Below, one piece after another: positions 1 through 64,000 of a stretch of 64,000 bases of DNA (within the stretch, counting starts at the first letter, position 1; the number at the start of each line of letters is the position of its first letter). The position numbers and the translations under genes are program-made. The stretch comes from an uncultured Bacteroidales bacterium. GTDB lineage: Bacteria > Bacteroidota > Bacteroidia > Bacteroidales > Muribaculaceae. The notes beneath the pieces are model-generated. The model made no database searches. It was not told the DNA's origin and saw nothing but the letters and a program-made list of their open reading frames with translations. The stretch lies in NCBI GenBank assembly GCA_902776955.1, contig CACYSG010000004.1, positions 1 through 64,000 on the forward strand. The letters are read 5' to 3'.

Positions 1-1
1 T

Positions 2-1786
2 GAGAAAGCTGACATGGAATTGATGGTAGGTGCGACTTACGATAATATTATGATGGTCGAGGGCGAAATGGACGAAGTGAGCGAGGATGACCTGATTGCA
101 GCCTTGAAGGCAGCCCATGAGGCAATCAAGCCCATGTGCCTGATCCAGAAGGAGTGGGCCAAGGAGTTGGGCGTTGCCAAGCGCGAGTACTGCCACGAGA
201 CCGACGACGAGGAACTCCACGAGCGCGTGCGCAAGGAGATTTATCCCAAGTGCTACGCTGTGGCTCAGGCCGGCAAGGCCGACAAGCAGTGGCGCAACGA
301 GACCTTCCAGAAGGCTTATGACGACTTCATGGAGACCATCCCCGAGGAGGAGCGCGAGGAGAAGGAACCGATGATCAAGCGCTACTACGAGGAAGTGCAG
401 CGCGACGCTGTTCGCCGTTGCATCCTCGACGAGCACATCCGCCTCGACGGCCGCAAGACCAACGAGATCCGTCCCATCCTGTGCGAGCCCGACTATCTGC
501 CTTATCCCCACGGCTCGGCCCTGTTCAAGCGTGGCGAGACCCAGGCCCTGGCAACCGTGACTCTGGGAACCAAGGACGACGAGAAGCTTATCGACGACGT
601 GCTGCGTCACGAGAACGAGCGCTTCCTGTTGCACTATAACTTCCCCGCCTTCTCGACCGGTGAGGCACGCGCACCCCGTGGCGTGAGCCGCCGCGAGATT
701 GGCCACGGCAACCTGGCACACCGCGCCCTCAAGCGCATGATCCCCGAGGATAACCCCTACTGCATCCGCATCGTGAGCGACATCCTGAGCAGCAACGGTT
801 CGTCATCGATGGCTACCGTCTGCGCTGGTTGCATGGCACTGCTCGACGCTGGTGTGAAGCTCAAGAAGCCCGTTGCCGGTATCGCTATGGGTCTGATCAC
901 CGACGAGGGTAACGTGAAGCACGCCGTGCTGAGCGACATCCTGGGCGACGAGGATCACCTGGGTGACATGGACTTCAAGGTGACGGGTACCGTCGACGGT
1001 ATCACCGCCACTCAGATGGATATCAAGTGCGACGGTCTGCCCTACGAGATTCTCGAGCAGGCACTGCACCAGGCTAAGGAAGGCCGCCTCCACATCCTCA
1101 ACCTCATCAACGAGGCTATTCCCGAGGCTCGTGCCGACTACAAGCCCCACGTTCCCCGCATCGTCACCATGGTTATCGACAAGGAATTCATCGGTGCCGT
1201 TATCGGTAAGGGTGGTGAGGTTATCCAGGGTCTCCAGGAAGAGACGGGTACCACCATCAGCATCGAGGAAGTTGACGGCAAGGGAATCGTCGAAATCGCT
1301 GCCGCCAACAAGGAGAGCATCGAGGCTGCTGTGGCCCGCATCAAGGCCATCACCGCAGTTCCCGAGGAGGGTCAGGTCTACACCGGTAAGGTGGTCAGCA
1401 TCCTCGAGTTCGGTGCCTTCGTTGAGTTCATGCCCGGCCGTGACGGTCTGCTGCACATCAGCGAGATCAGCTGGGATCGCCTCGAGAGCATGGAGGCCAG
1501 CGGCCTGCACGAGGGTGACGAGGTCACCGTCAAGCTCATCGAGATTGACAAGAAGACCGGCAAGTTCCGCTTGTCGATGCGCGCCCTCCAGGACAAGCCC
1601 GAGGGTTATGACGAGCGTCGCCAGGGTGGCGGCAACCGTGGTCCCCGTCCCGGTGGCAATGGCGGTAACGGTGGCAACCGTGGTCCTCGCCCCAACGGCC
1701 CGCGTCCCGGTGGTAACGGCTCCCGCGGTCCCCGTCCCAACGGCCCGCGCCGTCCCCGTCGCGATGACCGTCGTGACGACGAGTAA
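2..1786 (+). CDS. pnp: Polyribonucleotide nucleotidyltransferase (PNPase), 5'-truncated by the window
   Basis: 3'-to-5' phosphorolytic exoribonuclease of RNA turnover, normally a cytoplasmic trimer. The reading frame is open from base 2 (E-K-A-D before the first ATG at 14), so the true start lies upstream; about 590 of the usual 700-750 residues are present. What remains is the end of the first RNase PH half, the helical linker, the second RNase PH half, a KH domain with its GKGG loop (about residues 396-402 counted from the ATG at 14), and an S1 domain (about 456-525, [11 protein letters not shown]). The C-terminus is a long basic tail rich in GPRP and GGN blocks ending in RRDDRRDDE, likely a disordered RNA-binding extension. 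A rho-independent terminator follows. The identity is secure. Confidence 0.97.
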
Positions 1787-1815
1787 ACCCCGCAACTACA
1801 CATCTATTAATATAG

Positions 1816-1851
1816 CAAGCGCCGAGGCCACCACGCCCCGGCGCTTGTTTT
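1816..1851 (+). terminator. Rho-independent terminator after pnp
   Basis: Nine-base perfect arms CAAGCGCCG (1816-1824) and CGGCGCTTG (1839-1847), followed directly by TTTT, 29 bases after the pnp stop codon. Confidence 0.85.
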
Positions 1852-1857
1852 ACACCC

Positions 1858-2215
1858 TTGCCCTGCGGGGCTAATGCGAATTACACAAATTAAATGCGAA
1901 TTTTTTTTTCGTGATAATAAGTCTAATTCGTGTAATTCGCATTGAAAATAACCTCACGCGCACGCACAAACGAAACGAACGGAAAAAAGAGTTTCTAGTC
2001 CCTAGTCCCTAGTTTCTAGTCGGCATCCGCGCCCTTGACGATTGCCCTGCGGGGCTAATGCGAATTACACAAATTAAATGCGAATTTTTTTTCGTGAAAA
2101 TAAGTCTAATTCGTGTAATTCGCATTGAAAATAACCTCACGCGCACGCACAAACGAAACGAACGGAAAAAAAGGAGTTTCTAGTCCCTAGTTTCTAGTCG
2201 GCACCCGCGCCCTTG
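1858..2215. repeat. Two tandem copies of an approx. 180-bp hairpin repeat (left flank of the RM operon)
   Basis: Unit 1 spans about 1858-2041 and unit 2 about 2042-2215. Each starts TTGCCCTGCGGGGCTAATGCG, though unit 1 has CTTGCCC. Each contains an inverted repeat (AATGCGAATTACAC against GTGTAATTCGCATT), then CGCACGCACAAACGAAACGA, then a period-7 tract of TAGTCCC/TAGTTTC, and ends in GGCATCCGCGCCC (GGCACCCGCGCCC in unit 2). The same unit recurs in the same orientation at 7581-7995. No ORF of substance is present; this accounts for most of the gap between pnp and hsdR. Confidence 0.9.
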
Positions 2216-2362
2216 GGAATAAAAACAACTCTGACAACTTTTACAACCATTCTCAATCGGGTTGTTATCGTTGTTTGAGTTGTTTTTATATAAATGCTAC
2301 GCACCGCATAGTATTTATTGTACTTATTGTCTTCCCTTTCTTAGTTGTTGTTTTGTTGTGGG

Positions 2363-4819
2363 TTAAGCGGTGGCGGCGTTGACGGCGGGGCCGTTGTAGA
2401 GTTCGTGTTGGAAATCGAGGAAGAAGTTCCTGATTTGCTTCGGGTCCATGCCGAGTAATTGGCGGGCGTCGCTGATGGAGTGGTACTTCATGTCGATGAG
2501 CGTGGGCAACTTGTCCATGTCCAGCTCCTTGAAGCCGTTGTCCACATATAGCTTGAGGATGAAGTTGGCAAAGTCCTGCTGGGACTTGGTCGCCGTTTTC
2601 TGCATCTCGGCACGCAGGATGTCGGCGCGGCGCTGGCGGTCGAGCGTTGTGGTGTTGTAGGCCAGGTAGCTCAACACATCGAGCATATCGCAGTCCTCCT
2701 TATTGAGGAAACGGCGCACCAGGTTAAGTTTCTCTTCCTGGAAACCCGATTGCTCCAGCAGGCTGAGCAGTTGCTGACGCGTCTCGGGATTGGCCCAACG
2801 CTCGCGCAGGTCATCCACGCCGTCCAGGAACTTGGGCAGCTCGCCGAACAGGCGCTTAATATATTCCTCGATGGTGATGAGTTCATCGCCGAATTGCACG
2901 CGCTCCTCCCAATGGGTCTGCAGCAGCGTCAGGCTGCGCAGCGGCGATAGCTTCACGATGACGGTATTCTTCTTGCTTGGGCCGTCACAGGTGCAAGGCA
3001 GATGGCCGCAGATGGGACACGGCTCAGGCGGCGGTGGCGGCGGGCATTCGCACGGAATCTTGCCGCATTTGGGACAGGGTTTAGGCTGAGGTTTGTGGCA
3101 GGAGCACGGGTAGTTGCCGCACACGGGGCAGAAGGGATCGCCATCCCACTCGGGATCCTGGAAATTCTTGGACGCGCCCACAAAGTCGTAGAGCGTGAAG
3201 AAGTATTTCCCGTCAAACAGGCGGGTGCCGCGTCCCATGATCTGCTTGAACTCGACGATGTTATCCACGGGGCGCAGCAGCACAATGTTGCGCACGTTGC
3301 GGGCATCCACGCCCGTCGAGAGTTTCTGTGACGTGGTCAGGATGGTGGGTCGCAGCAGGTCGTTGTTTTGAAACTCCCTGAGCTTTTGTTCACCCTTGTC
3401 GCCATCGTCGGCAGTGACACGCTCACAATAGTTGCTGTCGGGCACCTTCTTGTGCTGGTTGATCATCGCCGCGATTTCCAGCGCATGCACTTGGCTGGCG
3501 CAAAAGACGATGGTTTTCTCGTTGGGGTCGATTTTATTCAACAGCTCCTTGACGCGGTGCTCGTCGCGCTCCCGCATGTAGATATTGCCGTGGTAGAAAT
3601 CCTTCTCGGTATAGGTCTTGTCCATCTCAATCTCGCCCACCACGCTGTCGTATGGGTTATAAGTGTAGTTATCGACATAGCTGGTGGCAAATCTCACGCG
3701 GTAAGGCGTCAGGAAGCCGTCCTCGATGCCCTGCTTGAGGGAGTAACTATAGACGGGCTCGCCAAAGTAGTTGTAGGTATTGGCGTTGACCTTGCGGCGC
3801 GGCGTGGCGGTCATGCCCAGTTGCACGGCTGGCCCGAACCACTCCATCAGTTCACGCCACACGCTCTCGTCGTTGGCGCCGCCACGGTGGCACTCATCGA
3901 TGATCACGAAGTCAAAGAAATCCTTGGGCCACTGTTGATAGTAGGGTATATCGCTGCCGTCGGGACAGCCCATGATGGTCTGGAAAATCGTGAAATAGAG
4001 GTGGCGGGCGGTGGGCAGCTTGCCGCGCAGGGCGCCCGAACCGCTGGTGGCACGCAGCCTGTCGGCGGTGATGCGCTCCATCGCGTCCTCGTCAAACTGC
4101 TCAAAGTCGTTCTTCGCTTGATTGGCCAGGATGTTGCGGTCGGTGATAAACAGGATGCGGGGCTTTTGGTCCGTGCCACGGGTGTTCCAGTTGGTCTGGT
4201 ACAGCTTCCAGCAGATCTGGAAAGCCGTGTAGGTCTTGCCCGTTCCCGTCGCCATGGTGAGCAGGATGCGTTTCTTGTCGTTGGCAACGGCGTTCAGCAC
4301 AGCGTCGATGGCGATTTCCTGATAGTAGCGGGGCTCACGGCCGCCACCACGGTTCATGGCGCACAGGTTGAACTTGTCACGCCACTCGTTCTGCTCGGGA
4401 TAGGTCATCTGCCACAGTTCCTGCGGCGTTGGGAACTTATCGACCGGGCCCTCGGTCGAGGGGATGATATAGTTGCCATGGGCGTCTTTAACGCCCATGT
4501 CGATTTGCCAGATTTCGTTGCCGTTGGTGGCGTAGGTGAAGCGGATGTGCAGCAACTCGGCATACAGTTTCGCTTGGGGGATGCCCTCGGCATAACTTTT
4601 CTCGTCGCTCTTGGCCTCGATGACAGCCAGTTTTTTCTTCTTGTACTCGAGAATGTAGTCGGCCTTCTTCGGATGGCGGTTTTGCGGAATTGCCGACACC
4701 ATGCCCGGGGCGATATACGCACTCTGCTCCACGAGGATTTCGCTTTGCGGCACCTCATCCCAGCCGACGTTCCTTAACGCCGGGTCAATCTTCTTCATTC
4801 TGGTTGTCGCCTCGTCCAT
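2363..4819 (-). CDS. hsdR: Type I restriction enzyme, R subunit (HsdR)
   Basis: Motor and nuclease subunit of a type I restriction-modification complex; it translocates and cleaves DNA lacking the host methylation. The N-terminal HSDR_N nuclease region has the PD-(D/E)xK pattern (ADYIL...LAVIEAK, about residues 54-70). The superfamily 2 helicase core follows: Walker A TGTGKT near residue 193, DECH box near 308, and the RGTRL helicase motif. Residues about 562-615 hold an unusual insertion of three CPxCGxxPCxC knuckles separated by proline-rich linkers, which suggests zinc binding. The C-terminal helical domain contacts the methylase core. The start lies two bases after the hsdS stop, so translation is probably coupled. 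818 aa fits the shorter EcoEI-like HsdR class. Confidence 0.95.
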   Translation of the reverse strand: MDEATTRMKKIDPALRNVGWDEVPQSEILVEQSAYIAPGMVSAIPQNRHPKKADYILEYKKKKLAVIEAKSDEKSYAEGIPQAKLYAELLHIRFTYATNGNEIWQIDMGVKDAHGNYIIPSTEGPVDKFPTPQELWQMTYPEQNEWRDKFNLCAMNRGGGREPRYYQEIAIDAVLNAVANDKKRILLTMATGTGKTYTAFQICWKLYQTNWNTRGTDQKPRILFITDRNILANQAKNDFEQFDEDAMERITADRLRATSGSGALRGKLPTARHLYFTIFQTIMGCPDGSDIPYYQQWPKDFFDFVIIDECHRGGANDESVWRELMEWFGPAVQLGMTATPRRKVNANTYNYFGEPVYSYSLKQGIEDGFLTPYRVRFATSYVDNYTYNPYDSVVGEIEMDKTYTEKDFYHGNIYMRERDEHRVKELLNKIDPNEKTIVFCASQVHALEIAAMINQHKKVPDSNYCERVTADDGDKGEQKLREFQNNDLLRPTILTTSQKLSTGVDARNVRNIVLLRPVDNIVEFKQIMGRGTRLFDGKYFFTLYDFVGASKNFQDPEWDGDPFCPVCGNYPCSCHKPQPKPCPKCGKIPCECPPPPPPEPCPICGHLPCTCDGPSKKNTVIVKLSPLRSLTLLQTHWEERVQFGDELITIEEYIKRLFGELPKFLDGVDDLRERWANPETRQQLLSLLEQSGFQEEKLNLVRRFLNKEDCDMLDVLSYLAYNTTTLDRQRRADILRAEMQKTATKSQQDFANFILKLYVDNGFKELDMDKLPTLIDMKYHSISDARQLLGMDPKQIRNFFLDFQHELYNGPAVNAATA

Positions 4820-4821
4820 AT

Positions 4822-6027
4822 CTATTCAAAAATTTGTCTTAACAACGCCTGCTTCATCGCATCACACTCAGCAGCAGTCTTGCGGCTGATTTCCTCTAGG
4901 TCACAAACGATCTTTGAAAGCGCATCAAGATAATCTACTACGCATTGCTGTTCTGAAAGAGATAATACTGGTACTCCAATGCTTAAATATTTTTCAAATT
5001 CAATATTATGTATACCTGTAGTAGCTCTTTGCATCCCAAATGTATCTCCTCTTTTATAAATAAATAGGAGAAAATAATAAAGAAATTTACTAAGAAAAGT
5101 ATTCTTATCTTTAATTCGCAAAATGGATGTAAAATTACTAAAGGAGAACTCACCATCTTCTCTTTCAAATAGAACTGCACGACCTACTGGTTGTTTTTCA
5201 CTACCGCCAGATTTCTCAACGATTAAATCTCCCTTTTGAAGCTTTCGTTTTTCATATTGTCTCACCTCTACATCTAAATACTCGATGTTGTCATAACGGA
5301 GCGTAAAAGATTTGGTGAAATTAGCATTTCGAATAACGCCAACTTTTATATAGGGCGGCTTTTTGCCTTTCCATAAACCATTTATGACATCACAGATATC
5401 ACTCAATTTCTTTTCTTGCCAGCCTGGTTTGGGTTGCATGGCTTGGGTGAGGGCGGATTGGAAGAGGGCACGGGCCTCGGCAAGTTGCTTTTCGGCATTA
5501 CTTTTCAGTTCGTCGATTTGCGCAAAAGCAGCATCCAGTCGCTCGACAATCCGCTCCTGCTCAGCAGGAGACGGCAAAGGAATTTTGATTGATTGAAGTG
5601 ATGGTGCATTTGTATGAACAACTTTCAGTTTCGTTTTTCCTAATCCTTTTTGCCTTATAGCATCTGGTGTGGATAATGCATAAGAAAGATATTTTGGGTT
5701 CTCATTATGCTTCATGCAAATAATGTCCCCTCCCAACATGCATTTCTCTTTTCCCATATAGGCTATGGTCTTGCCAATATCTTCGACACTTTCTCCTGTG
5801 ATAGCAAAAAGTAAATCGCCGTGCTCGAAATATTTTGGATTTGGAACAAAGGATTCCTGAGTATGAGAAACACACTCATTAAACGAAATATTATATGTTG
5901 TATAAATCTCACCGTATCTTACACAGGGAATGCCATCCGTTGTCACCTGGTCACGACGAATACCAGAACCTCGATACATTGAGGTTGCTATTTCTCCAAG
6001 TTTTTTATATGTCCACCCTTGTTTCAT
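4822..6027 (-). CDS. hsdS: Type I restriction enzyme, specificity subunit (HsdS)
   Basis: DNA-recognition subunit that sets the bipartite target of the methylase and nuclease. The 401 residues show the usual plan: target-recognition domain 1 (about 1-150), a conserved helical spacer (SPAEQERIVERLDAAFAQI, about 155-200), target-recognition domain 2 (about 205-345), and a second spacer (LSEQQCVVDYLDAL) at the C-terminus. The start overlaps the hsdM stop by four bases (ATGA). The recognition domains are markedly AT-rich (for example 4960-5360 and 5580-5960) while the spacer and the flanking hsdM and hsdR are GC-rich, consistent with recognition domains exchanged by recombination. The target sequence cannot be predicted by eye. 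Confidence 0.94.
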   Translation of the reverse strand: MKQGWTYKKLGEIATSMYRGSGIRRDQVTTDGIPCVRYGEIYTTYNISFNECVSHTQESFVPNPKYFEHGDLLFAITGESVEDIGKTIAYMGKEKCMLGGDIICMKHNENPKYLSYALSTPDAIRQKGLGKTKLKVVHTNAPSLQSIKIPLPSPAEQERIVERLDAAFAQIDELKSNAEKQLAEARALFQSALTQAMQPKPGWQEKKLSDICDVINGLWKGKKPPYIKVGVIRNANFTKSFTLRYDNIEYLDVEVRQYEKRKLQKGDLIVEKSGGSEKQPVGRAVLFEREDGEFSFSNFTSILRIKDKNTFLSKFLYYFLLFIYKRGDTFGMQRATTGIHNIEFEKYLSIGVPVLSLSEQQCVVDYLDALSKIVCDLEEISRKTAAECDAMKQALLRQIFE

Positions 6028-7484
6028 GCCTTCTGGTCGTTGATGATGTCAAGAATGTTGTCGAGGATGGTTTTGGCCTGGTCGTTGAGTTGGGCCAGGT
6101 GCTGGTGGATTTCCTGTGGTGTGCGTTCATCGACTTCTTCGACCTTGTTGGGGTTCTTGACCGAGAGGTCGCAGTCGCTGCCGAGGGAGGCCACGTCGAT
6201 GGTCCAGGAGTTCTCGCTGTCGGGCTTGGTCTTCTGGAACTCGAGGAATTCGGCGAGGTCGTTATCGTTCAGGGCATTGGTCTTGCCCAGGTTGCGTCCG
6301 GGGTTGAGTTGGTAGTACCAAATCTTCTTCGTGGGCGTTCCTTTGTCAAAGAACAGGACGACAGTCTTCACGCCAGCGCCCTGAAACACGCCACTGGGCA
6401 GGTCGAGGACAGTGTGCAAGTTGCATTGGTCAAGGAGCAACTTGCGCAGGGCCGCCGCGTCGCCGTTGCTCAGGAAGGTGTTCTTAATCACGATGCCCGC
6501 ACGTCCACCCGCCTTCATCATCTTAATGAAGTGCTGCATGAACATGTAGGCGGTCTCCGACGTGTTGATGTCGAAGTTCTGCTTCACCTCGGCACGCTCA
6601 CTGCCGCCAAAGGGCGGATTGGCTAGGATGACGTTTTTGCGGTCCTTCTCCTGAATCTGCGAGAGGTTCTCGGCCAGGGTATTGCCGCGGATGATGTTCG
6701 GGGCCTGCAAGCCGTGGAAAATCATGTTCATGGTGGCGATGATATAGGGCAGCGGCTTCTTCTCCTTGCCAAAGAAGGTGTCCTCCTGCAAGGTCTTGGC
6801 ATCGCTGGTGCTCTTGACACGCTGGCTCATATAGGTAAAAGCCTCGCACAGGAAGCCCGCCGAGCCGCAGGCGGGGTCATAGACCGTCTCGCCGATTTTG
6901 GGGTCCACGACCTTGACGATGGTGCGAATGAGGGGACGGGGCGTGTAGTACTCGCCGCCGTTGCGCCCGGCATTGCCCATCTTGGCGATTTTGGACTCGT
7001 AGAGGACGGTCATCTCGTGCTTGTCCTCGGCGCTCTGGAAATGGAGCTGGTCAATGAGGTTGATGACCTCACGCAGGTTGTAGCCCGAGGTGATCTTGTT
7101 CTTCAACTCGGCAAAAATCTCACCTATCTTGTATTCCAGCGTCTTGGCGCTGGAAGCCGTCTCTTGGAACTTGCGCAGGGTAGGGAACAGCTTGCCGTCG
7201 ACAAAGGCGGTGAGGTCGGGGCCCGTCATAGCATTGACGGTGTCGGGGGTGCCGTCGTCCCTCTTGGGGGCGGCCCACTGGCTCCAGCGCATGTAGCCCG
7301 TGAGGATGGGCTTATAGTCCTTGCCAGCGAGCAGAGCCTTGTCCTCTCGCTCACGGTCAAGGTCATCGAGGTATTTGAGGAAAAGCAGCCAAGAGGTCTG
7401 CTCGATGTAGTCCAGCTCGGTGGAACATCCCGCCTCGTTGCGCAGGATATTGTCAATCGCATTGAATGTCGATTCGTATTGCAT
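6024..7484 (-). CDS. hsdM: Type I restriction-modification DNA methyltransferase (HsdM)
   Basis: N6-adenine methyltransferase subunit using S-adenosylmethionine; with HsdS it methylates the host target and completes the restriction complex. 486 aa. An HsdM N-terminal helical domain (about 5-140) precedes the N6_Mtase domain, with GGEYYTPRPL (about 175), the SAM-binding DPACGSAGF (about 200) and the catalytic NPPF (about 291). First gene of the operon hsdM-hsdS-hsdR. A -7 box (TACCTTTG on the minus strand) lies about 60 bp upstream of the ATG. Confidence 0.96.
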   Translation of the reverse strand: MQYESTFNAIDNILRNEAGCSTELDYIEQTSWLLFLKYLDDLDREREDKALLAGKDYKPILTGYMRWSQWAAPKRDDGTPDTVNAMTGPDLTAFVDGKLFPTLRKFQETASSAKTLEYKIGEIFAELKNKITSGYNLREVINLIDQLHFQSAEDKHEMTVLYESKIAKMGNAGRNGGEYYTPRPLIRTIVKVVDPKIGETVYDPACGSAGFLCEAFTYMSQRVKSTSDAKTLQEDTFFGKEKKPLPYIIATMNMIFHGLQAPNIIRGNTLAENLSQIQEKDRKNVILANPPFGGSERAEVKQNFDINTSETAYMFMQHFIKMMKAGGRAGIVIKNTFLSNGDAAALRKLLLDQCNLHTVLDLPSGVFQGAGVKTVVLFFDKGTPTKKIWYYQLNPGRNLGKTNALNDNDLAEFLEFQKTKPDSENSWTIDVASLGSDCDLSVKNPNKVEEVDERTPQEIHQHLAQLNDQAKTILDNILDIINDQKA

Positions 7485-7545
7485 GTCTCAGGTTCCTATT
7501 TTTCGGTTAATGCGGGTTGTATAAGAAAAGTTCTAGTTTGAAACG

Positions 7546-7553
7546 CAAAGGTA
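7546..7553 (-). promoter_or_regulatory. Promoter -7 box of the hsdMSR operon
   Basis: CAAAGGTA on the plus strand, i.e. TACCTTTG reading toward hsdM, a perfect match to the Bacteroidetes TAnnTTTG element. Transcription would begin near 7540. No clear -33 box was found. Confidence 0.55.
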
Positions 7554-7580
7554 AACATTTTTCTTGAAAGATGCTATTTT

Positions 7581-7995
7581 GCAGGGCAATTGTGGTGGTT
7601 TTCTCACACGCGCACACAAACGAAACGAACGGAAATAGTTTCTAGTCCCTAGTCCCTAGTTTCTAGTCGGCATCCGCGCTCCTGACGATTGCCCTGCGGG
7701 GCTAATGCGAATTACACGAATTGAATGCGAATTAAATGCGAATTTTTATTTTTATTCTTTCGTGATAATAAGTCTAATTCGTGTAATTCGCATTGAAAAT
7801 AACCTCACACGCGCACGCACAAACGAAACGAACGGAAAAAAAGGAGTTTCTAGTCCCTAGTCCCTAGTTTCTAGTCGGCACCCGCGCCCTTGACGATTGC
7901 CCTGCGGGGCTAATGCGAATTACACAAATTGAATGCGAATTTTTTTTCGTGATAATAAGTCTAATTCGTGTAATTCGCATTGAAAATAACGGGAC
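7581..7995. repeat. Hairpin repeat copies, right flank of the RM operon
   Basis: A partial unit (about 7581-7686, lacking the hairpin) is followed by a full unit (about 7687-7895) and a hairpin-only unit (about 7896-7995), all in the same orientation as the copies at 1858-2215. The hairpin in the middle unit has fully complementary 19-base arms (AATGCGAATTACACGAATT and its complement). The period-7 TAGTCCC tract and the GGCATCCGC word (7669-7677) are again present. No gene is seen between hsdM and 8017 apart from these repeats and the hsdM promoter. Confidence 0.9.
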
Positions 7996-8016
7996 CTCGT
8001 CCGTCCTGGTTATTGC

Positions 8017-8469
8017 TTACGGGAGGGCTTCGTCGTACCTGTCGAGCCACATGTCGTTGTATTGCTTGCGCATGTGGCGGGCCCAGGTGGCCATTTCGCG
8101 ATGGCCCAGCAGATGCCAGGCTTTGTCGATGCGTCGTCCCAGCATGAGGCCTTCTTTCTCCGAAACGAGGTGGTAAAAGCTGGTGTATGCTTCAAAGTAG
8201 ACAGGGACATCGACCCACTCGTAATCCATCGCCAACAGCCTCTGGGCCGCTGCGCGCCAAATCCTGATGGCCCTGATGGGGCAGCCTGCCGCCATGCAGA
8301 TGTCGCCCAGCGCTAGCGCCCTCCGCGCCATCCTGCGCGCGTTCTTATCATGAGCGATAGACGCTTCCTCGGCACGGACAATCTGGTTTAACACTTGGAG
8401 ACTCTTGATGCTGAGGTCTCCACGGGGTGTGCAGCTGCACACCTTGACTAAATGCTTTTGTCTAGCCAT
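8017..8469 (-). CDS. Small hypothetical protein, helical
   Basis: A 150-aa protein I do not recognise. It is basic, rich in Ala, Arg, Trp and Tyr, with no signal peptide or membrane segment. The spacing of hydrophobic and small residues (ALALGDICMAAGCPIRAIRIWRAAAQ region, 70-95) suggests antiparallel helices like a TPR or helical-hairpin fold. It is probably a real gene because it has its own promoter (about 8601-8633) and an unusually structured leader containing a terminator-like hairpin. It sits next to the repeats flanking the restriction operon. Function unknown. Confidence 0.6.
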   Translation of the reverse strand: MARQKHLVKVCSCTPRGDLSIKSLQVLNQIVRAEEASIAHDKNARRMARRALALGDICMAAGCPIRAIRIWRAAAQRLLAMDYEWVDVPVYFEAYTSFYHLVSEKEGLMLGRRIDKAWHLLGHREMATWARHMRKQYNDMWLDRYDEALP

Positions 8470-8524
8470 AACAATCTCAATAAGTTAAAGAACGTCAGTT
8501 TGTTAACTCATCGGGAATGTTGTA

Positions 8525-8594
8525 TACAAAAAGACACAACAATCCCATGAATGGCTGATTACACAGCCCTATCATGTGATTGTTGCTAAAATTC
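8525..8594 (-). promoter_or_regulatory. Leader with terminator-like hairpin upstream of the 150-aa gene
   Basis: Arms 8537-8550 (CAACAATCCCATGA) and 8572-8585 pair at 13 of 14 positions, with an inner GGCTG/CAGCC helix. On the minus strand the hairpin is followed by TGTCTTTTTG. It lies between the promoter and the start codon, so a large share of transcripts may stop near 8525. Candidate attenuator, riboswitch expression platform, or source of an approx. 70-nt RNA. Confidence 0.5.
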
Positions 8595-8600
8595 TGGCCG

Positions 8601-8633
8601 CAAAGATAAGTATATCTCAACCAAACGGCCAAA
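8601..8633 (-). promoter_or_regulatory. Promoter of the 150-aa gene
   Basis: -7 box TATCTTTG (plus-strand 8601-8608) and -33 box TTTG (CAAA at 8630-8633) with a 21-bp spacer. Predicted start near 8594, directly ahead of the leader hairpin. Confidence 0.6.
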
Positions 8634-8734
8634 TTTTTTCACCGAAAAATTTCATTGCCTCCTCTCTGGTTGCCTGCGGCGCTCATGCGAATTTCGCGAA
8701 TTTCACAAAGGCATCCGCACACAATGTGCGCGGA

Positions 8735-8847
8735 CACCTCTCTAAACTCTATACTCTAAACCCTAAACCGCTCGCGCAGCGAGCATCACAGCGGAAGCCC
8801 CTCTAAACCCTAAACTCTAACCTCTAAACTGCGAGCGCAGCGAGCAC
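8735..8847. repeat. Period-7 TAAACTC arrays with GCTCGC palindromes (left)
   Basis: Telomere-like strings of CTCTAAA/CCCTAAA units (about 8739-8769 and 8799-8828) each followed by a GC palindrome of the form GCGAGCGCAGCGAGC. A GGCATCCGC word lies just outside (8710-8718). An inverted version of the same composite lies at 10619-10760. Confidence 0.85.
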
Positions 8848-9399
8848 TTAGTCGTCCATGCCGAGGAAGCGGCCTGAGCGGTCAAAGGTCAGCTCCATGC
8901 CATTGGCAAGCTCTACGTCAAAGCCGTGGAGTTCCTTGTTGATCTTGGTGATGGCCAGGTTTTGGTAGTTGCTTTTCACATAGGAGGAGATGCCCTGGGG
9001 AATGAAGAAGGCGGGAACGCCTTTCATGCTTTCCACTTTCTCCCACTGGTTGTTGGCGTCAAAGTCGATTTGGGTGCCGTCGCTCAGATAGACATCATAT
9101 TCCAGACCACCATGCTCGTGGTCGGCCTCGATACCGGCGATCGTGGCATTGGGGAATTGCTTCTTGATGAAGTCGGTGATGGGGGCGGGCAACGACTGGG
9201 CGTTTGCAGCGGTTGCGGCTTGGGCTTGTGCCTGGTTGGCAGCCTGGGCCTGGGCCGTATCTACAGGAGGAGTTTGCATCTGTTGCTCTTGAACAGGAGG
9301 CATGGCAGCTTGCTGCTGGGCGTCATTGTTACCGGAGCAGGACCACAGCGTAAACAGGACTACGCCGATCGATAAAACTTTCAAATTCATTTTACTCAT
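8848..9399 (-). CDS. PepSY-like domain lipoprotein
   Basis: A 183-aa predicted lipoprotein: an N-terminal hydrophobic stretch ends in LWSCS (Cys21), then a Gln/Ala-rich linker (about 25-70), then two PepSY-like (DUF2874, beta-lactamase-inhibitor-like) units. Diagnostic segments are YLSDGTQIDFDANNQWEKVE and FDVELANGMELTFDRSGRFLGMDD. Such proteins are periplasmic or surface-attached in Bacteroidetes; their ligand is unknown. It lies downstream of a related secreted protein (start 9929) on the same strand, but the 98-bp gap holds period-9 repeats. One of four paralogues in the window. Confidence 0.88.
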   Translation of the reverse strand: MSKMNLKVLSIGVVLFTLWSCSGNNDAQQQAAMPPVQEQQMQTPPVDTAQAQAANQAQAQAATAANAQSLPAPITDFIKKQFPNATIAGIEADHEHGGLEYDVYLSDGTQIDFDANNQWEKVESMKGVPAFFIPQGISSYVKSNYQNLAITKINKELHGFDVELANGMELTFDRSGRFLGMDD

Positions 9400-9412
9400 A
9401 TTATTCTAAAAA

Positions 9413-9494
9413 ATAATTGGACTTATTGGACTTATTTGACTTATTGGACCAATTGGTCTTATTTGACTAATTAGACTAATTTGACTAGTTGGGT
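9413..9494. repeat. Period-9 tandem repeat (ATTGGACTT-like)
   Basis: About nine degenerate 9-bp units (ATTGGACTT, ATTTGACTT, ATTGGACCA, ATTAGACTA and others) fill the gap between the two minus-strand PepSY-like genes. Confidence 0.85.
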
Positions 9495-9497
9495 TGG

Positions 9498-9929
9498 TTA
9501 GTCGTCGATGTCGATGACCTGGAAGGTGGGGCTGTACTCCACTTCAAGGCCGTTGTTGAGCTTCACCTCATAGCCGCGGCGGTTGCGGTCAATCTTGAGG
9601 ATGATGGCGCCGGGGAACGTGGCCTGGATGTTCGCCTTGATCTCCTCGGGAATCAGTTCCACGGGAACCTGCGAAGCGCGGCAGTCAATCTCTTTCCATG
9701 AGCCCTGCTTGTCAAACTCCACTTTCTCACCGCTCTCATATCGGATGGTGTAGTCATCCCAGTCCACAGTCACCACGAGGGGCACCTTGCCGGCAAAATA
9801 CTGCTTGTGAAACGCTTGGGCAGCCTCGGGCATCTGGTCAAAAGTAATCACTTGGTCATGGTCGGCCTTGGCAATGAAACTTGTTGCCAGCATGGCGACT
9901 AACAAAAGGATAGCTTTAATACTTTTCAT
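9498..9929 (-). CDS. PepSY-like domain secreted protein
   Basis: A 143-aa exported protein with a signal peptide (MKSIKAILLLVAMLATSFIAKA) and two PepSY-like (DUF2874) units: VDWDDYTIRYESGEKVEFD (about 60-80) and GYEVKLNNGLEVEYS (about 115-130). The paralogue at 10811 is a close match through both units, whereas the lipoproteins at 8848 and 10175 form the other subgroup. A promoter lies 40-70 bp upstream. The binding partner is unknown. Confidence 0.88.
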   Translation of the reverse strand: MKSIKAILLLVAMLATSFIAKADHDQVITFDQMPEAAQAFHKQYFAGKVPLVVTVDWDDYTIRYESGEKVEFDKQGSWKEIDCRASQVPVELIPEEIKANIQATFPGAIILKIDRNRRGYEVKLNNGLEVEYSPTFQVIDIDD

Positions 9930-9968
9930 TGTGTTGATGTTTTGAGTCTATAAATAATTTTGGCGCGG

Positions 9969-9998
9969 CAAAGGTATAACGATTATTGGAATTGCAAA
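9969..9998 (-). promoter_or_regulatory. Promoter of the PepSY-like gene 9498-9929
   Basis: -7 box TACCTTTG (plus-strand CAAAGGTA 9969-9976) and -33 TTTG (CAAA 9995-9998), spacer 18 bp; leader about 33 nt. Confidence 0.65.
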
Positions 9999-10145
9999 AC
10001 TTTTGTCAAGAATTTATTACGGGAATTGGCTCGTTTTGGGTGATAAGTGGCGCCGTTCTATTGCAAAAGCGCGGTGGAGCGTTGCGCTTGATTTCAAATA
10101 ATCGGTTTTTCTACTCTTTCTTGCTGTGTGTAAAAGAAAAAGACG

Positions 10146-10153
10146 TATATTTG
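10146..10153 (+). promoter_or_regulatory. Promoter -7 box of lipoprotein gene 10175
   Basis: TATATTTG, a perfect TAnnTTTG match, 22 bp upstream of the ATG. A CTTG at 10120-10123 is a plausible -33 element. A start codon upstream of this box (9986) is therefore unlikely. Confidence 0.55.
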
Positions 10154-10174
10154 CAGCGATTTCAAACAATTTTA

Positions 10175-10618
10175 ATGAAAATGAAGAGATTTCTGCCATT
10201 AGGCATTTTCGCCTTACTTTTATTGATGATGACGGCCTGCAGCGACAAGCCTGTTGTTCCCGAGCAGTTACCTGTTCCGGTCAAGACGTTTGTCCAGCAG
10301 ACCTATCCGGGCGAGGCCATCACCTTTGCCCAGAAAGACCTTGAGTTGTTCGGTTGGCAATATGAAGTTTTCCTGGCCGACGGCACTCACATCGAGTTTG
10401 ACACCGACGACATGTGGTACAAGATCGAGAGCCCCGCGACCCGACCTGTTCCCGCACAGTTGATACCGGCTCCCATCGCTACGCATCTCCAGACCAATTT
10501 CCCCGGTGTGTTCGTCACCAAGATTGACAAGGACCGTAACGGCTATGAGATTGAGCTGGCCACCGGCATCGAGCTCAAGTACAACAGTCAAGGTGCCCTG
10601 ATGGAAATGGACGATTAA
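10175..10618 (+). CDS. PepSY-like domain lipoprotein
   Basis: A 147-aa lipoprotein. I place the start at 10175 (MKMKRFLPLG) rather than the upstream in-frame ATG at 9986: the signal peptide and lipobox (LLLMMTACS) begin here and the promoter -7 box lies at 10146. Two PepSY-like units follow, with FLADGTHIEFDTDDMWYKIE (about 60-80) and GYEIELATGIELKYN near the C-terminus. Closest relative in the window is the lipoprotein at 8848. Divergent from the gene at 9498. Role unknown. Confidence 0.85.
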   Translation: MKMKRFLPLGIFALLLLMMTACSDKPVVPEQLPVPVKTFVQQTYPGEAITFAQKDLELFGWQYEVFLADGTHIEFDTDDMWYKIESPATRPVPAQLIPAPIATHLQTNFPGVFVTKIDKDRNGYEIELATGIELKYNSQGALMEMDD

Positions 10619-10760
10619 GAGCTCGCGTTGCTCGCTTTGCTCGCAGCGCGAGCAGTTTAGAGTTTAGGGTATAGAGTTTAGAGGGGGATTTGCTCGCTGC
10701 GCTCGCAGTTTAGAGTTTAGAGTTTAGAGAATAGAGTTTAGAGTTTAGTGGGCATCCGCC
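10619..10760. repeat. Period-7 TTTAGAG arrays with GCTCGC palindromes (right, inverted copy)
   Basis: GC palindromes of the GCTCGCTGCGCTCGC type alternate with TTTAGAGTTTAGGG-like heptads and end at GGCATCCGC (10751-10759). In reverse complement this matches the composite at 8735-8847, giving an inverted pair around three PepSY-like genes. Confidence 0.85.
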
Positions 10761-10810
10761 GTGTAGTGACAAAAAACGAACGACAAAAAACTAAAAACTA
10801 AATAACTTTT

Positions 10811-11251
10811 ATGAAGAAGATTAAATTTTTCCTGTTGATGGCTATGGTCATGACCATGAGCCTGACGATGAGTGCCGACGATGATGACCGCGTGATTACC
10901 TACGATCAGCTGCCTCAGGCCGCTCAGACCTTCCTCAAGGCGAATTTCGCCACTAAGGTGCCCCTGCTGGTAACCGCCGACTGGGACGATTTCACCATCC
11001 GCTACGAGAGTGGTGAGAAGATTGAATTTGACAAGAATGGCAACTGGAAGGACATCGAGTGCTACAGCAGCAAGGTGCCAGCCGACGTTGTTCCTGCCCA
11101 GATCGGCAGCTACATCAGCCAGAACTATCCCGGCAAGTCGGTTATCAAGCTGGAGCGTCATCGCAGCGTCTATGAGGTGAAGCTCAACAACGGCATGGAG
11201 ATTGAGTTCAACCGCAATTTCCAGGTCATCGACATGGACTACGACGATTGA
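10811..11251 (+). CDS. PepSY-like domain secreted protein
   Basis: A 146-aa exported protein with a signal peptide (MKKIKFFLLMAMVMTMSLTMSA) followed by an acidic DDDD start of the mature chain. The two PepSY-like (DUF2874) units carry ADWDDFTIRYESGEKIEFD and YEVKLNNGMEIEFNRNFQVI, close to the protein at 9498. Its A-rich ribosome-binding region is typical of Bacteroidales. Separated from the preceding lipoprotein gene by the inverted repeat array. Function unknown. Confidence 0.88.
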   Translation: MKKIKFFLLMAMVMTMSLTMSADDDDRVITYDQLPQAAQTFLKANFATKVPLLVTADWDDFTIRYESGEKIEFDKNGNWKDIECYSSKVPADVVPAQIGSYISQNYPGKSVIKLERHRSVYEVKLNNGMEIEFNRNFQVIDMDYDD

Positions 11252-11333
11252 TGTCGTCATTGTATCAATAAACAAGGGGGAGGGGATGGCATCATGAGAT
11301 AATGGCATTTCCTCCCTTTTTTATCAAGTAAGC

Positions 11334-12212
11334 GTGGACTTTAGAAAAGCATATACACGATTCAGGCAATGGCAGCTGGACCCGTTTGCTTACAAGCTTA
11401 ACGACCCGTCGCCGCACCATTGTGTCAACTGCGGTAATGACTATGTGGGCAATTTCTGCCCCATCTGTTCACAGCGTGAGGGCATGGGGGCCATCACGTG
11501 GCGCAGTGTGCTCCTGAGCATCGGCGAGTTGTGGGGCCTGCACAACCGTTCGTTGTTGTACTCGCTGGTGCAGCTGTTCTTCCGTCCGGGTTACTTCATC
11601 AGCGACTACATCAGCGGCAAGCGGCAGGTGAGTTTCCCGCCGGTCAAGATGCTGGCAATTGTCGCGCTGCTGGGCCTCCTTGTCGATTATCTTATAGGTA
11701 GCCCCATCGGCGGTGTATTCAATAATGACTTCGATTTTGCGGGCGACAAGATGCTGTTCATCGACAACGCCTTTGAGTGGATGAACCTCCACCCCGACGT
11801 GATGTCGTTAATCCTGCTGTCTTACCTGATTATCCCCAACTATTTCATCTATCGCCATGCCCCGCGCAACCCGCGCCACACCTTGCCTCAGGGCTTTTTC
11901 ATTCAAGTGTTCACGGCCATCGCTTTTCTGGTCTTCAACTTGTTTGATGATCTCACATCCTGGCATTTGTTCACGTTCGTGTTAGGAAATGTCTGGACCT
12001 ATGTCGCTTACAAGCAGCTCTTTGGCTATGGCTGGTGGGGAGCACTGTGGCGTGTGGTTTTGGCTTTGGTCTGCGCCCACCTGCTGGCGTTGCTCATGTT
12101 GGGAATAGACTTCAGCATTCACATGATACAGAGCGGAGATTCCAATTTTGTCGATGGGTTTAAGCTCTTTATAAAGTTGCTCAACAGGATGTTGACCAAC
12201 ACCGATGTATAA
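11334..12212 (+). CDS. DUF3667 domain membrane protein (GTG start)
   Basis: A 292-aa membrane protein of the DUF3667 family. The N-terminus (about 20-45) is a zinc-ribbon-like CVNCG...FCPICSQ, followed by the family signature GLHNRSLLYSLVQLFFRPGYFISDYISGKRQVSFPPVKML (abbreviated here; about 65-105). Four or five hydrophobic segments follow (about 100-120, 155-175, 190-210, 220-265). The start is a GTG; its tandem paralogue at 12308 also uses GTG and aligns from the first residue (MDFRKAYTRFRQWQLD / MDIKAIYRRFRQWQLN), which supports both starts. Biochemical role is not known. Confidence 0.88.
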   Translation: MDFRKAYTRFRQWQLDPFAYKLNDPSPHHCVNCGNDYVGNFCPICSQREGMGAITWRSVLLSIGELWGLHNRSLLYSLVQLFFRPGYFISDYISGKRQVSFPPVKMLAIVALLGLLVDYLIGSPIGGVFNNDFDFAGDKMLFIDNAFEWMNLHPDVMSLILLSYLIIPNYFIYRHAPRNPRHTLPQGFFIQVFTAIAFLVFNLFDDLTSWHLFTFVLGNVWTYVAYKQLFGYGWWGALWRVVLALVCAHLLALLMLGIDFSIHMIQSGDSNFVDGFKLFIKLLNRMLTNTDV

Positions 12213-12307
12213 TATAATGAATTGTCCCTCCCCCTTGTCCCTTAGACGGCCTGCGGGCTCGGTCATGGCCATTGGGGTTGATTGATGATACAGTCTTATA
12301 ACAAACA

Positions 12308-13288
12308 GTGGATATCAAAGCGATATATCGACGTTTCAGGCAATGGCAGTTGAACCCTGTTGACAATGAGTTCACCTCGTCACGGCCCAGCCTGTGCAAC
12401 AACTGTGGGCATGAATTTGTGGGCAATTATTGCCCCTATTGCTCGCAGAAGCGCGGCATCGGACGCATCACGTGGAAGAGTGTGGCTAAGGGCATCGGCG
12501 AGGTATGGGGCCTGCACAACCGTTCGATGTTTTACACGCTGGTGCAGCTTTTCCTGCGCCCGGGCTACTTTATCAGCGATTACATCGGCGGTAAGCGTCA
12601 GGTGAGTTTCCCGCCGGTCAAGATGCTGGTGCTCATCGGCGTGCTGGGTGTGATTATCGATTTCCTCACGGGTGCCATCCACGGCATGGTCTATAGCCAT
12701 GGCGAAAAGATGGGCTATGTCAACGATGTGTTCAACTGGCTCAATGTCCATGTCAACGGAATGTTCCCGCCTCCCAGCGAGTACCTGAGTGACGTGCTCA
12801 ACTGGCTCAACACCCACCCCGACGTGTTCTCGCTCATTCTGCTGTCGTTCCTGGTAATCCCCATCTATTTCATTTTCCGCTTTGCCCCGCGCAACACGCG
12901 TCACTCCATCCCCCAGGGTTTCTTCATCCAGGTGTTCAGCGCCGCCGTGTTCATGGTGATGAACATGTTATACGATATCACTGCGCTGGGATGGCTCGTG
13001 GTGCTTCTCTCGATAGTATTGATCTTTGTCACCTACAAGCAACTGTTTGGCTACGGCTTGTGGGGCACCCTGTGGCGCCTGGTCATGGCCTTTTTGTGTG
13101 CATTCACGCTGCTGTCCGTCATGCTCAACTTCAACTATGGAATCTATCTGCTAGAACAGGGTAATGAGGAAACAGCCCGGGGATTCTTCCTTAACGTCCC
13201 GATAGCCCTCCTGATACTCATCGTCATCCTTGCCGCCTGCTATTTCATCAGCAGGCCCCGCAAACCCAAACCCGACACCACGACCTGA
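12308..13288 (+). CDS. DUF3667 domain membrane protein (GTG start), tandem paralogue
   Basis: A 326-aa paralogue of the preceding gene, 95 bp downstream. It shares the zinc-ribbon-like CNNCG...YCPYCSQ, the GLHNRSMFYTLVQLFLRPGYF signature and the same membrane plan. It carries an extra approx. 30-residue segment near residues 140-170 in which NVFNWLNVHVNG-like and VLNWLNTHPDV motifs repeat, apparently an internal duplication of the loop that occurs once in the first paralogue (AFEWMNLHPDV). A short charged tail (RPRKPKPDTTT) ends the protein. Function unknown; tandem duplication is evident. Confidence 0.88.
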   Translation: MDIKAIYRRFRQWQLNPVDNEFTSSRPSLCNNCGHEFVGNYCPYCSQKRGIGRITWKSVAKGIGEVWGLHNRSMFYTLVQLFLRPGYFISDYIGGKRQVSFPPVKMLVLIGVLGVIIDFLTGAIHGMVYSHGEKMGYVNDVFNWLNVHVNGMFPPPSEYLSDVLNWLNTHPDVFSLILLSFLVIPIYFIFRFAPRNTRHSIPQGFFIQVFSAAVFMVMNMLYDITALGWLVVLLSIVLIFVTYKQLFGYGLWGTLWRLVMAFLCAFTLLSVMLNFNYGIYLLEQGNEETARGFFLNVPIALLILIVILAACYFISRPRKPKPDTTT

Positions 13289-13318
13289 CACCGTCGTCCC
13301 GCGCAAAGGCGCTGTAGA

Positions 13319-13360
13319 ACGGACAAAACGGACAGAACGGATGAAACGGATAAAACGGGG
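13319..13360. repeat. Period-9 tandem repeat (ACGGACAAA-like)
   Basis: Four degenerate 9-bp units (GGACAAAAC, GGACAGAAC, GGATGAAAC, GGATAAAAC) directly after the second DUF3667 gene. The same unit type occurs at 53133-53170 and inside the chromate-transporter gene near 25470-25545. Confidence 0.8.
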
Positions 13361-13404
13361 CAGCCGCAGGCTCAGGTGCCCCGCGCTAAGGTTTCAATGG
13401 CTTT

Positions 13405-13423
13405 AAACTAATTTTTTTAGTTT
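13405..13423 (+). promoter_or_regulatory. Candidate BlaI-family operator 1
   Basis: Inverted repeat AAACTAA-N5-TTAGTTT. Its core ACTAA-N5-TTAGT is identical to operator 2; centre at 13414, 86 bp upstream of the repressor start. Confidence 0.65.
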
Positions 13424-13446
13424 TTTAACTTAAATTGTTTGGTTTA

Positions 13447-13465
13447 TAACTAAAACATTTAGTTA
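13447..13465 (+). promoter_or_regulatory. Candidate BlaI-family operator 2
   Basis: Perfect dyad TAACTAAA-N3-TTTAGTTA, centre 13456, exactly 42 bp (four helical turns) from operator 1. It sits against the likely -7 region (TTAATTTG at 13463-13470), so binding would block the promoter of the blaI-like gene. Confidence 0.7.
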
Positions 13466-13499
13466 ATTTGCATCGTGAAACTGAAAAATAGGCGTAATT

Positions 13500-13865
13500 A
13501 TGAAACCATTGACTCAAAAAGAAGAGGAAATCATGGAGCGCATGTGGGATCACGGCCCCTTGCTGGTCAAGGAGTTGCAGGCCTATTATGACGACCCCAA
13601 GCCCCATGTGAACACCTTGTCCACCCTGATCAAGATTTTGGAGGAAAAGGGCTTCGTGGGCCACAAAGCCATCACGGCGCGCTGTTTCCAGTATTTTGCT
13701 CGCATCAGCCGCGAGGACTATCGCGGCGGCTCGTTGACCAACGTGGTCAACAAGTTCTTCGGCAAGTCCTACCTGAGTGCCGTCTCGGCTCTGGTCAAGA
13801 GCGAGAAAATCAGCGTGGAGGACCTGAAGGAACTTATCCGTGAAGTGGAAGAGAACAACCAATAA
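13500..13865 (+). CDS. BlaI/MecI-family transcriptional repressor
   Basis: A 121-aa winged-helix repressor (Penicillinase_R family). It opens with the typical LTQKEEEIMERMWDHGPLLVKEL, has the recognition region PHVNTLSTLIKILEEKGFVGHK (about 38-60) and a C-terminal helical dimerisation part (about 85-121). In the BlaR/MecR paradigm such repressors are inactivated by proteolysis after a membrane M56 peptidase senses a signal; such a peptidase is encoded two genes downstream. Two matched dyads in the promoter are the likely autoregulatory operators. No beta-lactamase is nearby, so the signal here is probably not beta-lactam specific. Confidence 0.93.
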   Translation: MKPLTQKEEEIMERMWDHGPLLVKELQAYYDDPKPHVNTLSTLIKILEEKGFVGHKAITARCFQYFARISREDYRGGSLTNVVNKFFGKSYLSAVSALVKSEKISVEDLKELIREVEENNQ

Positions 13866-13883
13866 CAAAAAACCTCATTCGCC

Positions 13884-15137
13884 ATGTCGCTTCTCTCTCA
13901 TATCAAACCTCAGTGCAAATTGACCCAATGGAATCAATTTTTGCACCTGATGCTCGCGGGAAGCAGCCATCAATTGCAAGTCATCGCTCTTGCGGTCTTG
14001 TTATCGACGGCAACGGTGGCATTGAGCAATGACAGTATCCCGTTCCTGTACCGTTCGCATCTCTATGTCACGGCCTGTATCAACAATGAGCATCAAGCCA
14101 ATGTCATCTTTGACACGGGTGGCTCTAACCTCTTCGGCATCGACAGTGTCTATTTCTCGGCCTCTGGTTGGCATCCGCAGGACATCGGCTGGGGCAGGAC
14201 GGGTGGCGCTGCAGGCGCTACCAAAGTTAAAGTCATCTTTGACCCTACAGCGTTGAGCATCGGGTCGTTGAGCAGCACTTACCAGATGGTGCCGATCTTC
14301 AAGTTGAGGGATGTGATTGATTGTCATGTCGATGGCGTCTGGGGCATCAAGGACATTGAGCACCATCCGTTGGAAATTAACTTTGAACACGGTTACCTGA
14401 AGTATTACACCGATGGGAATCCGCCGGTTGAGGGCTATGAGAAATTGCCAATCCGTTTCGAGAACCATCGAATCCAGGTTCAGGCCGAGGTCCTCATTGG
14501 CGGCAAGAGCATCCAGGGATGGTTTCTCCTGGACACGGGCTCGGGCAGTACGGTCGATTTCTCGGCTAGCGCGGTCAAGCAGTTTGCTCTCGAATCGCTG
14601 CCTGGCAAGAGATATATTAAGGACATGACCCAGTTTGGCATCGGCGACAAGGCCCAAGAGGCCATCATCGTCATGCAATCGCAGCAAATCGTCATCGGCA
14701 CCGACACCACCAGCAACGAGGTCATTTCCTATCTGCCTGACGGGACAGGTGCCTTCGGCGAGAGAGAATATGCCGGTGTCATCGGCAATGGAATGTTATC
14801 CAAATTTAATTTGATTATCGACATTGCACACAACGCCCTCTACCTCAAGCGCTTCAAGGAAGACCTGCCTTTCAAGCCCAATTATGACTTCGCTTTCAGG
14901 AACCGCACCGACATCGGCGAGGGCTGGATCGTGTCAATGCTCACGCGCAATGGTGACGCCTCCCGTGCGGGCCTGCAATTGAACGACCGCATCACGGCCA
15001 TCAACGGCAGACCCGTGGAGGACTACACCTGGCTAGAAGAATACCGCCTCGACAGGCTGCCTGAAATCACACTTGACGTGACAGGCACCAACGGCGAGTC
15101 CAAACAAATCACGCTTTCACCCGCCCTCAGGTGGTAA
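13884..15137 (+). CDS. Secreted retropepsin-like aspartic protease with C-terminal PDZ domain
   Basis: A 417-aa protein with an N-terminal hydrophobic export segment (about 33-49), then two aspartic-protease lobes, each with a catalytic-type motif: FDTGGSN (Asp77) and LDTGSGS (Asp217). A PDZ domain follows (about 345-415, DASRAGLQLNDRITAINGRPV). This is the clan-AA protease plus PDZ plan found in Bacteroidetes envelope proteins. It starts 18 bp after the repressor stop and precedes the M56-TonB gene by 40 bp, so it is probably in the same operon. It may process an envelope substrate in the sensing pathway; that role is inference. Confidence 0.87.
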   Translation: MSLLSHIKPQCKLTQWNQFLHLMLAGSSHQLQVIALAVLLSTATVALSNDSIPFLYRSHLYVTACINNEHQANVIFDTGGSNLFGIDSVYFSASGWHPQDIGWGRTGGAAGATKVKVIFDPTALSIGSLSSTYQMVPIFKLRDVIDCHVDGVWGIKDIEHHPLEINFEHGYLKYYTDGNPPVEGYEKLPIRFENHRIQVQAEVLIGGKSIQGWFLLDTGSGSTVDFSASAVKQFALESLPGKRYIKDMTQFGIGDKAQEAIIVMQSQQIVIGTDTTSNEVISYLPDGTGAFGEREYAGVIGNGMLSKFNLIIDIAHNALYLKRFKEDLPFKPNYDFAFRNRTDIGEGWIVSMLTRNGDASRAGLQLNDRITAINGRPVEDYTWLEEYRLDRLPEITLDVTGTNGESKQITLSPALRW

Positions 15138-15177
15138 TCACCTGTTAGTTAAACAATAAATAATACAACACAACGAT

Positions 15178-16512
15178 ATGGAAACCTCGATGTTACTCAT
15201 CTATCAACTCAAAGTGGGCTTGTGCCTCATCGCCTTCTACCTGTTGTGGAAGTTGCTGCTCAGCCGCGAGACGTTCCACCGCTTCAACCGCGTGGCGCTG
15301 CTCATGGCCATGGCGCTGGCACTGGTGCTGCCCTTAATCAAGATTACCTTCAACAACGTGTCGCCGGCAGTTCAGCAGATGATTGTGCTCGACGAGATCG
15401 TTGTAGGCAACGCAAATGCGGCGCAGCAATCCTCGCCATTGTCGCAGTGGACTGTGATGGGCGTGATAGCGGCGATCTATATTCTGGGAATGGTCGTGGT
15501 GTTCGTGTGGCACTGGCATGGAAAGTGGCAACTGAACCGCCTGCTCAGTCAGGGCAGGGTGGTGCGGTGTGATGGCGGCATCGTGCTGCATGTGCTGCCT
15601 GGCGACCCGTCACCGTTCAGCTACTTCAATCACGTCGTTATCGGCGAGAAGGATTATCATGACAACCCCACCGAAATCCTGGTGCACGAGGCGGCACATA
15701 TCTCCCTGAAGCACTCGTGGGACGTGGGCTTCATGAGCCTGCTCACCGTTTTCCAGTGGTGGAACCCTGCCGCCTGGCTGATGTGCCGCGAGATGAAGCA
15801 GATACACGAATATGAGGCCGATCAGGCCGTACTCAACAATGGCATCGATGCCCGGCAGTACCAGTTGCTGCTGATCAAGAAGTCCGTCGGGGACCAGCTA
15901 TTCTCGATGGCAAATAACTTCAATTATCAATCTTTAAAAAAACGAATCCGTATGATGACGATTAAGAAAAGCAGCCGATGGAAAACTTTGCGTGCGCTGG
16001 CTGTGGTGCCCGTGATTGCATTGGCGCTGTTGGCATTTGCCAACCCTGAAATGAATACAGCACCAGTGGCGGGCCAGATGGAAAAGACTGGCTCTGAGGT
16101 AGCTCCTGCGACCAAGGCGGTACAGGTTACCGATGACCAGCAGACCGGCAAGGACAAAGAGTCTCGTATCTATCACTCGGTTGAACAGATGCCCCGTTTC
16201 CCGGGCGGCGAAGCTGCGCTGATGAGATACTTGCAAGAGAATATTCAATATCCTGCCGAGGCAGCCAAGAACAACATTCAGGGACGCGTTGTCGTCCAGT
16301 TTGTGGTCGAAAAGGATGGCCATATTGGCGAGGTCAAGGTCGTTCGCCCAGTGAGCGAGGAATTGGATGCCGAGGCCGTGCGTGTTATCAAGACATTGCC
16401 TGATTTCGAACCTGGCCGCCAGAACGGTGAGGCCGTAGCCGTGTGGTACACGGTGCCTGTTTCTTTCATTGTGAGAGGGGATTCCGTCAAGCAGCAAACT
16501 CCTGAAAAATGA
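15178..16512 (+). CDS. M56 (BlaR1-type) membrane metallopeptidase fused to a TonB C-terminal domain
   Basis: A 444-aa inner-membrane protein. Membrane segments lie near 1-25, 38-55, 95-115 and 275-293. Between them is a zinc-peptidase site HEAAH (170-174) with downstream EYEADQAVL, as in BlaR1/MecR1. After the last membrane helix comes a periplasmic TonB-type domain (about 335-435; MPRFPGGEAALMRYLQENI, then GRVVVQFVVEKDGHIGEVKV). This peptidase-TonB fusion is common in Bacteroidetes. Paired with a BlaI repressor it is expected to sense an envelope signal and trigger repressor cleavage; the TonB part could link it to an outer-membrane receptor. A terminator follows. Confidence 0.93.
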   Translation: METSMLLIYQLKVGLCLIAFYLLWKLLLSRETFHRFNRVALLMAMALALVLPLIKITFNNVSPAVQQMIVLDEIVVGNANAAQQSSPLSQWTVMGVIAAIYILGMVVVFVWHWHGKWQLNRLLSQGRVVRCDGGIVLHVLPGDPSPFSYFNHVVIGEKDYHDNPTEILVHEAAHISLKHSWDVGFMSLLTVFQWWNPAAWLMCREMKQIHEYEADQAVLNNGIDARQYQLLLIKKSVGDQLFSMANNFNYQSLKKRIRMMTIKKSSRWKTLRALAVVPVIALALLAFANPEMNTAPVAGQMEKTGSEVAPATKAVQVTDDQQTGKDKESRIYHSVEQMPRFPGGEAALMRYLQENIQYPAEAAKNNIQGRVVVQFVVEKDGHIGEVKVVRPVSEELDAEAVRVIKTLPDFEPGRQNGEAVAVWYTVPVSFIVRGDSVKQQTPEK

Positions 16513-16527
16513 TTCTCGCACTTAAAC

Positions 16528-16567
16528 AACAAGGCGCCGGGGCCGTAACGACCTCGGCGCCTTGTTG
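16528..16567 (+). terminator. Terminator hairpin after the BlaI-M56 operon
   Basis: CAACAAGGCGCCG and CTCGGCGCCTTGTTG arms form a strong stem 15 bp after the stop codon. The T tract is poor (GGATATT), so it may be a stabilising 3' hairpin. Confidence 0.6.
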
Positions 16568-16613
16568 GATATTATCAGGGTGTCCGGTAAAAAAGAATTG
16601 ATTTAGATGCCAC

Positions 16614-16720
16614 AGGATGTAGGGCCTCGCCTTGGCGTGGCCGCACCGCCAGCGACCGTCCCCTTTCCATGCGTATGCCAGCTAACGGCTAACGGCTAAT
16701 GGCTAACGGCTTAGAACAAA
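16614..16720. repeat. Intergenic repeats: GCCTCGCCTTGGC element and period-7 CTAACGG tract
   Basis: TAGGGCCTCGCCTTGGCGTG (16620-16639) recurs near 31993 and, inverted, near 32280. A heptad tract of CTAACGG/CTAATGG units lies at about 16680-16712. Apart from the downstream promoter nothing else is seen in the gap 16513-16880. Confidence 0.75.
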
Positions 16721-16802
16721 TCTTGGCGCCTTAGCATGGGGCTACGGTACAAAAGTGGCCGGATTGTGCTGTACCGTTTTTTATGGAATTGAGTAATCAT
16801 AA

Positions 16803-16834
16803 TTTGGATTTTTGTGCGAGAATTGTTACCTTTG
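16803..16834 (+). promoter_or_regulatory. Promoter of the BspA-like gene
   Basis: -33 TTTG (16803-16806), 20-bp spacer, -7 TACCTTTG (16827-16834). Predicted start near 16841, leader about 40 nt. Confidence 0.75.
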
Positions 16835-16880
16835 AGGCCAAATAACATTCTTATAATATTAACCTTTAAAAGCTAGAAAA

Positions 16881-19800
16881 ATGGAAAAAGCAAAACATTT
16901 AACTCCCCCCTTGGGCCGATGGCTCTTGGCGCTGTTGCTGGTGATGTTCACATCGCTGGCGACGCATGCAGCCGAGGCCTATGCTTGTTCCTCGAATGAG
17001 AACGCGGTGCTAACATTCTATTACGACAACTATCGCAGTTCACGCTCGGGAACGACCTATGACCTGAATACGGGCGACAATTGGCCGGAGTGGCACAGCA
17101 TCAGTCAGTATGTTGTTTTTGTGGAGTTTGACGAGTCTTTTGTCAATGCGCGTCCCACATCGACTTACCGCTGGTTTTACGAGATGACAATCCTCAGGAA
17201 CATAGCTCATCTGGATTACCTTAACACCGTTGACGTGACAGATATGGGTTTCATGTTCGGTGATTGCGCCAAATTGGAGAGCCTTGATTTGAGTCATTTC
17301 AAGACCAACAAGGTGACAAATATGACCTGTATGTTTTATGGCTGCACAAGTTTAACAAACATTGACCTGAGAAGTTTCAGCACAGAACACACGTCGACAT
17401 TGGGTAGCATGTTCCAGGGTTGCACGGCTCTGGAAACCCTTAACCTGAATGGCTTCACTATCGGTCGGGTAGTAGGCCAACAAACGGTCATGAAGGGAAT
17501 GTTCAGTAATTGCCCCAACTTGACAACCATTTATGCTCAAGACTGGAATATGGACAATGTCTACGATCATGGTGAGCCTATGTTTACGGGTTGCACCAGC
17601 CTGTTGGGTGAAAGGGGAACGACCTTTGCTCAAGGCGGCAATAATTCTTTCTATGCCCGTATTGACGAAGCTCCCGAGCGCCCGGGCTACTTCAGTTCCT
17701 GGAAAGAGCCCTATGCCTGCTACACGTCTGACAACACGACGCTGACGTTTTATTACGACGGCTATCGCGATTCCCGCTGGGGCACGACCTATGACTTGAA
17801 CAAGAGCTTCTATACCCCACAATGGTACAATGACAGCACCAATTATAATGTGACCCAGGTGGTCTTTGACCCGTCTTTTGCCGATGCCCGCCCGACGACC
17901 ACCAAAAGTTGGTTTGACAGCATGCTTCAACTTCAATCTATCACGGGAATGGAGTACCTGAACACGAGTGCTGTAACCAATATGAACTCTATGTTCGGGA
18001 TGTGCTGTAATTTGTCAAGCATTGACTTGAGCCACTTCAACACGTCTAATGTTACCAGCATGTTATACATGTTTGCCGATTGCTTCTGTTTAAGAAGTCT
18101 TGACCTGAGCAGTTTCAATACGGCGAACGTGACAGACATGTATTGGATGTTCTCTTGCTGCGGAGAGCTGACTACCATCTATGTTGGCGACGATTGGAGC
18201 ACTGCAGCTGTGACCAATTCCGAGGGAATGTTCGACTACTGTATCAGCCTGGTGGGCGAGCAAGGCACCTGCTACGATGAAGATAATCCGTGTGACAAGA
18301 CTTACGCACATGTCGATGGTGGCCCGAGCAACCCGGGCTATCTGTCCTTGAAGCCCGAGGCCTATGCCTGCTACACGTCTGACAACACGACGCTAACGTT
18401 CTACTATGACGGTTATCGCAACTCCCGCGCGGGCATGAAGTTTGACTTGAATACGGGTGCAGAGCAACCCAGATGGAATATGTTGAGTTTCGTCTATTCC
18501 AATGTGACACAAGTGGTCTTTGACGGTTCGTTTATAGACGCTCGCCCGACGAGTACTAGCTATTGGTTTGAACGTATGGAGAACCTTCAATCTATTAAAA
18601 AAATCTTCTGCTTGAAGACCAGCGAGGTTACCAATATGAGTTATATGTTTGCACACTGCTCTGCTTTGACGAGCCTTGACGTTAGTCAATTCGATGTAGG
18701 TAAAGTGACTGACATGCAATACATGTTCTTTGACTGTACGGGTTTGACAAATCTGGAATTGTTCTATTACGATAGTTATAACGTGACAAACATGCGTGGC
18801 ATGTTCGTGGGCTGCTCTGGTCTGACAAGCCTTAACGTGAACCATTTAGTCACAGAGAACGTGACCGACATGATCAGCATGTTCTCGAGCTGCTCAAGTC
18901 TGACGAGCCTTGACTTGAGTCACTTCAACACGGCCAATGTGACCAGTATGCAATCGATGTTCAATGGCTGCACTGGTTTGACGAGCCTTGACTTGTCCAA
19001 CTGGAACACGGCCAACGTGACCAACATGAGCAACATGTTCAAGGGCTGTTCAGGCTTGACGAACCTTGACTTGGGTGACTTCAACACAGCCAACGTAACC
19101 ACCATGCGGTTCATGTTCTCTGGTTGCTCTGGCTTGACGAGCCTTGACTTGAGCAGTTGGAACACGGCCAATGTGACCGACATGGGCCACATGTTCCAGG
19201 GCTGTTCTGGCTTGAACAATCTTGACTTGAGTCACTCCAACACGGCTAATGTGACTGATATGACGTACATGTTCCAGGGCTGCTCTGGTTTGACAAGCCT
19301 TGACTTGAGCGGTTTCAGAACAGGGAAAGTAACCACTATGATGGGAATGTTCGAAGACTGCTCAGGTTTGTTGAGCCTTAATTTGAGATATTTTGAAACA
19401 CCCAATGTGGCCAAATTGGGTTACATGTTCCAAAACTGCTCCAATTTGACCACCATTTATGCTGAAACCCAGTGGAATACTGCGGCTTCGACGGTAAACA
19501 CAAATATGTTCTATAACTGCACCAGTCTTGTGGGCGGTAAGGGCACGGTCTTTGTTCCCACTCATGTGGGCAAAGAATACGCCCACATCGACGGCGGCCC
19601 GAGTGACCCAGGCTACTTCACTGGCCCCGAGGCCTATGCTGTCTTTACGCCGGGGAACAAGACGCTTACGTTCTATTGCGACTTCGAACGCAGTTCCCGC
19701 GAGGGCACGTCCTATAGCATGAACATAAACGATAACACTCCTGATTGGTGCGTAGAACACAGAAATGATGTGGAACGGGTGGTCTTTAACCGGTCTTTTG

Positions 19801-20393
19801 CCAATGCGCGACCGACGACCACTGCCAGTTGGTTCAATCTTATGGTTAACCTCCAAGTTATCAATGGTATGAACTATTTGAACACCAGTGAGGTGACCTC
19901 TATGCATGCTATGTTTCGGGGCTGCACGAGCTTGACGAGCGTTGACTTGAGCGGTTTCAGAACAGACAACTTGCGCGAGACGACTTATATGTTCTGGAAT
20001 TGTACCAACCTGACCACGATCTATGGCAGTGGCGATTGGAACAACGCATCTATCTCATCTTATGCGAATATGTTCAAAAGGTGCACCAGCCTGGTGGGTG
20101 GCCAGGGCACTACCTACGATAACAGTCAAACTGGCATAAGCTATGCCCGCATCGACGGCGGCCCCAGCAACCCGGGCTACTTCACCGAGAAGCCCAATTT
20201 CCAGCCCGGCGACGTGAACGGTGATGATAACATCAACATCACTGATGTGACGATGCTTCTCTCGCTTGAGATTAATTCCGGGGAAGACATTGCCGCATCG
20301 ACGTTGCCCGCTGGCGACGTGAACGGCGACGGCATCATCAACATCACCGACGTGACCATGTTGATTAGCCAAACACTCAACACCGCCAAATAA
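16881..20393 (+). CDS. BspA-like leucine-rich-repeat surface protein (DUF285) with dockerin-like C-terminus
   Basis: An 1170-aa secreted protein. After a signal peptide (about 1-30) come four modules, each opening with an AYAC..TLTFYYD..YR-SR..T-YDLN segment (starts near residues 31, 275, 491 and 914) and continuing with DUF285 repeats of the form LDLSxFNTxNVTxMxxMFxGCxxL (about 23 aa). Counting the MF-xx-C motif gives 5, 4, 12 and 3 repeats per module, so module 3 is expanded; within 18840-19400 the DNA copies are nearly identical. Most modules end in a GGPSxPGYF-like cap. Residues about 1109-1170 form a dockerin-like pair (GDVNGDDNINITDVTMLLS and GDVNGDGIINITDVTMLIS). Likely a surface-exposed adhesin or binding protein. 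Confidence 0.9.
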   Translation: MEKAKHLTPPLGRWLLALLLVMFTSLATHAAEAYACSSNENAVLTFYYDNYRSSRSGTTYDLNTGDNWPEWHSISQYVVFVEFDESFVNARPTSTYRWFYEMTILRNIAHLDYLNTVDVTDMGFMFGDCAKLESLDLSHFKTNKVTNMTCMFYGCTSLTNIDLRSFSTEHTSTLGSMFQGCTALETLNLNGFTIGRVVGQQTVMKGMFSNCPNLTTIYAQDWNMDNVYDHGEPMFTGCTSLLGERGTTFAQGGNNSFYARIDEAPERPGYFSSWKEPYACYTSDNTTLTFYYDGYRDSRWGTTYDLNKSFYTPQWYNDSTNYNVTQVVFDPSFADARPTTTKSWFDSMLQLQSITGMEYLNTSAVTNMNSMFGMCCNLSSIDLSHFNTSNVTSMLYMFADCFCLRSLDLSSFNTANVTDMYWMFSCCGELTTIYVGDDWSTAAVTNSEGMFDYCISLVGEQGTCYDEDNPCDKTYAHVDGGPSNPGYLSLKPEAYACYTSDNTTLTFYYDGYRNSRAGMKFDLNTGAEQPRWNMLSFVYSNVTQVVFDGSFIDARPTSTSYWFERMENLQSIKKIFCLKTSEVTNMSYMFAHCSALTSLDVSQFDVGKVTDMQYMFFDCTGLTNLELFYYDSYNVTNMRGMFVGCSGLTSLNVNHLVTENVTDMISMFSSCSSLTSLDLSHFNTANVTSMQSMFNGCTGLTSLDLSNWNTANVTNMSNMFKGCSGLTNLDLGDFNTANVTTMRFMFSGCSGLTSLDLSSWNTANVTDMGHMFQGCSGLNNLDLSHSNTANVTDMTYMFQGCSGLTSLDLSGFRTGKVTTMMGMFEDCSGLLSLNLRYFETPNVAKLGYMFQNCSNLTTIYAETQWNTAASTVNTNMFYNCTSLVGGKGTVFVPTHVGKEYAHIDGGPSDPGYFTGPEAYAVFTPGNKTLTFYCDFERSSREGTSYSMNINDNTPDWCVEHRNDVERVVFNRSFANARPTTTASWFNLMVNLQVINGMNYLNTSEVTSMHAMFRGCTSLTSVDLSGFRTDNLRETTYMFWNCTNLTTIYGSGDWNNASISSYANMFKRCTSLVGGQGTTYDNSQTGISYARIDGGPSNPGYFTEKPNFQPGDVNGDDNINITDVTMLLSLEINSGEDIAASTLPAGDVNGDGIINITDVTMLISQTLNTAK

Positions 20394-20412
20394 CCCGCAC
20401 ACACTCATCGGC

Positions 20413-20482
20413 CCTCACGCTAAGGCGCGAAGACGCAAAGAAATTCAATAAGAACTTTGCGTCTTCGCGCCTTTGCGTGAGG
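20413..20482. repeat. Long inverted repeat between convergent genes (CGCAAAG family)
   Basis: 28-base arms 20413-20440 and 20455-20482 with one mismatch (core GGCGCGAAGACGCAAAG). A further related string GCGTCTTTGCGCCTTCGCGC lies at about 20640-20659. It sits between the convergent BspA-like and GH9 genes and could end transcripts from both sides. The rest of 20483-20634 holds GGGGACGGTT-type strings and a GCGGATGCC word (20619-20627). Confidence 0.8.
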
Positions 20483-20691
20483 TCGCCGCGATACAGCGTT
20501 AGCAATTTCGTCCAAAAGAACCGTCCCTCTGGACGAAAACGAGGGATACGGGGGGACGGTTTTGCAGTCCGAAAAATGCGCGCATTTTTCATCCAGCATA
20601 ACCGTCCCCTTGCTACGCGCGGATGCCCAAAATAACCTTTGCGTCTTTGCGCCTTCGCGCCTTAGCGTGGGACGGGGTGTCGGTGTTTGCG

Positions 20692-23220
20692 TTATGGCTG
20701 CTGGCTGGAGAGTAGGGTGGTGAGGGGGACGAAGGAATAGCCTCGCTTTTTGAGTTCCTTGATGAGGGCGGGCAGACGGTCGTAGAATTTTTCTATGCGA
20801 CGCTCGTCGGTGCCGAAGTGTATCATCAGCAGGTGGCCGTTCAGGGTCTTTTCCTTCTCGCAACGCATGATGCGGTCCCACAGCCAGCGGTTGTCGCGGT
20901 AGGGGTTGCCGCCCTCGATGCCGGGATAGGTGTAGTCCATGCTGCTGGCTGTGCCGGGCGAGAAGTTGATGAGTTGGAGGCCCATCTCGCGCGCCCATGC
21001 CGATATGGTGGCGTTGTGCCACTCATAGGGCGGAATGAACCACGGCGCATCCTGGGGCGTGATGCCGTATTTCGCCAGCTTGCCGTAACTCTTGATGATG
21101 TCGTCGCGGAACTCTTCCCTGAACACCAGCAGCGAGTCGCGTTTTTCCCAGGGGCAATACAGCAGGTGGCCATAGCTGTGACTGCCCACGTAGTGCCCGT
21201 CATCTACAAGGCGTTGCACCACGTCAGGATATAGGTCAAAGAACTGTCCCGTGAAGAAGAAAGCGCCCTTGATGCCCTGCTTCTTGAGCGTGGTGATGAT
21301 GCGCTCGGCACCGTCGGCACGGTCGTCGGCGGTGAAGACGAGGCAAATCTGCTTCTTGGACGCGTCACCGCGCACGATGGCCCCCTCGTCCCACTGGAAA
21401 TTGCCGCTCGCGTTCTTGCCTTCCTTCTCATAGAACGAGAAGGGGAACGTCAGCGACGCGGTGCCGTCCATCGTGGGCTCGTTGGTGCTGTAGTCGTGGG
21501 TGTTGTCGTGGAAGACGACGTCACCGGGCTGGAACAGGTCATAGGTGTTGCCCTCGATGTTGAGCATGTCGTCCGACAGGTTCACGCCCTTGAGGCTGTT
21601 GAAGATGGTGGCATACACGGGGCCGTCCACGAGTCCGCCCGTGGGCATGCCCACGCGTTCCATCACATAGTTGCTGTGCGGGGCATGGGGGTAGGTACCG
21701 CCACGGGGCAACTCCACAATCATACTTGTGCCCCACGGGTTGCAACCCAGCAGCCAGTCGCGCAGGGCACCCTCCATTTCCTCGAACTGGCGGTCGCCTG
21801 TCATCTGGCGATAGAGGATGCACTGGGTGAGCATCGCTGTGGTCAGGTTGTTGCTGCACCAGATGCCGGGCACGCCCCACAGGAAGGGGTTGCCCGTCTG
21901 CTCGGCACGTCCCTTGACGCGCTCGATGCCGGCCTTGATGTTGCGGATGAACTCGGCTTGCAGCCTCTTGTTTCCCTCGGCCAACTGGGCCACACGCACG
22001 TGCCCCATATTCATGAACGGGTACCACTGGTAGTGGCGCGCGCTGTCGGCGCCCATCCATGGGGTGACCGGTTCGCGGCGGCCATATTCCACGGCTTGGG
22101 TCAGATAAGTGCTGTCGCCGGTGGCATGAAAGAGTTCGATGGCTCCTAACTCCATGTCGTCCACCCAGTTGTCCTCCTCGTAGATGTAGGGCGAGACCAC
22201 GCTCACCGTCTGGGCGTTGCCGGGTTTGTCAAGGCCCACCTGGTAGGCGTCGGCGGCCTTGGCGGCGATTTTGGCGGCAAACTCGGGGTAGAACGGTGCC
22301 AATACCTCGGCGCCCAAGGAGAAATCGCTGGCGAATTTTCCCGCCGTGCTGGCTGCTCCCATCGTCGCGTTCATGTACTTGCCGCGCTGCTGCGGCTTGC
22401 CGTCGATGTAATAGACGGGGCGCCCGTTGTTAGGTCCCCAGCCGTAGTCGGCAGGGTCGTCCTTGGGCATCTTCATGCCGATGTGGTCGCGGTCGTCGGC
22501 AATCTGGTTATAGAGTTCGCCCTTGCTCGGGTTCATCTTGTCGAGCCAGGTGAGGCCCCAATAGATCTCGTCGATGATGTCGGGGATGCCGTTGGCACCC
22601 TTCAGACCATTGGCCTGATACTGGTCGCCGAAGGCCTGTGGACACTGCTGCCAGGCCAGCATCATCTGGTAGATGGCGTTGGCGCTCGTGGTGGTGTACT
22701 GCAGCAGGTCGGCCGCATCGTGCCAGCCGCCGCGCACGTCGATGTGCTGACCCTCTTTCTCGGGATGGTAGCGCACATAGGCATCCTTGACATGGCAACT
22801 GTCGCGCTGGAACGGGTTGAAGCCGCACCGCTGCTGGCGCATGTAGTTGAGCACAAAATCGGCCGTGCCGTCCCACACGCGGTTGTTGATGGGGAACACG
22901 GGCGACTCAATGCCGGCGGCCACGATGCGGTAGGCGCCATTGCCGTGGAAGTCGCTGAAGTCCAGCCGCCAGGTCGCCTGCATCTGTCCCCACGGCCCCA
23001 TTTGCCGTACGGCGGTCGAGCGATAGGCCGTCTGCCCCGTGAAGGCGTCGACCAGTTCAAATCCGTTGATTTGCACCTCTTCCTGACTCATGAGCACGGC
23101 TACCTTGGTCGCATCGGGCAGGTAGCCCAACTGGTTGATGCGTATCCATCCTGCCGCCTTGATCAGGCTCATGCCTGCCATCATGATGATGACCACTACC
23201 GTTATCAGTCGTCTGTTCAT
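20692..23220 (-). CDS. Glycoside hydrolase family 9 enzyme fused to a polysaccharide-deacetylase domain
   Basis: 842 aa, secreted (signal peptide about 1-22). An N-terminal CelD-type Ig-like domain (about 24-110, IRINQLGYLPDATKVAVL) precedes the GH9 alpha/alpha barrel (about 115-590). GH9 signatures: GGWHDAAD (Asp168 and Asp171, base residues), EDNWVDDMELGA, CNPWGTSMI, and NEPTMDG with Glu581 as likely general acid. Residues about 620-835 form a CE4-like deacetylase domain: FTADDRAD replaces the usual TFDDG, HSYGH (His679, His683) is the metal site, and MIHFG is the C-terminal motif. Probably cleaves a beta-glucan; the second domain may remove acetyl groups from the same polymer. Divergent from a dockerin-protein gene. 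Confidence 0.92.
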   Translation of the reverse strand: MNRRLITVVVIIMMAGMSLIKAAGWIRINQLGYLPDATKVAVLMSQEEVQINGFELVDAFTGQTAYRSTAVRQMGPWGQMQATWRLDFSDFHGNGAYRIVAAGIESPVFPINNRVWDGTADFVLNYMRQQRCGFNPFQRDSCHVKDAYVRYHPEKEGQHIDVRGGWHDAADLLQYTTTSANAIYQMMLAWQQCPQAFGDQYQANGLKGANGIPDIIDEIYWGLTWLDKMNPSKGELYNQIADDRDHIGMKMPKDDPADYGWGPNNGRPVYYIDGKPQQRGKYMNATMGAASTAGKFASDFSLGAEVLAPFYPEFAAKIAAKAADAYQVGLDKPGNAQTVSVVSPYIYEEDNWVDDMELGAIELFHATGDSTYLTQAVEYGRREPVTPWMGADSARHYQWYPFMNMGHVRVAQLAEGNKRLQAEFIRNIKAGIERVKGRAEQTGNPFLWGVPGIWCSNNLTTAMLTQCILYRQMTGDRQFEEMEGALRDWLLGCNPWGTSMIVELPRGGTYPHAPHSNYVMERVGMPTGGLVDGPVYATIFNSLKGVNLSDDMLNIEGNTYDLFQPGDVVFHDNTHDYSTNEPTMDGTASLTFPFSFYEKEGKNASGNFQWDEGAIVRGDASKKQICLVFTADDRADGAERIITTLKKQGIKGAFFFTGQFFDLYPDVVQRLVDDGHYVGSHSYGHLLYCPWEKRDSLLVFREEFRDDIIKSYGKLAKYGITPQDAPWFIPPYEWHNATISAWAREMGLQLINFSPGTASSMDYTYPGIEGGNPYRDNRWLWDRIMRCEKEKTLNGHLLMIHFGTDERRIEKFYDRLPALIKELKKRGYSFVPLTTLLSSQQP

Positions 23221-23274
23221 TTTGTCTATGGTTTTTAGGTTCGTTCGTTAGTGAGCGATTGAATTTTTGTATCA

Positions 23275-23282
23275 CAAAATTA
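23275..23282 (-). promoter_or_regulatory. Promoter -7 box of the GH9-deacetylase gene
   Basis: TAATTTTG on the minus strand (CAAAATTA on plus), a TAnnTTTG match 54 bp upstream of the ATG. The -33 element is unclear. Confidence 0.5.
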
Positions 23283-23326
23283 CAAAAATAAAACGTTTAC
23301 AAGGAATTAGCATACCGAAAAAGGTG

Positions 23327-23350
23327 AATTATGGAATTTTTTCCATAATT
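23327..23350. promoter_or_regulatory. Perfect palindrome between divergent promoters
   Basis: AATTATGGAA-TTTT-TTCCATAATT: ten-base perfect arms, 45 bp upstream of the GH9 -7 box and 36 bp upstream of the -7 box of the gene at 23503. No gene ends here, so an operator is more likely than a terminator. Confidence 0.55.
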
Positions 23351-23361
23351 TTGGAAAAAGA

Positions 23362-23393
23362 CTTGCTCATTAACTTTTTTTGACTTACTTTTG
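23362..23393 (+). promoter_or_regulatory. Promoter of the dockerin-like protein gene 23503
   Basis: -33 CTTG (23362-23365), 20-bp spacer, -7 TACTTTTG (23386-23393). The start would be near 23400, giving a leader of about 100 nt with a GCTTG/CAAGC hairpin. Confidence 0.7.
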
Positions 23394-23502
23394 CCACAAT
23401 TTGTGTGAAAACCATTGCTTGTAGGTCAAGCGATTGTGGGAATTGTTTTCCACCGATGACTTTTTTGTGATAATCATGTTAACCTGTCATATATTTTCGA
23501 TT

Positions 23503-24810
23503 ATGAGAAAAATTACGTTTTTTGCTTGTATGATGGTCGCTATTATTGCGTCGGCGCAATTTAGCGAGCCTGGTTTTTATCGTGTCCACAACGTCTTGTC
23601 TGATGACTACATCTGCATTAGGGGCACACATTATGAGAGAAGCACCAATCCTGATGCTTTCTGGCCTTGCATCAAGATGTTGAGTGACTCTGATCAGATT
23701 GCTGATCCCGGTTCAATCATCTACATTCCCGAGATGGGACAGACCAGCCTGTGCGCACAGGGTGTGAGCACCTATCTGCTCACCGGCCTGATGCTTGAGA
23801 TCTTACCCGCCCAAGTGATGGAGGGTGGACTGCCGACGTATATCGCCAAGACCCAGTACAACAATTTCCCGTGTATTTTCCGTGACTATGGCAACGGTTT
23901 GACCGCTGGCACGATCGAGGGTCCGGAGTCACACTGGTGGATTGAGCCTGTCAATGAGGGCTCGATGGACACCTCTTTCCTGGGTGTTAAGCCCATCAAT
24001 GAGGCCGTCTGTGACACCGACGGCTGGTACTGGACAACCATGTGCTGTGATTTCCCGTTCGTTCTCCCCGTTGACGGCGGTGTTGAGGGCGCTTACACCG
24101 TTAACGAGGTCAAGATGGGCTACGACAGCCTCTACTACGCTGCTCCCGTACAGCTGTGCGGACAGGGTGACACCGTTCCCGCTGCTACTCCCGTGCTGCT
24201 CAAGTGCAAGGCTGCCTATGCCAGTGGCAACAAGATCATCCCCGTTGCCTCCATTGCCAATCGCATGGCCATGCCCATCGTCAACGACCTGCTCATGGGT
24301 AACTACTTCAGTGTATTTAACAACCACTGCTCGTTCACCGACCTCACCGTGACCAAAGATTATTATCCCGCACAGGCCACTAAGGCCTCGGACGACAATC
24401 TCGCACTGGGCGTGGATGCCGAGGGTCGCCTGGGCTTCTATCCGATGCCCGAGGGTACCTATATGGCCGCCAACACCGCATGGCTGTCGATGAAGACTCT
24501 TGAACTCGAAGGCGTGACCGCCGTATATCTGGGCGAAGTTCCCGTTCAGGAACCCGATCCCATTGTTATTGCCAAGGGTGACATCAACGGTGACAACACG
24601 ATTAACATTACCGACGTGGGCCGTCTCATCAGTTTCGTGATTTCCGACCCGTCGAGCGAAGAGAAAGTTTCAGAAGACAACAGTGATGATGACCCCGACG
24701 GTGCCTTCATCATCGAGGCTGCCGACGTTAACGGCGACGGTCTGGTAAACATCACCGACGTAGGTCGTCTGATTTCCATTCTGCTGGATAACGCTGGCGT
24801 TGAACAATAA
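23503..24810 (+). CDS. Secreted protein of unknown function with dockerin-like C-terminus
   Basis: 435 aa. I start at 23503 (MRKITFFACMMVAIIASAQ) because this gives a clean signal peptide; the in-frame ATG at 23434 would add a non-signal extension. The mature N-terminus (FSEPGFYRVHNVLSDDYICIRG) resembles the opening of Bacteroidales surface proteins with a ricin-like or jelly-roll fold, but I do not recognise a catalytic domain. Residues about 360-435 form two dockerin-like calcium loops (GDINGDNTINITDVGRLIS and ADVNGDGLVNITDVGRLIS) separated by an acidic insert (about 388-408). Divergent from the GH9 enzyme, so possibly part of the same polysaccharide-related function. A terminator follows. 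Confidence 0.8.
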   Translation: MRKITFFACMMVAIIASAQFSEPGFYRVHNVLSDDYICIRGTHYERSTNPDAFWPCIKMLSDSDQIADPGSIIYIPEMGQTSLCAQGVSTYLLTGLMLEILPAQVMEGGLPTYIAKTQYNNFPCIFRDYGNGLTAGTIEGPESHWWIEPVNEGSMDTSFLGVKPINEAVCDTDGWYWTTMCCDFPFVLPVDGGVEGAYTVNEVKMGYDSLYYAAPVQLCGQGDTVPAATPVLLKCKAAYASGNKIIPVASIANRMAMPIVNDLLMGNYFSVFNNHCSFTDLTVTKDYYPAQATKASDDNLALGVDAEGRLGFYPMPEGTYMAANTAWLSMKTLELEGVTAVYLGEVPVQEPDPIVIAKGDINGDNTINITDVGRLISFVISDPSSEEKVSEDNSDDDPDGAFIIEAADVNGDGLVNITDVGRLISILLDNAGVEQ

Positions 24811-24853
24811 GCGATACCACCATCGGCAGGCGTAATACTGCTGCGTAATATAC

Positions 24854-24889
24854 AACGAGGTTGTGCCGTGACGGCGCAACCTCGTTTTT
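24854..24889 (+). terminator. Rho-independent terminator
   Basis: AACGAGGTTGTGCC and GGCGCAACCTCGTT arms followed by TTT; 43 bp after the stop at 24810. Confidence 0.9.
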
Positions 24890-24917
24890 GATGAATCTTT
24901 GATGGATGTGTGTGTCG

Positions 24918-25460
24918 TCAGAAGACCAGCAAGCCTGTAATGCCGGCCAGGATGATGACCAGGATGGGGTGGACACGCGTGAAATAAACGATGCAGAACG
25001 AGGCCACGCAGATGGCGATGGTAATTATGCGTTCGCTCATCTCATAGCCGAAGTTCTCGCTGTTCATCAGCAGCAAGGCGGCCGACGCGATAAGACCCAC
25101 GACAACAGGTCGCAGCCCCATGAAGGCCCCCTTGATGAAGGGGCTCTGGCGATGCCGCTCGATGTAGTGAGCGGCGATGAGCGTGAGGATGAACGGCGGT
25201 AGCACAACGGTCAGCGTCGTCACCAGCGACCCCAGCACGCTACCCGTGACCACATAGCCGATATAGGTGGCGCTGTTGATGCCGATGGGGCCCGGCGTCA
25301 TCTGCGAGATGGCGACGATGTCGGTGAACATCTGGCTCGTAATCCAGCCCGAGTCCACTACCTCGCGTTGGATAAGCGACAACATCGCATATCCGCCACC
25401 AAAGCCAAACAAGCCGATTTTCAGGTAGGCCCAGATGAGTTTCAGGTAATCCTCAAGCAT
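24918..25460 (-). CDS. Chromate-transporter-family (CHR) protein, second half-size subunit
   Basis: 180-aa integral membrane protein of the short-chain CHR family. The family signature FGFGGGYAMLSLIQREVV (about 16-33) is followed by SQMTPGPIGIN and several hydrophobic helices. Half-size CHR proteins are encoded as adjacent pairs, as here; the start overlaps the 3' end of the first subunit by 8 bp. Members are annotated as chromate transporters, but the physiological anion in gut Bacteroidales is not known. Confidence 0.9.
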   Translation of the reverse strand: MLEDYLKLIWAYLKIGLFGFGGGYAMLSLIQREVVDSGWITSQMFTDIVAISQMTPGPIGINSATYIGYVVTGSVLGSLVTTLTVVLPPFILTLIAAHYIERHRQSPFIKGAFMGLRPVVVGLIASAALLLMNSENFGYEMSERIITIAICVASFCIVYFTRVHPILVIILAGITGLLVF

Positions 25461-26082
25461 GGCAGTCCTCCTTTCCGTTTTCTACGTTTTCCACGTTCGC
25501 CCGTTTCTCTCCGTTTTCTCCGTTCTTTCCGTGATATCCGTTATAGATATAGAAGATGTACCCCCCGATAGCTCCCAGCACGATATAAATGATGGGATTG
25601 GAGATATAGGGAATCTTGCTGTAGATGAGCAATGCCACCGCCACAGGGATGGCGACCGTCTTCCAGTTGATGCCGGCAGCGCGGGCCGTAGTGAGCACCG
25701 GCGCGATAATCAGGGCGACAACGGCAGGACGGATACCCTTGAAAATGCGGCTCACGATGGGATTGTTCTTGATGGTGTCGGGGGTGAGGAAGATGGCAAT
25801 CGCGAGAATCATCAGGAACGACGGCAGGATGGTGCCGATAGCTGCACAGATGCTGCCCTTCACTCCCTTGAGGCGGTCACCAATGACGACACTGATGTTG
25901 ACGGCCAGGATGCCCGGCATCGACTGGGCCACAGCCAGCAGATCGAGGAATTCGTCTTCGGGAATCCACCGATGCTTCTCAACAATCTCGCGCTGGATAA
26001 TGCTGATCATTGCCCAACCGCCACCAAAGGTGAAGGCACCAATCTTGCTGAAAGTCAGGAACAGCTGCAGGTACAGACTCAT
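25453..26082 (-). CDS. Chromate-transporter-family (CHR) protein, first half-size subunit
   Basis: 209-aa membrane protein with the CHR signature FTFGGGWAMISIIQREIV (about 17-34) and AQSMPGILAVN. It forms a two-gene unit with the following gene (8-bp overlap), and the two probably make a heterodimer. The last approx. 30 residues (after YIFYIYNGY) are Asn/Gly/Glu/Lys-rich and are encoded by a degenerate 9-bp tandem repeat of the kind otherwise seen only between genes in this window, so the tail looks like a repeat that has been captured by the reading frame. Confidence 0.9.
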   Translation of the reverse strand: MSLYLQLFLTFSKIGAFTFGGGWAMISIIQREIVEKHRWIPEDEFLDLLAVAQSMPGILAVNISVVIGDRLKGVKGSICAAIGTILPSFLMILAIAIFLTPDTIKNNPIVSRIFKGIRPAVVALIIAPVLTTARAAGINWKTVAIPVAVALLIYSKIPYISNPIIYIVLGAIGGYIFYIYNGYHGKNGENGEKRANVENVENGKEDCHA

Positions 26083-26093
26083 ACGAGAGAAGA

Positions 26094-26287
26094 ATTAGGA
26101 GTTAATAGTTAATAGAGAATAGTTAATAGTTGGCATCCGCCTTTTATTTTACCCCAGTATGTCATCAATCTTTTATCATTTTTTAGTTTCTAGTCCCTAG
26201 TCCCTAGTTTCTAGAATATCTAGATTATCTAGATTATCTAGAATATCTAGAACTATTAACTCTTAACTATTAACTCTTAACTATTAA
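26094..26287. repeat. Composite intergenic repeats (periods 7 and 9)
   Basis: In order: AGTTAAT heptads ending in TTGGCATCCGC (about 26099-26140), TAGTCCC heptads (about 26186-26213), a period-9 tract of CTAGATTAT/CTAGAATAT (about 26211-26253), and TTAACTATTAACTCT heptads up to the stop codon of the next gene (to 26287). Confidence 0.88.
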
Positions 26288-27157
26288 CTATTTTTGTTTT
26301 TTCTCTCTTATGATTTCTCGTTGGGCATGGATGAAGCCATAGTTGCTTGTGCTCAGGTGGGTGCGGGTGAGCATGAGGCTGTCCACATAGGCCGTGTGGC
26401 CAGGTTTCATGTCGTAGCTCACGTAGCCGTACACGCGTCTTACCTTGCGGGTGGTGTCGCTCTGCACATCGATGATTACCCAGCCGTCGCTGTTGGTGGA
26501 ACGGCAAATTTGAGCGGTTGCCCCGTCGGTATAATCCACGTTGAGGCTCACCTTGAAATCGTTGCCGCCGCGCGTAAGCTTGTAGGCCAGCTGATAGCGG
26601 TCGCCGGGACGCTTGTTGGCGTCGGGAGGCATGTCAAACGTGATGAATCCCCGTTTGGCCCCCTGGGTGAGCATGTAGTTGCGTTGTCCGCGCCACAGGT
26701 CGGTCGTGTCGCCCTTGATATCGGCTCTGGGGTGTCGCATGCGCGGTCCGCCGGGACCCGGGACGGGATTGTGTGTGGGTTCGCCTGGGCCAAACATGTC
26801 GTCGGGGTTGCCGCCACCGTTCTTGTCAAGCTTGTCATAACGCTCCTTGAGTTTGCCCACGGCCTTGTCATAGGCCTTGGTGTAGTCTTCCATGTTGTGG
26901 GCATACCACACCAGCGACGAGTCGTAGTCCTCCTGGGTGATACCGTGTTTCTTGAAGATGGACTGCTTCAAGACCTGGCGGCTCGAATCGTTATCAAACT
27001 CGCTGGAGTGGCTGTCGATATAGGCCTCGGCCAGTTGCAGGTCGGTAATCAAGTCGGCCATGTCGTTGATGCTCATCACGCCCCCGGGAGTCTTGTCACA
27101 GGAGAGCAGCGTGAGCAGCAGGACGCACAGTGATATGTGACGCAGCGGCGCGTGCAT
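26288..27157 (-). CDS. DUF4296 domain lipoprotein
   Basis: 289 aa. Predicted lipoprotein (LLTLLSCDK, Cys20) with a DUF4296 domain at the N-terminus (about 28-110; MADLITDLQLAEAYIDSHS and the KHGITQEDYDSSLVWYAHN segment). A proline/glycine-rich linker (about 120-145) leads to a beta-rich C-terminal region (about 160-285) with no recognised family. Last gene of the ileS-dksA-like-lspA operon; the ATG is 5 bp from the lspA stop. Adjacency of a DUF4296 lipoprotein to lspA, which encodes the lipoprotein signal peptidase, is a known Bacteroidetes arrangement. Confidence 0.85.
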   Translation of the reverse strand: MHAPLRHISLCVLLLTLLSCDKTPGGVMSINDMADLITDLQLAEAYIDSHSSEFDNDSSRQVLKQSIFKKHGITQEDYDSSLVWYAHNMEDYTKAYDKAVGKLKERYDKLDKNGGGNPDDMFGPGEPTHNPVPGPGGPRMRHPRADIKGDTTDLWRGQRNYMLTQGAKRGFITFDMPPDANKRPGDRYQLAYKLTRGGNDFKVSLNVDYTDGATAQICRSTNSDGWVIIDVQSDTTRKVRRVYGYVSYDMKPGHTAYVDSLMLTRTHLSTSNYGFIHAQREIIREKKQK

Positions 27158-27162
27158 GACAA

Positions 27163-27828
27163 TCAGGATTCGCTGCCGGCCTCTTCGTCACCCTCGGTAA
27201 TCTCACCCTCGGGAGCCTTGACACGGGGCGAGGCGAGATAGCGGGCATAGAACAGCACGAGGACAAACACACTCACGCTGAGCGAGGCGTCGGCGATGTT
27301 GAAGATGGGCTGGAAGAACACAAAGTGGTTGCCACCAATCCAGGGCATCCATTGCGGCCAGTTCCACTCACACAAGGGGAAGTAGAGCATGTCCACGACC
27401 CTGCCGTTGAACAGCGTGGCGTAACCCCCGTCGGGCGGGAACATCTGGGCTACCTGCGGCGGCATCGGGCTGTTGAACATGACGCCGTAGGCGATGCAGT
27501 CGATGACGTTGCCCAGCGCGCCGGCGGTAATCAAGGCGATACACACGACATATCCCCGGGGATAGTCCTTGGTGTTGCGCAGGCGCCACAGGTAGTAGAT
27601 GAAGGCCGCCGAGGCAACGATGCGGAATAGCGTGAGCAGCAGCTTGCTGCCCAGTTCCATGCCGAAGGCCATGCCGTTGTTCTCAATAAACAGCAGCCTG
27701 AACCACGAGGTCACCATCACTTCCTCGCCGTAGTAGAAGTGGGTTTTTACCCAAATCTTGACAGCTTGGTCGATAACGATAACCAGCGCGATGATCAGCG
27801 CTGCCAGTTTGCCGTTAGTGATTTTCAT
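27163..27828 (-). CDS. lspA: Lipoprotein signal peptidase (signal peptidase II)
   Basis: Inner-membrane aspartyl protease that removes signal peptides from prolipoproteins after lipid attachment. 221 aa, longer than the usual 160-200. Four hydrophobic segments are visible. Conserved blocks are IENNGMAFGM, GALGNVIDCIAYGVMFN (first catalytic Asp) and NIADASLSVSV (second catalytic Asp). The loop before the last helix is extended and the C-terminal tail is acidic (EGEITEGDEEAGSES). Operon with the dksA-like gene (15 bp) and the DUF4296 lipoprotein. Confidence 0.95.
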   Translation of the reverse strand: MKITNGKLAALIIALVIVIDQAVKIWVKTHFYYGEEVMVTSWFRLLFIENNGMAFGMELGSKLLLTLFRIVASAAFIYYLWRLRNTKDYPRGYVVCIALITAGALGNVIDCIAYGVMFNSPMPPQVAQMFPPDGGYATLFNGRVVDMLYFPLCEWNWPQWMPWIGGNHFVFFQPIFNIADASLSVSVFVLVLFYARYLASPRVKAPEGEITEGDEEAGSES

Positions 27829-27843
27829 TGTGGGACGCTAACG

Positions 27844-28224
27844 TCAATATTTCTTCTTGGTGCGGGCCTCGATTTCCTTTCCTTCCATCGACAGGGTGGT
27901 GTGGGGTACCGCCATCAGGCGCTCCTTGGGAATGAGCTTACCTGTGATGCGGCACACGCCGTAGGTCTTGTTCTCGATGCGAACAAGCGCACCCTCGAGC
28001 TTGCGGATGAAGTCCATCTGGCGACCGGCTTGCTGACTGAGGACCTCCTTCTGCATCGTCGAGGCGCCTTCCTCCATCATCTTGAAGGTGGGGTCGGACT
28101 CGTCGATCTTGATGTCGTCCATGAGTCGGTCATAGTTTGCCTTGGCCTGCTCAAGTTTGTTCATGATGAGGTCTTTGAACTCCTGCAACTCCTCATCGCT
28201 GTATCTGACTTTCTTGTTGTCCAT
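27844..28224 (-). CDS. TraR/DksA-family protein lacking the C4 zinc site
   Basis: 126 aa. A coiled-coil N-terminal part (about 8-85, with acidic residues in the turn near IKIDESDPTF) and a C-terminal DksA/TraR-type motif (YGVCRITGKLIPKERLMAVPHTT, about 94-115). DksA-family proteins enter the RNA polymerase secondary channel. Only one of the four zinc-ligand cysteines remains; this cysteine-poor form next to ileS and lspA is usual in Bacteroidetes. Regulation by ppGpp should not be assumed from sequence alone. Confidence 0.88.
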   Translation of the reverse strand: MDNKKVRYSDEELQEFKDLIMNKLEQAKANYDRLMDDIKIDESDPTFKMMEEGASTMQKEVLSQQAGRQMDFIRKLEGALVRIENKTYGVCRITGKLIPKERLMAVPHTTLSMEGKEIEARTKKKY

Positions 28225-28272
28225 GTTGATGGATATATTTATTGGTTGATGTGATATTGTCTATAGGGCGGT

Positions 28273-31200
28273 TCACACTTTCTCGACATTAACGGGCAAC
28301 ATCCAGCCGTCCATATCGAGCTCGACAGCGGTGGCGGCATCGACAGAGCCGACGGCGAGGCTCGTGGCGAGCACCTGGCGGGCGATGTAGTCGCCGTAGG
28401 CCTTCACGGCCTCGTCGGTGCGCTCGTCGGGAGCGATGGTGACGTTGATGCGGTCGGTGATGTCAAATCCCTTGCTCTTGCGAACGCTCTGGATACGGTT
28501 CACCAGCTCGCGGGCGATACCCTCGAGGCGCAGCTCATCGGTCACGGTGATGTCGAGCGCTACGGTCAGGTTACCCTCGTTGGCGACGAGCCAGCCGGGG
28601 ATGTCCTCACTGATGATCTCGACGTCGCCAAGTTCAACGACGGCCTGTTGGCCATCCAGGTCAACGGTGAACGTGCCGTTTTTCTCGAATTGGGCGATTT
28701 CGCTCTGCGACATGCCGGTGATGCGTGCGGCGAGCGCCTTCATCACCTTGCCGTACTTCGGGCCCAGTTTCTTGAAGTCGGGTTTCACGCGCTTGACAAG
28801 GATGCCTGCGTCATTGCCGACGAGCTTGATTTCCTTGACGTTAACCTCGTTGCGGATCAAGTCGGCCACGGCCTCTACATTGGCGCGCTGGCTCTCGTCG
28901 AGCACGGGCACCATGATGGCCTGGAGCGGCTGGCGCACCTTGAGGTTCTGCTTGCGGCGCAGCGACAGCACCATCGAGGTGACGTCCGATGCGGCCTGCA
29001 TGCGCTGCTCGAGCTGCTTGTCGATAACGCTATCGTCACACTTGGGGAAGTGGGCCAGGTGTACCGAGTCCTCGCTGTGCGTCAGGTCGCGGTACAGACG
29101 GTCGCTGTAGAAGGGAGCGACAGGTGCCATGAGCAGGGCCACGGTGGTGAGGCACTGGTGCAGCGTCTGGTAGGCCGCCAGCTTGTCCTGGGTCATATCA
29201 CCGCCCCAGAAACGCTTACGGTTCAACCTCACGTACCAGTTGCTCAGGTGGTCGCTGACAAAGGTGCTGATGGCACGGGTGGCCTTGGTGGGCTCGTAGT
29301 CCTCGAGGTCGGCCTGGACCTCGGCGATGAGTGTGTTCAGCAGCGAGATGATCCAGCGGTCAATCTCGGGACGCTCGGCGATGGGCACCTGAGGAGCCTC
29401 GGGATCAAAGTTGTCGACGTTGGCATACAGGGCAAAGAACGAATAGGTGTTATACAGGGTGCCGAAGAACTTGCGGGCCACCTCGATCACGCCGGCCTCG
29501 TCAAACTTCAGGTTATCCCAGGGCTGCGAGTTGCTGATCATGTACCAGCGCAGCGGGTCGCTGCCGTAGTTCTCGATGGCGCCGAAGGGGTCAACGGCGT
29601 TGCCCAGTCGCTTACTCATCTTGTTGCCGTTCTTGTCGAGCACCAGACCATTGGAGATGACATTCTTGTAGGACACGTTGTCAAACACCATCGTGGCGAT
29701 GGCATGCAACGTGAAGAACCAACCGCGCGTCTGGTCCACACCCTCGGCGATGAAGTCGGCGGGGAAGCAGCGACCGCTGTCCACAGCCTCCTTGTTCTCG
29801 AAGGGGTAGTGTGCCTGGGCATAGGGCATCGCACCGCTGTCAAACCACACGTCGATCAGGTCAAGCTCGCGCTTCATGGGCTTGCCCGTGTCGCTCACCA
29901 GCATGATGTCGTCGACGTAGGGGCGGTGGATGTCGATCTTGTTGTAATTCTCCTCGCTGTAGTCACCGGGAACAAAGCCCTTGTCCTTGTAGGGATTGGA
30001 GGGCATCACGCCGGCGGCAACGGCCTTCTCGATCTCGTTGTAGAGTTCCTCGATGCTGCCGATGCACTTCTCCTCACCGTCCTCGTTGCGCCAGATGGGC
30101 AGCGGGGTGCCCCAGTAGCGGCTGCGGCTCAGGTTCCAGTCATTCAGGTTCTCCAACCACTTGCCGAATCGGCCCGACCCCGTGTGCTCAGGTTTCCAGT
30201 TGATGGTGTGGTTGAGTTCGATCATGCGGTCGCGGCAAGCCGTGTCGCGGATGAACCAGCTGTCGAGCGGGTAGTAGAGTACGGGCTTGTCGGTGCGCCA
30301 GCAGTGGGGATAGTTGTGGACGTGCTTCTCCATCTTGAAGGCGGTGCCTTCCTGCTTCATGCGGATGCAGATGTAGATGTTGAGGTCCTCGGCCTTCTCG
30401 GCGGCCTTCTCGTCATACTTGCCGCCAACGGTATATTGCGGGTCGTAGGCGTTCTTCACCCAGCGGCCGGCATATTCCTGGTAGAGGTCCACGTTGACGA
30501 AGTCCTTGACGAACTCCTCGTCCAGGTCCTCGATGAGGTAGTATTTACCGGTGAGGTCCACCATGGGGCGGGTCTCAAGCTTCTTGTTGATCATGTACAG
30601 GGCAGGGATGCCGGCGGCCTTGGCCACGCGGGCATCGTCGGCACCGAAGGTGGGTGCGATGTGTACGATACCGGTACCGTCCTCGGTGGTCACATAGTCA
30701 CCGGGGATGACACGGAAACCGTTGTCGTTGCCCACGACCTTGCCGTCGATCTTGTCCACGGGCTTTACCCAGGGGAACAGCTGTGCGTAGCGCAGCTCCA
30801 GCAGGTCCTGACCCTTGAACTGGGCGATAACCTTCCAGGGCACCACCTTGTCACCGGCATTGTACTCCAGCGGCTGGTCCTTGCCCTCGGCCTTGAAGTA
30901 AGCGCTCACGCGGGCTTCGGCCAGCAGGTAGATGGCGGGCTTGCCGTTGTAGGGGTTGAAGCTCTCGACGGCGACATAGTCGATCTTGTTGCCCACACAC
31001 AGGGCGGTGTTGCTCGGCAGGGTCCACGGGGTGGTCGTCCATGCCAGCACATAGGTGTCGTTGAAGCCCTCGTCGGCGGCTTCAACGATGGCCTTGATGA
31101 CGGGATGCTCGTCACCGCTCACCACGGTGAACTGGGCCGTCACGGTCTGGTCCTTGACGTCGCGGTAGCAGCCGGGCAGGTTCAACTCGTGTGAACTCAA

Positions 31201-31767
31201 GCCGGTACCGGCAGCAGGCGAGTAAGGCTGGATGGTGTAACCCTTATAGAGCAGGCCCTTGTTGTAGAGCTGCTTCAAGAGCCACCACAGGCTCTCGATG
31301 TAGCTGTTCTTGTACGTGATGTAGGGGTCATTCATGTCCACCCAGTAGCCCATGCGGTGGGTCAGGTCCTCCCACTCGCGGGTGTATTTCATCACCTCCT
31401 TGCGGCAGGTGGCGTTATAATCATCGACCGAGATTTTCTTGCCGATATCCTCCTTGGTGATGCCCAGGGCCTTCTCAACGCCCAGCTCGACGGGCAGGCC
31501 GTGGGTGTCCCAACCGGCCTTGCGCAGTACCTGGTAGCCCTGCATCGTCTTGTAGCGGCAGAAGATGTCCTTGATGGAGCGTGCCATCACGTGATGGATG
31601 CCCGGCATGCCGTTGGCGCTGGGAGGTCCCTCATAGAACACAAACGACGGAGCACCCTCGCGCTCGCTGATGCTGCGTCCAAACACATCTTCCTTGTCCC
31701 ACTGCTGCAGGACTTCCTTGTTGATATCCGACAGGTTAAACCCGTTATACTCGTTAAATTTCTTCAT
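28273..31767 (-). CDS. ileS: Isoleucine--tRNA ligase with altered HIGH motif
   Basis: Charges tRNA-Ile with isoleucine. 1164 aa, the long class Ia form. The class I signature near the N-terminus reads GIHH (residues 56-59, in PPSANGMPGIHHVMA) instead of HxGH; the KMSKR loop lies near residue 717. The editing (CP1) domain is between them and a long C-terminal anticodon-binding region follows. I start at 31767 (MKKFNEYNGF) rather than the in-frame ATG at 31809 because the promoter -7 box (31807-31814) predicts transcription from about 31800. First gene of an operon with the dksA-like gene, lspA and the DUF4296 lipoprotein. Confidence 0.97.
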   Translation of the reverse strand: MKKFNEYNGFNLSDINKEVLQQWDKEDVFGRSISEREGAPSFVFYEGPPSANGMPGIHHVMARSIKDIFCRYKTMQGYQVLRKAGWDTHGLPVELGVEKALGITKEDIGKKISVDDYNATCRKEVMKYTREWEDLTHRMGYWVDMNDPYITYKNSYIESLWWLLKQLYNKGLLYKGYTIQPYSPAAGTGLSSHELNLPGCYRDVKDQTVTAQFTVVSGDEHPVIKAIVEAADEGFNDTYVLAWTTTPWTLPSNTALCVGNKIDYVAVESFNPYNGKPAIYLLAEARVSAYFKAEGKDQPLEYNAGDKVVPWKVIAQFKGQDLLELRYAQLFPWVKPVDKIDGKVVGNDNGFRVIPGDYVTTEDGTGIVHIAPTFGADDARVAKAAGIPALYMINKKLETRPMVDLTGKYYLIEDLDEEFVKDFVNVDLYQEYAGRWVKNAYDPQYTVGGKYDEKAAEKAEDLNIYICIRMKQEGTAFKMEKHVHNYPHCWRTDKPVLYYPLDSWFIRDTACRDRMIELNHTINWKPEHTGSGRFGKWLENLNDWNLSRSRYWGTPLPIWRNEDGEEKCIGSIEELYNEIEKAVAAGVMPSNPYKDKGFVPGDYSEENYNKIDIHRPYVDDIMLVSDTGKPMKRELDLIDVWFDSGAMPYAQAHYPFENKEAVDSGRCFPADFIAEGVDQTRGWFFTLHAIATMVFDNVSYKNVISNGLVLDKNGNKMSKRLGNAVDPFGAIENYGSDPLRWYMISNSQPWDNLKFDEAGVIEVARKFFGTLYNTYSFFALYANVDNFDPEAPQVPIAERPEIDRWIISLLNTLIAEVQADLEDYEPTKATRAISTFVSDHLSNWYVRLNRKRFWGGDMTQDKLAAYQTLHQCLTTVALLMAPVAPFYSDRLYRDLTHSEDSVHLAHFPKCDDSVIDKQLEQRMQAASDVTSMVLSLRRKQNLKVRQPLQAIMVPVLDESQRANVEAVADLIRNEVNVKEIKLVGNDAGILVKRVKPDFKKLGPKYGKVMKALAARITGMSQSEIAQFEKNGTFTVDLDGQQAVVELGDVEIISEDIPGWLVANEGNLTVALDITVTDELRLEGIARELVNRIQSVRKSKGFDITDRINVTIAPDERTDEAVKAYGDYIARQVLATSLAVGSVDAATAVELDMDGWMLPVNVEKV

Positions 31768-31806
31768 TACTTCTTTTTCAATAATGTGATATTTCAAATT
31801 TGGCTG

Positions 31807-31837
31807 CAAAGGTAGTCAAATTAATTGGAAAAACAAC
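31807..31837 (-). promoter_or_regulatory. Promoter of the ileS operon
   Basis: -7 TACCTTTG (CAAAGGTA at 31807-31814 on plus) and a weak -33 GTTG (31834-31837), spacer 19 bp. The leader is about 33 nt to the ATG at 31767. Confidence 0.65.
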
Positions 31838-31989
31838 TCAAAATACCGATTAATCAAAATCAGAGGTAGCATATAACCGTAAAACCAGCCAGAGCGCTCA
31901 CTTTACTGACGATTCTGGTGATAAAACAGCTGTGTCGCCACGGGGCCCGGTTGAGCATAATGTTGAGCTGTTTTGTTAAGAAAACGCGC

Positions 31990-32015
31990 TGTAGGGGCCT
32001 CGCCTTGGCCTGGCC
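31990..32015 (+). repeat. GCCTCGCCTTGGC element
   Basis: GGGGCCTCGCCTTGGCCTGG, related to 16620-16639; an inverted copy GGCCACGCCAAGGCGAGGCC lies at about 32281-32300. The two face each other around the palindromic element at 32036-32167. Confidence 0.7.
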
Positions 32016-32028
32016 GCTATGAGGCAAG

Positions 32029-32174
32029 TAAAATAACGTGAGTTCGACGAAAATATACTTTAGATGCCAATGAGTTAGCCATCTGAGACCTGTAGAGACG
32101 CAAAATTTTGCGTCTCTACAGACTAGAAGTATTGAGCATCAGTACTTTAATTTCGTTGAGCTTACGTTAAAATA
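32029..32174. mobile_element. Candidate MITE-like palindromic element
   Basis: A 132-bp segment (32036-32167) with imperfect terminal inverted repeats starting ACGTGAGTTCGACGAAA and ACGTAAGCTCAACGAAA, a perfect 30-bp palindrome in the middle (32091-32120, half-site TGTAGAGACGCAAAA), and a 7-bp direct repeat TAAAATA on both sides (32029-32035 and 32168-32174). No coding capacity. The remainder of the gap 31768-32362 holds the ileS promoter, the flanking GCCTCGCC elements and an AACACTGATT/AATCAGTGTT hairpin near 32238-32270. Confidence 0.45.
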
Positions 32175-32362
32175 AACCACGAATGGCGCGAATTAAACTG
32201 ATTGGCGTCCGCGTTCAATTACTCCAGATTTCGAATTAACACTGATTTTTTCGCGATAATCAGTGTTTTGAGGAGAAGAACGGCCACGCCAAGGCGAGGC
32301 CCTACGTTGCGTATGCCCTCAGAAAATTCAGACTATTCAGTTGTTGATTTGGCAGGGTGTGG

Positions 32363-33232
32363 TTAGCGGGGGAATTGGAGCAGGAAAGTCGTGTGGAAGT
32401 CGGGGCGGGGATCGTCGAGCAGCGACATCATGCCGCCCTGGATGGTAAGCAGGCGACGGCTAAGCGACAGGCCGATGCCGTTACCCTTGCGCTTGGTGGT
32501 GAAGAAGGGGATGAAAATCGACGAACGTGCTTCGGCGGGAATCAGTTCGCCATTGTTGCTCACGTACAGGAATACTTTTCCTTCAGGACCGGCTTCGATT
32601 TCCATGCCTAGGGCCTTGGCGCCGGCCTCGATGGCGTTCTTGATGAGGTTGATGAGAATTTGGCGCAGCAGGTTAGGGTCGGTCTTGATGATCATGGACT
32701 CGGGCATCTTGTTGCGCCATTCCACATCGTTGAACAGCTGCTGGACTTCGCAGGCCACGCTGCACAGGTCAACCGACTGGGGGACAGGCTTCTGCAATTC
32801 GGAATACTTGCGGTAGCCGTCGATAAATGAGTTGAGGTGCAGCACCGTGTTGTGGATGGCATTGATGCCCTCCTCGAGTTCCGAGCCCTTGACGGCGGGG
32901 TGGCACAGCATCGACTGGCTGATGCTCGCGATGGGGGCGGTGGCGTTCATGATCTCATGGGTGAGCACGCGGGTGAGTTTTTCCCACGACTCCACCTCGC
33001 CTAGGTTGACCTGTTCGCGGATGTGCTCGCCCAGTTGGTTAAGGGTCTCCTGCAACGCCCGCTCACCGCTGAACATGTGGCGCGTGGGCAGTTGGAAAGT
33101 CAGGTCGTGGTTGCGGATGGCTTCCTGCATGATGTGGGCGCGCTGCACCAGCGAGCGCTGGTGGCGCCAGAACCACAGTCCCACCACGGCGATGATGGCG
33201 ACACTGACCCAGATGACCGTCGAGAGTTCCAT
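32363..33232 (-). CDS. Sensor histidine kinase (NtrY/NtrB-like, minimal sensor)
   Basis: 289 aa. One N-terminal membrane helix (about 5-22) and no recognisable periplasmic sensor. A HisKA-like helix with LTHEIMNATAP (His92 is the likely phospho-acceptor) and a HATPase_c domain follow (N box LINLIKNAIEAG near 195, G box TTKRKGNGIGLSL near 255). The short N-terminus implies that it senses membrane or cytoplasmic cues, or works with a partner such as the ABC permeases encoded downstream. Three bases after the stop of its cognate regulator gene. Confidence 0.92.
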   Translation of the reverse strand: MELSTVIWVSVAIIAVVGLWFWRHQRSLVQRAHIMQEAIRNHDLTFQLPTRHMFSGERALQETLNQLGEHIREQVNLGEVESWEKLTRVLTHEIMNATAPIASISQSMLCHPAVKGSELEEGINAIHNTVLHLNSFIDGYRKYSELQKPVPQSVDLCSVACEVQQLFNDVEWRNKMPESMIIKTDPNLLRQILINLIKNAIEAGAKALGMEIEAGPEGKVFLYVSNNGELIPAEARSSIFIPFFTTKRKGNGIGLSLSRRLLTIQGGMMSLLDDPRPDFHTTFLLQFPR

Positions 33233-33235
33233 TGA

Positions 33236-33763
33236 TTATTCCAGTTTCTTCATCTTGTTATAGAGCGTCTGCCGAGTGATTCCCAGCAGCTCGGCCGCCT
33301 TCGACAGGTTGCCATGGCAACGGTCGAGGGTGCGGCGAATGTGATCGGCCTCAACCTCGTCGAGCGTGGCCAGCTCGTCGCGCGCCTCGAGCACGTCCTT
33401 GAGCTTGCGCACCAGCTCGTCGTTGTCCCACGGCTTGGTGACGAAGTCGGCGGCGCCGCGCTTCAGCCCCCTCACGGCCAGCTGCACGTCGGCATAGGCC
33501 GTGATGAGCACCACGGGAATCTCGGGGTGGTGCTTGCGAATGGCCTGGAGCCACACCAGACCGTCCTGCCCGCTGTTCACACCCAGTGTGAAATTCATGT
33601 CGAGCAGGATGAGGTTCACCTCCTCCTGTCCGAGCAATGATATGACCGACTCGGGTGATGTCAGGGTAATCACCTTCTCAAACATTCCTGACAGGCAATA
33701 CCTCAATGCGGTGAGGATGCCCTCGTTGTCGTCTATGACCAATAATGTTCCGTACTTCTGCAT
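33236..33763 (-). CDS. Response regulator: receiver plus Fis-type helix-turn-helix, no AAA+ domain
   Basis: 175 aa. The receiver domain (about 1-125) has Asp11/Asp12, phospho-acceptor Asp55 (LILLDMNF) and Lys110 (FVTKPWD). After a short linker (about 115-138) comes a Fis-type DNA-binding domain (139-175, RRTLDRCHGNLSKAAELLGI, RQTLYNKMKKLE), as at the end of NtrC proteins. The sigma-54-interacting AAA+ domain of NtrC (about 240 residues) is missing without a visible frameshift, so this resembles the RegA/ActR plan. It should act at ordinary housekeeping promoters. Likely binding sites TGTCTA-N5-TAGACA lie about 90-125 bp upstream of its start and again before the ABC operon. Confidence 0.93.
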   Translation of the reverse strand: MQKYGTLLVIDDNEGILTALRYCLSGMFEKVITLTSPESVISLLGQEEVNLILLDMNFTLGVNSGQDGLVWLQAIRKHHPEIPVVLITAYADVQLAVRGLKRGAADFVTKPWDNDELVRKLKDVLEARDELATLDEVEADHIRRTLDRCHGNLSKAAELLGITRQTLYNKMKKLE

Positions 33764-33850
33764 AACGGCAGCGAAGTTACAACTTTTATCGGTTTTCTCC
33801 CAAGAATAAATCGACTAATTCTCGCTTTTTTGCCCTAATTTCTGTAATAG

Positions 33851-33867
33851 TGTCTATTTTTTAGACA
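33851..33867 (+). promoter_or_regulatory. Operator A1, perfect dyad TGTCTA-N5-TAGACA
   Basis: 17-bp dyad with a 6-5-6 plan, centre 33859. Identical half-sites occur at 36549-36565. It lies between the response-regulator gene (leftward) and a rightward promoter. Confidence 0.75.
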
Positions 33868-33873
33868 GGTGCC

Positions 33874-33890
33874 TGTAAAAAATTTAGACA
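33874..33890 (+). promoter_or_regulatory. Operator A2, weaker dyad
   Basis: TGTAAA-N5-TAGACA, centre 33882, 23 bp from A1 and 58 bp before the -7 box at 33940. Confidence 0.65.
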
Positions 33891-33914
33891 ATCGCCGTTT
33901 TTCACCTCAATTAT

Positions 33915-33947
33915 CTTGACTCGGGTGAACATGGCGGCTTAACTTTG
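33915..33947 (+). promoter_or_regulatory. Rightward promoter A (candidate small RNA)
   Basis: -33 CTTG (33915-33918), 21-bp spacer, -7 TAACTTTG (33940-33947). It aligns without gaps to promoter B at 36613-36645, including GACAATCGsCGTTTTT upstream and TTGCAyCAGC at the start region. Confidence 0.7.
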
Positions 33948-33952
33948 CATCA

Positions 33953-34140
33953 GCCGAACGGGAAAAACCCCGACGGCAACAAGAAACCACACATAACCAC
34001 ACGAAGGCAGCATTTTGGAAAATTACCTGATTATCATTGATACAATACAACAAAATCTAAACATCAAAGTCTAAACATCGTTTCATAAGAAAGGCGAAGC
34101 CGATTTCGAGGAAATTCCCGAAACCGGCTTCAATCTTTTT
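33953..34140 (+). ncRNA. Candidate regulatory small RNA, about 190 nt
   Basis: A segment between promoter A and a strong terminator with no ATG in any forward frame. It starts with a GCCG..GGG/CCC..CGGC hairpin (about 33952-33978), has an A-rich unstructured middle with AAATCTAAACATC/AAGTCTAAACATC near-repeats, and ends in the terminator stem. It would be controlled by the same operators as the ABC operon. No homologous RNA family is recognised; expression is not proven. Confidence 0.45.
34096..34140. terminator. Rho-independent terminator, probably bidirectional
   Basis: GAAGCCGATTTCG (34096-34108) pairs with CGAAACCGGCTTC (34119-34131) with one mismatch, then CTTTTT on the plus strand. It also lies just after the stop of the convergent gene at 34155. 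Confidence 0.85.
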
Positions 34141-34154
34141 ACGCCCTTGTGGCG

Positions 34155-36047
34155 TTATTTAGCGTAGAGCAATCGGTTGAGCATCGTCGTCACATCGGTG
34201 ATGGAGCCTTCCTCCTCACCGTTGCACATGCGGTTCAACTTCTGGGTCACGCTAGTGATGCTGAGCGTGGGGCTGAATTGGAATTGACCGCCGTTGGTGA
34301 AGTATAGGCTGTTCCAATCGTAATAGTCTTCCGCTAACACGGGATCAGCTGAGGTGAGCATGGTTCGTACCCATGTGATCTTGTCGGGGGCGATAACATG
34401 ACCCGTGCAACCCTCTGTAAGTTGATCAACCGAGTTAAGAAGTAATGGGAAAGAGTAGTTATAATCGTCGCCCACCGCCTGGAAGGGGAAAGAAACGGTG
34501 CCGTCAGGCCGTATAATCATGTAGTTCATACCGAATTTGCCGTACAGGTTATGAACATATAGGGTAGTGTCATCAACCTGATACATATAGACGTATTCAC
34601 TCCTTATCCGCATTTCCCAACCAATACTGTTGCCGCCTACGGGATGTGACGTCAACGACAGTTTGGGGTTGTCGCCGGGCCTTGTCCATTCAATGCCACT
34701 GCCGCCACTGTTGCCGGGCTTGATGGGCTTGCGGCCACCGATACCCAGAATATCATAGTCATTACCAGTCTTTGATATGAATTGTGAACCATTTATTACC
34801 GTGGCATTTATTAGCGAACTTACATCGAAGAAGCCCTTTGGCCTAATGCCGTTGTCGTCGCCTTCGCCAGCCGACTGAGGGCTCATCCTGGGGTTGTCAC
34901 CGGGCCTTGTGAAGCTCTGGATGTCGCCAGAGCCTGCGCCAGGCTTGACGGGCGGCCTACGGCCGCCGCAACCTGTCGGATCGCAAACCTTGCCAAAGTA
35001 GGTGGAGGCGAAGGCGGACAGATCTGCTCCGGAGAAAGAGACAAATTTCTTCAGACCAGTACCGTTGCCGCCAGGTGACGGTGCATTCGACTTGGGCGTG
35101 AGGCCAGGTAACGACGAGTCTGGCTCATCGCCGGGCCTCGTCCAGTCAAGGCCACCGTTGCTACCGGGCTTCACCGGTTTGCGGCCACCGAAACCCATTG
35201 TACCTGCGCCGTCATTCACTATATTAAAAATAATATCACCGAATTTGCGACCGACGCCGTGAAGAACTCCTGGGTTAATAGAAGTTGTTTGGGGGAGATA
35301 GTCGTGCTTGCCGTTAGGAACCATCAGCAAGGTGTTGGTGAAAAGCGGTGAGCACGTCCACGTCGTGTCGATGGAAGGATCGCTGCCGATGGCAGTTGTT
35401 CGGGTAATGGTCTCGATGAGGAAGACAAAAGCGTCAGTAATGCCGATGCTGCCATCTTCTATCATATAGCCCGTGATGTAGTTAGGATCTTGAACTCGAC
35501 CTACCGAAATCGACTCTTCAGGCACCACATAATAATTGATAAGCGTATCTCTCACGATCTGATCACCATCTGGTGCTGTGATTTGGCGGTAAATGGTCCA
35601 TACCAAGCCCGACGGGATGATACCTCCTTCTTCAACATCAATTCTGAAAGGCAACGGAGCAGGTCCATAGAAGTTGGGTATGACCATCATACCCTCATCC
35701 TCAGTCGCCTCGGCGTCAGCAATAATACCCATTTGGAACTGCTCGCCAGTATTGCCGGTCTCGAAATCGTACTCATGCATTTCGTACGAGATAATTCTGG
35801 GTCCGGTCAATTCCTCGGCCGTCAAGCGGCGGGGTGATTTCTTGGCCAGGAGGTTATCGCGCAGCGTGAGGTTGTGCTCACTCATGAACTGCGCTAGGGA
35901 CATCGCCTCGTCCTGGAATGCCGGGGCGTCACTTTCATTCGTTTGGGCATTGGTCATCCGGGGAGATAAGTTCTCATGCGGCTGACTCGCCAGCATGCTC
36001 AACCCCACACTGGCACCCAGTAACATTGCAAATAATAATTTCTTCAT
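34155..36047 (-). CDS. Secreted protein with three approx. 75-residue GGRKPxKPG/TRPGD repeats and a dockerin-like end
   Basis: 630 aa, not recognised as a known family. Signal peptide about 1-20 (MKKLLFAMLLGASVGLSMLA). The region 40-280 is a large N-terminal domain without known motifs. Three units open at about residues 282, 357 and 433 with GGRKPVKPG, GGRRPPVKPG and GGRKPIKPG followed by TRPGDxP. The C-terminus (about 605-630) is NRMCNGEEEGSITDVTTMLNRLLYAK-like, i.e. a degenerate half of the ITDV dockerin-type motif seen in the proteins at 16881 and 23503. It is inserted between the two-component genes and the ABC operon that share operators. Probably cell-surface; function unknown. Confidence 0.75.
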   Translation of the reverse strand: MKKLLFAMLLGASVGLSMLASQPHENLSPRMTNAQTNESDAPAFQDEAMSLAQFMSEHNLTLRDNLLAKKSPRRLTAEELTGPRIISYEMHEYDFETGNTGEQFQMGIIADAEATEDEGMMVIPNFYGPAPLPFRIDVEEGGIIPSGLVWTIYRQITAPDGDQIVRDTLINYYVVPEESISVGRVQDPNYITGYMIEDGSIGITDAFVFLIETITRTTAIGSDPSIDTTWTCSPLFTNTLLMVPNGKHDYLPQTTSINPGVLHGVGRKFGDIIFNIVNDGAGTMGFGGRKPVKPGSNGGLDWTRPGDEPDSSLPGLTPKSNAPSPGGNGTGLKKFVSFSGADLSAFASTYFGKVCDPTGCGGRRPPVKPGAGSGDIQSFTRPGDNPRMSPQSAGEGDDNGIRPKGFFDVSSLINATVINGSQFISKTGNDYDILGIGGRKPIKPGNSGGSGIEWTRPGDNPKLSLTSHPVGGNSIGWEMRIRSEYVYMYQVDDTTLYVHNLYGKFGMNYMIIRPDGTVSFPFQAVGDDYNYSFPLLLNSVDQLTEGCTGHVIAPDKITWVRTMLTSADPVLAEDYYDWNSLYFTNGGQFQFSPTLSITSVTQKLNRMCNGEEEGSITDVTTMLNRLLYAK

Positions 36048-36180
36048 AATATCAATGTTTAGATTCTATTATAATTTTGGTCTTCTCCTTGTTATGAGTT
36101 GGACATCATAAAACATGGAAACTCCCATGAACGCTGGGCTTCAGGCTATTGCCGTTACCCGCAAACGATATTTTGGAACG

Positions 36181-36210
36181 CAAATATACCTATTATATGA
36201 TGGAGTTCCA
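36181..36210 (-). promoter_or_regulatory. Promoter of the 630-aa secreted protein
   Basis: -7 TATATTTG (CAAATATA at 36181-36188 on plus), with TTGG (36207-36210... read on minus) at 19-bp spacing as a weak -33. The leader is about 125 nt. Confidence 0.5.
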
Positions 36211-36548
36211 ACCCAAAAGCGCTGTTTAACTTAAATTTAATACTAAATTACAATAATTAACAAAATATCAGCAGCAAGGAATCACTCTTCCCAACAATGC
36301 TCACACAGGTCCCTTAAGGTGAAAAAATAATGTTTATGGTAGGACTTTAGAGGGATTTTTGCTGCTTTCAATCTGTTTCGCCCCCTGAAAGGGGCAAAAT
36401 CAGGAGTTTTTGCCCGCGTCGTGACGTATTTCTCTATGTGATGGCTACAATTTGAGGCTGAATCTTGTTAGATAGGTGATTAACGGCGTTTGAAATGATC
36501 TTGGCGGCCCGGTGAACAGATGGTACCATGAGGTTAAATCGGGCCAGG

Positions 36549-36565
36549 TGTCTAATTTTTAGACA
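36549..36565 (+). promoter_or_regulatory. Operator B1, perfect dyad TGTCTA-N5-TAGACA
   Basis: Same half-sites as A1; centre 36557. It lies upstream of the ABC permease operon. Confidence 0.75.
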
Positions 36566-36571
36566 ATATAG

Positions 36572-36588
36572 TGTATGATTTTTTGACA
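36572..36588 (+). promoter_or_regulatory. Operator B2, weaker dyad
   Basis: TGTATG-N5-TTGACA, centre 36580, again 23 bp from the perfect dyad and 58 bp before the -7 box. Confidence 0.6.
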
Positions 36589-36612
36589 ATCGGCGTTTTT
36601 GGCCCCAAAATA

Positions 36613-36645
36613 CTTGTCACATGCCGGCAATACATATTATATTTG
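36613..36645 (+). promoter_or_regulatory. Promoter B of the ABC transporter operon
   Basis: -33 CTTG (36613-36616), 21-bp spacer, -7 TATATTTG (36638-36645). The start near 36652 leaves a leader of about 360 nt before the permease; its first part can fold as CAAGacGGAAC/GTTCCgCTTG. Confidence 0.7.
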
Positions 36646-36839
36646 CACCAGCAAGACGGAACTTGTTCCGCTTGATGAGTAATAGGGATTAATAATTTTT
36701 TTCATAAATCTTTGGTTAATATGATGGTTAAAACGTGATTTGAATGTGGCGATGATTTAACGCAGACCTCGGGCTTTTCTGGCAGTTGTGGCTGATCATG
36801 GCCACGGTAAAATGAAGAACCTAATTGTTTAAATCTAAA

Positions 36840-36914
36840 ATGACAAACAACACAAACCCAACTGCCAAGAAGTATAACCCGAAACTTGACTCAACAACTA
36901 GAGACGCGCCGTGA
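36840..36914 (+). CDS. Possible 24-codon leader ORF
   Basis: ATG at 36840 after an A-rich AAATCTAAA stretch; the product is Asn/Thr/Lys-rich (MTNNTNPTAKKYNPKLDS...). Its TGA (36912-36914) falls in the GTGA loop of a perfect GC-rich hairpin (GACGCGCC/GGCGCGTC, 36903-36922). The position in the long leader of the ABC operon suggests a translation-linked switch, but this may be chance. Confidence 0.25.
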   Translation: MTNNTNPTAKKYNPKLDSTTRDAP

Positions 36915-36922
36915 GGCGCGTC
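36903..36922 (+). promoter_or_regulatory. GC-rich leader hairpin upstream of the ABC permease
   Basis: Perfect 8-bp arms GACGCGCC/GGCGCGTC with loop GTGA; outer bases AACAAC/GTTGTT can extend the stem. No T tract follows, so it is not a standard terminator. Confidence 0.5.
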
Positions 36923-37015
36923 GCGTTGTTATAAAGGGGGCACTCTGGCACATGACAAGGCAATATCATGAGGAGGTTTTACGTTATATTAAAAAGGCCT
37001 ATAGTATTAACCGGT

Positions 37016-39448
37016 GTGAAAGATATACTCAAGAACATCATCTACATGGCGAGGCGCTTCAAGCTGGCCACGACTTTTAACATGGTCGGGCTGGTCGTGG
37101 CGTTTGCCACCTTCTACCTGCTGATGACCCAGATCATCTATGAGGTCAACTTCAATCATGGGTTGAAGGATTATGACCTCCTTTACCGCATGGAGGATGA
37201 CTTCGTCTATAACGAGTGGGAGTTCAGCGATGCGGTGTGTCGCCCCTTTGCCGAGGCCCTGGACTCGATGCCTCAAGTGGACTGCTATTCGCTGGTTACC
37301 GATGTTTCCACCGGCAACAATTTGAGCTATTACACGATGCTGTTCCTGAAGGACGGCGTCGAGATCCCCTATATCGTCACCTATGGCAATAACACGGTGG
37401 TGAGCACGCTCACCGACAAGGTGCTCGATGGCAGTATCGAGTGGACCGACGACGACAGCAAGGGCCTCATCATCCCGGCCAGCATAGCGATGGAATACTT
37501 CGGGTCGGTGCACGTGAAGGGCCGCATCATGACCTACCGCGACCCGTCAGACCCGGCGGTGCGACGGTCTAGGGTGAGGGGCGTGTTCGCCGATTTCCCC
37601 TCCAACAGCGAGCAGTCCAATCACGTCTATAAGCACATGGGCGATATGAACATGAACAGCCTTAATTGTGCCTTCAAGTGCGTCGTTAAGTTCAAGACGG
37701 TGCCTGACGACCTGGATGCTTTTGCCGAGGATATCAAGCGGCAATGTATCGAGAACCTCATCGCCAGTAGCAGCGCGACCCTTGCGTCTGATGAACTGAG
37801 TCAGTCGATACGCGCCATCAGGACGACGCGTTTCAAGTTCACGCCGTTGAAGGACAGCTACTTCGAGTACTCGTCATTCACCTCGAGTGATAGTGGCTAT
37901 AAGGTGATGTTGACGATTCTGGAGCTGGCGTGCTTATTGGTCATCATCATCGCTGTCATCAATTTCTTGAATTTCACCTTGACCGAGAGCCCTGTCAGGG
38001 TGCGTAGCCTCAACACCCGCATCGTGTTCGGCGCATCACGGCGGCGCTTGCGTCTGAGCCTGATTGCCGAGTGTGTCATCACGGCGCTCGTGGCCTGTGT
38101 GATTGCGTTGGCGTTGTGTGCCCTGTTGTCGCGGCAGCCGTTCATCGCCCAGTTGACCGATGGCGTCATTGACTTGCGCAGCAACATCATGTTGGCGCTG
38201 TCTATGCTGGGCATCGCGGTCCTCGCAGGTGTTGCCGCAGGCCTGTATCCGGCGATGTTCGCCACCTCGTTCCCGCCCGCACTGCTGCTCAAGACGACCT
38301 TAGGGCTCACCCCTCAGGGCCGCCGCCTGCGCACCGTCTTGATATGCATGCAGTTGGCAATCTCTCTGCTGCTGGTTATGTACATCGGCATCCTCTATAT
38401 GCAGAACCGCTATATCTTCACCTCGAATTATGGCTACAACAAGGATAGGATTATGGTCTCGTTGTTGCCGGTGTACTCCGACGTAGAGACACTGCAGCAG
38501 GAGTTGAAACGCTTGCCGGGTGTTGAGAATGTGGCGCTATCTAATGTGCTGCTGGGCTCTACCGATGGCCACGACGCGCTGCGTACCGAGGCCAACGACA
38601 GCCTCATCCGCTATTGCCAAATGGGTGTTGACAATGGGTTTATGTCCACCATGGGTATCAAGATTATCGAGGGACGCGACTTTGAGGAAAGTGACACGAT
38701 GGCCATTATCGTCAACGAGTCCACCATCAAGAAGTGGGGCTGGCCTAAGCTGGGAACGCGCGTGTCGATCGGTTTTGACGAGGAGAAGAACGACAGCGCC
38801 ACTGTGGTGGGTGTGTGCGAGGATATACGCTATGGCACGATACGCATCGGCAATGACCAGCCGTTTTTCTTTATCCTCGACAAGTCAGAACAGGCAACCC
38901 CAGGCTGTGGACTGAATGTCCTTCTTGCCGAGGGTGCCCCAAAGAAGCAGGTGATGCAACAGGCCAACAAGCTGATCAAGCAGTATTGTGGCGAGGACGC
39001 TAACGGGCTCATCCCCTTTGACGATATGCTGGGAGATGCCTACCACAGCGAGTTGCGCTATTTCCAGCTGATTTACTACCTGACGATAATCTGCTTGATT
39101 TCCACGCTCATCGGAGTGTCGTGCATGACGATTTTCGAGACCGAGCATCGCCGCAAGGAAATCGGCATACGCAAGGTGGCGGGCGCCACGACCGGCGAGA
39201 TCGTGATGATGTTCTGCCGCCATTATATGTGGCTCATCCTCATCGGCTTTGTCATCGCTGCGCCCATTGCCCTGTGGTGCGGCTGGGAGACACTCAAGAA
39301 TTTTGCCGACAAAACGCCCGTCTCACAATGGTGGTGGGTGTTCCCCGTGGGCCTGTTGCTCGTGGGAGGCGTCACCCTGGGGACCGTGGCACTGCAATGC
39401 TGGTATATCGCCCGCGAGAATCCCATCACCAGCATCAAGAACGAGTAG
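37016..39448 (+). CDS. ABC transporter permease (MacB/FtsX type), first copy
   Basis: About 810 aa. Two FtsX-type halves: helix 1 (about 20-42) and a periplasmic MacB_PCD domain, helices near 300, 355 and 395, then a second helix-periplasmic domain-three-helix set starting near 435 and ending near 800. The cytoplasmic coupling motif ETEHRRKEIGIRKVAGAT is present. I prefer the GTG at 37016 (VKDILKNIIYMARRF), which aligns with the start of its paralogue (MGDALHHIIYTIRRF); an in-frame ATG at 36968 would add 16 residues. First gene of a permease-ATPase-permease operon. Type VII-ABC proteins of this kind move no substrate through the membrane; they act mechanically on periplasmic partners or in peptide resistance and signalling. 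Confidence 0.9.
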   Translation: MKDILKNIIYMARRFKLATTFNMVGLVVAFATFYLLMTQIIYEVNFNHGLKDYDLLYRMEDDFVYNEWEFSDAVCRPFAEALDSMPQVDCYSLVTDVSTGNNLSYYTMLFLKDGVEIPYIVTYGNNTVVSTLTDKVLDGSIEWTDDDSKGLIIPASIAMEYFGSVHVKGRIMTYRDPSDPAVRRSRVRGVFADFPSNSEQSNHVYKHMGDMNMNSLNCAFKCVVKFKTVPDDLDAFAEDIKRQCIENLIASSSATLASDELSQSIRAIRTTRFKFTPLKDSYFEYSSFTSSDSGYKVMLTILELACLLVIIIAVINFLNFTLTESPVRVRSLNTRIVFGASRRRLRLSLIAECVITALVACVIALALCALLSRQPFIAQLTDGVIDLRSNIMLALSMLGIAVLAGVAAGLYPAMFATSFPPALLLKTTLGLTPQGRRLRTVLICMQLAISLLLVMYIGILYMQNRYIFTSNYGYNKDRIMVSLLPVYSDVETLQQELKRLPGVENVALSNVLLGSTDGHDALRTEANDSLIRYCQMGVDNGFMSTMGIKIIEGRDFEESDTMAIIVNESTIKKWGWPKLGTRVSIGFDEEKNDSATVVGVCEDIRYGTIRIGNDQPFFFILDKSEQATPGCGLNVLLAEGAPKKQVMQQANKLIKQYCGEDANGLIPFDDMLGDAYHSELRYFQLIYYLTIICLISTLIGVSCMTIFETEHRRKEIGIRKVAGATTGEIVMMFCRHYMWLILIGFVIAAPIALWCGWETLKNFADKTPVSQWWWVFPVGLLLVGGVTLGTVALQCWYIARENPITSIKNE

Positions 39449-39491
39449 GGGATAGGGAATTTAAAATTTAGAGTTAAAGACTGAATAAAAT

Positions 39492-40166
39492 ATGATACAA
39501 GTTAGCAATCTCAAGAGGGTATTTGAGTACGGTGACATCCAGACGGTTGCTCTGGGAGGCATCAACATGGAAATCAGCGATGGCGAGTTTGTAGCCATCA
39601 TGGGCCCGTCGGGTTGCGGCAAGACGACGCTGCTCAACATTCTGGGCCTGCTGGACAATCCCACGGGCGGCAGTTACCTGCTCGACGACGTGGAGGTGGC
39701 CAACCTGAAGGAGAGCCAGCGCACCAACCTGCGCAAGGGGCAGATCGGCTTCGTGTTCCAGAGTTTCAACCTCATCGACGAACTCACGGTGGAGCAGAAT
39801 GTGGAGTTGCCGCTCAAGTATATGGGTGTTCCCGCCGCCGAGCGCCAGGCCAAGGTCGTTGAGGTGCTGCGCCGTGTGAACATGTCTCACCGCATGAAGC
39901 ACTTCCCCAACCAGCTGTCTGGCGGCCAGCAGCAGCGCGTGGCCATCGCGCGGGCTGTCGTGTGCGAGCCGCGCCTGATTCTGGCCGACGAGCCGACGGG
40001 CAATCTGGACAGCAAGAACGGCAAGGAGGTGATGGACCTGCTGGCCGAACTCAACGACGACGGCACGACCATCGTGATGGTGACCCACTCTCAGCGCGAC
40101 GCCTCCTACGCCCACCGCGTTGTCAACATGCTCGACGGCTTCCTCGTCGAGAAAACCGAACTCTAA
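39492..40166 (+). CDS. ABC transporter ATP-binding protein (MacB/LolD type)
   Basis: 224 aa, a complete ATPase subunit: Walker [10 protein letters not shown] (about 38-46), Q loop [11 protein letters not shown], signature [14 protein letters not shown] (about 140), Walker [13 protein letters not shown] (about 160) and H loop VTHSQ. Its size and the [13 protein letters not shown] segment are typical of MacB/LolD/FtsE-class ATPases, which pair with FtsX-fold permeases. It lies between two paralogous permease genes and probably powers a heterodimer. Confidence 0.95.
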
Positions 40167-40224
40167 CCAAGCGATAAAAACTGGCAAATACTGAATCAAC
40201 AGCAGGCTGATTAAGATTACAGAC

Positions 40225-42624
40225 ATGGGCGACGCGCTTCATCACATAATCTATACGATACGCCGATTCAAGACCTCCTCGGTGCTGATCATCACGGGGC
40301 TTATCGCGGCATTTGTCGTATGTTATCTGCTGTTGACTCAAATCGCGTTCCAGGCGACATACAACCATGGCATCAAGGACCATGAGCGGATTTACCGCCT
40401 TGAAAACGCCTACGTCAGAGAAAGTAGTGAGCCTTGGGGTACCGCCAGTTTTCAATTTATGGCCGATGCTTTGGCCGAAATGCCGCAGGTCGAAGGCGTG
40501 ACTTTGACAATGTATGCCTGGTCTTCAAACGTTATTAAGTTCAAACAGGGAAACAAAGATGTTGATCTCCCCTTCATTTACTGCAGTGATACCAGTGTGC
40601 CCAACCTGACCGACCAGGTGATTGACGGCTCCCTCGAGTGGACCGACGCCGACCGCGACCAAGTTATCCTGCCTGCCAGCATCGCCAAGCAATACTTCGG
40701 GACGACTCATGTGGCCGGCAAAAAGATGCTCATGGTCAGCAACGACAGCATTGAGCCTCTCACCGTGAAAGGTGTATTCAAGGATTTCCCCGAGAACAGC
40801 ACGCCCCGCAACTATATCATGGTTAATGTGAGAAATCGTGGCACAAGCCTAGTAGGCAACATGTCATACACCTGTCTGGTCAAGTTCAAGGAGGGTGTCG
40901 ATGTCGACTGCTTGGCAGATTCTCTCCTCGGGCGTTTCGAAGCCTACTCTGTGCGACTGCTTGGAGAAGATAATGATGGGCTTGAAGGTTTTGTTGAGTA
41001 TCTCAGGAGTTTCAAGTATCGGCTCACACCACTCGATGATGTCTATTTTTCCAATGTTGACGCAAGTGATATGGGTAATCGCAATGCATTGGAAATTATC
41101 GAGTTACTGGTCCTGTTGATCCTCATTATCACTACCATCAATACGTTGAACTATACTTTGGCCATGAGTCCGATGTGGGTGCGAGACATCAACACGAGAA
41201 TCGTGATAGGGGCCAAGCGGTCGTCCATAAGACTGCGGCTCGTTGCCGAGACCGTCATCATAACGGTAGTGTCCTGCCTGCTGGCGTTTGCCCTGTGCCA
41301 AGCGCTAACGGCACTGCCTGCCGTGAACCGATTGTTTGACGGCAACATCGCATTGAGCGCTCATCCGGGCATCATTCTGGCCATGCTGGGCCTTGCAGTG
41401 CTCGTGGGCGTCATTTCCGGGGCCTATCCCGCCTATTTCGCGACTTCATTCCAGACGGCGACCGCACTGAAAGGCCGCTTCGGCCTTACCTCCAAAGGCA
41501 TCAGGCTTCGTACCTTGCTCATCGGCCTGCAACTGGTCATCTCGATGTTCCTCGTGTCATTCATCTGCACGTTGAACCAGCAGACCCGATTCATCTTTAA
41601 CTCGGATTACGGCTTTGACTTTGAACACTTGGTCTATGTAGACCTGCTCCCCCAGGAGCCTGATTACCGTGAAGCGCTGCGAGACGATCTGATAAGCCTT
41701 CCCGGGGTGGAGGATGTGTCCTATTCCAGGTTTGTCATTGCCACCATGGATAAGTACATGAGTTATTTCCATGAGGCCAGTTCAAAAGACACGACAAAGA
41801 TCATTCACCTTTTCGTGTTCCCTGTGGATCAGCACTATCTTTCCACTCTGGGCATTGGACTTGTCAAGGGACGAGAGTTCAAATCAACTGATGAAATTGA
41901 CAAATGCATCATCGTCAATGAGTCCCTGGAGAAGATTATCAACGATGGTGAAATAAAGACGAACATCATTTCGGATAGTAGTTATGCCGACATTGTGGGC
42001 GTGTGCAAAAACATCCGTTTTTCAACCGTTCGCTCCGACAGAAACACGCCCATTGCGTTTGTTCATGACAAGGATCATGATTTCTGCTGGACGGCCAACA
42101 TACGTATCGCCCAGGGCGCTGATAACGATGCCGTCAAGAAATCAATCGCTCAACTCGTCAAGAAGCACTGCGGCTACGACTCATCATCAGTCATAGATAT
42201 GAAAACCTCTCTGGATGAGTCCTATAGCAATGAATTCAGGTTCGTGAAACTGGTATATCTTTTCTCGATAGCCTGTATTATCATCATGCTGGTGGGAGTG
42301 TTCTGCCTGACGATGCTGGAGACCGAGTACCGGCGCAAGGAAATCGGTATCCGCAAGGTGGCAGGAGCCACGTCGGCCGACATCATCGGCATGCTGTGCA
42401 AGCGCTATTGCCTGTTGATTGTGGCTTGTTTTGTCATTGCTGCGCCCGTCGCCTATTTCATCAGTGATATGTGGCTCAACAGCTTTTTTGAGCACCAGCC
42501 CATCAACTGGTGGCCATTCCCGCTCAGCCTGGTAGTGGTGGGAGGGCTCACGATAGGCACCATCGTGCTGCAATGCTGGCGAGCCGCCCACGAGAACCCC
42601 GTGAACAGCATCAAGGACGAGTAA
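40225..42624 (+). CDS. ABC transporter permease (MacB/FtsX type), second copy
   Basis: 799 aa, paralogous along its whole length to the gene at 37016: the same double FtsX plan, coupling motif ETEYRRKEIGIRKVAGATSADIIG and an almost identical C-terminus (ENPVNSIKDE against ENPITSIKNE). The two permeases probably form an asymmetric pair with the ATPase encoded between them. No membrane-fusion (HlyD) or TolC gene is in the operon, unlike MacAB-TolC exporters. Downstream is the convergent rlmD gene, 14 bp away, with no obvious terminator. Confidence 0.93.
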   Translation: MGDALHHIIYTIRRFKTSSVLIITGLIAAFVVCYLLLTQIAFQATYNHGIKDHERIYRLENAYVRESSEPWGTASFQFMADALAEMPQVEGVTLTMYAWSSNVIKFKQGNKDVDLPFIYCSDTSVPNLTDQVIDGSLEWTDADRDQVILPASIAKQYFGTTHVAGKKMLMVSNDSIEPLTVKGVFKDFPENSTPRNYIMVNVRNRGTSLVGNMSYTCLVKFKEGVDVDCLADSLLGRFEAYSVRLLGEDNDGLEGFVEYLRSFKYRLTPLDDVYFSNVDASDMGNRNALEIIELLVLLILIITTINTLNYTLAMSPMWVRDINTRIVIGAKRSSIRLRLVAETVIITVVSCLLAFALCQALTALPAVNRLFDGNIALSAHPGIILAMLGLAVLVGVISGAYPAYFATSFQTATALKGRFGLTSKGIRLRTLLIGLQLVISMFLVSFICTLNQQTRFIFNSDYGFDFEHLVYVDLLPQEPDYREALRDDLISLPGVEDVSYSRFVIATMDKYMSYFHEASSKDTTKIIHLFVFPVDQHYLSTLGIGLVKGREFKSTDEIDKCIIVNESLEKIINDGEIKTNIISDSSYADIVGVCKNIRFSTVRSDRNTPIAFVHDKDHDFCWTANIRIAQGADNDAVKKSIAQLVKKHCGYDSSSVIDMKTSLDESYSNEFRFVKLVYLFSIACIIIMLVGVFCLTMLETEYRRKEIGIRKVAGATSADIIGMLCKRYCLLIVACFVIAAPVAYFISDMWLNSFFEHQPINWWPFPLSLVVVGGLTIGTIVLQCWRAAHENPVNSIKDE

Positions 42625-42638
42625 AACCGTTTACAGAC

Positions 42639-44045
42639 TTATTTCTTCTCCAGCAGGGTGACGTTCTCGACGTGGTGGGTGTGCGGGAACATGTCCACGG
42701 GCTGGATTTCCACGACACGGTATTTGGCGTCGAGCATGGCGATGTCGCGCGCCTGGGTGGCGGGGTTGCAGCTCACATAGACCAGCCGCTGCGGCTCGGC
42801 GTTGAGGATGACGTTAACGACGTCCTCGTGCATGCCTGCGCGGGGCGGGTCGATAATCATCACCTCGGGGCGGCCGTGCTCGGCGATGAAGCCGTCGGTA
42901 AGCACATCCTTCATGTCGCCGGCATAGAACAGGGTGTTCTCGATGCCGTTGACGCGGGAGTTCAATTTGGCGTCCTCGATGGCCTCGGGCACATACTCGA
43001 TGCCGATGACTTGCCGCGCCTGGCGGGCGACAAAGTTGGCGATGGTGCCCGTGCCGGTGTACAGGTCATAGACCAGTTCATCGCCCGTGAGGGCCGCCAT
43101 ACGGCGGGCAACCTTGTAGAGTTCGTAGGCCTGACGGGAATTGGTCTGGTAGAAGGACTTGGGACCCACGCGGAACTTTAGGCCTTCCATCTCCTCCTCG
43201 ATGTAGTCGCGGCCGCTATAAGTGATGAATTCCTGGTCGGCCAGCGAGTCGTTGACCTTGAGGTTGACGACGTAGAGTAGGGAAGTGATCTGCGGGAAAC
43301 GCTCGTGCACGGCACCCATCACGTCGTCGATGGCAGCCTGATTGGCCTCGCCAAACACGATGACCTCCATCACCTCGCCAGTGCTGGCGGTGCGGGTCAT
43401 GGTCATGCGGATGAAACCCTGCTGGCCGCGTATGTCGTAGAAGCTGTAGCCCTTCTCGACACAGTGGTTGCGGATGAACAGGCGCAGCTCGTTGCTGATG
43501 TCGTCCTGTAGCCAGCAGCGCTTGATGTCGAGCACCTTGTCAAACGCGCCGGGAATGTGGAAACCAGCCGCGTTGCGGTCGGGGAACTCGTCACCGCTGT
43601 CGAGTTGCTCGCGTGTGAGCCAGCACTTGTTCGAGAAGGTGAATTCCAGCTTGTTGCGGTAGTGGGTCGTCACTGCCGAACCCAGAATCGGGTTGATGGC
43701 GGGGATGGGCACCTTGGCGATACGCTCCATCGCGTCCACCACCTGTTGCTGCTTGCACTGCAACTGGTACTCATAGGGCAGATGCTGCCACTTGCAGCCG
43801 CCGCACAGCCCGAAGTGCTCGCACATCGGCTCCACGCGCAGCTCGCTCGGCTTGACCATGCGCTCGATGTGCCCCTCGGCAAAACTGTGTTTCTTGCGAT
43901 CGATTTTCAGATCAATCACATCACCGGGCGCCCCAAACGGCACAAACACCACCAGGTCGTTCCAGCGTCCCAGGCTCTTACCCTCGGCCGCCACGCCCGT
44001 TATCTCAAAATTCTCAATTACCGGAATATCTTTCTTCTTTCTCAT
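42639..44045 (-). CDS. rlmD: 23S rRNA (uracil-C5)-methyltransferase, RlmD type
   Basis: SAM-dependent rRNA methyltransferase. 468 aa from the ATG at 44045. N-terminal TRAM domain (about 10-60), an iron-sulfur cysteine cluster CEHFGLCGGC (about 70-80), then the Rossmann methyltransferase fold with LYTGTGTIANFVA, DPPRAGMHEDV and the nucleophile loop VYVSCNPAT near the C-terminus. The start follows the promoter: a -7 box at 44054-44061 makes the in-frame ATG at 44102 impossible for that transcript. Substrate position (U1939 type) is inferred from family membership; related enzymes modify U747 or tRNA. Confidence 0.9.
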   Translation of the reverse strand: MRKKKDIPVIENFEITGVAAEGKSLGRWNDLVVFVPFGAPGDVIDLKIDRKKHSFAEGHIERMVKPSELRVEPMCEHFGLCGGCKWQHLPYEYQLQCKQQQVVDAMERIAKVPIPAINPILGSAVTTHYRNKLEFTFSNKCWLTREQLDSGDEFPDRNAAGFHIPGAFDKVLDIKRCWLQDDISNELRLFIRNHCVEKGYSFYDIRGQQGFIRMTMTRTASTGEVMEVIVFGEANQAAIDDVMGAVHERFPQITSLLYVVNLKVNDSLADQEFITYSGRDYIEEEMEGLKFRVGPKSFYQTNSRQAYELYKVARRMAALTGDELVYDLYTGTGTIANFVARQARQVIGIEYVPEAIEDAKLNSRVNGIENTLFYAGDMKDVLTDGFIAEHGRPEVMIIDPPRAGMHEDVVNVILNAEPQRLVYVSCNPATQARDIAMLDAKYRVVEIQPVDMFPHTHHVENVTLLEKK

Positions 44046-44053
44046 CGTGGGTG

Positions 44054-44061
44054 CAAAGGTA
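44054..44061 (-). promoter_or_regulatory. Promoter -7 box of rlmD
   Basis: TACCTTTG on the minus strand (CAAAGGTA on plus), 9 bp before the ATG at 44045. It implies a very short leader. Confidence 0.6.
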
Positions 44062-44306
44062 CAAAGATTTTTCAAACCACTAAGACAAGCCACAAACAAC
44101 AATCACAACTTTTTATGTAATTCAAAAATCCATAGCGATGTACGACGGCCCCTCTTTACTCTCTGCCGAATGCAAAATCACATAATTTTCCCCGATTACT
44201 CAATTATATGCTCATTGTATTTGCTTTTAACGCAGGGTCAAGCACAATATCTCGCATGAGGCCTTAACCGCTTGATGAGTCTATCTAGCCCCACCTGGGT
44301 GCAAGT

Positions 44307-45236
44307 TTACTCGTTGAGGGATTGGAGGATGTAGTCGCGGGGGAGGCCGAGGGAGACGGCGATGTCGATGTCGCGGTTCATGTCGTCGCGCTGGAAGCGG
44401 AGTTTGTTCAATTTGGCGCGGAGGACGTAGAGATAGGGGTCGTCGGGGGCCATCTCGAGGGCGGCGCGGATGTCGGCCTCGGCGTCGTTGAGGCGCTTGA
44501 GGGCGAGGTAGCAGTCGGCGCGGTTGCCCAGCAGCTGGACGTTGGATTCGACCTTGATGACCTGGGTGAACAGTTCGGCGGCGCGGGCGAAATTGCCGTT
44601 ACGCTTGTGCAGCAGTCCCATGCCCTCGTGATAGAGGCCTGAGTTGGGGTTGATGCGTTTGATTTCGTTGAACAGGTCTTCGGCGCGCTTGGTGTCGCCT
44701 CGATCCATGGCGAGCACGCCCAGCGAATAACGTGCCTCGGTGTTGTACAGGTCGAGTTCGCACACGCGCTCAAAGTCGTCGATAGCCCGCTGGACGCTAT
44801 CCATCTCGACGTAGAGGGCGGCCCGGTTGAGCAGCAGCGTCACGGCATGAGGTGTCATGTCGAGGGCGAGCGAGTAGTTTTTTACCGCTTCGGCCAGTTT
44901 GCCCTGATAGCGTTGCAGCGTGGCGATATTGCTCAGCACCATCGAGTTGCTCGGATTCTCGGGGTCGATGGTGAAAGCCTTGAGCAGCCATTGCTCGGCT
45001 TGTGGCCAGTCGTGGCTGTAGATATAGGTTTGAGCCGAGTCGATATACTGGAAGTAGGGCGACTCGGTGTCGATGTCGGCGATATAAGGGCTCTCGGCCT
45101 TCTTTTGTTGTGGTTTCAGGCCTTGTTCCACCTTCATGTTCTCCTCACCAATCGAATTGATGACCTGACCAGCGCACGGCCCCGCTGCCAGCAGAACACA
45201 TCCCACAACAAATAGTAGCCTTGTAACAAATCTCAT
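44307..45236 (-). CDS. Tetratricopeptide-repeat protein, exported
   Basis: 309 aa from the ATG at 45236, with a signal peptide (MRFVTRLLFVVGCVLLAAGPCAG). Mature part: a short linker, then about six TPR units from residue 55 to 300 (e.g. AEQWLLKAFTIDPENPSNSMV, AVKNYSLALDMTPHAVTLLLNRAALYVEM, AEDLFNEIKRINPNS). TPRs serve as protein-binding scaffolds. An ATG further upstream (45332) would translate the intergenic period-9 repeat into an LTN-rich leader and hide the signal peptide, so it is rejected. Downstream of the MscS-like gene on the same strand. Role unknown. Confidence 0.88.
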   Translation of the reverse strand: MRFVTRLLFVVGCVLLAAGPCAGQVINSIGEENMKVEQGLKPQQKKAESPYIADIDTESPYFQYIDSAQTYIYSHDWPQAEQWLLKAFTIDPENPSNSMVLSNIATLQRYQGKLAEAVKNYSLALDMTPHAVTLLLNRAALYVEMDSVQRAIDDFERVCELDLYNTEARYSLGVLAMDRGDTKRAEDLFNEIKRINPNSGLYHEGMGLLHKRNGNFARAAELFTQVIKVESNVQLLGNRADCYLALKRLNDAEADIRAALEMAPDDPYLYVLRAKLNKLRFQRDDMNRDIDIAVSLGLPRDYILQSLNE

Positions 45237-45252
45237 CTTATCAAAATAATTA

Positions 45253-45320
45253 TTGGTCAAATTGGTCAAATTGGTCAAATTGGTCGAATTGGCCGAATTG
45301 GTCAAATTAGACAAATTGGC
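45253..45320. repeat. Period-9 tandem repeat (TTGGTCAAA)
   Basis: Seven degenerate 9-bp units (TTGGTCAAA, TTGGTCGAA, TTGGCCGAA, TTAGACAAA) just upstream of the TPR gene, followed by TTATCTC heptads (about 45339-45366) reaching the MscS stop codon. Confidence 0.88.
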
Positions 45321-45360
45321 GTCATCCAGCAAGAATCTCTTATCTTTTATCTCTTATCTC

Positions 45361-46521
45361 TTATCTCTTTTCAACGTGTACGTCAAGTTGCGGGAACGGG
45401 AAGTGGATGCCGTGCTTCGGCAGTTGCTTGTAGATGCGCTCGTTCACGTCATATAGCACTGGCCAGTAGTTGGCGATTTCGGTCCAAGCCCTCACGATGA
45501 GTGTCACCTGGCTCTCGTCGAGGCTCTCGACATTCACGTTGGGCGTGTAATTGGGCTTGGGGATGAGGGCCGCCAGTTGGGCCTCCTGGGTCTCGCTCCA
45601 CTGCTCGACCCGCTGGCGGTGCCAGTGGAAGATGCGCTTCCACCACGGTTGCTTCTCCTGCTGGTCGGTCTGTGTGCTGGTTTCCTGGGGCTGCTCGGTC
45701 TCCTTGACGTCGGCGTCGGTGTGGACGATGCGCTCGTCGGCGGCAATGATGTCCAGCACGACCTTGCGTGCGACATCCACGTCATCGCCATAGCTGATGC
45801 CCACGCGCCACTCCACGCGGTGGTAGGGCTCAGCGCTGAAGTTCTTGAGCGAACTCGTTGCCAGACCTCCGTTGGGGATGACGATGCGGTCATTGTTATA
45901 AGTGTTGATGACCGTGTGGAAAATCTGGATTTCCTTCACCGTGCCCTTGAGTTCGCCGAACTCGATATAGTCGCCCACCTTGTAGGGCTTCAACAGCAGG
46001 ATGAGCACACCGCCAGCAAAGTTCTGCAACGTGCCGCTCAGGGCCATACCGATGGCGACACCGGCACTGGCAAAGATGGCGATGAACGAACTCGTCTCGA
46101 TGCCCAGCACCCCGATGACGGTGATGATCAACAGGAACAGCAGCGTGATCTTGATGAAGCTGAGCACAAACGAGGTCAACGACCTGTCCAGCCCCTTGGC
46201 CACCATGATGGCGCGCACCACGCTGTATATCTTGTTGATGATGAACTTGCCCAGGTAGAAGATGAGGATGGCGGCCAGAATGCGCAGTGCCAGCGAGATC
46301 AGCTGGCTCGACAGCGACGTGGCCAGGCTGCCCAGGTCCAGATATTTGAATCGGTTGGCGAGTTTCTCGGGCGTCAGCGCGGCGATGGAGTCGGGATGCA
46401 ACTGGCTGGCCAGCGAGTCCACGTGAGAGGTCACCACGTTGGTCGCCTCCTTGATTTTGTTGGCGGCCGTCGAGTCGGGCGTGGCCACCGGTACCTGCAT
46501 GAGAATCTTGTTCAGTAACAT
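45361..46521 (-). CDS. MscS-family mechanosensitive channel
   Basis: 386 aa from the ATG at 46521. An N-terminal periplasmic helix (Ala/Ser-rich, about 1-70), three membrane helices (about 75-170), the pore helix with GVAIGMALSGTLQNFAGGVLIL, then the MscS beta domain (YKVGDYIEFGELKGTVKEIQIFHTVINTYNNDRIVIPN, about 185-225). The C-terminal alpha/beta domain is interrupted by an approx. 50-residue Gln/Glu/Trp-rich insertion (about 275-325). Releases solutes on hypo-osmotic shock. The start is downstream of the -7 box at 46546, which excludes the ATG at 46560. Confidence 0.93.
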   Translation of the reverse strand: MLLNKILMQVPVATPDSTAANKIKEATNVVTSHVDSLASQLHPDSIAALTPEKLANRFKYLDLGSLATSLSSQLISLALRILAAILIFYLGKFIINKIYSVVRAIMVAKGLDRSLTSFVLSFIKITLLFLLIITVIGVLGIETSSFIAIFASAGVAIGMALSGTLQNFAGGVLILLLKPYKVGDYIEFGELKGTVKEIQIFHTVINTYNNDRIVIPNGGLATSSLKNFSAEPYHRVEWRVGISYGDDVDVARKVVLDIIAADERIVHTDADVKETEQPQETSTQTDQQEKQPWWKRIFHWHRQRVEQWSETQEAQLAALIPKPNYTPNVNVESLDESQVTLIVRAWTEIANYWPVLYDVNERIYKQLPKHGIHFPFPQLDVHVEKR

Positions 46522-46545
46522 GGTCTTTATCGTGTTATTGTGCCG

Positions 46546-46553
46546 CAAAGGTA
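46546..46553 (-). promoter_or_regulatory. Promoter -7 box of the MscS gene
   Basis: TACCTTTG on the minus strand (CAAAGGTA on plus), 25 bp upstream of the ATG at 46521. Confidence 0.6.
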
Positions 46554-46717
46554 ACACCATCCCACCGATTTTTTCACATCCACTCCACTAAATAAAGTGA
46601 AAAACACGTCTCAAACGAGGGCGGCTATATTAATTATCGTTGTTTCATGTTGCGTTTGATTACTGGCCGGCGGTCGTCGTTTTTGGGTGTGTTGATAAGT
46701 TTATTTTTTGTACTTGA

Positions 46718-46748
46718 TTGGTTATCCAAATTTTTGCAGTAAATTTGC
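46718..46748 (+). promoter_or_regulatory. Promoter of the transglutaminase-NlpC genes
   Basis: -33 ATTG (46718-46721), 19-bp spacer, -7 TAAATTTG (46741-46748); leader about 20 nt. Confidence 0.65.
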
Positions 46749-46774
46749 TCGTTAAAACAAAAGCGTAACACGAT

Positions 46775-48199
46775 ATGAAAGGTAAAAAGCAATTATTGGC
46801 ATTGGCCGCTAGCGTTTTGGCCATGGCAGGCATGGCTGCAACCCCCGATTGGCAGGCCCAGGTGGACCAGCTGATTGCCCAGGGTGAGTTCGCCCGTGCC
46901 GAGAAGGTCATGAAGTCATTGCCAAAGAAGGTTCGCCAGGCCGATGCCGTGCGCATCGACTCCCTGCGCACCATCATGCAGCGCATCCGCACCGACTTCC
47001 GCATCACCCCCGAGGAGGGCGTGAAAAAGATTCGCGAGAAGATGCCCGAGGCCACCGATGCCCAAATCCAGCATTGGAAAGACACCCGTGCCCTCGAGGT
47101 GATGAACATCGACGGCAAGGAGATGTGGTTCCGCAAGAGCGTGGGCAACCTGTGGCTGCTGGGCAAGGAGTTTGCCGCACAGAATGCTGCCGACAACCAC
47201 GAGAGCTTCCTCACCCGCCGCAAGTATTACCTCGAGGCCATGCGCACGCCTGCCGACAAGAACAACGTGCGTGACTGGCGCCACGTGAACATCACGTTCA
47301 CCCTCGACGTTGACGCCGATGCCGTGCCTGCTGGCGAGACCCTGCGCGTGTGGATGCCGTTCCCCTACGAGAACCTGCGTCAGCGCAACATCCGCCTCGA
47401 GAGCAGCAACCGTCCCGTGACCTACAGCGAGGGCAGTCTGCACCACACGGTCTATATGGAGGCCGTGGCCGAGAAGGGCAAGCCGACGCACTTTGAATAC
47501 ACTTTCTCCTATGACGTGGGCGAGCGCCATTACAGTCAGCAGGACCTCATCGCCATGCTTGAGCCCTATAATAAGAACAGCGAGGTGTACAAGCGCTATA
47601 CCGGCGACGAGCCGCGCCACGTCATCATCACCGACGAGATGCGCGCCCTGGCCCGCAAGATTGTGGGCAACGAGACCAACCCCGTACTCCAGGCCGCCAA
47701 GGTCTATGAATGGATAGGCCACAACCTGCCGTGGGCCGGTGCCCGCGAATACAGCACCCTGGCCAACATTCCCGAGTATGTGCTCCAGAACGGCCATGGT
47801 GACTGCGGACAGGTGGGACTGCTCTACATCACGCTGGTGCGCTCGTTGGGCATCCCTGCCCGCTGGGAGAGCGGCTGGATGCTGCACCCCGACGAAATCA
47901 ACTGGCATGACTGGTGCGAGACCTATTTTGAGGGCATCGGCTGGATTCCCACCGACCCGTCCTTCGGCCGCAGTGCTGTGGGCACCACAATGAACGACTA
48001 CTACGCCACGGGCATCGACGTGTACCGCATGGCGACCAACGAGGGTGTGGGCGACGTGCTGAGTCCGCCCAAGACCTACATCCGCAGCGAGACCGTCGAT
48101 TTCCAGCCCGGCGAGGTCGAGTGGCGCAAGGGCAACCTGTTCTACGACAAGTGGGACAGCCATCTTCAAGTCAATTCGATTAAAGCGATTAGCGATTAA
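46775..48199 (+). CDS. Secreted transglutaminase-like protein
   Basis: 474 aa, signal peptide about 1-22 (MKGKKQLLALAASVLAMAGMAA). Helical N-terminal region (25-130), a beta-rich middle (about 165-265), and a transglutaminase-like core with a complete papain-type triad: Cys344 (HGDCGQ), His378 (NWHDWCE) and Asp394 (PTDPSFG). Bacterial members of this kind are often peptidases or amidases rather than cross-linkers. It is followed 40 bp later by an NlpC/P60 peptidase and then a dipeptide epimerase, which points to cell-wall peptide handling. Confidence 0.9.
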   Translation: MKGKKQLLALAASVLAMAGMAATPDWQAQVDQLIAQGEFARAEKVMKSLPKKVRQADAVRIDSLRTIMQRIRTDFRITPEEGVKKIREKMPEATDAQIQHWKDTRALEVMNIDGKEMWFRKSVGNLWLLGKEFAAQNAADNHESFLTRRKYYLEAMRTPADKNNVRDWRHVNITFTLDVDADAVPAGETLRVWMPFPYENLRQRNIRLESSNRPVTYSEGSLHHTVYMEAVAEKGKPTHFEYTFSYDVGERHYSQQDLIAMLEPYNKNSEVYKRYTGDEPRHVIITDEMRALARKIVGNETNPVLQAAKVYEWIGHNLPWAGAREYSTLANIPEYVLQNGHGDCGQVGLLYITLVRSLGIPARWESGWMLHPDEINWHDWCETYFEGIGWIPTDPSFGRSAVGTTMNDYYATGIDVYRMATNEGVGDVLSPPKTYIRSETVDFQPGEVEWRKGNLFYDKWDSHLQVNSIKAISD

Positions 48200-48239
48200 C
48201 ATTTAGCTGTTAGGTATAAGGTAGAAAAGTAAAAACATC

Positions 48240-49394
48240 ATGAATATCAAATCATTAATTATTGCTCTTGCCCTGGCGATGACGAGTTTTATCGCCATGG
48301 CTGTTACTCCCGTCGAGACGCTCAACGACCTCAAGCAACGCATCGCCCCCGACAAGCGCACCGCCGTGTGGGATGTTAATGCCTCGCAGCAGGGCGGCAA
48401 GTGGGTACTGACGGGCACCGTGGGTACGCAGGCTCAGAAAAAGGCCATCCAGGCTGCCATGATCAAGAATGGCTACAGTGGCTATACCGATAAGATCACC
48501 GTCCTCGAGGACGGCATCCCCGCCGCGCGCAAGTGGGCGCTCATCAAACTGAGCATCGCCACGCTGCGCACCGAGCCCAAGCACAGTGCCGAAATGGCCA
48601 CACAGGGCATCATGGGCTCGCCGGTCAAGGTGCTCCAGAAGTGTGATGACTGGTATCGCGTGCAGATGGCCGACGACTACATCGCCTATGTCCCCGAGAG
48701 TTCGCTCGCGTTCAAGACCGAGGCTCAGATGAAGGCGTGGCGCAAGGCCAAGCGCTACATCGTCACGGCCTATGACTCGCGGCTGGTGACCGAGCCTCAC
48801 GGCGACATGACCGTGAGCGACCTGGTGATGGGCAACATCTTGGAATTTAAGTCCGAATCGGGCCGATGGATCAAGGTGGCCACTCCCGACGGCCGCACGG
48901 GCTGGGTGGATGGCGCCGACGTGGCCGAACTGTCGCAATGGAGCCAGCAGGGCTTCAGCGCAGCCCAAATCGAGAAGACGGCACGTCGCATGATGGGGTC
49001 GGGCTACCTGTGGGGCGGCACCACGACCAAGGTGACCGATTGCTCGGGCCTGACCAAAGTGTGCTACCTGAGCAATGGTATTATCCTGCAGCGCGACGCC
49101 TCGCAGCAGGCGCTGACCGGCACCATCATGAAGAAAGGAACCGACTGGCATAAGTATGAGACCGGCGACCTGCTCTTCTTCGGCAACGAGAAGACGGGAC
49201 GTGTGACCCACGTGGGCCTTTACCTGCGCGACGGCAAGTATATCCACTGCTCGGGCCAGGTCAAGATCAACAGCCTGGATCCCACTGCCAGTGACTATCC
49301 CTATCTGTACTCCCCCCTGAGCGCCAGCCGCATCAAGGGCATGGTGGGAACCCGCGGCATCACCGCCCTGAAGAACCACCCGTGGTACTTTTGA
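48240..49394 (+). CDS. NlpC/P60 peptidase with SH3 domains
   Basis: 384 aa, exported (MNIKSLIIALALAMTSFIAMA). An N-terminal region (about 22-95), two bacterial SH3 domains (about 97-155 and 165-235), and a C40 peptidase domain (about 243-384) with Cys268 (TDCSGL), His324 (RVTHVGLY) and His336 (YIHCSG). The family cleaves gamma-D-Glu-diaminoacid bonds in murein peptides; the SH3 domains normally restrict it to substrates with a free N-terminal L-Ala. Such a reaction releases L-Ala-D-Glu, the substrate of the epimerase encoded next. Confidence 0.95.
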   Translation: MNIKSLIIALALAMTSFIAMAVTPVETLNDLKQRIAPDKRTAVWDVNASQQGGKWVLTGTVGTQAQKKAIQAAMIKNGYSGYTDKITVLEDGIPAARKWALIKLSIATLRTEPKHSAEMATQGIMGSPVKVLQKCDDWYRVQMADDYIAYVPESSLAFKTEAQMKAWRKAKRYIVTAYDSRLVTEPHGDMTVSDLVMGNILEFKSESGRWIKVATPDGRTGWVDGADVAELSQWSQQGFSAAQIEKTARRMMGSGYLWGGTTTKVTDCSGLTKVCYLSNGIILQRDASQQALTGTIMKKGTDWHKYETGDLLFFGNEKTGRVTHVGLYLRDGKYIHCSGQVKINSLDPTASDYPYLYSPLSASRIKGMVGTRGITALKNHPWYF

Positions 49395-49483
49395 GATAAG
49401 AGATAAAAGATAAGAGTTAAAAGTTAATAGTTAATAGTTAATAGTTAATAGTTAATAGTTAAGAGTTAATAGTTGGCATCCGC
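49393..49483. repeat. Period-7 tandem repeat (AGTTAAT) ending in GGCATCCGC
   Basis: GATAAGA/GTTAATA heptads, about eleven units, start at the NlpC stop codon and end in TTGGCATCCGC (word at 49475-49483). Confidence 0.9.
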
Positions 49484-49558
49484 AGGGGTGCGATTGGGAC
49501 TGATTAATGAAAGGCTAAGATATTATACTGGAAATAACTATATAAAAATCAAGAATAT

Positions 49559-50728
49559 ATGGATCGAAGAAAATTTATTGCAGGAATGGGCTTGACGGCA
49601 CTTGCCGCCACCTCGCCAGTGTCGCTCGATGCGATGGAACGTGTAACCAGGAAAGGTCGCCGCCGCCGTGCGGTGCCCCGTGTGAACCAAGTGCCCAAGA
49701 CGGGAAAACTCAAATTGTCGTTCTTCCCCTATGAGCTGCAGTTGAGGCACGCCTTCAACCTGGCTCGCTATAGCCGCACGACGACTCCCGACGTGCAAGT
49801 CAAGCTGGAGTATGAGGGATTTACCGGCTATGGTGAGGCTTCCATGCCCCCTTATCTGGGCGAGAGCGTCGAGAGCGTGACCACCTTCCTCAACAAACTC
49901 GATCTGGGTCAGTTCAATGATCCGTTCCGCATTGAGGACATCCTGGACTATGTGGACCACGTGGAGGAGAACAACCGCGCCGCTAAGGCCAGTATCGATA
50001 TCGCTCTGCACGACCTGCTGGGCAAGATGATGGGACAGCCCTGGTACAAGATTTGGGGCTATAATCCCGACAAGACGCCCGTGACCAGCTTCACCATCGG
50101 CATCGATACCCCCGAGGTGGTTCGACAGAAGGTCGAGGAGGCCCGTCCCTACAAGCTCATCAAGGCAAAGATGGGTCTGGATCAGGATCAGGCAACAATC
50201 AACATCATCAACGAGATGATGCCCGATGTGCCCATCTGTGTGGACTGTAACCAGGGTTGGAACAACAAGGAATATGCCCTCGAGATGTGCCACTGGCTCA
50301 AGGAGCGCAACTGCATTTTCGTCGAGCAACCGTTCGATAAGACCTGGATCGACGAGACGGCCTGGCTGCGCGAGCGTTCGCCGCTCCCCATCATCGCCGA
50401 TGAGGCCTTCCAGCGCCTGCCGGACATCGTCAAGTTCAAGGGCGTCTATGACGGCATCAACATCAAGCTGATGAAGTCAACAGGTCTGTACGAGGCCCAC
50501 AAGATGGTGACCCTGGCCCGCGCACTCGACATGAAGGTGATGATCGGTTGCATGACCGAGACCTCCTGTGCCGTGACCGCCGCCGCCAACCTGTCGCCCG
50601 TCGTGGACTACGCCGACCTGGACGGCAACCTGCTCATCGCCAACGACCGCTTCACCGGTATGACCGTCGAGAATGGTAAGATCACCCTGCACGACCGTCC
50701 CGGCCTGGGCATTGAACTCCTTAAATGA
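49559..50728 (+). CDS. Dipeptide epimerase (L-Ala-D/L-Glu type), enolase superfamily
   Basis: 389 aa. Twin-arginine-like signal (MDRRKFIAGMGLTALAA), then an enolase-superfamily capping domain and barrel. Catalytic and metal residues are all present: KAK (Lys202, Lys204), Asp229 (CVDCNQ), Glu256 (FVEQP), Asp281 (IADEAF), Lys303 (INIKLMK). A DLDG motif near residue 353 matches the DxD that binds the dipeptide amino group in L-Ala-D/L-Glu epimerases. It would convert L-Ala-D-Glu from murein to L-Ala-L-Glu for ordinary peptidases. Export of such an enzyme fits periplasmic use of wall peptides. Confidence 0.92.
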   Translation: MDRRKFIAGMGLTALAATSPVSLDAMERVTRKGRRRRAVPRVNQVPKTGKLKLSFFPYELQLRHAFNLARYSRTTTPDVQVKLEYEGFTGYGEASMPPYLGESVESVTTFLNKLDLGQFNDPFRIEDILDYVDHVEENNRAAKASIDIALHDLLGKMMGQPWYKIWGYNPDKTPVTSFTIGIDTPEVVRQKVEEARPYKLIKAKMGLDQDQATINIINEMMPDVPICVDCNQGWNNKEYALEMCHWLKERNCIFVEQPFDKTWIDETAWLRERSPLPIIADEAFQRLPDIVKFKGVYDGINIKLMKSTGLYEAHKMVTLARALDMKVMIGCMTETSCAVTAAANLSPVVDYADLDGNLLIANDRFTGMTVENGKITLHDRPGLGIELLK

Positions 50729-50743
50729 AATTGACTCACACGA

Positions 50744-50816
50744 GGGGACTGTGTCATCATTATGACTCGGTAGCATAGCCGTGCTATCACAGGGCGGTAA
50801 TGATGACACCGTCCCC
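50744..50816. repeat. REP-like cruciform element
   Basis: GGGGACTGTGTCATCATT (50744-50761) pairs with AATGATGACACCGTCCCC (50799-50816), with one mismatch and a nested TAGCA/TGCTA stem. It lies between the epimerase and the SGNH gene and may act as terminator. GGGGACGGTT strings of the same type lie at about 20550-20560. Confidence 0.75.
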
Positions 50817-50847
50817 CATAAAACTCACACACTGAAGAATTTTTTAA

Positions 50848-51651
50848 ATGAATAAACATTACTGGGGACTCTGGACGCTGCTGCTGGCCGCACTCGTTTT
50901 CTTTGTTGTCTTGTCGTTCTGGCAGGACGGCTTCACTGTGGGCGGGCTGGAAATCAAGACGGCGTCCTTTGCGAGGGATCTGGGCGCTCAGATGACATCC
51001 CGACCTGTTAAAGAGACCGACACACTCGATGCCAATGGACGTTTGCCCGACGGCAAGCATCCCAAGGGGTGGCGCGCCCCGATGGACTCCACGGCCAAGA
51101 CGATACTCTTCATCGGTGACTCGATGCTTGAGGGACTGGCGCCGCGCCTGGCAAAATACTGTGACAAGAACGGCCACAAGTTGATCGAGGTCATCTGGTA
51201 CAGCAGCTCCACCCTGTGTTGGGGACAGACCGAACGCCTGACCGAGCTCATCAAGCAGTATCACCCCGATTACATCATGGTGTGCCTCGGGGCCAATGAA
51301 CTGTATGTCCCCGATATCAAGAAAGCCCGTCGGCCCCATCTGAAGAAGATGCTGGCCGAAATAGGCGACATCCCCTACGTCTGGATCGGACCGCCCAACT
51401 GGGACGAGGACACGGGCATCAACGACCTGCTCGCACAGGAGGTGGACGAGGGCTGCTTCTACCTGAGCGCCAACGACAAGTTTGAGCGCAGCCGCGACGG
51501 TGCCCATCCCACGCGTGCGTCCGCCCACCAGTGGATGGACCGCGTCGTCAAGTGGATGGATACCTCTTGTTCTCACCCCATCCGCCTGAAGTATCCCGGT
51601 GAGGGCATCAGCCGCGCTTCACGCATAGTTATCTACCAGCCTCCTAAATGA
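50848..51651 (+). CDS. SGNH/GDSL-family hydrolase, membrane-anchored
   Basis: 267 aa. One N-terminal membrane helix (about 8-25), then an SGNH fold: GDSMLEG (Ser in block I, about 90), LGANELY (block III Asn, about 150) and DGAHPT (block V Asp/His, about 217). Its stop overlaps the start of an MBOAT acyltransferase gene by four bases (ATGA). Such pairs transfer acyl, usually acetyl, groups onto extracellular polysaccharide: the MBOAT carries the group across the membrane and the SGNH protein transfers or removes it. The target polymer is unknown. Confidence 0.9.
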   Translation: MNKHYWGLWTLLLAALVFFVVLSFWQDGFTVGGLEIKTASFARDLGAQMTSRPVKETDTLDANGRLPDGKHPKGWRAPMDSTAKTILFIGDSMLEGLAPRLAKYCDKNGHKLIEVIWYSSSTLCWGQTERLTELIKQYHPDYIMVCLGANELYVPDIKKARRPHLKKMLAEIGDIPYVWIGPPNWDEDTGINDLLAQEVDEGCFYLSANDKFERSRDGAHPTRASAHQWMDRVVKWMDTSCSHPIRLKYPGEGISRASRIVIYQPPK

Positions 51652-53129
51652 CCATGATACTAGACACAATCGACATAACCCAATTGTTGTCGCTGTTGGC
51701 CTTCAACCGCGACGAGCCCATGCTGTTCACCAGTGGACTGTTCTGGGTGCTGTTCCTGATATTCCTGCCGCTGTATGCGATGCTCAAGTCGCGTCGCAAA
51801 AAGATGATGCTCTTTGTCGTCGCATTCAGCCTCTACTTCTTCTACAAGTCCAGCGGACTGTTCTTCCTGCTGCTGGTGGCGACCTCCATCTTCGACTGGT
51901 GGGTGGCGCAGTTCATCGAGTCGAGCAAGAACCGCACCGAGCGGCGCATTGCCCTCACCGTCTCGCTGGTCTTCTCGTTGGGTATCCTGCTGTTCTTCAA
52001 GTACAGCAACTTCGTGATATGGAACTGGAATGCACTGGTACACGGCAATTTCCAGCCCTTAGACCTGATTATGCCGGTGGGCGTGTCATTCTACACCTTC
52101 CGCACCATCAGCTATGTCGTCGATGTCTATAGGGGCAAGATACAGCCTGTTGACGACTACCTCGACCACCTGTTCTTCCTGTCTTATTTCCCCTGCCTTG
52201 TCGCCGGCCCCATTGTCCGCTCGAGCGACTTTATTCCGCAGTTGCAGGAGAATAAGCCCGCCACGCGCGAGATGATTTACGGCGGTCTGTTCCTCGTCAT
52301 GCTGGGAATCCTCAAGAAGGCCGTCTTTGCCGACTATATCGCGCAGTACAACAATATCGCCTTCGGCAACCCCACGGGTTACACCGGCTTTGAGCTGTTG
52401 ATGGCGGTGTTGGGCTTCACGATGCAGATATATTGCGATTTCTCGGGTTACAGCGACATGGCCATCGGCCTGGGCAGCATCATGGGCTTTGACCTGGGCA
52501 TCAACTTCAATTACCCGTACCGCTCGTTGAACGTCACCGAGTTCTGGCACCGCTGGCACATCACGCTGTCCACATGGCTGCGCGACTACGTCTATATCCC
52601 CTTGGGCGGCAACCGCAAGGGAAAGGTGCGCCAGCACATCAATCTGATGATCACCATGCTGCTGGGTGGCCTGTGGCACGGCGCGGCTTGGACCTTCGTC
52701 GTTTGGGGCGCCGGTCACGGTATCGCCCTGTGTGTCCACAAGCTGTGCAAGCCCTGGCTCGATACCATCGCCAGCACACGCCTCACCCGCTTCGTGTCGT
52801 GGCTGTTGACCTTCAGTTTTGTGGCATTCCTGTGGATTTTCTTCCGCGCCAACTCCTTCCATGCCGCGGGCCAGATCATCACCAACATTTTCACCGACTT
52901 TGAGTGGGCTTATCTGCGGGTATTCCTGGAGTGTCGCTTCACTTGGAGCCTGATGCTGGCCATCATCTTCGGACTGCACTTCGTGCCGCGCCACATCTGG
53001 GACAAGCTGCGCGAGCGCTTCATCGAGGCGCCCTGGTGGCTCAAGCTCGTCAGCTTCATCGTCCTCATCCAGCTCGTACTGCAGTTCGCCAGCGCTACCG
53101 TCCAGCCTTTCCTCTACTCGCAATTCTAG
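51648..53129 (+). CDS. MBOAT family O-acyltransferase (AlgI/DltB-like)
   Basis: 493 aa, about ten or more membrane helices. Family blocks: MPVGVSFYTFRTISYVVDVYRG (about 145), CDFSGYSDMAIG (about 265), FWHRWHITLSTWLRDYVYIPLGGNRKG-like block (about 300-325), and the catalytic His in GGLWHGAAWTFVVWG (about 342). AlgI and DltB relatives move acyl groups across the inner membrane to a periplasmic acceptor protein, here most likely the SGNH protein encoded by the overlapping upstream gene. Confidence 0.95.
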   Translation: MTMILDTIDITQLLSLLAFNRDEPMLFTSGLFWVLFLIFLPLYAMLKSRRKKMMLFVVAFSLYFFYKSSGLFFLLLVATSIFDWWVAQFIESSKNRTERRIALTVSLVFSLGILLFFKYSNFVIWNWNALVHGNFQPLDLIMPVGVSFYTFRTISYVVDVYRGKIQPVDDYLDHLFFLSYFPCLVAGPIVRSSDFIPQLQENKPATREMIYGGLFLVMLGILKKAVFADYIAQYNNIAFGNPTGYTGFELLMAVLGFTMQIYCDFSGYSDMAIGLGSIMGFDLGINFNYPYRSLNVTEFWHRWHITLSTWLRDYVYIPLGGNRKGKVRQHINLMITMLLGGLWHGAAWTFVVWGAGHGIALCVHKLCKPWLDTIASTRLTRFVSWLLTFSFVAFLWIFFRANSFHAAGQIITNIFTDFEWAYLRVFLECRFTWSLMLAIIFGLHFVPRHIWDKLRERFIEAPWWLKLVSFIVLIQLVLQFASATVQPFLYSQF

Positions 53130-53132
53130 CAG

Positions 53133-53250
53133 AAATAACGGATAAAACGGATAAAACGGAAAAAAACGGGGCGCCTCCACCGCGCCCCCGTCGCTTCCCC
53201 CGTCCCCCCGTATTATCCGTTCCCCCGTTATCCCCGTCTTCTCCGTTAAA
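53133..53250. repeat. Period-9 ACGGATAAA tract and its inverted counterpart
   Basis: AACGGATAA units (53137-53170) are followed by the complementary-type series CCCGTATTATCCG, CCCGTTATCC, CCGTCTTCTCCG (about 53205-53247), so the two arms can fold on each other. It could serve as the terminator of the SGNH-MBOAT genes. Confidence 0.7.
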
Positions 53251-53272
53251 TTACCCTAATATCCCTCAAGGT

Positions 53273-53304
53273 GTTGTGCTGTTGAGGGAAAATTTATACC
53301 TTTG
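53273..53304 (+). promoter_or_regulatory. Promoter of glyS
   Basis: -33 GTTG (53273-53276), 20-bp spacer, -7 TACCTTTG (53297-53304); leader about 50 nt. Confidence 0.7.
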
Positions 53305-53359
53305 CAGTTTGATTACAAGAACAATATCAACCAAAACAATATAACAAGACAACATTACA

Positions 53360-54904
53360 ATGGCAAAACAGGAAGACGTTTTCAAGAAAATCGTGTCACA
53401 CGCCAAGGAATATGGCTTTGTGTTCCCCTCAAGTGAAATCTATGACGGCCTCGGCGCGGTGTATGACTATGCACAGAACGGCGTTGAGCTCAAGAACAAT
53501 ATCAAGCGTTACTGGTGGGAGGCAATGACCTTGCTGCACGAGAACATTGTGGGCATCGACAGCGCCATCTTCATGCACCCCACCATCTGGAAGGCTTCGG
53601 GCCACGTTGACGCGTTCAACGATCCCCTGATCGATAACCGCGACAGCAAGAAGCGCTACCGTGCCGACGTGCTCATCGAGGACGAGTTGGCCAAGATCGA
53701 GGAGAAGATGAACAAGGAGTGTGAGAAGGCTGCCAAGCGCTTCGGCGACAAGTTCGACGAGGCGATGTTCCGCCAGACCAATCCCCGTGTGCTCGACAAC
53801 CAGAAGAAATATGACGAGCTGCATGCCCGCTACGAGAAGGCGATGAACGACAACGACCTCGCCGAGCTCAAGCAGATCATCGTGGACTACGAGATTGTGG
53901 ACCCCGTGAGCGGCACCCGCAACTGGACCGACGTGCGTCAGTTCAACCTCATGTTCAAGACCCAGATGGGCAGCAGCGCCGACTCGACGATGGACGTCTA
54001 TCTGCGTCCTGAGACCGCACAGGGCATCTTCGTCAACTTCCTGAACGTGCAGAAGACCGGCCGCATGCGCATCCCCTTCGGCATCGCACAGATCGGTAAG
54101 GCCTTCCGCAACGAGATCGTGGCCCGCCAGTTCATCTTCCGTATGCGGGAGTTCGAGCAGATGGAGATGCAATTCTTTGTGCGTCCCGGCGAGGAGCTCA
54201 AGTGGTTCGACTATTGGCGTGAGCAGCGCTTGCGCTGGCACAAGGCCCTGGGCCTGGGTGACGAGAAGTACCGCTTCCACGACCACGAGAAACTGGCTCA
54301 CTATGCCAACGCCGCTACCGACATCGAGTTCCAGATGCCGTTTGGCTTCAAGGAGGTGGAGGGTATCCACAGCCGCACCGACTTCGACCTGAGCCAGCAC
54401 GCCAAGTTCTCGGGCAAGAAGATCCAGTACTTTGATGCCGAGCTCAACGAGAGCTACACCCCCTACGTCATCGAGACGTCAATCGGTGTGGACCGTATGT
54501 TCCTGTCTGTCATGTGCTCCAGCTACGAGGAGCAGCAGCTCGAGGGCGGCGACACCCGCGTGGTGCTTCACCTGCCCAAGGCTCTGGCACCCATCAAGTG
54601 CGCCATCCTGCCGCTCGTCCGCAAGGACGGCATGCCCGAGAAGGCTCACGAGATCATGAACATGCTCAAGTTTGACTTCGCCTGCCACTACGAGGACAAG
54701 GACACCGTCGGCAAACGCTACCGTCGCCAGGATGCCATCGGCACCCCCTATTGCATCACCGTTGACGGCCAGACCCTCGAGGACAACACCGTCACCCTGC
54801 GTGACCGTGACACCATGCAGCAGGAGCGCGTCGCCATCGCCGACCTGCCCGCTATCCTCGCCCGCGAATGCAGCCTGAACAATGTCCTGCGCAAGCTCAT
54901 GTGA
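53360..54904 (+). CDS. glyS: Glycine--tRNA ligase, class II homodimeric form
   Basis: 514 aa, single-chain (eukaryote/archaea-like) GlyRS rather than the two-subunit GlyQS. N-terminal catalytic start FPSSEIYDGLGAVYDYAQNGVELKNNIK is abbreviated here to its key block SSEIYDGLGAVYDY (about 20-33); class II motif 2 is seen in FRNEIVARQFIFRMREFEQMEM (block starts about 250), and motif 3 in IETSIGVDRMFL (about 372). A C-terminal anticodon-binding domain covers about 400-505. Charges tRNA-Gly in the cytoplasm. Own promoter upstream; the FKBP lipoprotein gene follows after 39 bp. Confidence 0.96.
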   Translation: MAKQEDVFKKIVSHAKEYGFVFPSSEIYDGLGAVYDYAQNGVELKNNIKRYWWEAMTLLHENIVGIDSAIFMHPTIWKASGHVDAFNDPLIDNRDSKKRYRADVLIEDELAKIEEKMNKECEKAAKRFGDKFDEAMFRQTNPRVLDNQKKYDELHARYEKAMNDNDLAELKQIIVDYEIVDPVSGTRNWTDVRQFNLMFKTQMGSSADSTMDVYLRPETAQGIFVNFLNVQKTGRMRIPFGIAQIGKAFRNEIVARQFIFRMREFEQMEMQFFVRPGEELKWFDYWREQRLRWHKALGLGDEKYRFHDHEKLAHYANAATDIEFQMPFGFKEVEGIHSRTDFDLSQHAKFSGKKIQYFDAELNESYTPYVIETSIGVDRMFLSVMCSSYEEQQLEGGDTRVVLHLPKALAPIKCAILPLVRKDGMPEKAHEIMNMLKFDFACHYEDKDTVGKRYRRQDAIGTPYCITVDGQTLEDNTVTLRDRDTMQQERVAIADLPAILARECSLNNVLRKLM

Positions 54905-54943
54905 TTTTGCTAAAGGCTAAAAGCTAACAGCTTAAAAAAGATT

Positions 54944-55480
54944 ATGAAGAAGTTTTTCTATACCGTCATCCTCGCTGTCATGGCCGTCACGATGCTCGAC
55001 TCCTGTCTGGGCAATAACGTCTTTGACGAGTACAAGAATTGGCGCGAGAAGAATGACGATTGGTTCAACGAGCAGGCCGCTTCGGGCAAGTACACCAAGG
55101 TCACGGCGCCATGGGACCCCTCGGCCACGGTGCTGATGCGCTGGCACAACGACCGCAACCTCACCAAGGACAATCTCGTGCCCTTGATCACCTCGACCGT
55201 CGATGTGAAGTATTACCTGCGCCTGTGTGACGGCACGCCCGTGGATTCATCCTACTACATGACGTCGCCTGCCGACAGCATCTACCGCTCGATCGTTAAT
55301 CAGAATGTCGAGGGTTGGATGTTAGCGCTCACTAATATGCACGTGGGCGACAGCTGCACGGTAATCATTCCCTACCAGCAGGCCTACGGCTCTACCAAGA
55401 GGAGTGATGTCCTCATTCCCTACAGCTCCCTCATGTTTGACGTCAAACTGGTCAACATCTACAAGTACAAGACCAACTGA
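54944..55480 (+). CDS. FKBP-type peptidyl-prolyl isomerase lipoprotein
   Basis: 178 aa. Lipoprotein-type N-terminus with Cys21 (VTMLDSC), a charged linker (about 25-60), and an FKBP domain (about 80-175: DGTPVDSSYY, GWMLALTNMHVGDSCTVIIPYQQAYGS, IPYSSLMFDVKLVNI). The glycine-rich loop before the aromatic cluster is less canonical than in E. coli FkpA, so isomerase activity is likely but not certain. Probably assists folding of exported proteins. A terminator follows. Confidence 0.9.
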   Translation: MKKFFYTVILAVMAVTMLDSCLGNNVFDEYKNWREKNDDWFNEQAASGKYTKVTAPWDPSATVLMRWHNDRNLTKDNLVPLITSTVDVKYYLRLCDGTPVDSSYYMTSPADSIYRSIVNQNVEGWMLALTNMHVGDSCTVIIPYQQAYGSTKRSDVLIPYSSLMFDVKLVNIYKYKTN

Positions 55481-55504
55481 CGTTGACAAATCATTGACAA
55501 TAAG

Positions 55505-55541
55505 AAGAAAAAGCGGGCACCAAATCTGCCCGCTTTTTCTT
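55505..55541. terminator. Rho-independent terminator, bidirectional
   Basis: AGAAAAAGCGGGCA and TGCCCGCTTTTTCT: 14-base perfect arms, T-rich on both strands, between the convergent FKBP and AAA-CYTH genes. Confidence 0.92.
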
Positions 55542-55590
55542 ATTATAACTTGTCGTGGTATTGCGGGCCTCTGGCCCGTATGCCGGCGAT

Positions 55591-56688
55591 TTACCTCAGC
55601 GAGAGCTGATAGTTGTAGTATTTCTCATTGCCGGTGATGTCTTCGATGACCTTGATAAACGGTGGCATCTCCACCTTGTCTCCCTCCTTGACGCCTTCCA
55701 GCTCCAGGATCTGCATACCCAACTTGGGCTCGATGTAGGTGTCGAGCTCAAAGTAGCGGTTCTTCCACACGAAGCACTTGCGCATCTTGCTGATGGGCTT
55801 GCGGGCGGGATCGGCCAGCTGCAGCAGGTCAACATATTGCTGGGCAGTGATACGGCGCTCGGTCTCGATCTGCTTGTCGCTGCTCACGGTCTTCTTGATG
55901 GTCTGGAAATAGACGTAGCTGCCTTGCCAGCCGCGCTTGCGCACGCGCATCTCTGTGCCCGGCTCGCTCAGCAGGTAGGTCTGGGTGATCTCGCTCTCGG
56001 TGTAGTCGGGGATGTCGTCCGTGACCTCGACGATGTATTTGTGCTCCTGCTCGATGGGGCAGGGAACGCCCAGCACGGTCGAAATCTCGTTGAGCACCTG
56101 GCGCAACTTGTCGTCAAAGTCCATGTGGTTGCCGATCACGCGCAGGTGGGGATGACCCGTCCAGGCGCTCAGCACCTTGCGGTCGAGTTCGCGTGCCAGC
56201 TCCACGTCCTCGCTGCGGAACTTGTTGTTCTCGTTGGTGTAGAACTGCTCGGCACCGGCGGCTGCGGTGACCATGTGCAGGATGGCCTCATAACGGGCAT
56301 CACGCAGCTTCACCGTGTTGGTGCCCATCTCCTCGGTCAATGCCTCCCAAATCTCGGGCGAGACATAGGCGCTGATGTCCATCGTGCCGCGGTCGCACAC
56401 GATGAGCACGGGCTTGCTGCACTGGGCAGCCATCTTGGCGAAGTGGTCCTCAAGCGCCAACTGGATGTTGAGCGTCGATTTCTCGGCCTCAAAGAACAAG
56501 GCCTTGTTATGCGTCAGATAGTTGATGCCGGCGCTGCTGAACATCGTGGGCACCTCGGGAATGGCAAACACCTGGAATCCCAGGCTGCTGAAGTGCTCGA
56601 TAATCCTGGCCATGGCCGTCGTCTTGCCGGCGCAGGGACCGCCAGTCAACACAATCTTAGTGATCTTGTTGGTAATCTTATCAGTCAT
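55591..56688 (-). CDS. AAA-type ATPase fused to a CYTH (triphosphate tunnel) domain
   Basis: 365 aa. N-terminal P-loop NTPase (about 10-180; Walker A GGPCAGKTT, residues 16-24; LIVCDRGTMD as Walker B-like) of the AAA_28 type, joined to a CYTH domain (about 190-365) with the alternating charged strands EQEHKYIVEV, EMRVRKRGWQGS, ETERRIT, ELDTY and ILELEG. CYTH tunnels bind triphosphates, polyphosphates or nucleotides. The same fusion occurs in eukaryotic TTD14-type proteins. The physiological substrate in bacteria is not established. Own promoter upstream. Confidence 0.85.
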   Translation of the reverse strand: MTDKITNKITKIVLTGGPCAGKTTAMARIIEHFSSLGFQVFAIPEVPTMFSSAGINYLTHNKALFFEAEKSTLNIQLALEDHFAKMAAQCSKPVLIVCDRGTMDISAYVSPEIWEALTEEMGTNTVKLRDARYEAILHMVTAAAGAEQFYTNENNKFRSEDVELARELDRKVLSAWTGHPHLRVIGNHMDFDDKLRQVLNEISTVLGVPCPIEQEHKYIVEVTDDIPDYTESEITQTYLLSEPGTEMRVRKRGWQGSYVYFQTIKKTVSSDKQIETERRITAQQYVDLLQLADPARKPISKMRKCFVWKNRYFELDTYIEPKLGMQILELEGVKEGDKVEMPPFIKVIEDITGNEKYYNYQLSLR

Positions 56689-56725
56689 TCTCTTGTTTCA
56701 ATTGATATTGCCCAAAAAAGAAACA

Positions 56726-56733
56726 CAAAGGTA
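56726..56733 (-). promoter_or_regulatory. Promoter -7 box of the AAA-CYTH gene
   Basis: TACCTTTG on the minus strand (CAAAGGTA on plus), 38 bp upstream of the ATG. No other feature is seen in 56734-56975. Confidence 0.6.
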
Positions 56734-56975
56734 AGCACAATCTTCCACCCCCACAACCTTTCCATCCTAAAAGATGTGAAAAGCATGGCATTGCAGCCCG
56801 ATCGTCTCTCATTAACAAGGGTGCAATGATCAATAACCTCTTCTGGAACTTTATCCTGGATGATTGCTCGTGCGAAGCGCGATTGTGAACTATCAGGCTG
56901 AAATTATGATACAGCCTCATGGTGTGATGCACACGCGTTGGAACAGCGCCAAATTGTGCACCACAATGTGATAAA

Positions 56976-58832
56976 TCATTTTCGACGCAGGACAATGCGT
57001 TGCTCGTAGGCCTTCTTGATGGCTGTCTTGAAGGTGCGCAAGGTGTCGTATTCGCTGGCGGGATAGCTGCCGTCACGCATCAGGAGGCGGGTGACAATGG
57101 TGACTGTGTTGTCGCTGGCCTCGGAGGTCAGCGACAATTCGCCAAGGCTTGTCACTTCGTTGACCGGTTGTGGTAAGGCTTCAATCACAAAGCCCTCGGG
57201 AATGGAAACCACCACTGTGTCGATATCTACATAGCCATAGGTGATATTGACGGGTTTCACACGCTGCTGCAATGCCCGCGGCACGCTCACCTTGTGGAAG
57301 AGTCCCACTGGGACAAACATGCGTGAGCCGGTGATGTTAGCCAGTTTGCGTGAATTGAGCTGCATGGTCACATCGATGTGTGGCGTGGCATAGCTATCCT
57401 TGTGCTCGGTGACGGTGAAGTCACCAAGTGTGACCGCCGACAGGTTGAGCATCTCGAGCATGGCGTCGCGACGCTGCTGCTCGGTGCGCGACATCAGCGG
57501 CAACATGTCCTCGTATTGCCGGAACTCATATCGCATGTCAACATCGATCGTGGCGCTGCCATCGTCTTGCAGCGAGACCTGCGCATGATTGTAAGATACA
57601 TTCTGCTCGGGAGAATAATTGGGCAGTTTGACCAGATGCCCGCCGTCATTGTCAATCAACAGCGCATTGTTGCCGGCAATGCTTTCGTGCACATATCCCA
57701 GCGGCACATGGGCCGAACTGGTACACTCGACCCATAGTGTGTCACCCGGCAGCGGCACTTGAGCGACGGCGTGATTGAACTGGTTGGACGGGAACTCCGT
57801 GACGATGTCGTGCTCGCCACTCCTGATGACCACGTAGTTGGCGGGAACACCCACCTCGTGCAACATCGCACACAGGTAATTGGTCAGACCCTTGCAATCG
57901 CCGAACCCGGTGCGGCACACTTCACTGGCAGCGAACGGCTGCCATCCGCCAATGCCCAGTTGGATGCTCACATAGCGTGTGGTTTGAGCCAAATAACGGT
58001 AAATGACATCCACCTTGCTGCGGTCGCTGGTGCAAGTATCGGTCATGGCGTGGAGTCGCGCCTTGAATTCTGGCGACAGTTCTTGCTGCCCGTTGAGCAA
58101 CGACTGGATCCATGCTCCAAAGCTTTGCCACGTGGACATGTCGCCCGAGACCCTATGGAGCTCGAACTTGCTCGGTGCCCACAGAATCTGAGGCAAGACT
58201 TCGTGAGCTGGGGGCGAATAGGGCTCACTGTCGATGGCAGGCAGATTGTCCATGTGTGCCTCGTAGCGGATGCGTCCGTCAGCTGTAGAGCTCTGTGTCA
58301 CCTGCGTCGTTGTGTTGCGGCACAGGTGCCGGCAAGCCATCTCGGCAGGTGCCGTGAGCACGTAACTGGCGTGTTCCACCCGGGTGTTATAGGCTTCAAC
58401 AGGCGCAAAGGTCGGGAATCCGAAGTTGCCGTTGTTGGCTTCGGTGACCCAGTTGAATTCAATAGTAATCGGGTAACTGGGCGGCGTATAGTCGAGCGAG
58501 AGGGTATAGATGTCCTCGGCAAATCCACTGCTCAGGTCACTGCGCTTGAGTTCACCTTTCTTGAACTTGCTGATGACCTTGCCCGTGGCATCGGTCACTT
58601 GTCCGTTGAAATCGGTCAACTTCTGCCACTTGCTGCAACCTATCTCAAACTGGGCCATGTCGCTGGCCCGCTCATGGAGCAGGCGGTAGATGCGTTGCTC
58701 GCTGATGCGGGTGTTGCGCATGTCACGGCAGTCAACCTCGGTGGTCGATTGCACGACGATGGCATCGACCGTCTGAGATGCTGCTGGCAGCATGCACGCC
58801 AGCAACAGGAGAATGAAAAACAGCTGTCTCAT
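56976..58832 (-). CDS. DUF3857/transglutaminase-like exported protein, catalytic residues present
   Basis: 618 aa, signal peptide about 1-19 (MRQLFFILLLLACMLPAAS). A DUF3857 domain (about 40-210), a transglutaminase-like core (about 260-375) with Cys312 (FGDCKGL) and His354 (QFNHAV) and an acidic residue in WVECTSS, then a DUF3858-type C-terminal region (about 480-600). Its start overlaps the stop of the upstream paralogue by four bases (ATGA), so the two are translated together. This two-domain family is common in Bacteroidetes envelopes; substrate unknown. Confidence 0.9.
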   Translation of the reverse strand: MRQLFFILLLLACMLPAASQTVDAIVVQSTTEVDCRDMRNTRISEQRIYRLLHERASDMAQFEIGCSKWQKLTDFNGQVTDATGKVISKFKKGELKRSDLSSGFAEDIYTLSLDYTPPSYPITIEFNWVTEANNGNFGFPTFAPVEAYNTRVEHASYVLTAPAEMACRHLCRNTTTQVTQSSTADGRIRYEAHMDNLPAIDSEPYSPPAHEVLPQILWAPSKFELHRVSGDMSTWQSFGAWIQSLLNGQQELSPEFKARLHAMTDTCTSDRSKVDVIYRYLAQTTRYVSIQLGIGGWQPFAASEVCRTGFGDCKGLTNYLCAMLHEVGVPANYVVIRSGEHDIVTEFPSNQFNHAVAQVPLPGDTLWVECTSSAHVPLGYVHESIAGNNALLIDNDGGHLVKLPNYSPEQNVSYNHAQVSLQDDGSATIDVDMRYEFRQYEDMLPLMSRTEQQRRDAMLEMLNLSAVTLGDFTVTEHKDSYATPHIDVTMQLNSRKLANITGSRMFVPVGLFHKVSVPRALQQRVKPVNITYGYVDIDTVVVSIPEGFVIEALPQPVNEVTSLGELSLTSEASDNTVTIVTRLLMRDGSYPASEYDTLRTFKTAIKKAYEQRIVLRRK

Positions 58833-60808
58833 TGAGCTTTCTTGATTATAATGACATCTTGCAGTCGCTTGTAGACCTCGTCCATGAAATTTTTCACAAA
58901 GGGGTACTCCTCGGGAGTGAAGAAAAGCCTGCCAATCTGTATCTGGAACCTTGACGAGAGCGTCGAGCCATTGGTAGTCGAAGCGATGATGCAGCTCAGC
59001 TTGCCGTCATCACTCTTGATCATCAGTGATTTAGGCAGCTCCTCAACTACATAGCCCTCGGGAAGGGTGATGACTGAGGCCAGGTTGTCGTTATAGAGAT
59101 AAGGGAACTCGACAGGCAATGTGCGTTGCTCCTCGGTTAGCGGGTTTTCACTCATCACATTCAGCAGCCACGGATTGAGGTAGATGATGTCGCCAGCGGC
59201 ATCGAACTGTTTGGTCACATGCATGTTCCGCTCCACATCAGGTCCCAATCCGTGATGGTTGGCCAATGTGAGGGACTCGATTTCGCAGTTAATCTCCTGA
59301 GCCAATTCAGATACAAAAGTGGCGCTGTCGGTAGCAGTGCGGAATTTATGCCGCAGGGAGGCGGCCTCCAAACCCGTAAATTTCGTCTGAATGTCGGCCT
59401 GCAAGGTGCCATCGGCTTGGAGTTCACCGTTGATCATGCTTCGTGATTTGGATTCCGACACTCCCCTTAGGTCGACCCATTCGGACTGTTTGTTCTTGCC
59501 TTTCACGATGCGTGCGCGGTCAACCAGCAGATGGTCGGGCAGGACATCAAGCCAACCGTCCTCGATCGAGCCATCCAGGTAGGAAAACTTGTCATCCACC
59601 TTGATGGCCACGACAAAGGTGTTGAGCTCTTTAACAGTAGCACGGGTGACTGTCAAGAACCCCTTGTTGCGCGACCGCATCACAGCAGGATAAGCTTCAA
59701 ATCCGGCATCCTTGAGCATATTGATCAGGATAAAGTTGATGCTGGCGTTGCTGCCCGAGCCCTCCTTGAGCACCTTGCCAGCACTCTCGGCATAGAGGGT
59801 GTATGTCTCGTTCCACTTGACACGGTCCTTAAGCAGGCGGTAGATGGCCATGATGCGCTCTTTGGGGTCGCTGATATTAGCCACGCCTGCCTCTTGCATC
59901 TCGGTCTTGAGCGGGTTCTTGCCCAATCGACCACCGAAGTCATCATCTTCCAGTAGGCCCTTGTCCACATCGTCCCAGTCGGTAGAGAAGTATTTTATCA
60001 TAGTCCCAGGTATATCGATGGCGCTCAACTCCATTATTATACGCTGACCATAGAACTCGGGAGCATAGAGCAGTTTCTTGTCGCGCAGGGCCGGCAAATT
60101 GCGGCCGACAAACCGATAATGCGTACAGCTGCATGGCAAAATTCCCGAAATCGTCATATTGGTGGTTTCAATCTTCCGTTCCAAGGGATAGGAACCGTGC
60201 TCATCGATGTGGAAAGAAAAGTACTCAGGCACAGTCACGTCAAACGAGGTGTACATCACCGGGATATCTTCCTGTGCCTGCCAGTCATCAATATTATAGA
60301 AATAATCGCTGTCGATCTCATATTCCACCTCGATGACGGTGCCCACGGTGACCTGAGGTACAGTGAATTTGGTCAAACGGAGCGTTTTGGTCACATCCTC
60401 ATGATTGACCATGTCGTTTTCCATTTTGGTCTTGACCAACTTGCCATCGACCATATTGAAGGCTGTCGCTTTAAGCTTCGCCAAAATCTCGCATTGTCCC
60501 GAGCGATGCCCATTGTAGATATAAGAGATGCCACCATTGGCATGGTCTTTCCCTTCTTCCTTAAGAATCTTGATGCGTTTCTTGATAAATGAGTTCAATT
60601 TGAATGAGCCAGAGGACAAGTCGTACCTCAGCTCGGTCTGACTACACAACACCACGGCCTCGGCATCGGGGTCGGGGGCGTAGGTTGTCATGTTCAGTTC
60701 TGCGTCAGTGGGCTTTCCCCACTTCAGATTGGGTTCCGGCGTCTGTGCCAGGGCCACTGATGCCAGGCACAACATCAATCCTAATAATGTCAATTGTATG
60801 GTCTTCAT
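58829..60808 (-). CDS. DUF3857/transglutaminase-like exported protein, catalytic residues lost
   Basis: 659 aa from the ATG at 60808, with a signal peptide (MKTIQLTLLGLMLCLASVALA). The same layout as its downstream neighbour: DUF3857 (about 50-225), transglutaminase-like core (about 290-420) and a C-terminal DUF3858-like part. In the core, the Cys position reads GSGSNASINF (about 348-357) and the His position LNTFVV, so the triad is missing; only the Asp context (YLDGS) remains. Probably a pseudo-enzyme partner of the active paralogue. The start fits a promoter at 60833-60864; an ATG at 60847 would lie upstream of the transcript start. Confidence 0.88.
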   Translation of the reverse strand: MKTIQLTLLGLMLCLASVALAQTPEPNLKWGKPTDAELNMTTYAPDPDAEAVVLCSQTELRYDLSSGSFKLNSFIKKRIKILKEEGKDHANGGISYIYNGHRSGQCEILAKLKATAFNMVDGKLVKTKMENDMVNHEDVTKTLRLTKFTVPQVTVGTVIEVEYEIDSDYFYNIDDWQAQEDIPVMYTSFDVTVPEYFSFHIDEHGSYPLERKIETTNMTISGILPCSCTHYRFVGRNLPALRDKKLLYAPEFYGQRIIMELSAIDIPGTMIKYFSTDWDDVDKGLLEDDDFGGRLGKNPLKTEMQEAGVANISDPKERIMAIYRLLKDRVKWNETYTLYAESAGKVLKEGSGSNASINFILINMLKDAGFEAYPAVMRSRNKGFLTVTRATVKELNTFVVAIKVDDKFSYLDGSIEDGWLDVLPDHLLVDRARIVKGKNKQSEWVDLRGVSESKSRSMINGELQADGTLQADIQTKFTGLEAASLRHKFRTATDSATFVSELAQEINCEIESLTLANHHGLGPDVERNMHVTKQFDAAGDIIYLNPWLLNVMSENPLTEEQRTLPVEFPYLYNDNLASVITLPEGYVVEELPKSLMIKSDDGKLSCIIASTTNGSTLSSRFQIQIGRLFFTPEEYPFVKNFMDEVYKRLQDVIIIKKAQ

Positions 60809-60832
60809 GTCGCTAAAAAGATATATTTGGTG

Positions 60833-60864
60833 CAAATTTACAGACAATTATCTAAAACTACAAG
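60833..60864 (-). promoter_or_regulatory. Promoter of the DUF3857 gene pair
   Basis: -7 TAAATTTG (60833-60840) and -33 CTTG (CAAG at 60861-60864 on plus), spacer 20 bp; leader about 18 nt to the ATG at 60808. Confidence 0.7.
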
Positions 60865-60950
60865 TATTCGCGCGTCATTTAGCGTTTTGCAAATCACCTT
60901 AGCCATCAACCTCGCGATGATTTATCGCTTGAACGACTGGCATTATGAAA

Positions 60951-60999
60951 ATACAATAAGCACAAAAATCTGATTAACAGATTTTTGTGCTTATTGTAT
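60951..60999. terminator. 22-bp perfect hairpin
   Basis: Arms 60951-60972 and 60978-60999 are perfectly complementary (half-site begins ATACAATAAGCACAAAAATC), loop ATTAA. The plus-strand side is followed by GTCTTTTTCCCC. It lies after the minus-strand kinase operon (through repeats) and may terminate it, or be a mobile palindrome. The gap 60809-61121 otherwise holds the DUF3857 promoter and repeats. Confidence 0.6.
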
Positions 61000-61061
61000 G
61001 TCTTTTTCCCCCTTTATGGAGATTTGGGGCAGTCGAGAACGCTAAAACTGTAAGAATTTAC

Positions 61062-61119
61062 TTCCTCTAAACCCTAACCTCTAAACTCTAAACTTCAAGT
61101 TTTGATTTCAAAACTTGAA
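61062..61119. repeat. Period-7 CTAAACC tract and TTCAAGTTTT hairpin
   Basis: CCTCTAAACCCTAACCTCTA heptads (61062-61091) abut an inverted repeat TTCAAGTTTT/AAAACTTGAA (61094-61103, 61110-61119) placed just after the stop of the kinase-like gene, where it may end transcription. Confidence 0.75.
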
Positions 61120-61121
61120 TA

Positions 61122-61769
61122 TCACCCTAGGCGGCGCTTGACGAAGTCGACGATGAACTGTGCCGTGCCCTCGATGCCCAGTAGGCTGGAGTCGATGCAC
61201 AGGTCGTAGCTGTCGGCGTGACCCCACAGCTTGTCGGTATAGAAGTTGTAGTACTCGGCGCGCAACCTGTTGGCTTTGTCGGCACGCTTTTCGGCGGCCT
61301 CGCGCGTGTCACAGTCGCCGCGCTTGATGATGCGGTCCACACGGTTGTCGATAGGGGCGTGCAGGAACACGCTGATGACGGGGCAGTAGTCCCGCAATAC
61401 ATAGTCGGCGGTGCGGCCCACGATGACGCACGGCTTGCGGTCCACCAGGTCTTTCATCACCTGGCACTGGGCCTTGTAGATGCTCTCGTCGCTCATCGTC
61501 GCATCGCCCATGAAGGTAGAGCCCGCCATCGCCAGGTTCAGCGGCCACAGGCTCGGGAAGAACTTGGGCGTGCGTTCGTCGGCGGCCTCAAACATCTCGG
61601 GATGGATGCCGCTTGCCTTGGACGCCTCGAGCAATAATTGCTTGTCAAAGTAGTTGATATCCAGCAGTTGAGCTACACGTTGGCCCACTTCGCGGCCTCC
61701 GCTGCCAAATTGGCGCCCGATGGCGATCACATAATTTTTTTCGTTGGTTTTTCTTGGGTCCTCGTTCAT
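61122..61769 (-). CDS. Cytidylate-kinase-like family protein
   Basis: 215 aa, Cytidylate_kin2 family. P-loop IGRQFGSGGREVGQ (about 17-30), then DKQLLLEASKASGI and the CVIVGRTADYVL strand (about 113-124), with an Arg-rich lid DRIIKRGDCDTREAAEKRADKANR (abbreviated; about 143-167). Distinct from the canonical Cmk of pyrimidine salvage, which shares the fold; its substrate is not known. The gene follows a small secreted-protein gene by 24 bp on the same strand, probably an operon. Confidence 0.88.
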   Translation of the reverse strand: MNEDPRKTNEKNYVIAIGRQFGSGGREVGQRVAQLLDINYFDKQLLLEASKASGIHPEMFEAADERTPKFFPSLWPLNLAMAGSTFMGDATMSDESIYKAQCQVMKDLVDRKPCVIVGRTADYVLRDYCPVISVFLHAPIDNRVDRIIKRGDCDTREAAEKRADKANRLRAEYYNFYTDKLWGHADSYDLCIDSSLLGIEGTAQFIVDFVKRRLG

Positions 61770-61793
61770 CGTTCTATTAGGTTTTGTCGGTTT

Positions 61794-62414
61794 CTATTCC
61801 TGGAATTGGTCTGGGCGTTCCTGGCGGTCGCGCTCGATACTGGTGTCCTCGTTGATGATCACCGTCTGCCACTGCAACCCCTTGACGGGCGACCAGCGGG
61901 CAATCACGTTGGTGGGGTAGTTCGGCGTCTTGAAGTCCACGAACTCGAATTCCTGCACAAACTTCACCTTGCCCTGCCGCTTGAAGGTCTGGTCCAGCAG
62001 CGGCACGTTGTCCTTGCCCGTCAGCACCACGAAGTGGTAGCGCTGATGCTCCAGCGAGCCATAGTAGATGCTCGCGTCTTGCCGGCCGCGCGTCACGATG
62101 TCGTCGCTATGGGCGGCAATGGCCACTTCGCCACCGGGTTTCGCCTCGAGCATGAGGATGAAAGTGCGGTTCTGGTAATCCTCCTGGGCGATGGTGTCCA
62201 TCACTTGGGTGATGGCCTCGATAAGGCTTGCGTCGGCCTTCTTGGCGGGAGCCAAACGCTTCATTTCCACCTGGATGGTCTTCTCGGGCAAGGCTTCTCT
62301 CTGGCCCGTTATGAGCTGATGAGTGACAATCACCTCTTCCTCGTCCTTGGCCCATACGCTACCTGCTGTGAGCAGTGCGGCCATCAGTACTATGACAATT
62401 CGTTTGATGTTCAT
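61794..62414 (-). CDS. Exported protein of unknown function
   Basis: 206 aa with a signal peptide (MNIKRIVIVLMAALLTAGSVWA). The mature part starts with a charged KDEEEV stretch and appears mixed alpha/beta; I recognise no domain. The segments YYGSLEHQRYHFVVLTGKDN and FVQEFEFVDFKTPNYPTNVIARW suggest a beta-sheet core. It is followed by the cytidylate-kinase-like gene (24 bp) and is divergent from the alpha-amylase gene. Function unknown. Confidence 0.75.
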   Translation of the reverse strand: MNIKRIVIVLMAALLTAGSVWAKDEEEVIVTHQLITGQREALPEKTIQVEMKRLAPAKKADASLIEAITQVMDTIAQEDYQNRTFILMLEAKPGGEVAIAAHSDDIVTRGRQDASIYYGSLEHQRYHFVVLTGKDNVPLLDQTFKRQGKVKFVQEFEFVDFKTPNYPTNVIARWSPVKGLQWQTVIINEDTSIERDRQERPDQFQE

Positions 62415-62499
62415 TTTTTCAACCTGCTAAGTTACACATTTTTTTTGACTGCAAAATCCTGTATTCGTTTATTTTGAAAAAAACTTTGCGTATATATAT

Positions 62500-62530
62500 T
62501 TTGACAATTGAGGATAAGTCTCTATTTTTG
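62500..62530 (+). promoter_or_regulatory. Promoter of the alpha-amylase gene
   Basis: -33 TTTG (62500-62503), 19-bp spacer, -7 TATTTTTG (62523-62530). Leader about 85 nt. Confidence 0.7.
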
Positions 62531-62622
62531 TATTTTCAATCGCCAACTTTGTTATCATTATGAAAATGAGGTCGTAGACCTTCGACAAATACAGTATTAA
62601 CCAATTAATTGTTTCAAGGTTT

Positions 62623-64000
62623 ATGAAAAAGAAATTACTTTTATTGATTGTGGCGCTGTTTGCGCCATTGGGATTGTTCTCCCAGGGATGGCCCTCTAAC
62701 TACGGAGGTGTCGTGTTGCAAGGTTTCTTTTGGGACAGTTTCAGGCCTGCCGACGGTCAGACCGACAAGACGATGGCTACCATGTACGGTGCGGGATGGG
62801 GCGTGAATGACGAGTGGTATGTTCCTGTGACCACCTGGTCGGGACTGCTGAACCAGATAGACAATATCGCTCCCTACATCGACTTGTTGTGGCTGCCTCA
62901 GAGCGGTGCCACCGTTTGCTCCGACAAGAGCGTCTTCACCACCGAGGCCGAGGCTTGGCGGGCGGGACACAATGGCTCGTGGGTCTGCACCCGATATGGA
63001 GATCTCATCAACAACCCCGACTGCATGGGTTTTGTGCCGGTCTTCTATCTTGACCATAACAGGGGAGAGACCTATAACGTCAACGGCACGACATGGGCTC
63101 CCAAGAGCTATTTCGGCACCGAGACCGAGCTCATCAACCTCATCAGCGCTTACAAGGCTGCCGGAACGGGAGCCATGGAAGACGTCGTTGCCAACCACAA
63201 GGGTGGACTAAGCACGTGGAACGAGGGCGTGCAGTTTGCCGCCGACTTTGTTGATGAGATTAACGTCATCGGCCCCACCACGGGCAAGACCTACAGCATC
63301 CAGTGGGATTGGGACGAGAACGGCAAGTGCAAGGACATCTGTTGGGATGATGAGAGTGGCATGGGTAGCGGTAACGCCGACTGTGGCGGTGACGCGGGCA
63401 AGGGCCCCTGGGCCCGTGACGTGGACCACCATAACCCCGCCACGCAGCAGAAGGTGCTCACCTATCTGCGTTACCTCAAGGACGAGTTGGGTTACGTCGG
63501 TTTCCGCTACGACTATGCGCGTGGATTTGAGCCCAAGCATTTTGCCTATTATAATACCACGTTGAGGCCTACTTTCTCGGTGGGTGAATTCTGGGGCACT
63601 TCCCAAGATATCAAGGATTGGATCAAGGGCGTTTATGACGAGGGCGGTTTCCAGAGCGCTGCGTTTGACTTCCCCTTGCAGGAGCAGATCAGGCAGGCGT
63701 TCAATGACCCGAGCGGACATAATTTCCGTGTGCTCAAGAACGATGGTCTCATCTGGGATTACCGTTTCAAGCGCTATGCGGTAACCTTTATCGACAACCA
63801 CGATACGTTCAAGGACCTGCCGACCGATGCGAGCAACAGCAACTATCAGCACCGTGTCAACAACCAGATCATCGAGGCCAACTGCTTCATTCTGGCGATG
63901 CCGGGAACACCGTGTCTGTTCTATCCTCATTTCATGAACCCCGCTTGGCATGACATCATTGCCCGTTTGATTAAGGCTCGTCGCACGGCGGGTATCACCA
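62623..64000 (+). CDS. Secreted alpha-amylase family (GH13) enzyme, 3'-truncated by the window
   Basis: 459 codons are visible and the frame stays open to the last base. Signal peptide about 1-20 (MKKKLLLLIVALFAPLGLFS). The GH13 barrel is recognisable from GVVLQGFFWDSF (about 29-40) and the conserved regions: EDVVANHKGG (region I, about 187), GFRYDYARGF (region II with the nucleophile Asp and Arg, about 298), VGEFWG (general acid Glu, about 325) and FIDNHDTF (region IV, about 390). Hydrolyses alpha-1,4-glucan; an extra C-terminal domain, perhaps dockerin-like as in other secreted proteins here, may lie beyond the window. Start fits the promoter at 62500-62530. Confidence 0.93.
   Translation, partial: MKKKLLLLIVALFAPLGLFSQGWPSNYGGVVLQGFFWDSFRPADGQTDKTMATMYGAGWGVNDEWYVPVTTWSGLLNQIDNIAPYIDLLWLPQSGATVCSDKSVFTTEAEAWRAGHNGSWVCTRYGDLINNPDCMGFVPVFYLDHNRGETYNVNGTTWAPKSYFGTETELINLISAYKAAGTGAMEDVVANHKGGLSTWNEGVQFAADFVDEINVIGPTTGKTYSIQWDWDENGKCKDICWDDESGMGSGNADCGGDAGKGPWARDVDHHNPATQQKVLTYLRYLKDELGYVGFRYDYARGFEPKHFAYYNTTLRPTFSVGEFWGTSQDIKDWIKGVYDEGGFQSAAFDFPLQEQIRQAFNDPSGHNFRVLKNDGLIWDYRFKRYAVTFIDNHDTFKDLPTDASNSNYQHRVNNQIIEANCFILAMPGTPCLFYPHFMNPAWHDIIARLIKARRTAGIT

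What the first reader, a model, noticed from the sequence alone, without database searches (positions are those of the whole stretch)
33851..36645. Two homologous control regions with identical geometry link a receiver-Fis regulator to an ABC operon
Seen directly: at 33851-33947 and at 36549-36645 there is a perfect dyad TGTCTA-N5-TAGACA, a weaker dyad exactly 23 bp further (centres 33859/33882 and 36557/36580), and a -7 box starting exactly 58 bp after the weaker centre (33940 and 36638), with CTTG -33 boxes at 21-bp spacing in both. The two align without gaps. The first copy is next to a response regulator with a Fis-type helix-turn-helix; NtrC-class proteins, whose DNA-binding domain is of that type, bind dyads of the same 6-5-6 plan (TGCACC-N5-GGTGCA is the NtrC consensus). 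Inference: these are the regulator's sites, placed at about -65 and -88, where an activator could contact a housekeeping promoter.
Basis: partly seen in the sequence, partly recalled or inferred. Interest (0 to 1): 0.85.

Follow-up and report, generated by a model that had tools for sequence, protein, structure and literature searches.

The report
Gene regulator that swapped promoter class
Two look-alike control regions in a bacterium, likely from an animal gut, belong to a conserved set of paired DNA sites at one fixed distance from the promoter, and they are likely read by a small neighbouring regulator that is predicted to have lost the ATP-powered part its relatives carry and would now switch on exporter and protease genes from ordinary promoters.

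Summary
It is not chance: the full element (two dyads 23 bp apart, TAnnTTTG 58 bp from the nearer centre) occurs 8 times in the 3.23-Mb genome, reversed control 0. Of 247 family genomes, all 11 with an orthologue of the regulator carry it, against 4 of 236 others. Upstream of 82 of 91 regulator genes the pair recurs, with the -7 box at exactly 58 bp in 69. Operator spelling follows one recognition-helix residue. So these are very probably the regulator's sites. New here: relatives of the regulator with an AAA+/sigma-54 domain use the same kind of tandem dyad, but 62-64 bp before a -24/-12 promoter, at the same kinds of exporter genes. The window's regulator clade lacks that domain and uses housekeeping promoters; in this genus targets include secreted peptidases. 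Copy 1 fires away from the regulator into a gene-free stretch; copy 2 faces the ABC operon, but the two nearest relatives lack both copies. Binding and activation are untested.

The parts
33851..33867 (+). copy 1, distal dyad TGTCTA-N5-TAGACA
33874..33890 (+). copy 1, proximal dyad TGTAAAAAATTTAGACA, centre 58 bp before the -7 box
33916..33947 (+). copy 1 promoter: TTG (33916-33918), 21-bp spacer, TAACTTTG (33940-33947); points away from the regulator gene
33948..34146 (+). gene-free stretch after copy 1, with a hairpin at 34095-34132; possible short RNA (inferred)
   Evidence: fold of 33953-34146 z -4.05; the hairpin is listed as terminator-like on the - strand only; no Rfam match here, the single sub-threshold match lies elsewhere; no ORF of 25 codons starts in it
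33236..33763 (-). response regulator, 175 aa: receiver + Fis-type HTH_8, no AAA+ domain
33772..33803 (-). weak candidate promoter of the regulator itself: TTG-N21-TAACTTCG
   Evidence: sequence; inference
32363..33232 (-). histidine kinase, 289 aa, one N-terminal hydrophobic segment, no sensor domain found
34155..36047 (-). 630-aa secreted-type protein without family match, lying between regulator and ABC operon
36549..36565 (+). copy 2, distal dyad TGTCTA-N5-TAGACA
36572..36588 (+). copy 2, proximal dyad TGTATGATTTTTTGACA
36614..36645 (+). copy 2 promoter: TTG (36614-36616), 21-bp spacer, TATATTTG (36638-36645)
36968..39448 (+). FtsX/MacB-type ABC permease, first gene after copy 2
39492..40166 (+). 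ABC ATPase of the MacB type
40225..42624 (+). second FtsX/MacB-type permease

Best explanation
The two regions belong to a conserved set of promoters in which two 17-bp dyads 23 bp apart stand 58 bp before a Bacteroidota -7 box, and they are likely bound by the adjacent 175-residue receiver-Fis regulator, which is predicted to descend from NtrC-type sigma-54 activators by loss of the AAA+ domain and would now activate housekeeping RNA polymerase directly. Shown: the element, its geometry, its co-occurrence with the regulator gene, the covariation of operator and recognition helix, the missing AAA+ domain, and the same kind of operator at sigma-54-type promoters of AAA+ relatives and their exporter genes. 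Inferred: that phosphorylated dimers fill both dyads, centred at about -65 and -88, and recruit polymerase from there; that the AAA+ domain was lost rather than gained; that the promoter class changed with it. In this genus the sites also stand before secreted peptidases and other ABC transporters, so the output would be an envelope or peptide response. Copy 2 would switch on the ABC operon. Copy 1 probably sits where the exporter operon of the ancestor stood and now faces a gene-free stretch.
For: Composite element 8 times in the genome, reversed control 0. Family: 11 of 11 genomes with an orthologue (62-100% identity, short frame, E below 1e-70; the cut was set after seeing the list, in a gap between 6e-74 and 7e-49) have 39 sites in all; 4 of 236 others have one hit each; reversed control 2 hits in 247 (Fisher 3e-16). 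Genus: 9 of 9 against 0 of 17 (same calls). Regulator loci: 82 of 91 with the pair by a lenient score, -7 box at 58 bp in 69, at 57 or 59 in 4, at 80-89 in 7 more places; by a stricter score 45 of 91, with 41 boxes at 57-59 and one sigma-54-like box, at 51. Covariation: TGTATG in at least 3 of 4 half-sites in 9 of 9 loci whose residue 169 is A, K or R, and in 1 of 73 with N. AAA+ relatives: dyad pair in 15 of 36 loci, reversed control 0 of 36; 11 of the 15 have a -24/-12-like box, 9 of them at 62-64 bp; none has TAnnTTTG at 57-59, though two have it at 54 and 56. Same locus plan, regulator-kinase divergent from TolC-HlyD-permease, in L186 and L187, whose regulators have Sigma54_activat at 222 and 219 bits. 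Order-wide search for pair plus TGGC-N7-TTG: 21 sites in 12 of 149 genomes, control 0; 20 of 21 were parsed and 18 of these lie before a gene with a BLAST hit to a TolC, HlyD, permease or ATPase query, L202 and L217 not. Tree: the AAA-less clade is one group (99/100) lying among AAA+ rows. RpoN is present in this genome.
Against: No binding, phosphorylation or expression data. The two closest relatives by regulator sequence (G025, G410) and G370 keep the regulator but have no dyads at the regulator or the ABC operon; their sites lie elsewhere. Copy 2 before the permease is clear only in the window and L018, with one good dyad in L173, among 14 loci in which that stretch was read (two pairs of these are probably the same genome). 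Copy 1 has no gene to drive. 21 of 36 AAA+ loci showed no dyad pair by my criterion; 4 of the 15 with a pair showed no sigma-54 box, L186 among them, and one pair (L131) is poor. The covariation rests on few independent changes (at least 2 on the tree), and L089 is an exception. The tree is rooted at the midpoint with many open forks, so loss rather than gain of AAA+ is an inference from the spread of AAA+ rows.
Confidence: 0.77

Rival explanations
1. The regulator binds these dyads but acts as a repressor, or mainly to control itself, rather than as an activator of the 58-bp promoters.
For: In many Prevotella-type loci the dyad nearer the regulator ends about 25 bp before the regulator's own start codon, a place fit for autorepression; the sign of the effect was not tested.
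Against: A fixed 58-bp distance to the downstream -7 box in 69 of 82 loci and at 8 places in this genome is what contact with polymerase from upstream would select; at these promoters the sites lie upstream of the -33/-7 region, not over it; AAA+ relatives, which should be sigma-54 activators, place the same kind of pair upstream too.
Confidence: 0.15
2. Another DNA-binding protein that usually accompanies this regulator reads the dyads; the regulator is only a neighbour.
For: In G025, G410 and G370 the sites found lie away from the regulator gene, and co-occurrence alone cannot tell two linked genes apart.
Against: Operator spelling tracks a residue of this protein's own recognition helix; the pair sits at its gene in 82 of 91 loci; 15 of 36 loci of homologous AAA+ regulators carry the same kind of pair.
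Confidence: 0.07
3. The AAA-less form is ancestral, or stems from a separate short family that met this operator; no AAA+ domain was lost.
For: The tree is midpoint-rooted with many open forks; other AAA-less groups exist in the family.
Against: AAA+ rows lie on all sides of the AAA-less clade in that tree; identity to long-frame homologues over the receiver is up to 56%; the same locus plan with HlyD 65-69% and TolC 40-43% identical exists with AAA+ regulators.
Confidence: 0.12
4. Chance dyads in A/T-rich DNA, or a repeat element.
For: In the window alone a loose dyad search is not beyond shuffles.
Against: Composite searches: 8 against 0 reversed, 39 sites in 11 genomes against 4 in 236, 16 against 0 in ten genomes behind named loci; the bases between the fixed positions differ among sites.
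Confidence: 0.01

Closest known systems
NtrC-family bacterial enhancer-binding proteins (receiver + AAA+ + Fis-type HTH)
   Same: Receiver and Fis-type HTH, dyads of the 6-5-6 plan, kinase partner; nearest homologues outside the clade have NtrC length, two were shown to have all three domains
   Different: No AAA+ domain, so no GAFTGA-type loop; promoter with -33/-7 boxes instead of -24/-12
ActR/PrrA/RegA redox response regulators (receiver + Fis-type HTH, no AAA+)
   Same: Same two-domain plan and size
   Different: NCBIfam NF033791 scores 64.6 bits against a cut-off of 250; nearest kin here are Bacteroidales NtrC types; their operator and targets, as recalled, differ
Caulobacter and Rhodobacter capsulatus NtrC: enhancer-binding proteins without GAFTGA that act at sigma-70 promoters (PMC10274813, passages read)
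   Same: An NtrC-type regulator uncoupled from sigma-54 and working at housekeeping promoters
   Different: They lack only the loop of the AAA+ domain; here the whole domain is absent, and related genomes show the same kind of operator at both promoter classes
Predicted sigma-54 control of FtsX-like ABC permeases (COG0577) in Bacteroidia (PMC12316311, passages read)
   Same: Same class of target genes in the same class of bacteria; fits the AAA+ relatives
   Different: The passages I read predict promoters; they name no operator, regulator or promoter-class switch

Membership tests
NtrC-family enhancer-binding protein | receiver domain | tested here: met
   PF00072, 75.1 bits
NtrC-family enhancer-binding protein | central AAA+ / Sigma54_activat domain with GAFTGA-type loop | tested here: not met
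   absent in the 175-aa protein; present in L186 and L187
NtrC-family enhancer-binding protein | Fis-type HTH (HTH_8) | tested here: met
   PF02954, 63.1 bits
NtrC-family enhancer-binding protein | target promoters of the -24/-12 class | tested here: not met
   of 45 loci with the pair by the stricter score, no sigma-54 box at 62-64 bp (one at 51) and 41 TAnnTTTG boxes at 57-59; G000 has 0 sigma-54 composite sites
ActR/PrrA/RegA | curated family model NF033791 | tested here: not met
   64.6 bits against cut-off 250
Bacteroidota housekeeping promoter (sigma-ABfr) | TAnnTTTG at -7 and a TTTG-like box near -33 | tested here: met
   -7 boxes TAACTTTG and TATATTTG; a TTG 20-21 bp upstream in 24 of 31 aligned sites, copies 1 and 2 included; here the box reads CTTG, not TTTG; consensus as quoted in PMC7366714 (passages)
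MacB/FtsX-type ABC exporter | FtsX permease with MacB_PCD and MacB-type ATPase | tested here: met
   PF02687, PF12704, PF00005
Regulator-operator pair | direct binding of the regulator to the dyads | not testable with these tools
   comparative evidence only

The most novel reading that the evidence does not exclude
A natural change of promoter class at a kept operator: in one branch of the Bacteroidales an NtrC-type regulator shed its whole AAA+ domain, its kinase shed its sensor region, and the same tandem operator moved from 62-64 bp before sigma-54 promoters to exactly 58 bp before housekeeping promoters, after which a local exporter switch grew into a regulon with secreted peptidases.
Probability: 0.65. 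Interest if true: 0.85.

Novelty: new variant of a known kind. Interest (0 to 1): 0.74.

Why it matters
Sigma-54 activators and housekeeping-promoter activators work by different means, ATP-driven remodelling against recruitment. How a regulator crosses from one to the other is, as far as I know, argued mostly from single proteins. Here both states are seen in related genomes, with the same kind of operator, the same kinds of target genes and related partners, so the steps can be tested by ordinary binding and reporter assays in commensal species.

Tried and rejected
Single-dyad searches in the window: not significant. Exact dyad in 61 genomes (relatives and own): 8 have it, five of them once, so it is too strict and too unspecific for the regulon; composite patterns replaced it. 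A regulated small RNA from copy 1: the stretch folds well (z -4.05), but the hairpin reads as a terminator on the strand of the 630-aa gene, the stretch has no match among ten other downstream stretches compared and Rfam gives only one sub-threshold match elsewhere, so it stays a possibility. Filing the regulator under RegA/PrrA: rejected on score. AAA+ homologues without the loop as half-way forms: rejected, all 36 have it as G[AS][FY]T-x-A variants, most often GAFTDA. A wider claim that the ABC operon is always a target: rejected. Of the four hits in genomes without the regulator, by eye G346 holds one G/C-centred palindrome, G384 a pair of other inverted repeats, G365 and G378 no dyads. Nine paper searches listed no paper whose title or abstract start describes this system; three papers were read in passages, the rest seen as listings, so it may still be in print.
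Full report
WHAT IS THERE. Both control regions are exactly as described: a perfect TGTCTA-N5-TAGACA dyad, a second dyad of the form TGT-N11-ACA 23 bp on, a TTG box with a 21-bp spacer, and a -7 box (TAACTTTG, TATATTTG) 58 bp after the second centre. They match at 61 of 97 positions. Copy 1 lies between the response regulator (33236-33763, minus strand) and a 630-aa secreted-type protein that also runs on the minus strand; its promoter points along the plus strand, away from the regulator. Copy 2 ends about 320 bp before the first gene of an ABC operon of two FtsX/MacB-type permeases and a MacB-type ATPase.

IS IT CHANCE. In the window alone the loose dyad is not beyond shuffles. In the genome, the composite pattern with up to 3 mismatches of 22 fixed bases has 8 matches, all with 0 or 1 mismatch, and the reversed pattern none. 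The 8 include the two window copies. A ninth place (L004) has an exact dyad 80 bp before TATCTTTG with a weak second site (counted by hand).

WHAT LIES BEHIND THE OTHER SITES. First genes at the other sites in this genome: an ABC-2 ATPase and permease, though about 460 bp away (L105); an S41 peptidase (L106); a C10 peptidase (L107); an S8 subtilase (L108); a 313-aa secreted-type protein that by eye shares the C-terminal tail of the L107 and L108 proteins (L109); two small hydrophobic proteins and an M16 peptidase (L110); and, at the ninth place, another M16 peptidase followed by what look like a kinase and a regulator (L111). In relatives, of ten first genes scanned, Pfam named an S41 peptidase, a C10 peptidase, a CAAX-type protease, a DUF805 protein, a BspA-type repeat protein and an outer-membrane efflux protein; four had no match.

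DOES THE REGULATOR OWN THE SITES. I searched the same 247 genomes of the family for the composite pattern (18 fixed bases, up to 1 mismatch) and for the regulator. Eleven genomes have an orthologue (E below 1e-70, short open frame; the cut lies in a gap of the list and was set after seeing it); all eleven have sites, 39 in all. Of the other 236, four have one hit each; the reversed pattern has 2 hits in the 247. In the window's genus, 9 of 26 genomes have the regulator and sites; 17 have neither. Species are related, so the Fisher values (3e-16 and 3e-7) overstate independence, but the sites sit at different genes and come and go with the regulator.

GEOMETRY AT THE REGULATOR GENE. By a lenient score 82 have the tandem pair within about 330 bp upstream; nine do not (L019, L026, L052, L080, L084, L086, which lies at a contig end, and the loci of G410, G025 and G370). 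In the 82, TAnnTTTG on the strand away from the regulator stands at 58 bp in 69, at 57 in 2, at 59 in 2, and 7 further boxes lie at 80-89 (distances 40-89 scanned). By a stricter score 45 of 91 have the pair, spacing 23 in 42, and 41 boxes lie at 57-59, four elsewhere (30-109 scanned).

COVARIATION. Two operator spellings occur. TGTATG in at least 3 of 4 half-sites is seen in 9 of 9 loci with A, K or R at residue 169 and in 1 of 73 with N (L089). Residue 169 lies in the recognition helix (TRQTLYNKMKKLE); the mapping onto Fis contact residues is recalled, not tested. On the tree the label needs at least 2 changes, so the count of loci is not a count of events.

THE ANCESTRAL LAYOUT. In Prevotella-type relatives the regulator-kinase pair is divergent from a TolC-HlyD-permease operon, and the composite element stands before that operon. 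In ten genomes behind named loci a composite search gives 16 sites, control 0; 13 of the 16 first genes have a BLAST hit to a TolC, permease or ATPase query, and L227, L228 and L230 have none. In the window's genus a secreted-type gene often lies in between instead; in G357 the promoter at the regulator faces an M16-type peptidase (by eye).

THE AAA+ RELATIVES. In 149 genomes of the order, the matches at E below 1e-30 other than the window's own have open frames mostly of 440-520 residues. The 36 loci that I used all have the ESE-(L/M)-FG...G-(A/S)-(F/Y)-T motif of sigma-54 activators; the domain itself was checked with Pfam in two, L186 and L187 (222 and 219 bits), which also carry the same locus plan. 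Of the 36 loci, 15 have a dyad pair at 21-23 bp, reversed control 0 of 36; 11 of these have a sigma-54-like box of at least 9 of 11 matches, at 62, 63 or 64 bp in nine, at 72 and 73 in two. None has TAnnTTTG at 57-59; three have it at 54, 56 and 102. A search of the order for pair plus TGGC-N7-TTG gives 21 sites in 12 of 149 genomes, control 0, nine of them in one genome (G141). Twenty were parsed (L215 failed my parser): 18 have a BLAST hit to TolC, HlyD, permease or ATPase queries; L202 and L217 have none. This fits a published prediction that FtsX-like permeases of Bacteroidia are under sigma-54 (PMC12316311, passages read).

LOSS OF THE DOMAIN. In a tree of receiver plus HTH (70 rows) the AAA-less clade is one group (99/100) lying among AAA+ rows; other AAA-less rows lie apart from it, and starred branches force at least 3 label changes for AAA+. 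The root is a midpoint. The kinase looks smaller too: 11 of 12 kinases of the AAA-less clade read here are 277-299 aa with one hydrophobic window (L178 was read as 263 aa with none), against 357-435 aa with two in all seven AAA+ loci read; of two such kinases scanned, a PAS domain was found in L187 and not in L186. RpoN is present in this genome, so sigma-54 itself was not lost.

HOW IT MOST LIKELY WORKS. Inferred: the kinase phosphorylates the regulator, dimers fill both dyads, and the pair, at about -65 and -88, recruits housekeeping polymerase. The fixed 58 bp and the A-rich stretch before the -33 box fit contact with the polymerase alpha subunits; this is not tested. The signal is unknown; targets suggest peptides or envelope stress.

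WEAK POINTS. No experiment. G025, G410 and G370 lack the dyads at the regulator and ABC operon while keeping sites elsewhere. Copy 2 is clear only in the window and L018. Copy 1 has no gene. The family of the host rests on record titles of near relatives (L021, Muribaculaceae; others are titled Prevotellaceae or Bacteroidales) and 95% identity of a neighbouring gene to L021.

NOVELTY. AAA-less receiver-Fis regulators and NtrC types that act with sigma-70 are known (RegA/PrrA, recalled; Caulobacter and Rhodobacter NtrC, PMC10274813, passages read). What I did not find in the nine paper searches named in Tried and rejected is the same kind of operator at both promoter classes in related genomes.

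Noticed in passing
window 36690-36708; also L017, L018, L020, L023, L174, L176 downstream of the promoters: A motif close to AATTTTTTCATAA recurs downstream of several of these promoters; no explanation.
   Followed up: no
L179, L180: A separate AAA-less regulator group has a single TGT-N11-ACA dyad about 51 bp (counted by hand) before TAACTTTG, perhaps an independent promoter-class change.
   Followed up: partly
L107, L108, L109 C-termini: Three secreted-type products behind the sites share by eye a C-terminal tail that resembles a type IX secretion signal (recalled; not tested).
   Followed up: no
window 32363-33232: The kinase has one hydrophobic segment and no sensor domain found; it may sense through a transporter partner (inference).
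   Followed up: partly
window 34155-36047: 630-aa repetitive secreted-type protein without Pfam or NCBIfam match; diverged relatives at the same place in several genus loci.
   Followed up: partly
G026 (L010, L013, L015, L016): A genus member outside the family draw has four exact dyads, two of them a perfect tandem pair 23 bp apart.
   Followed up: no
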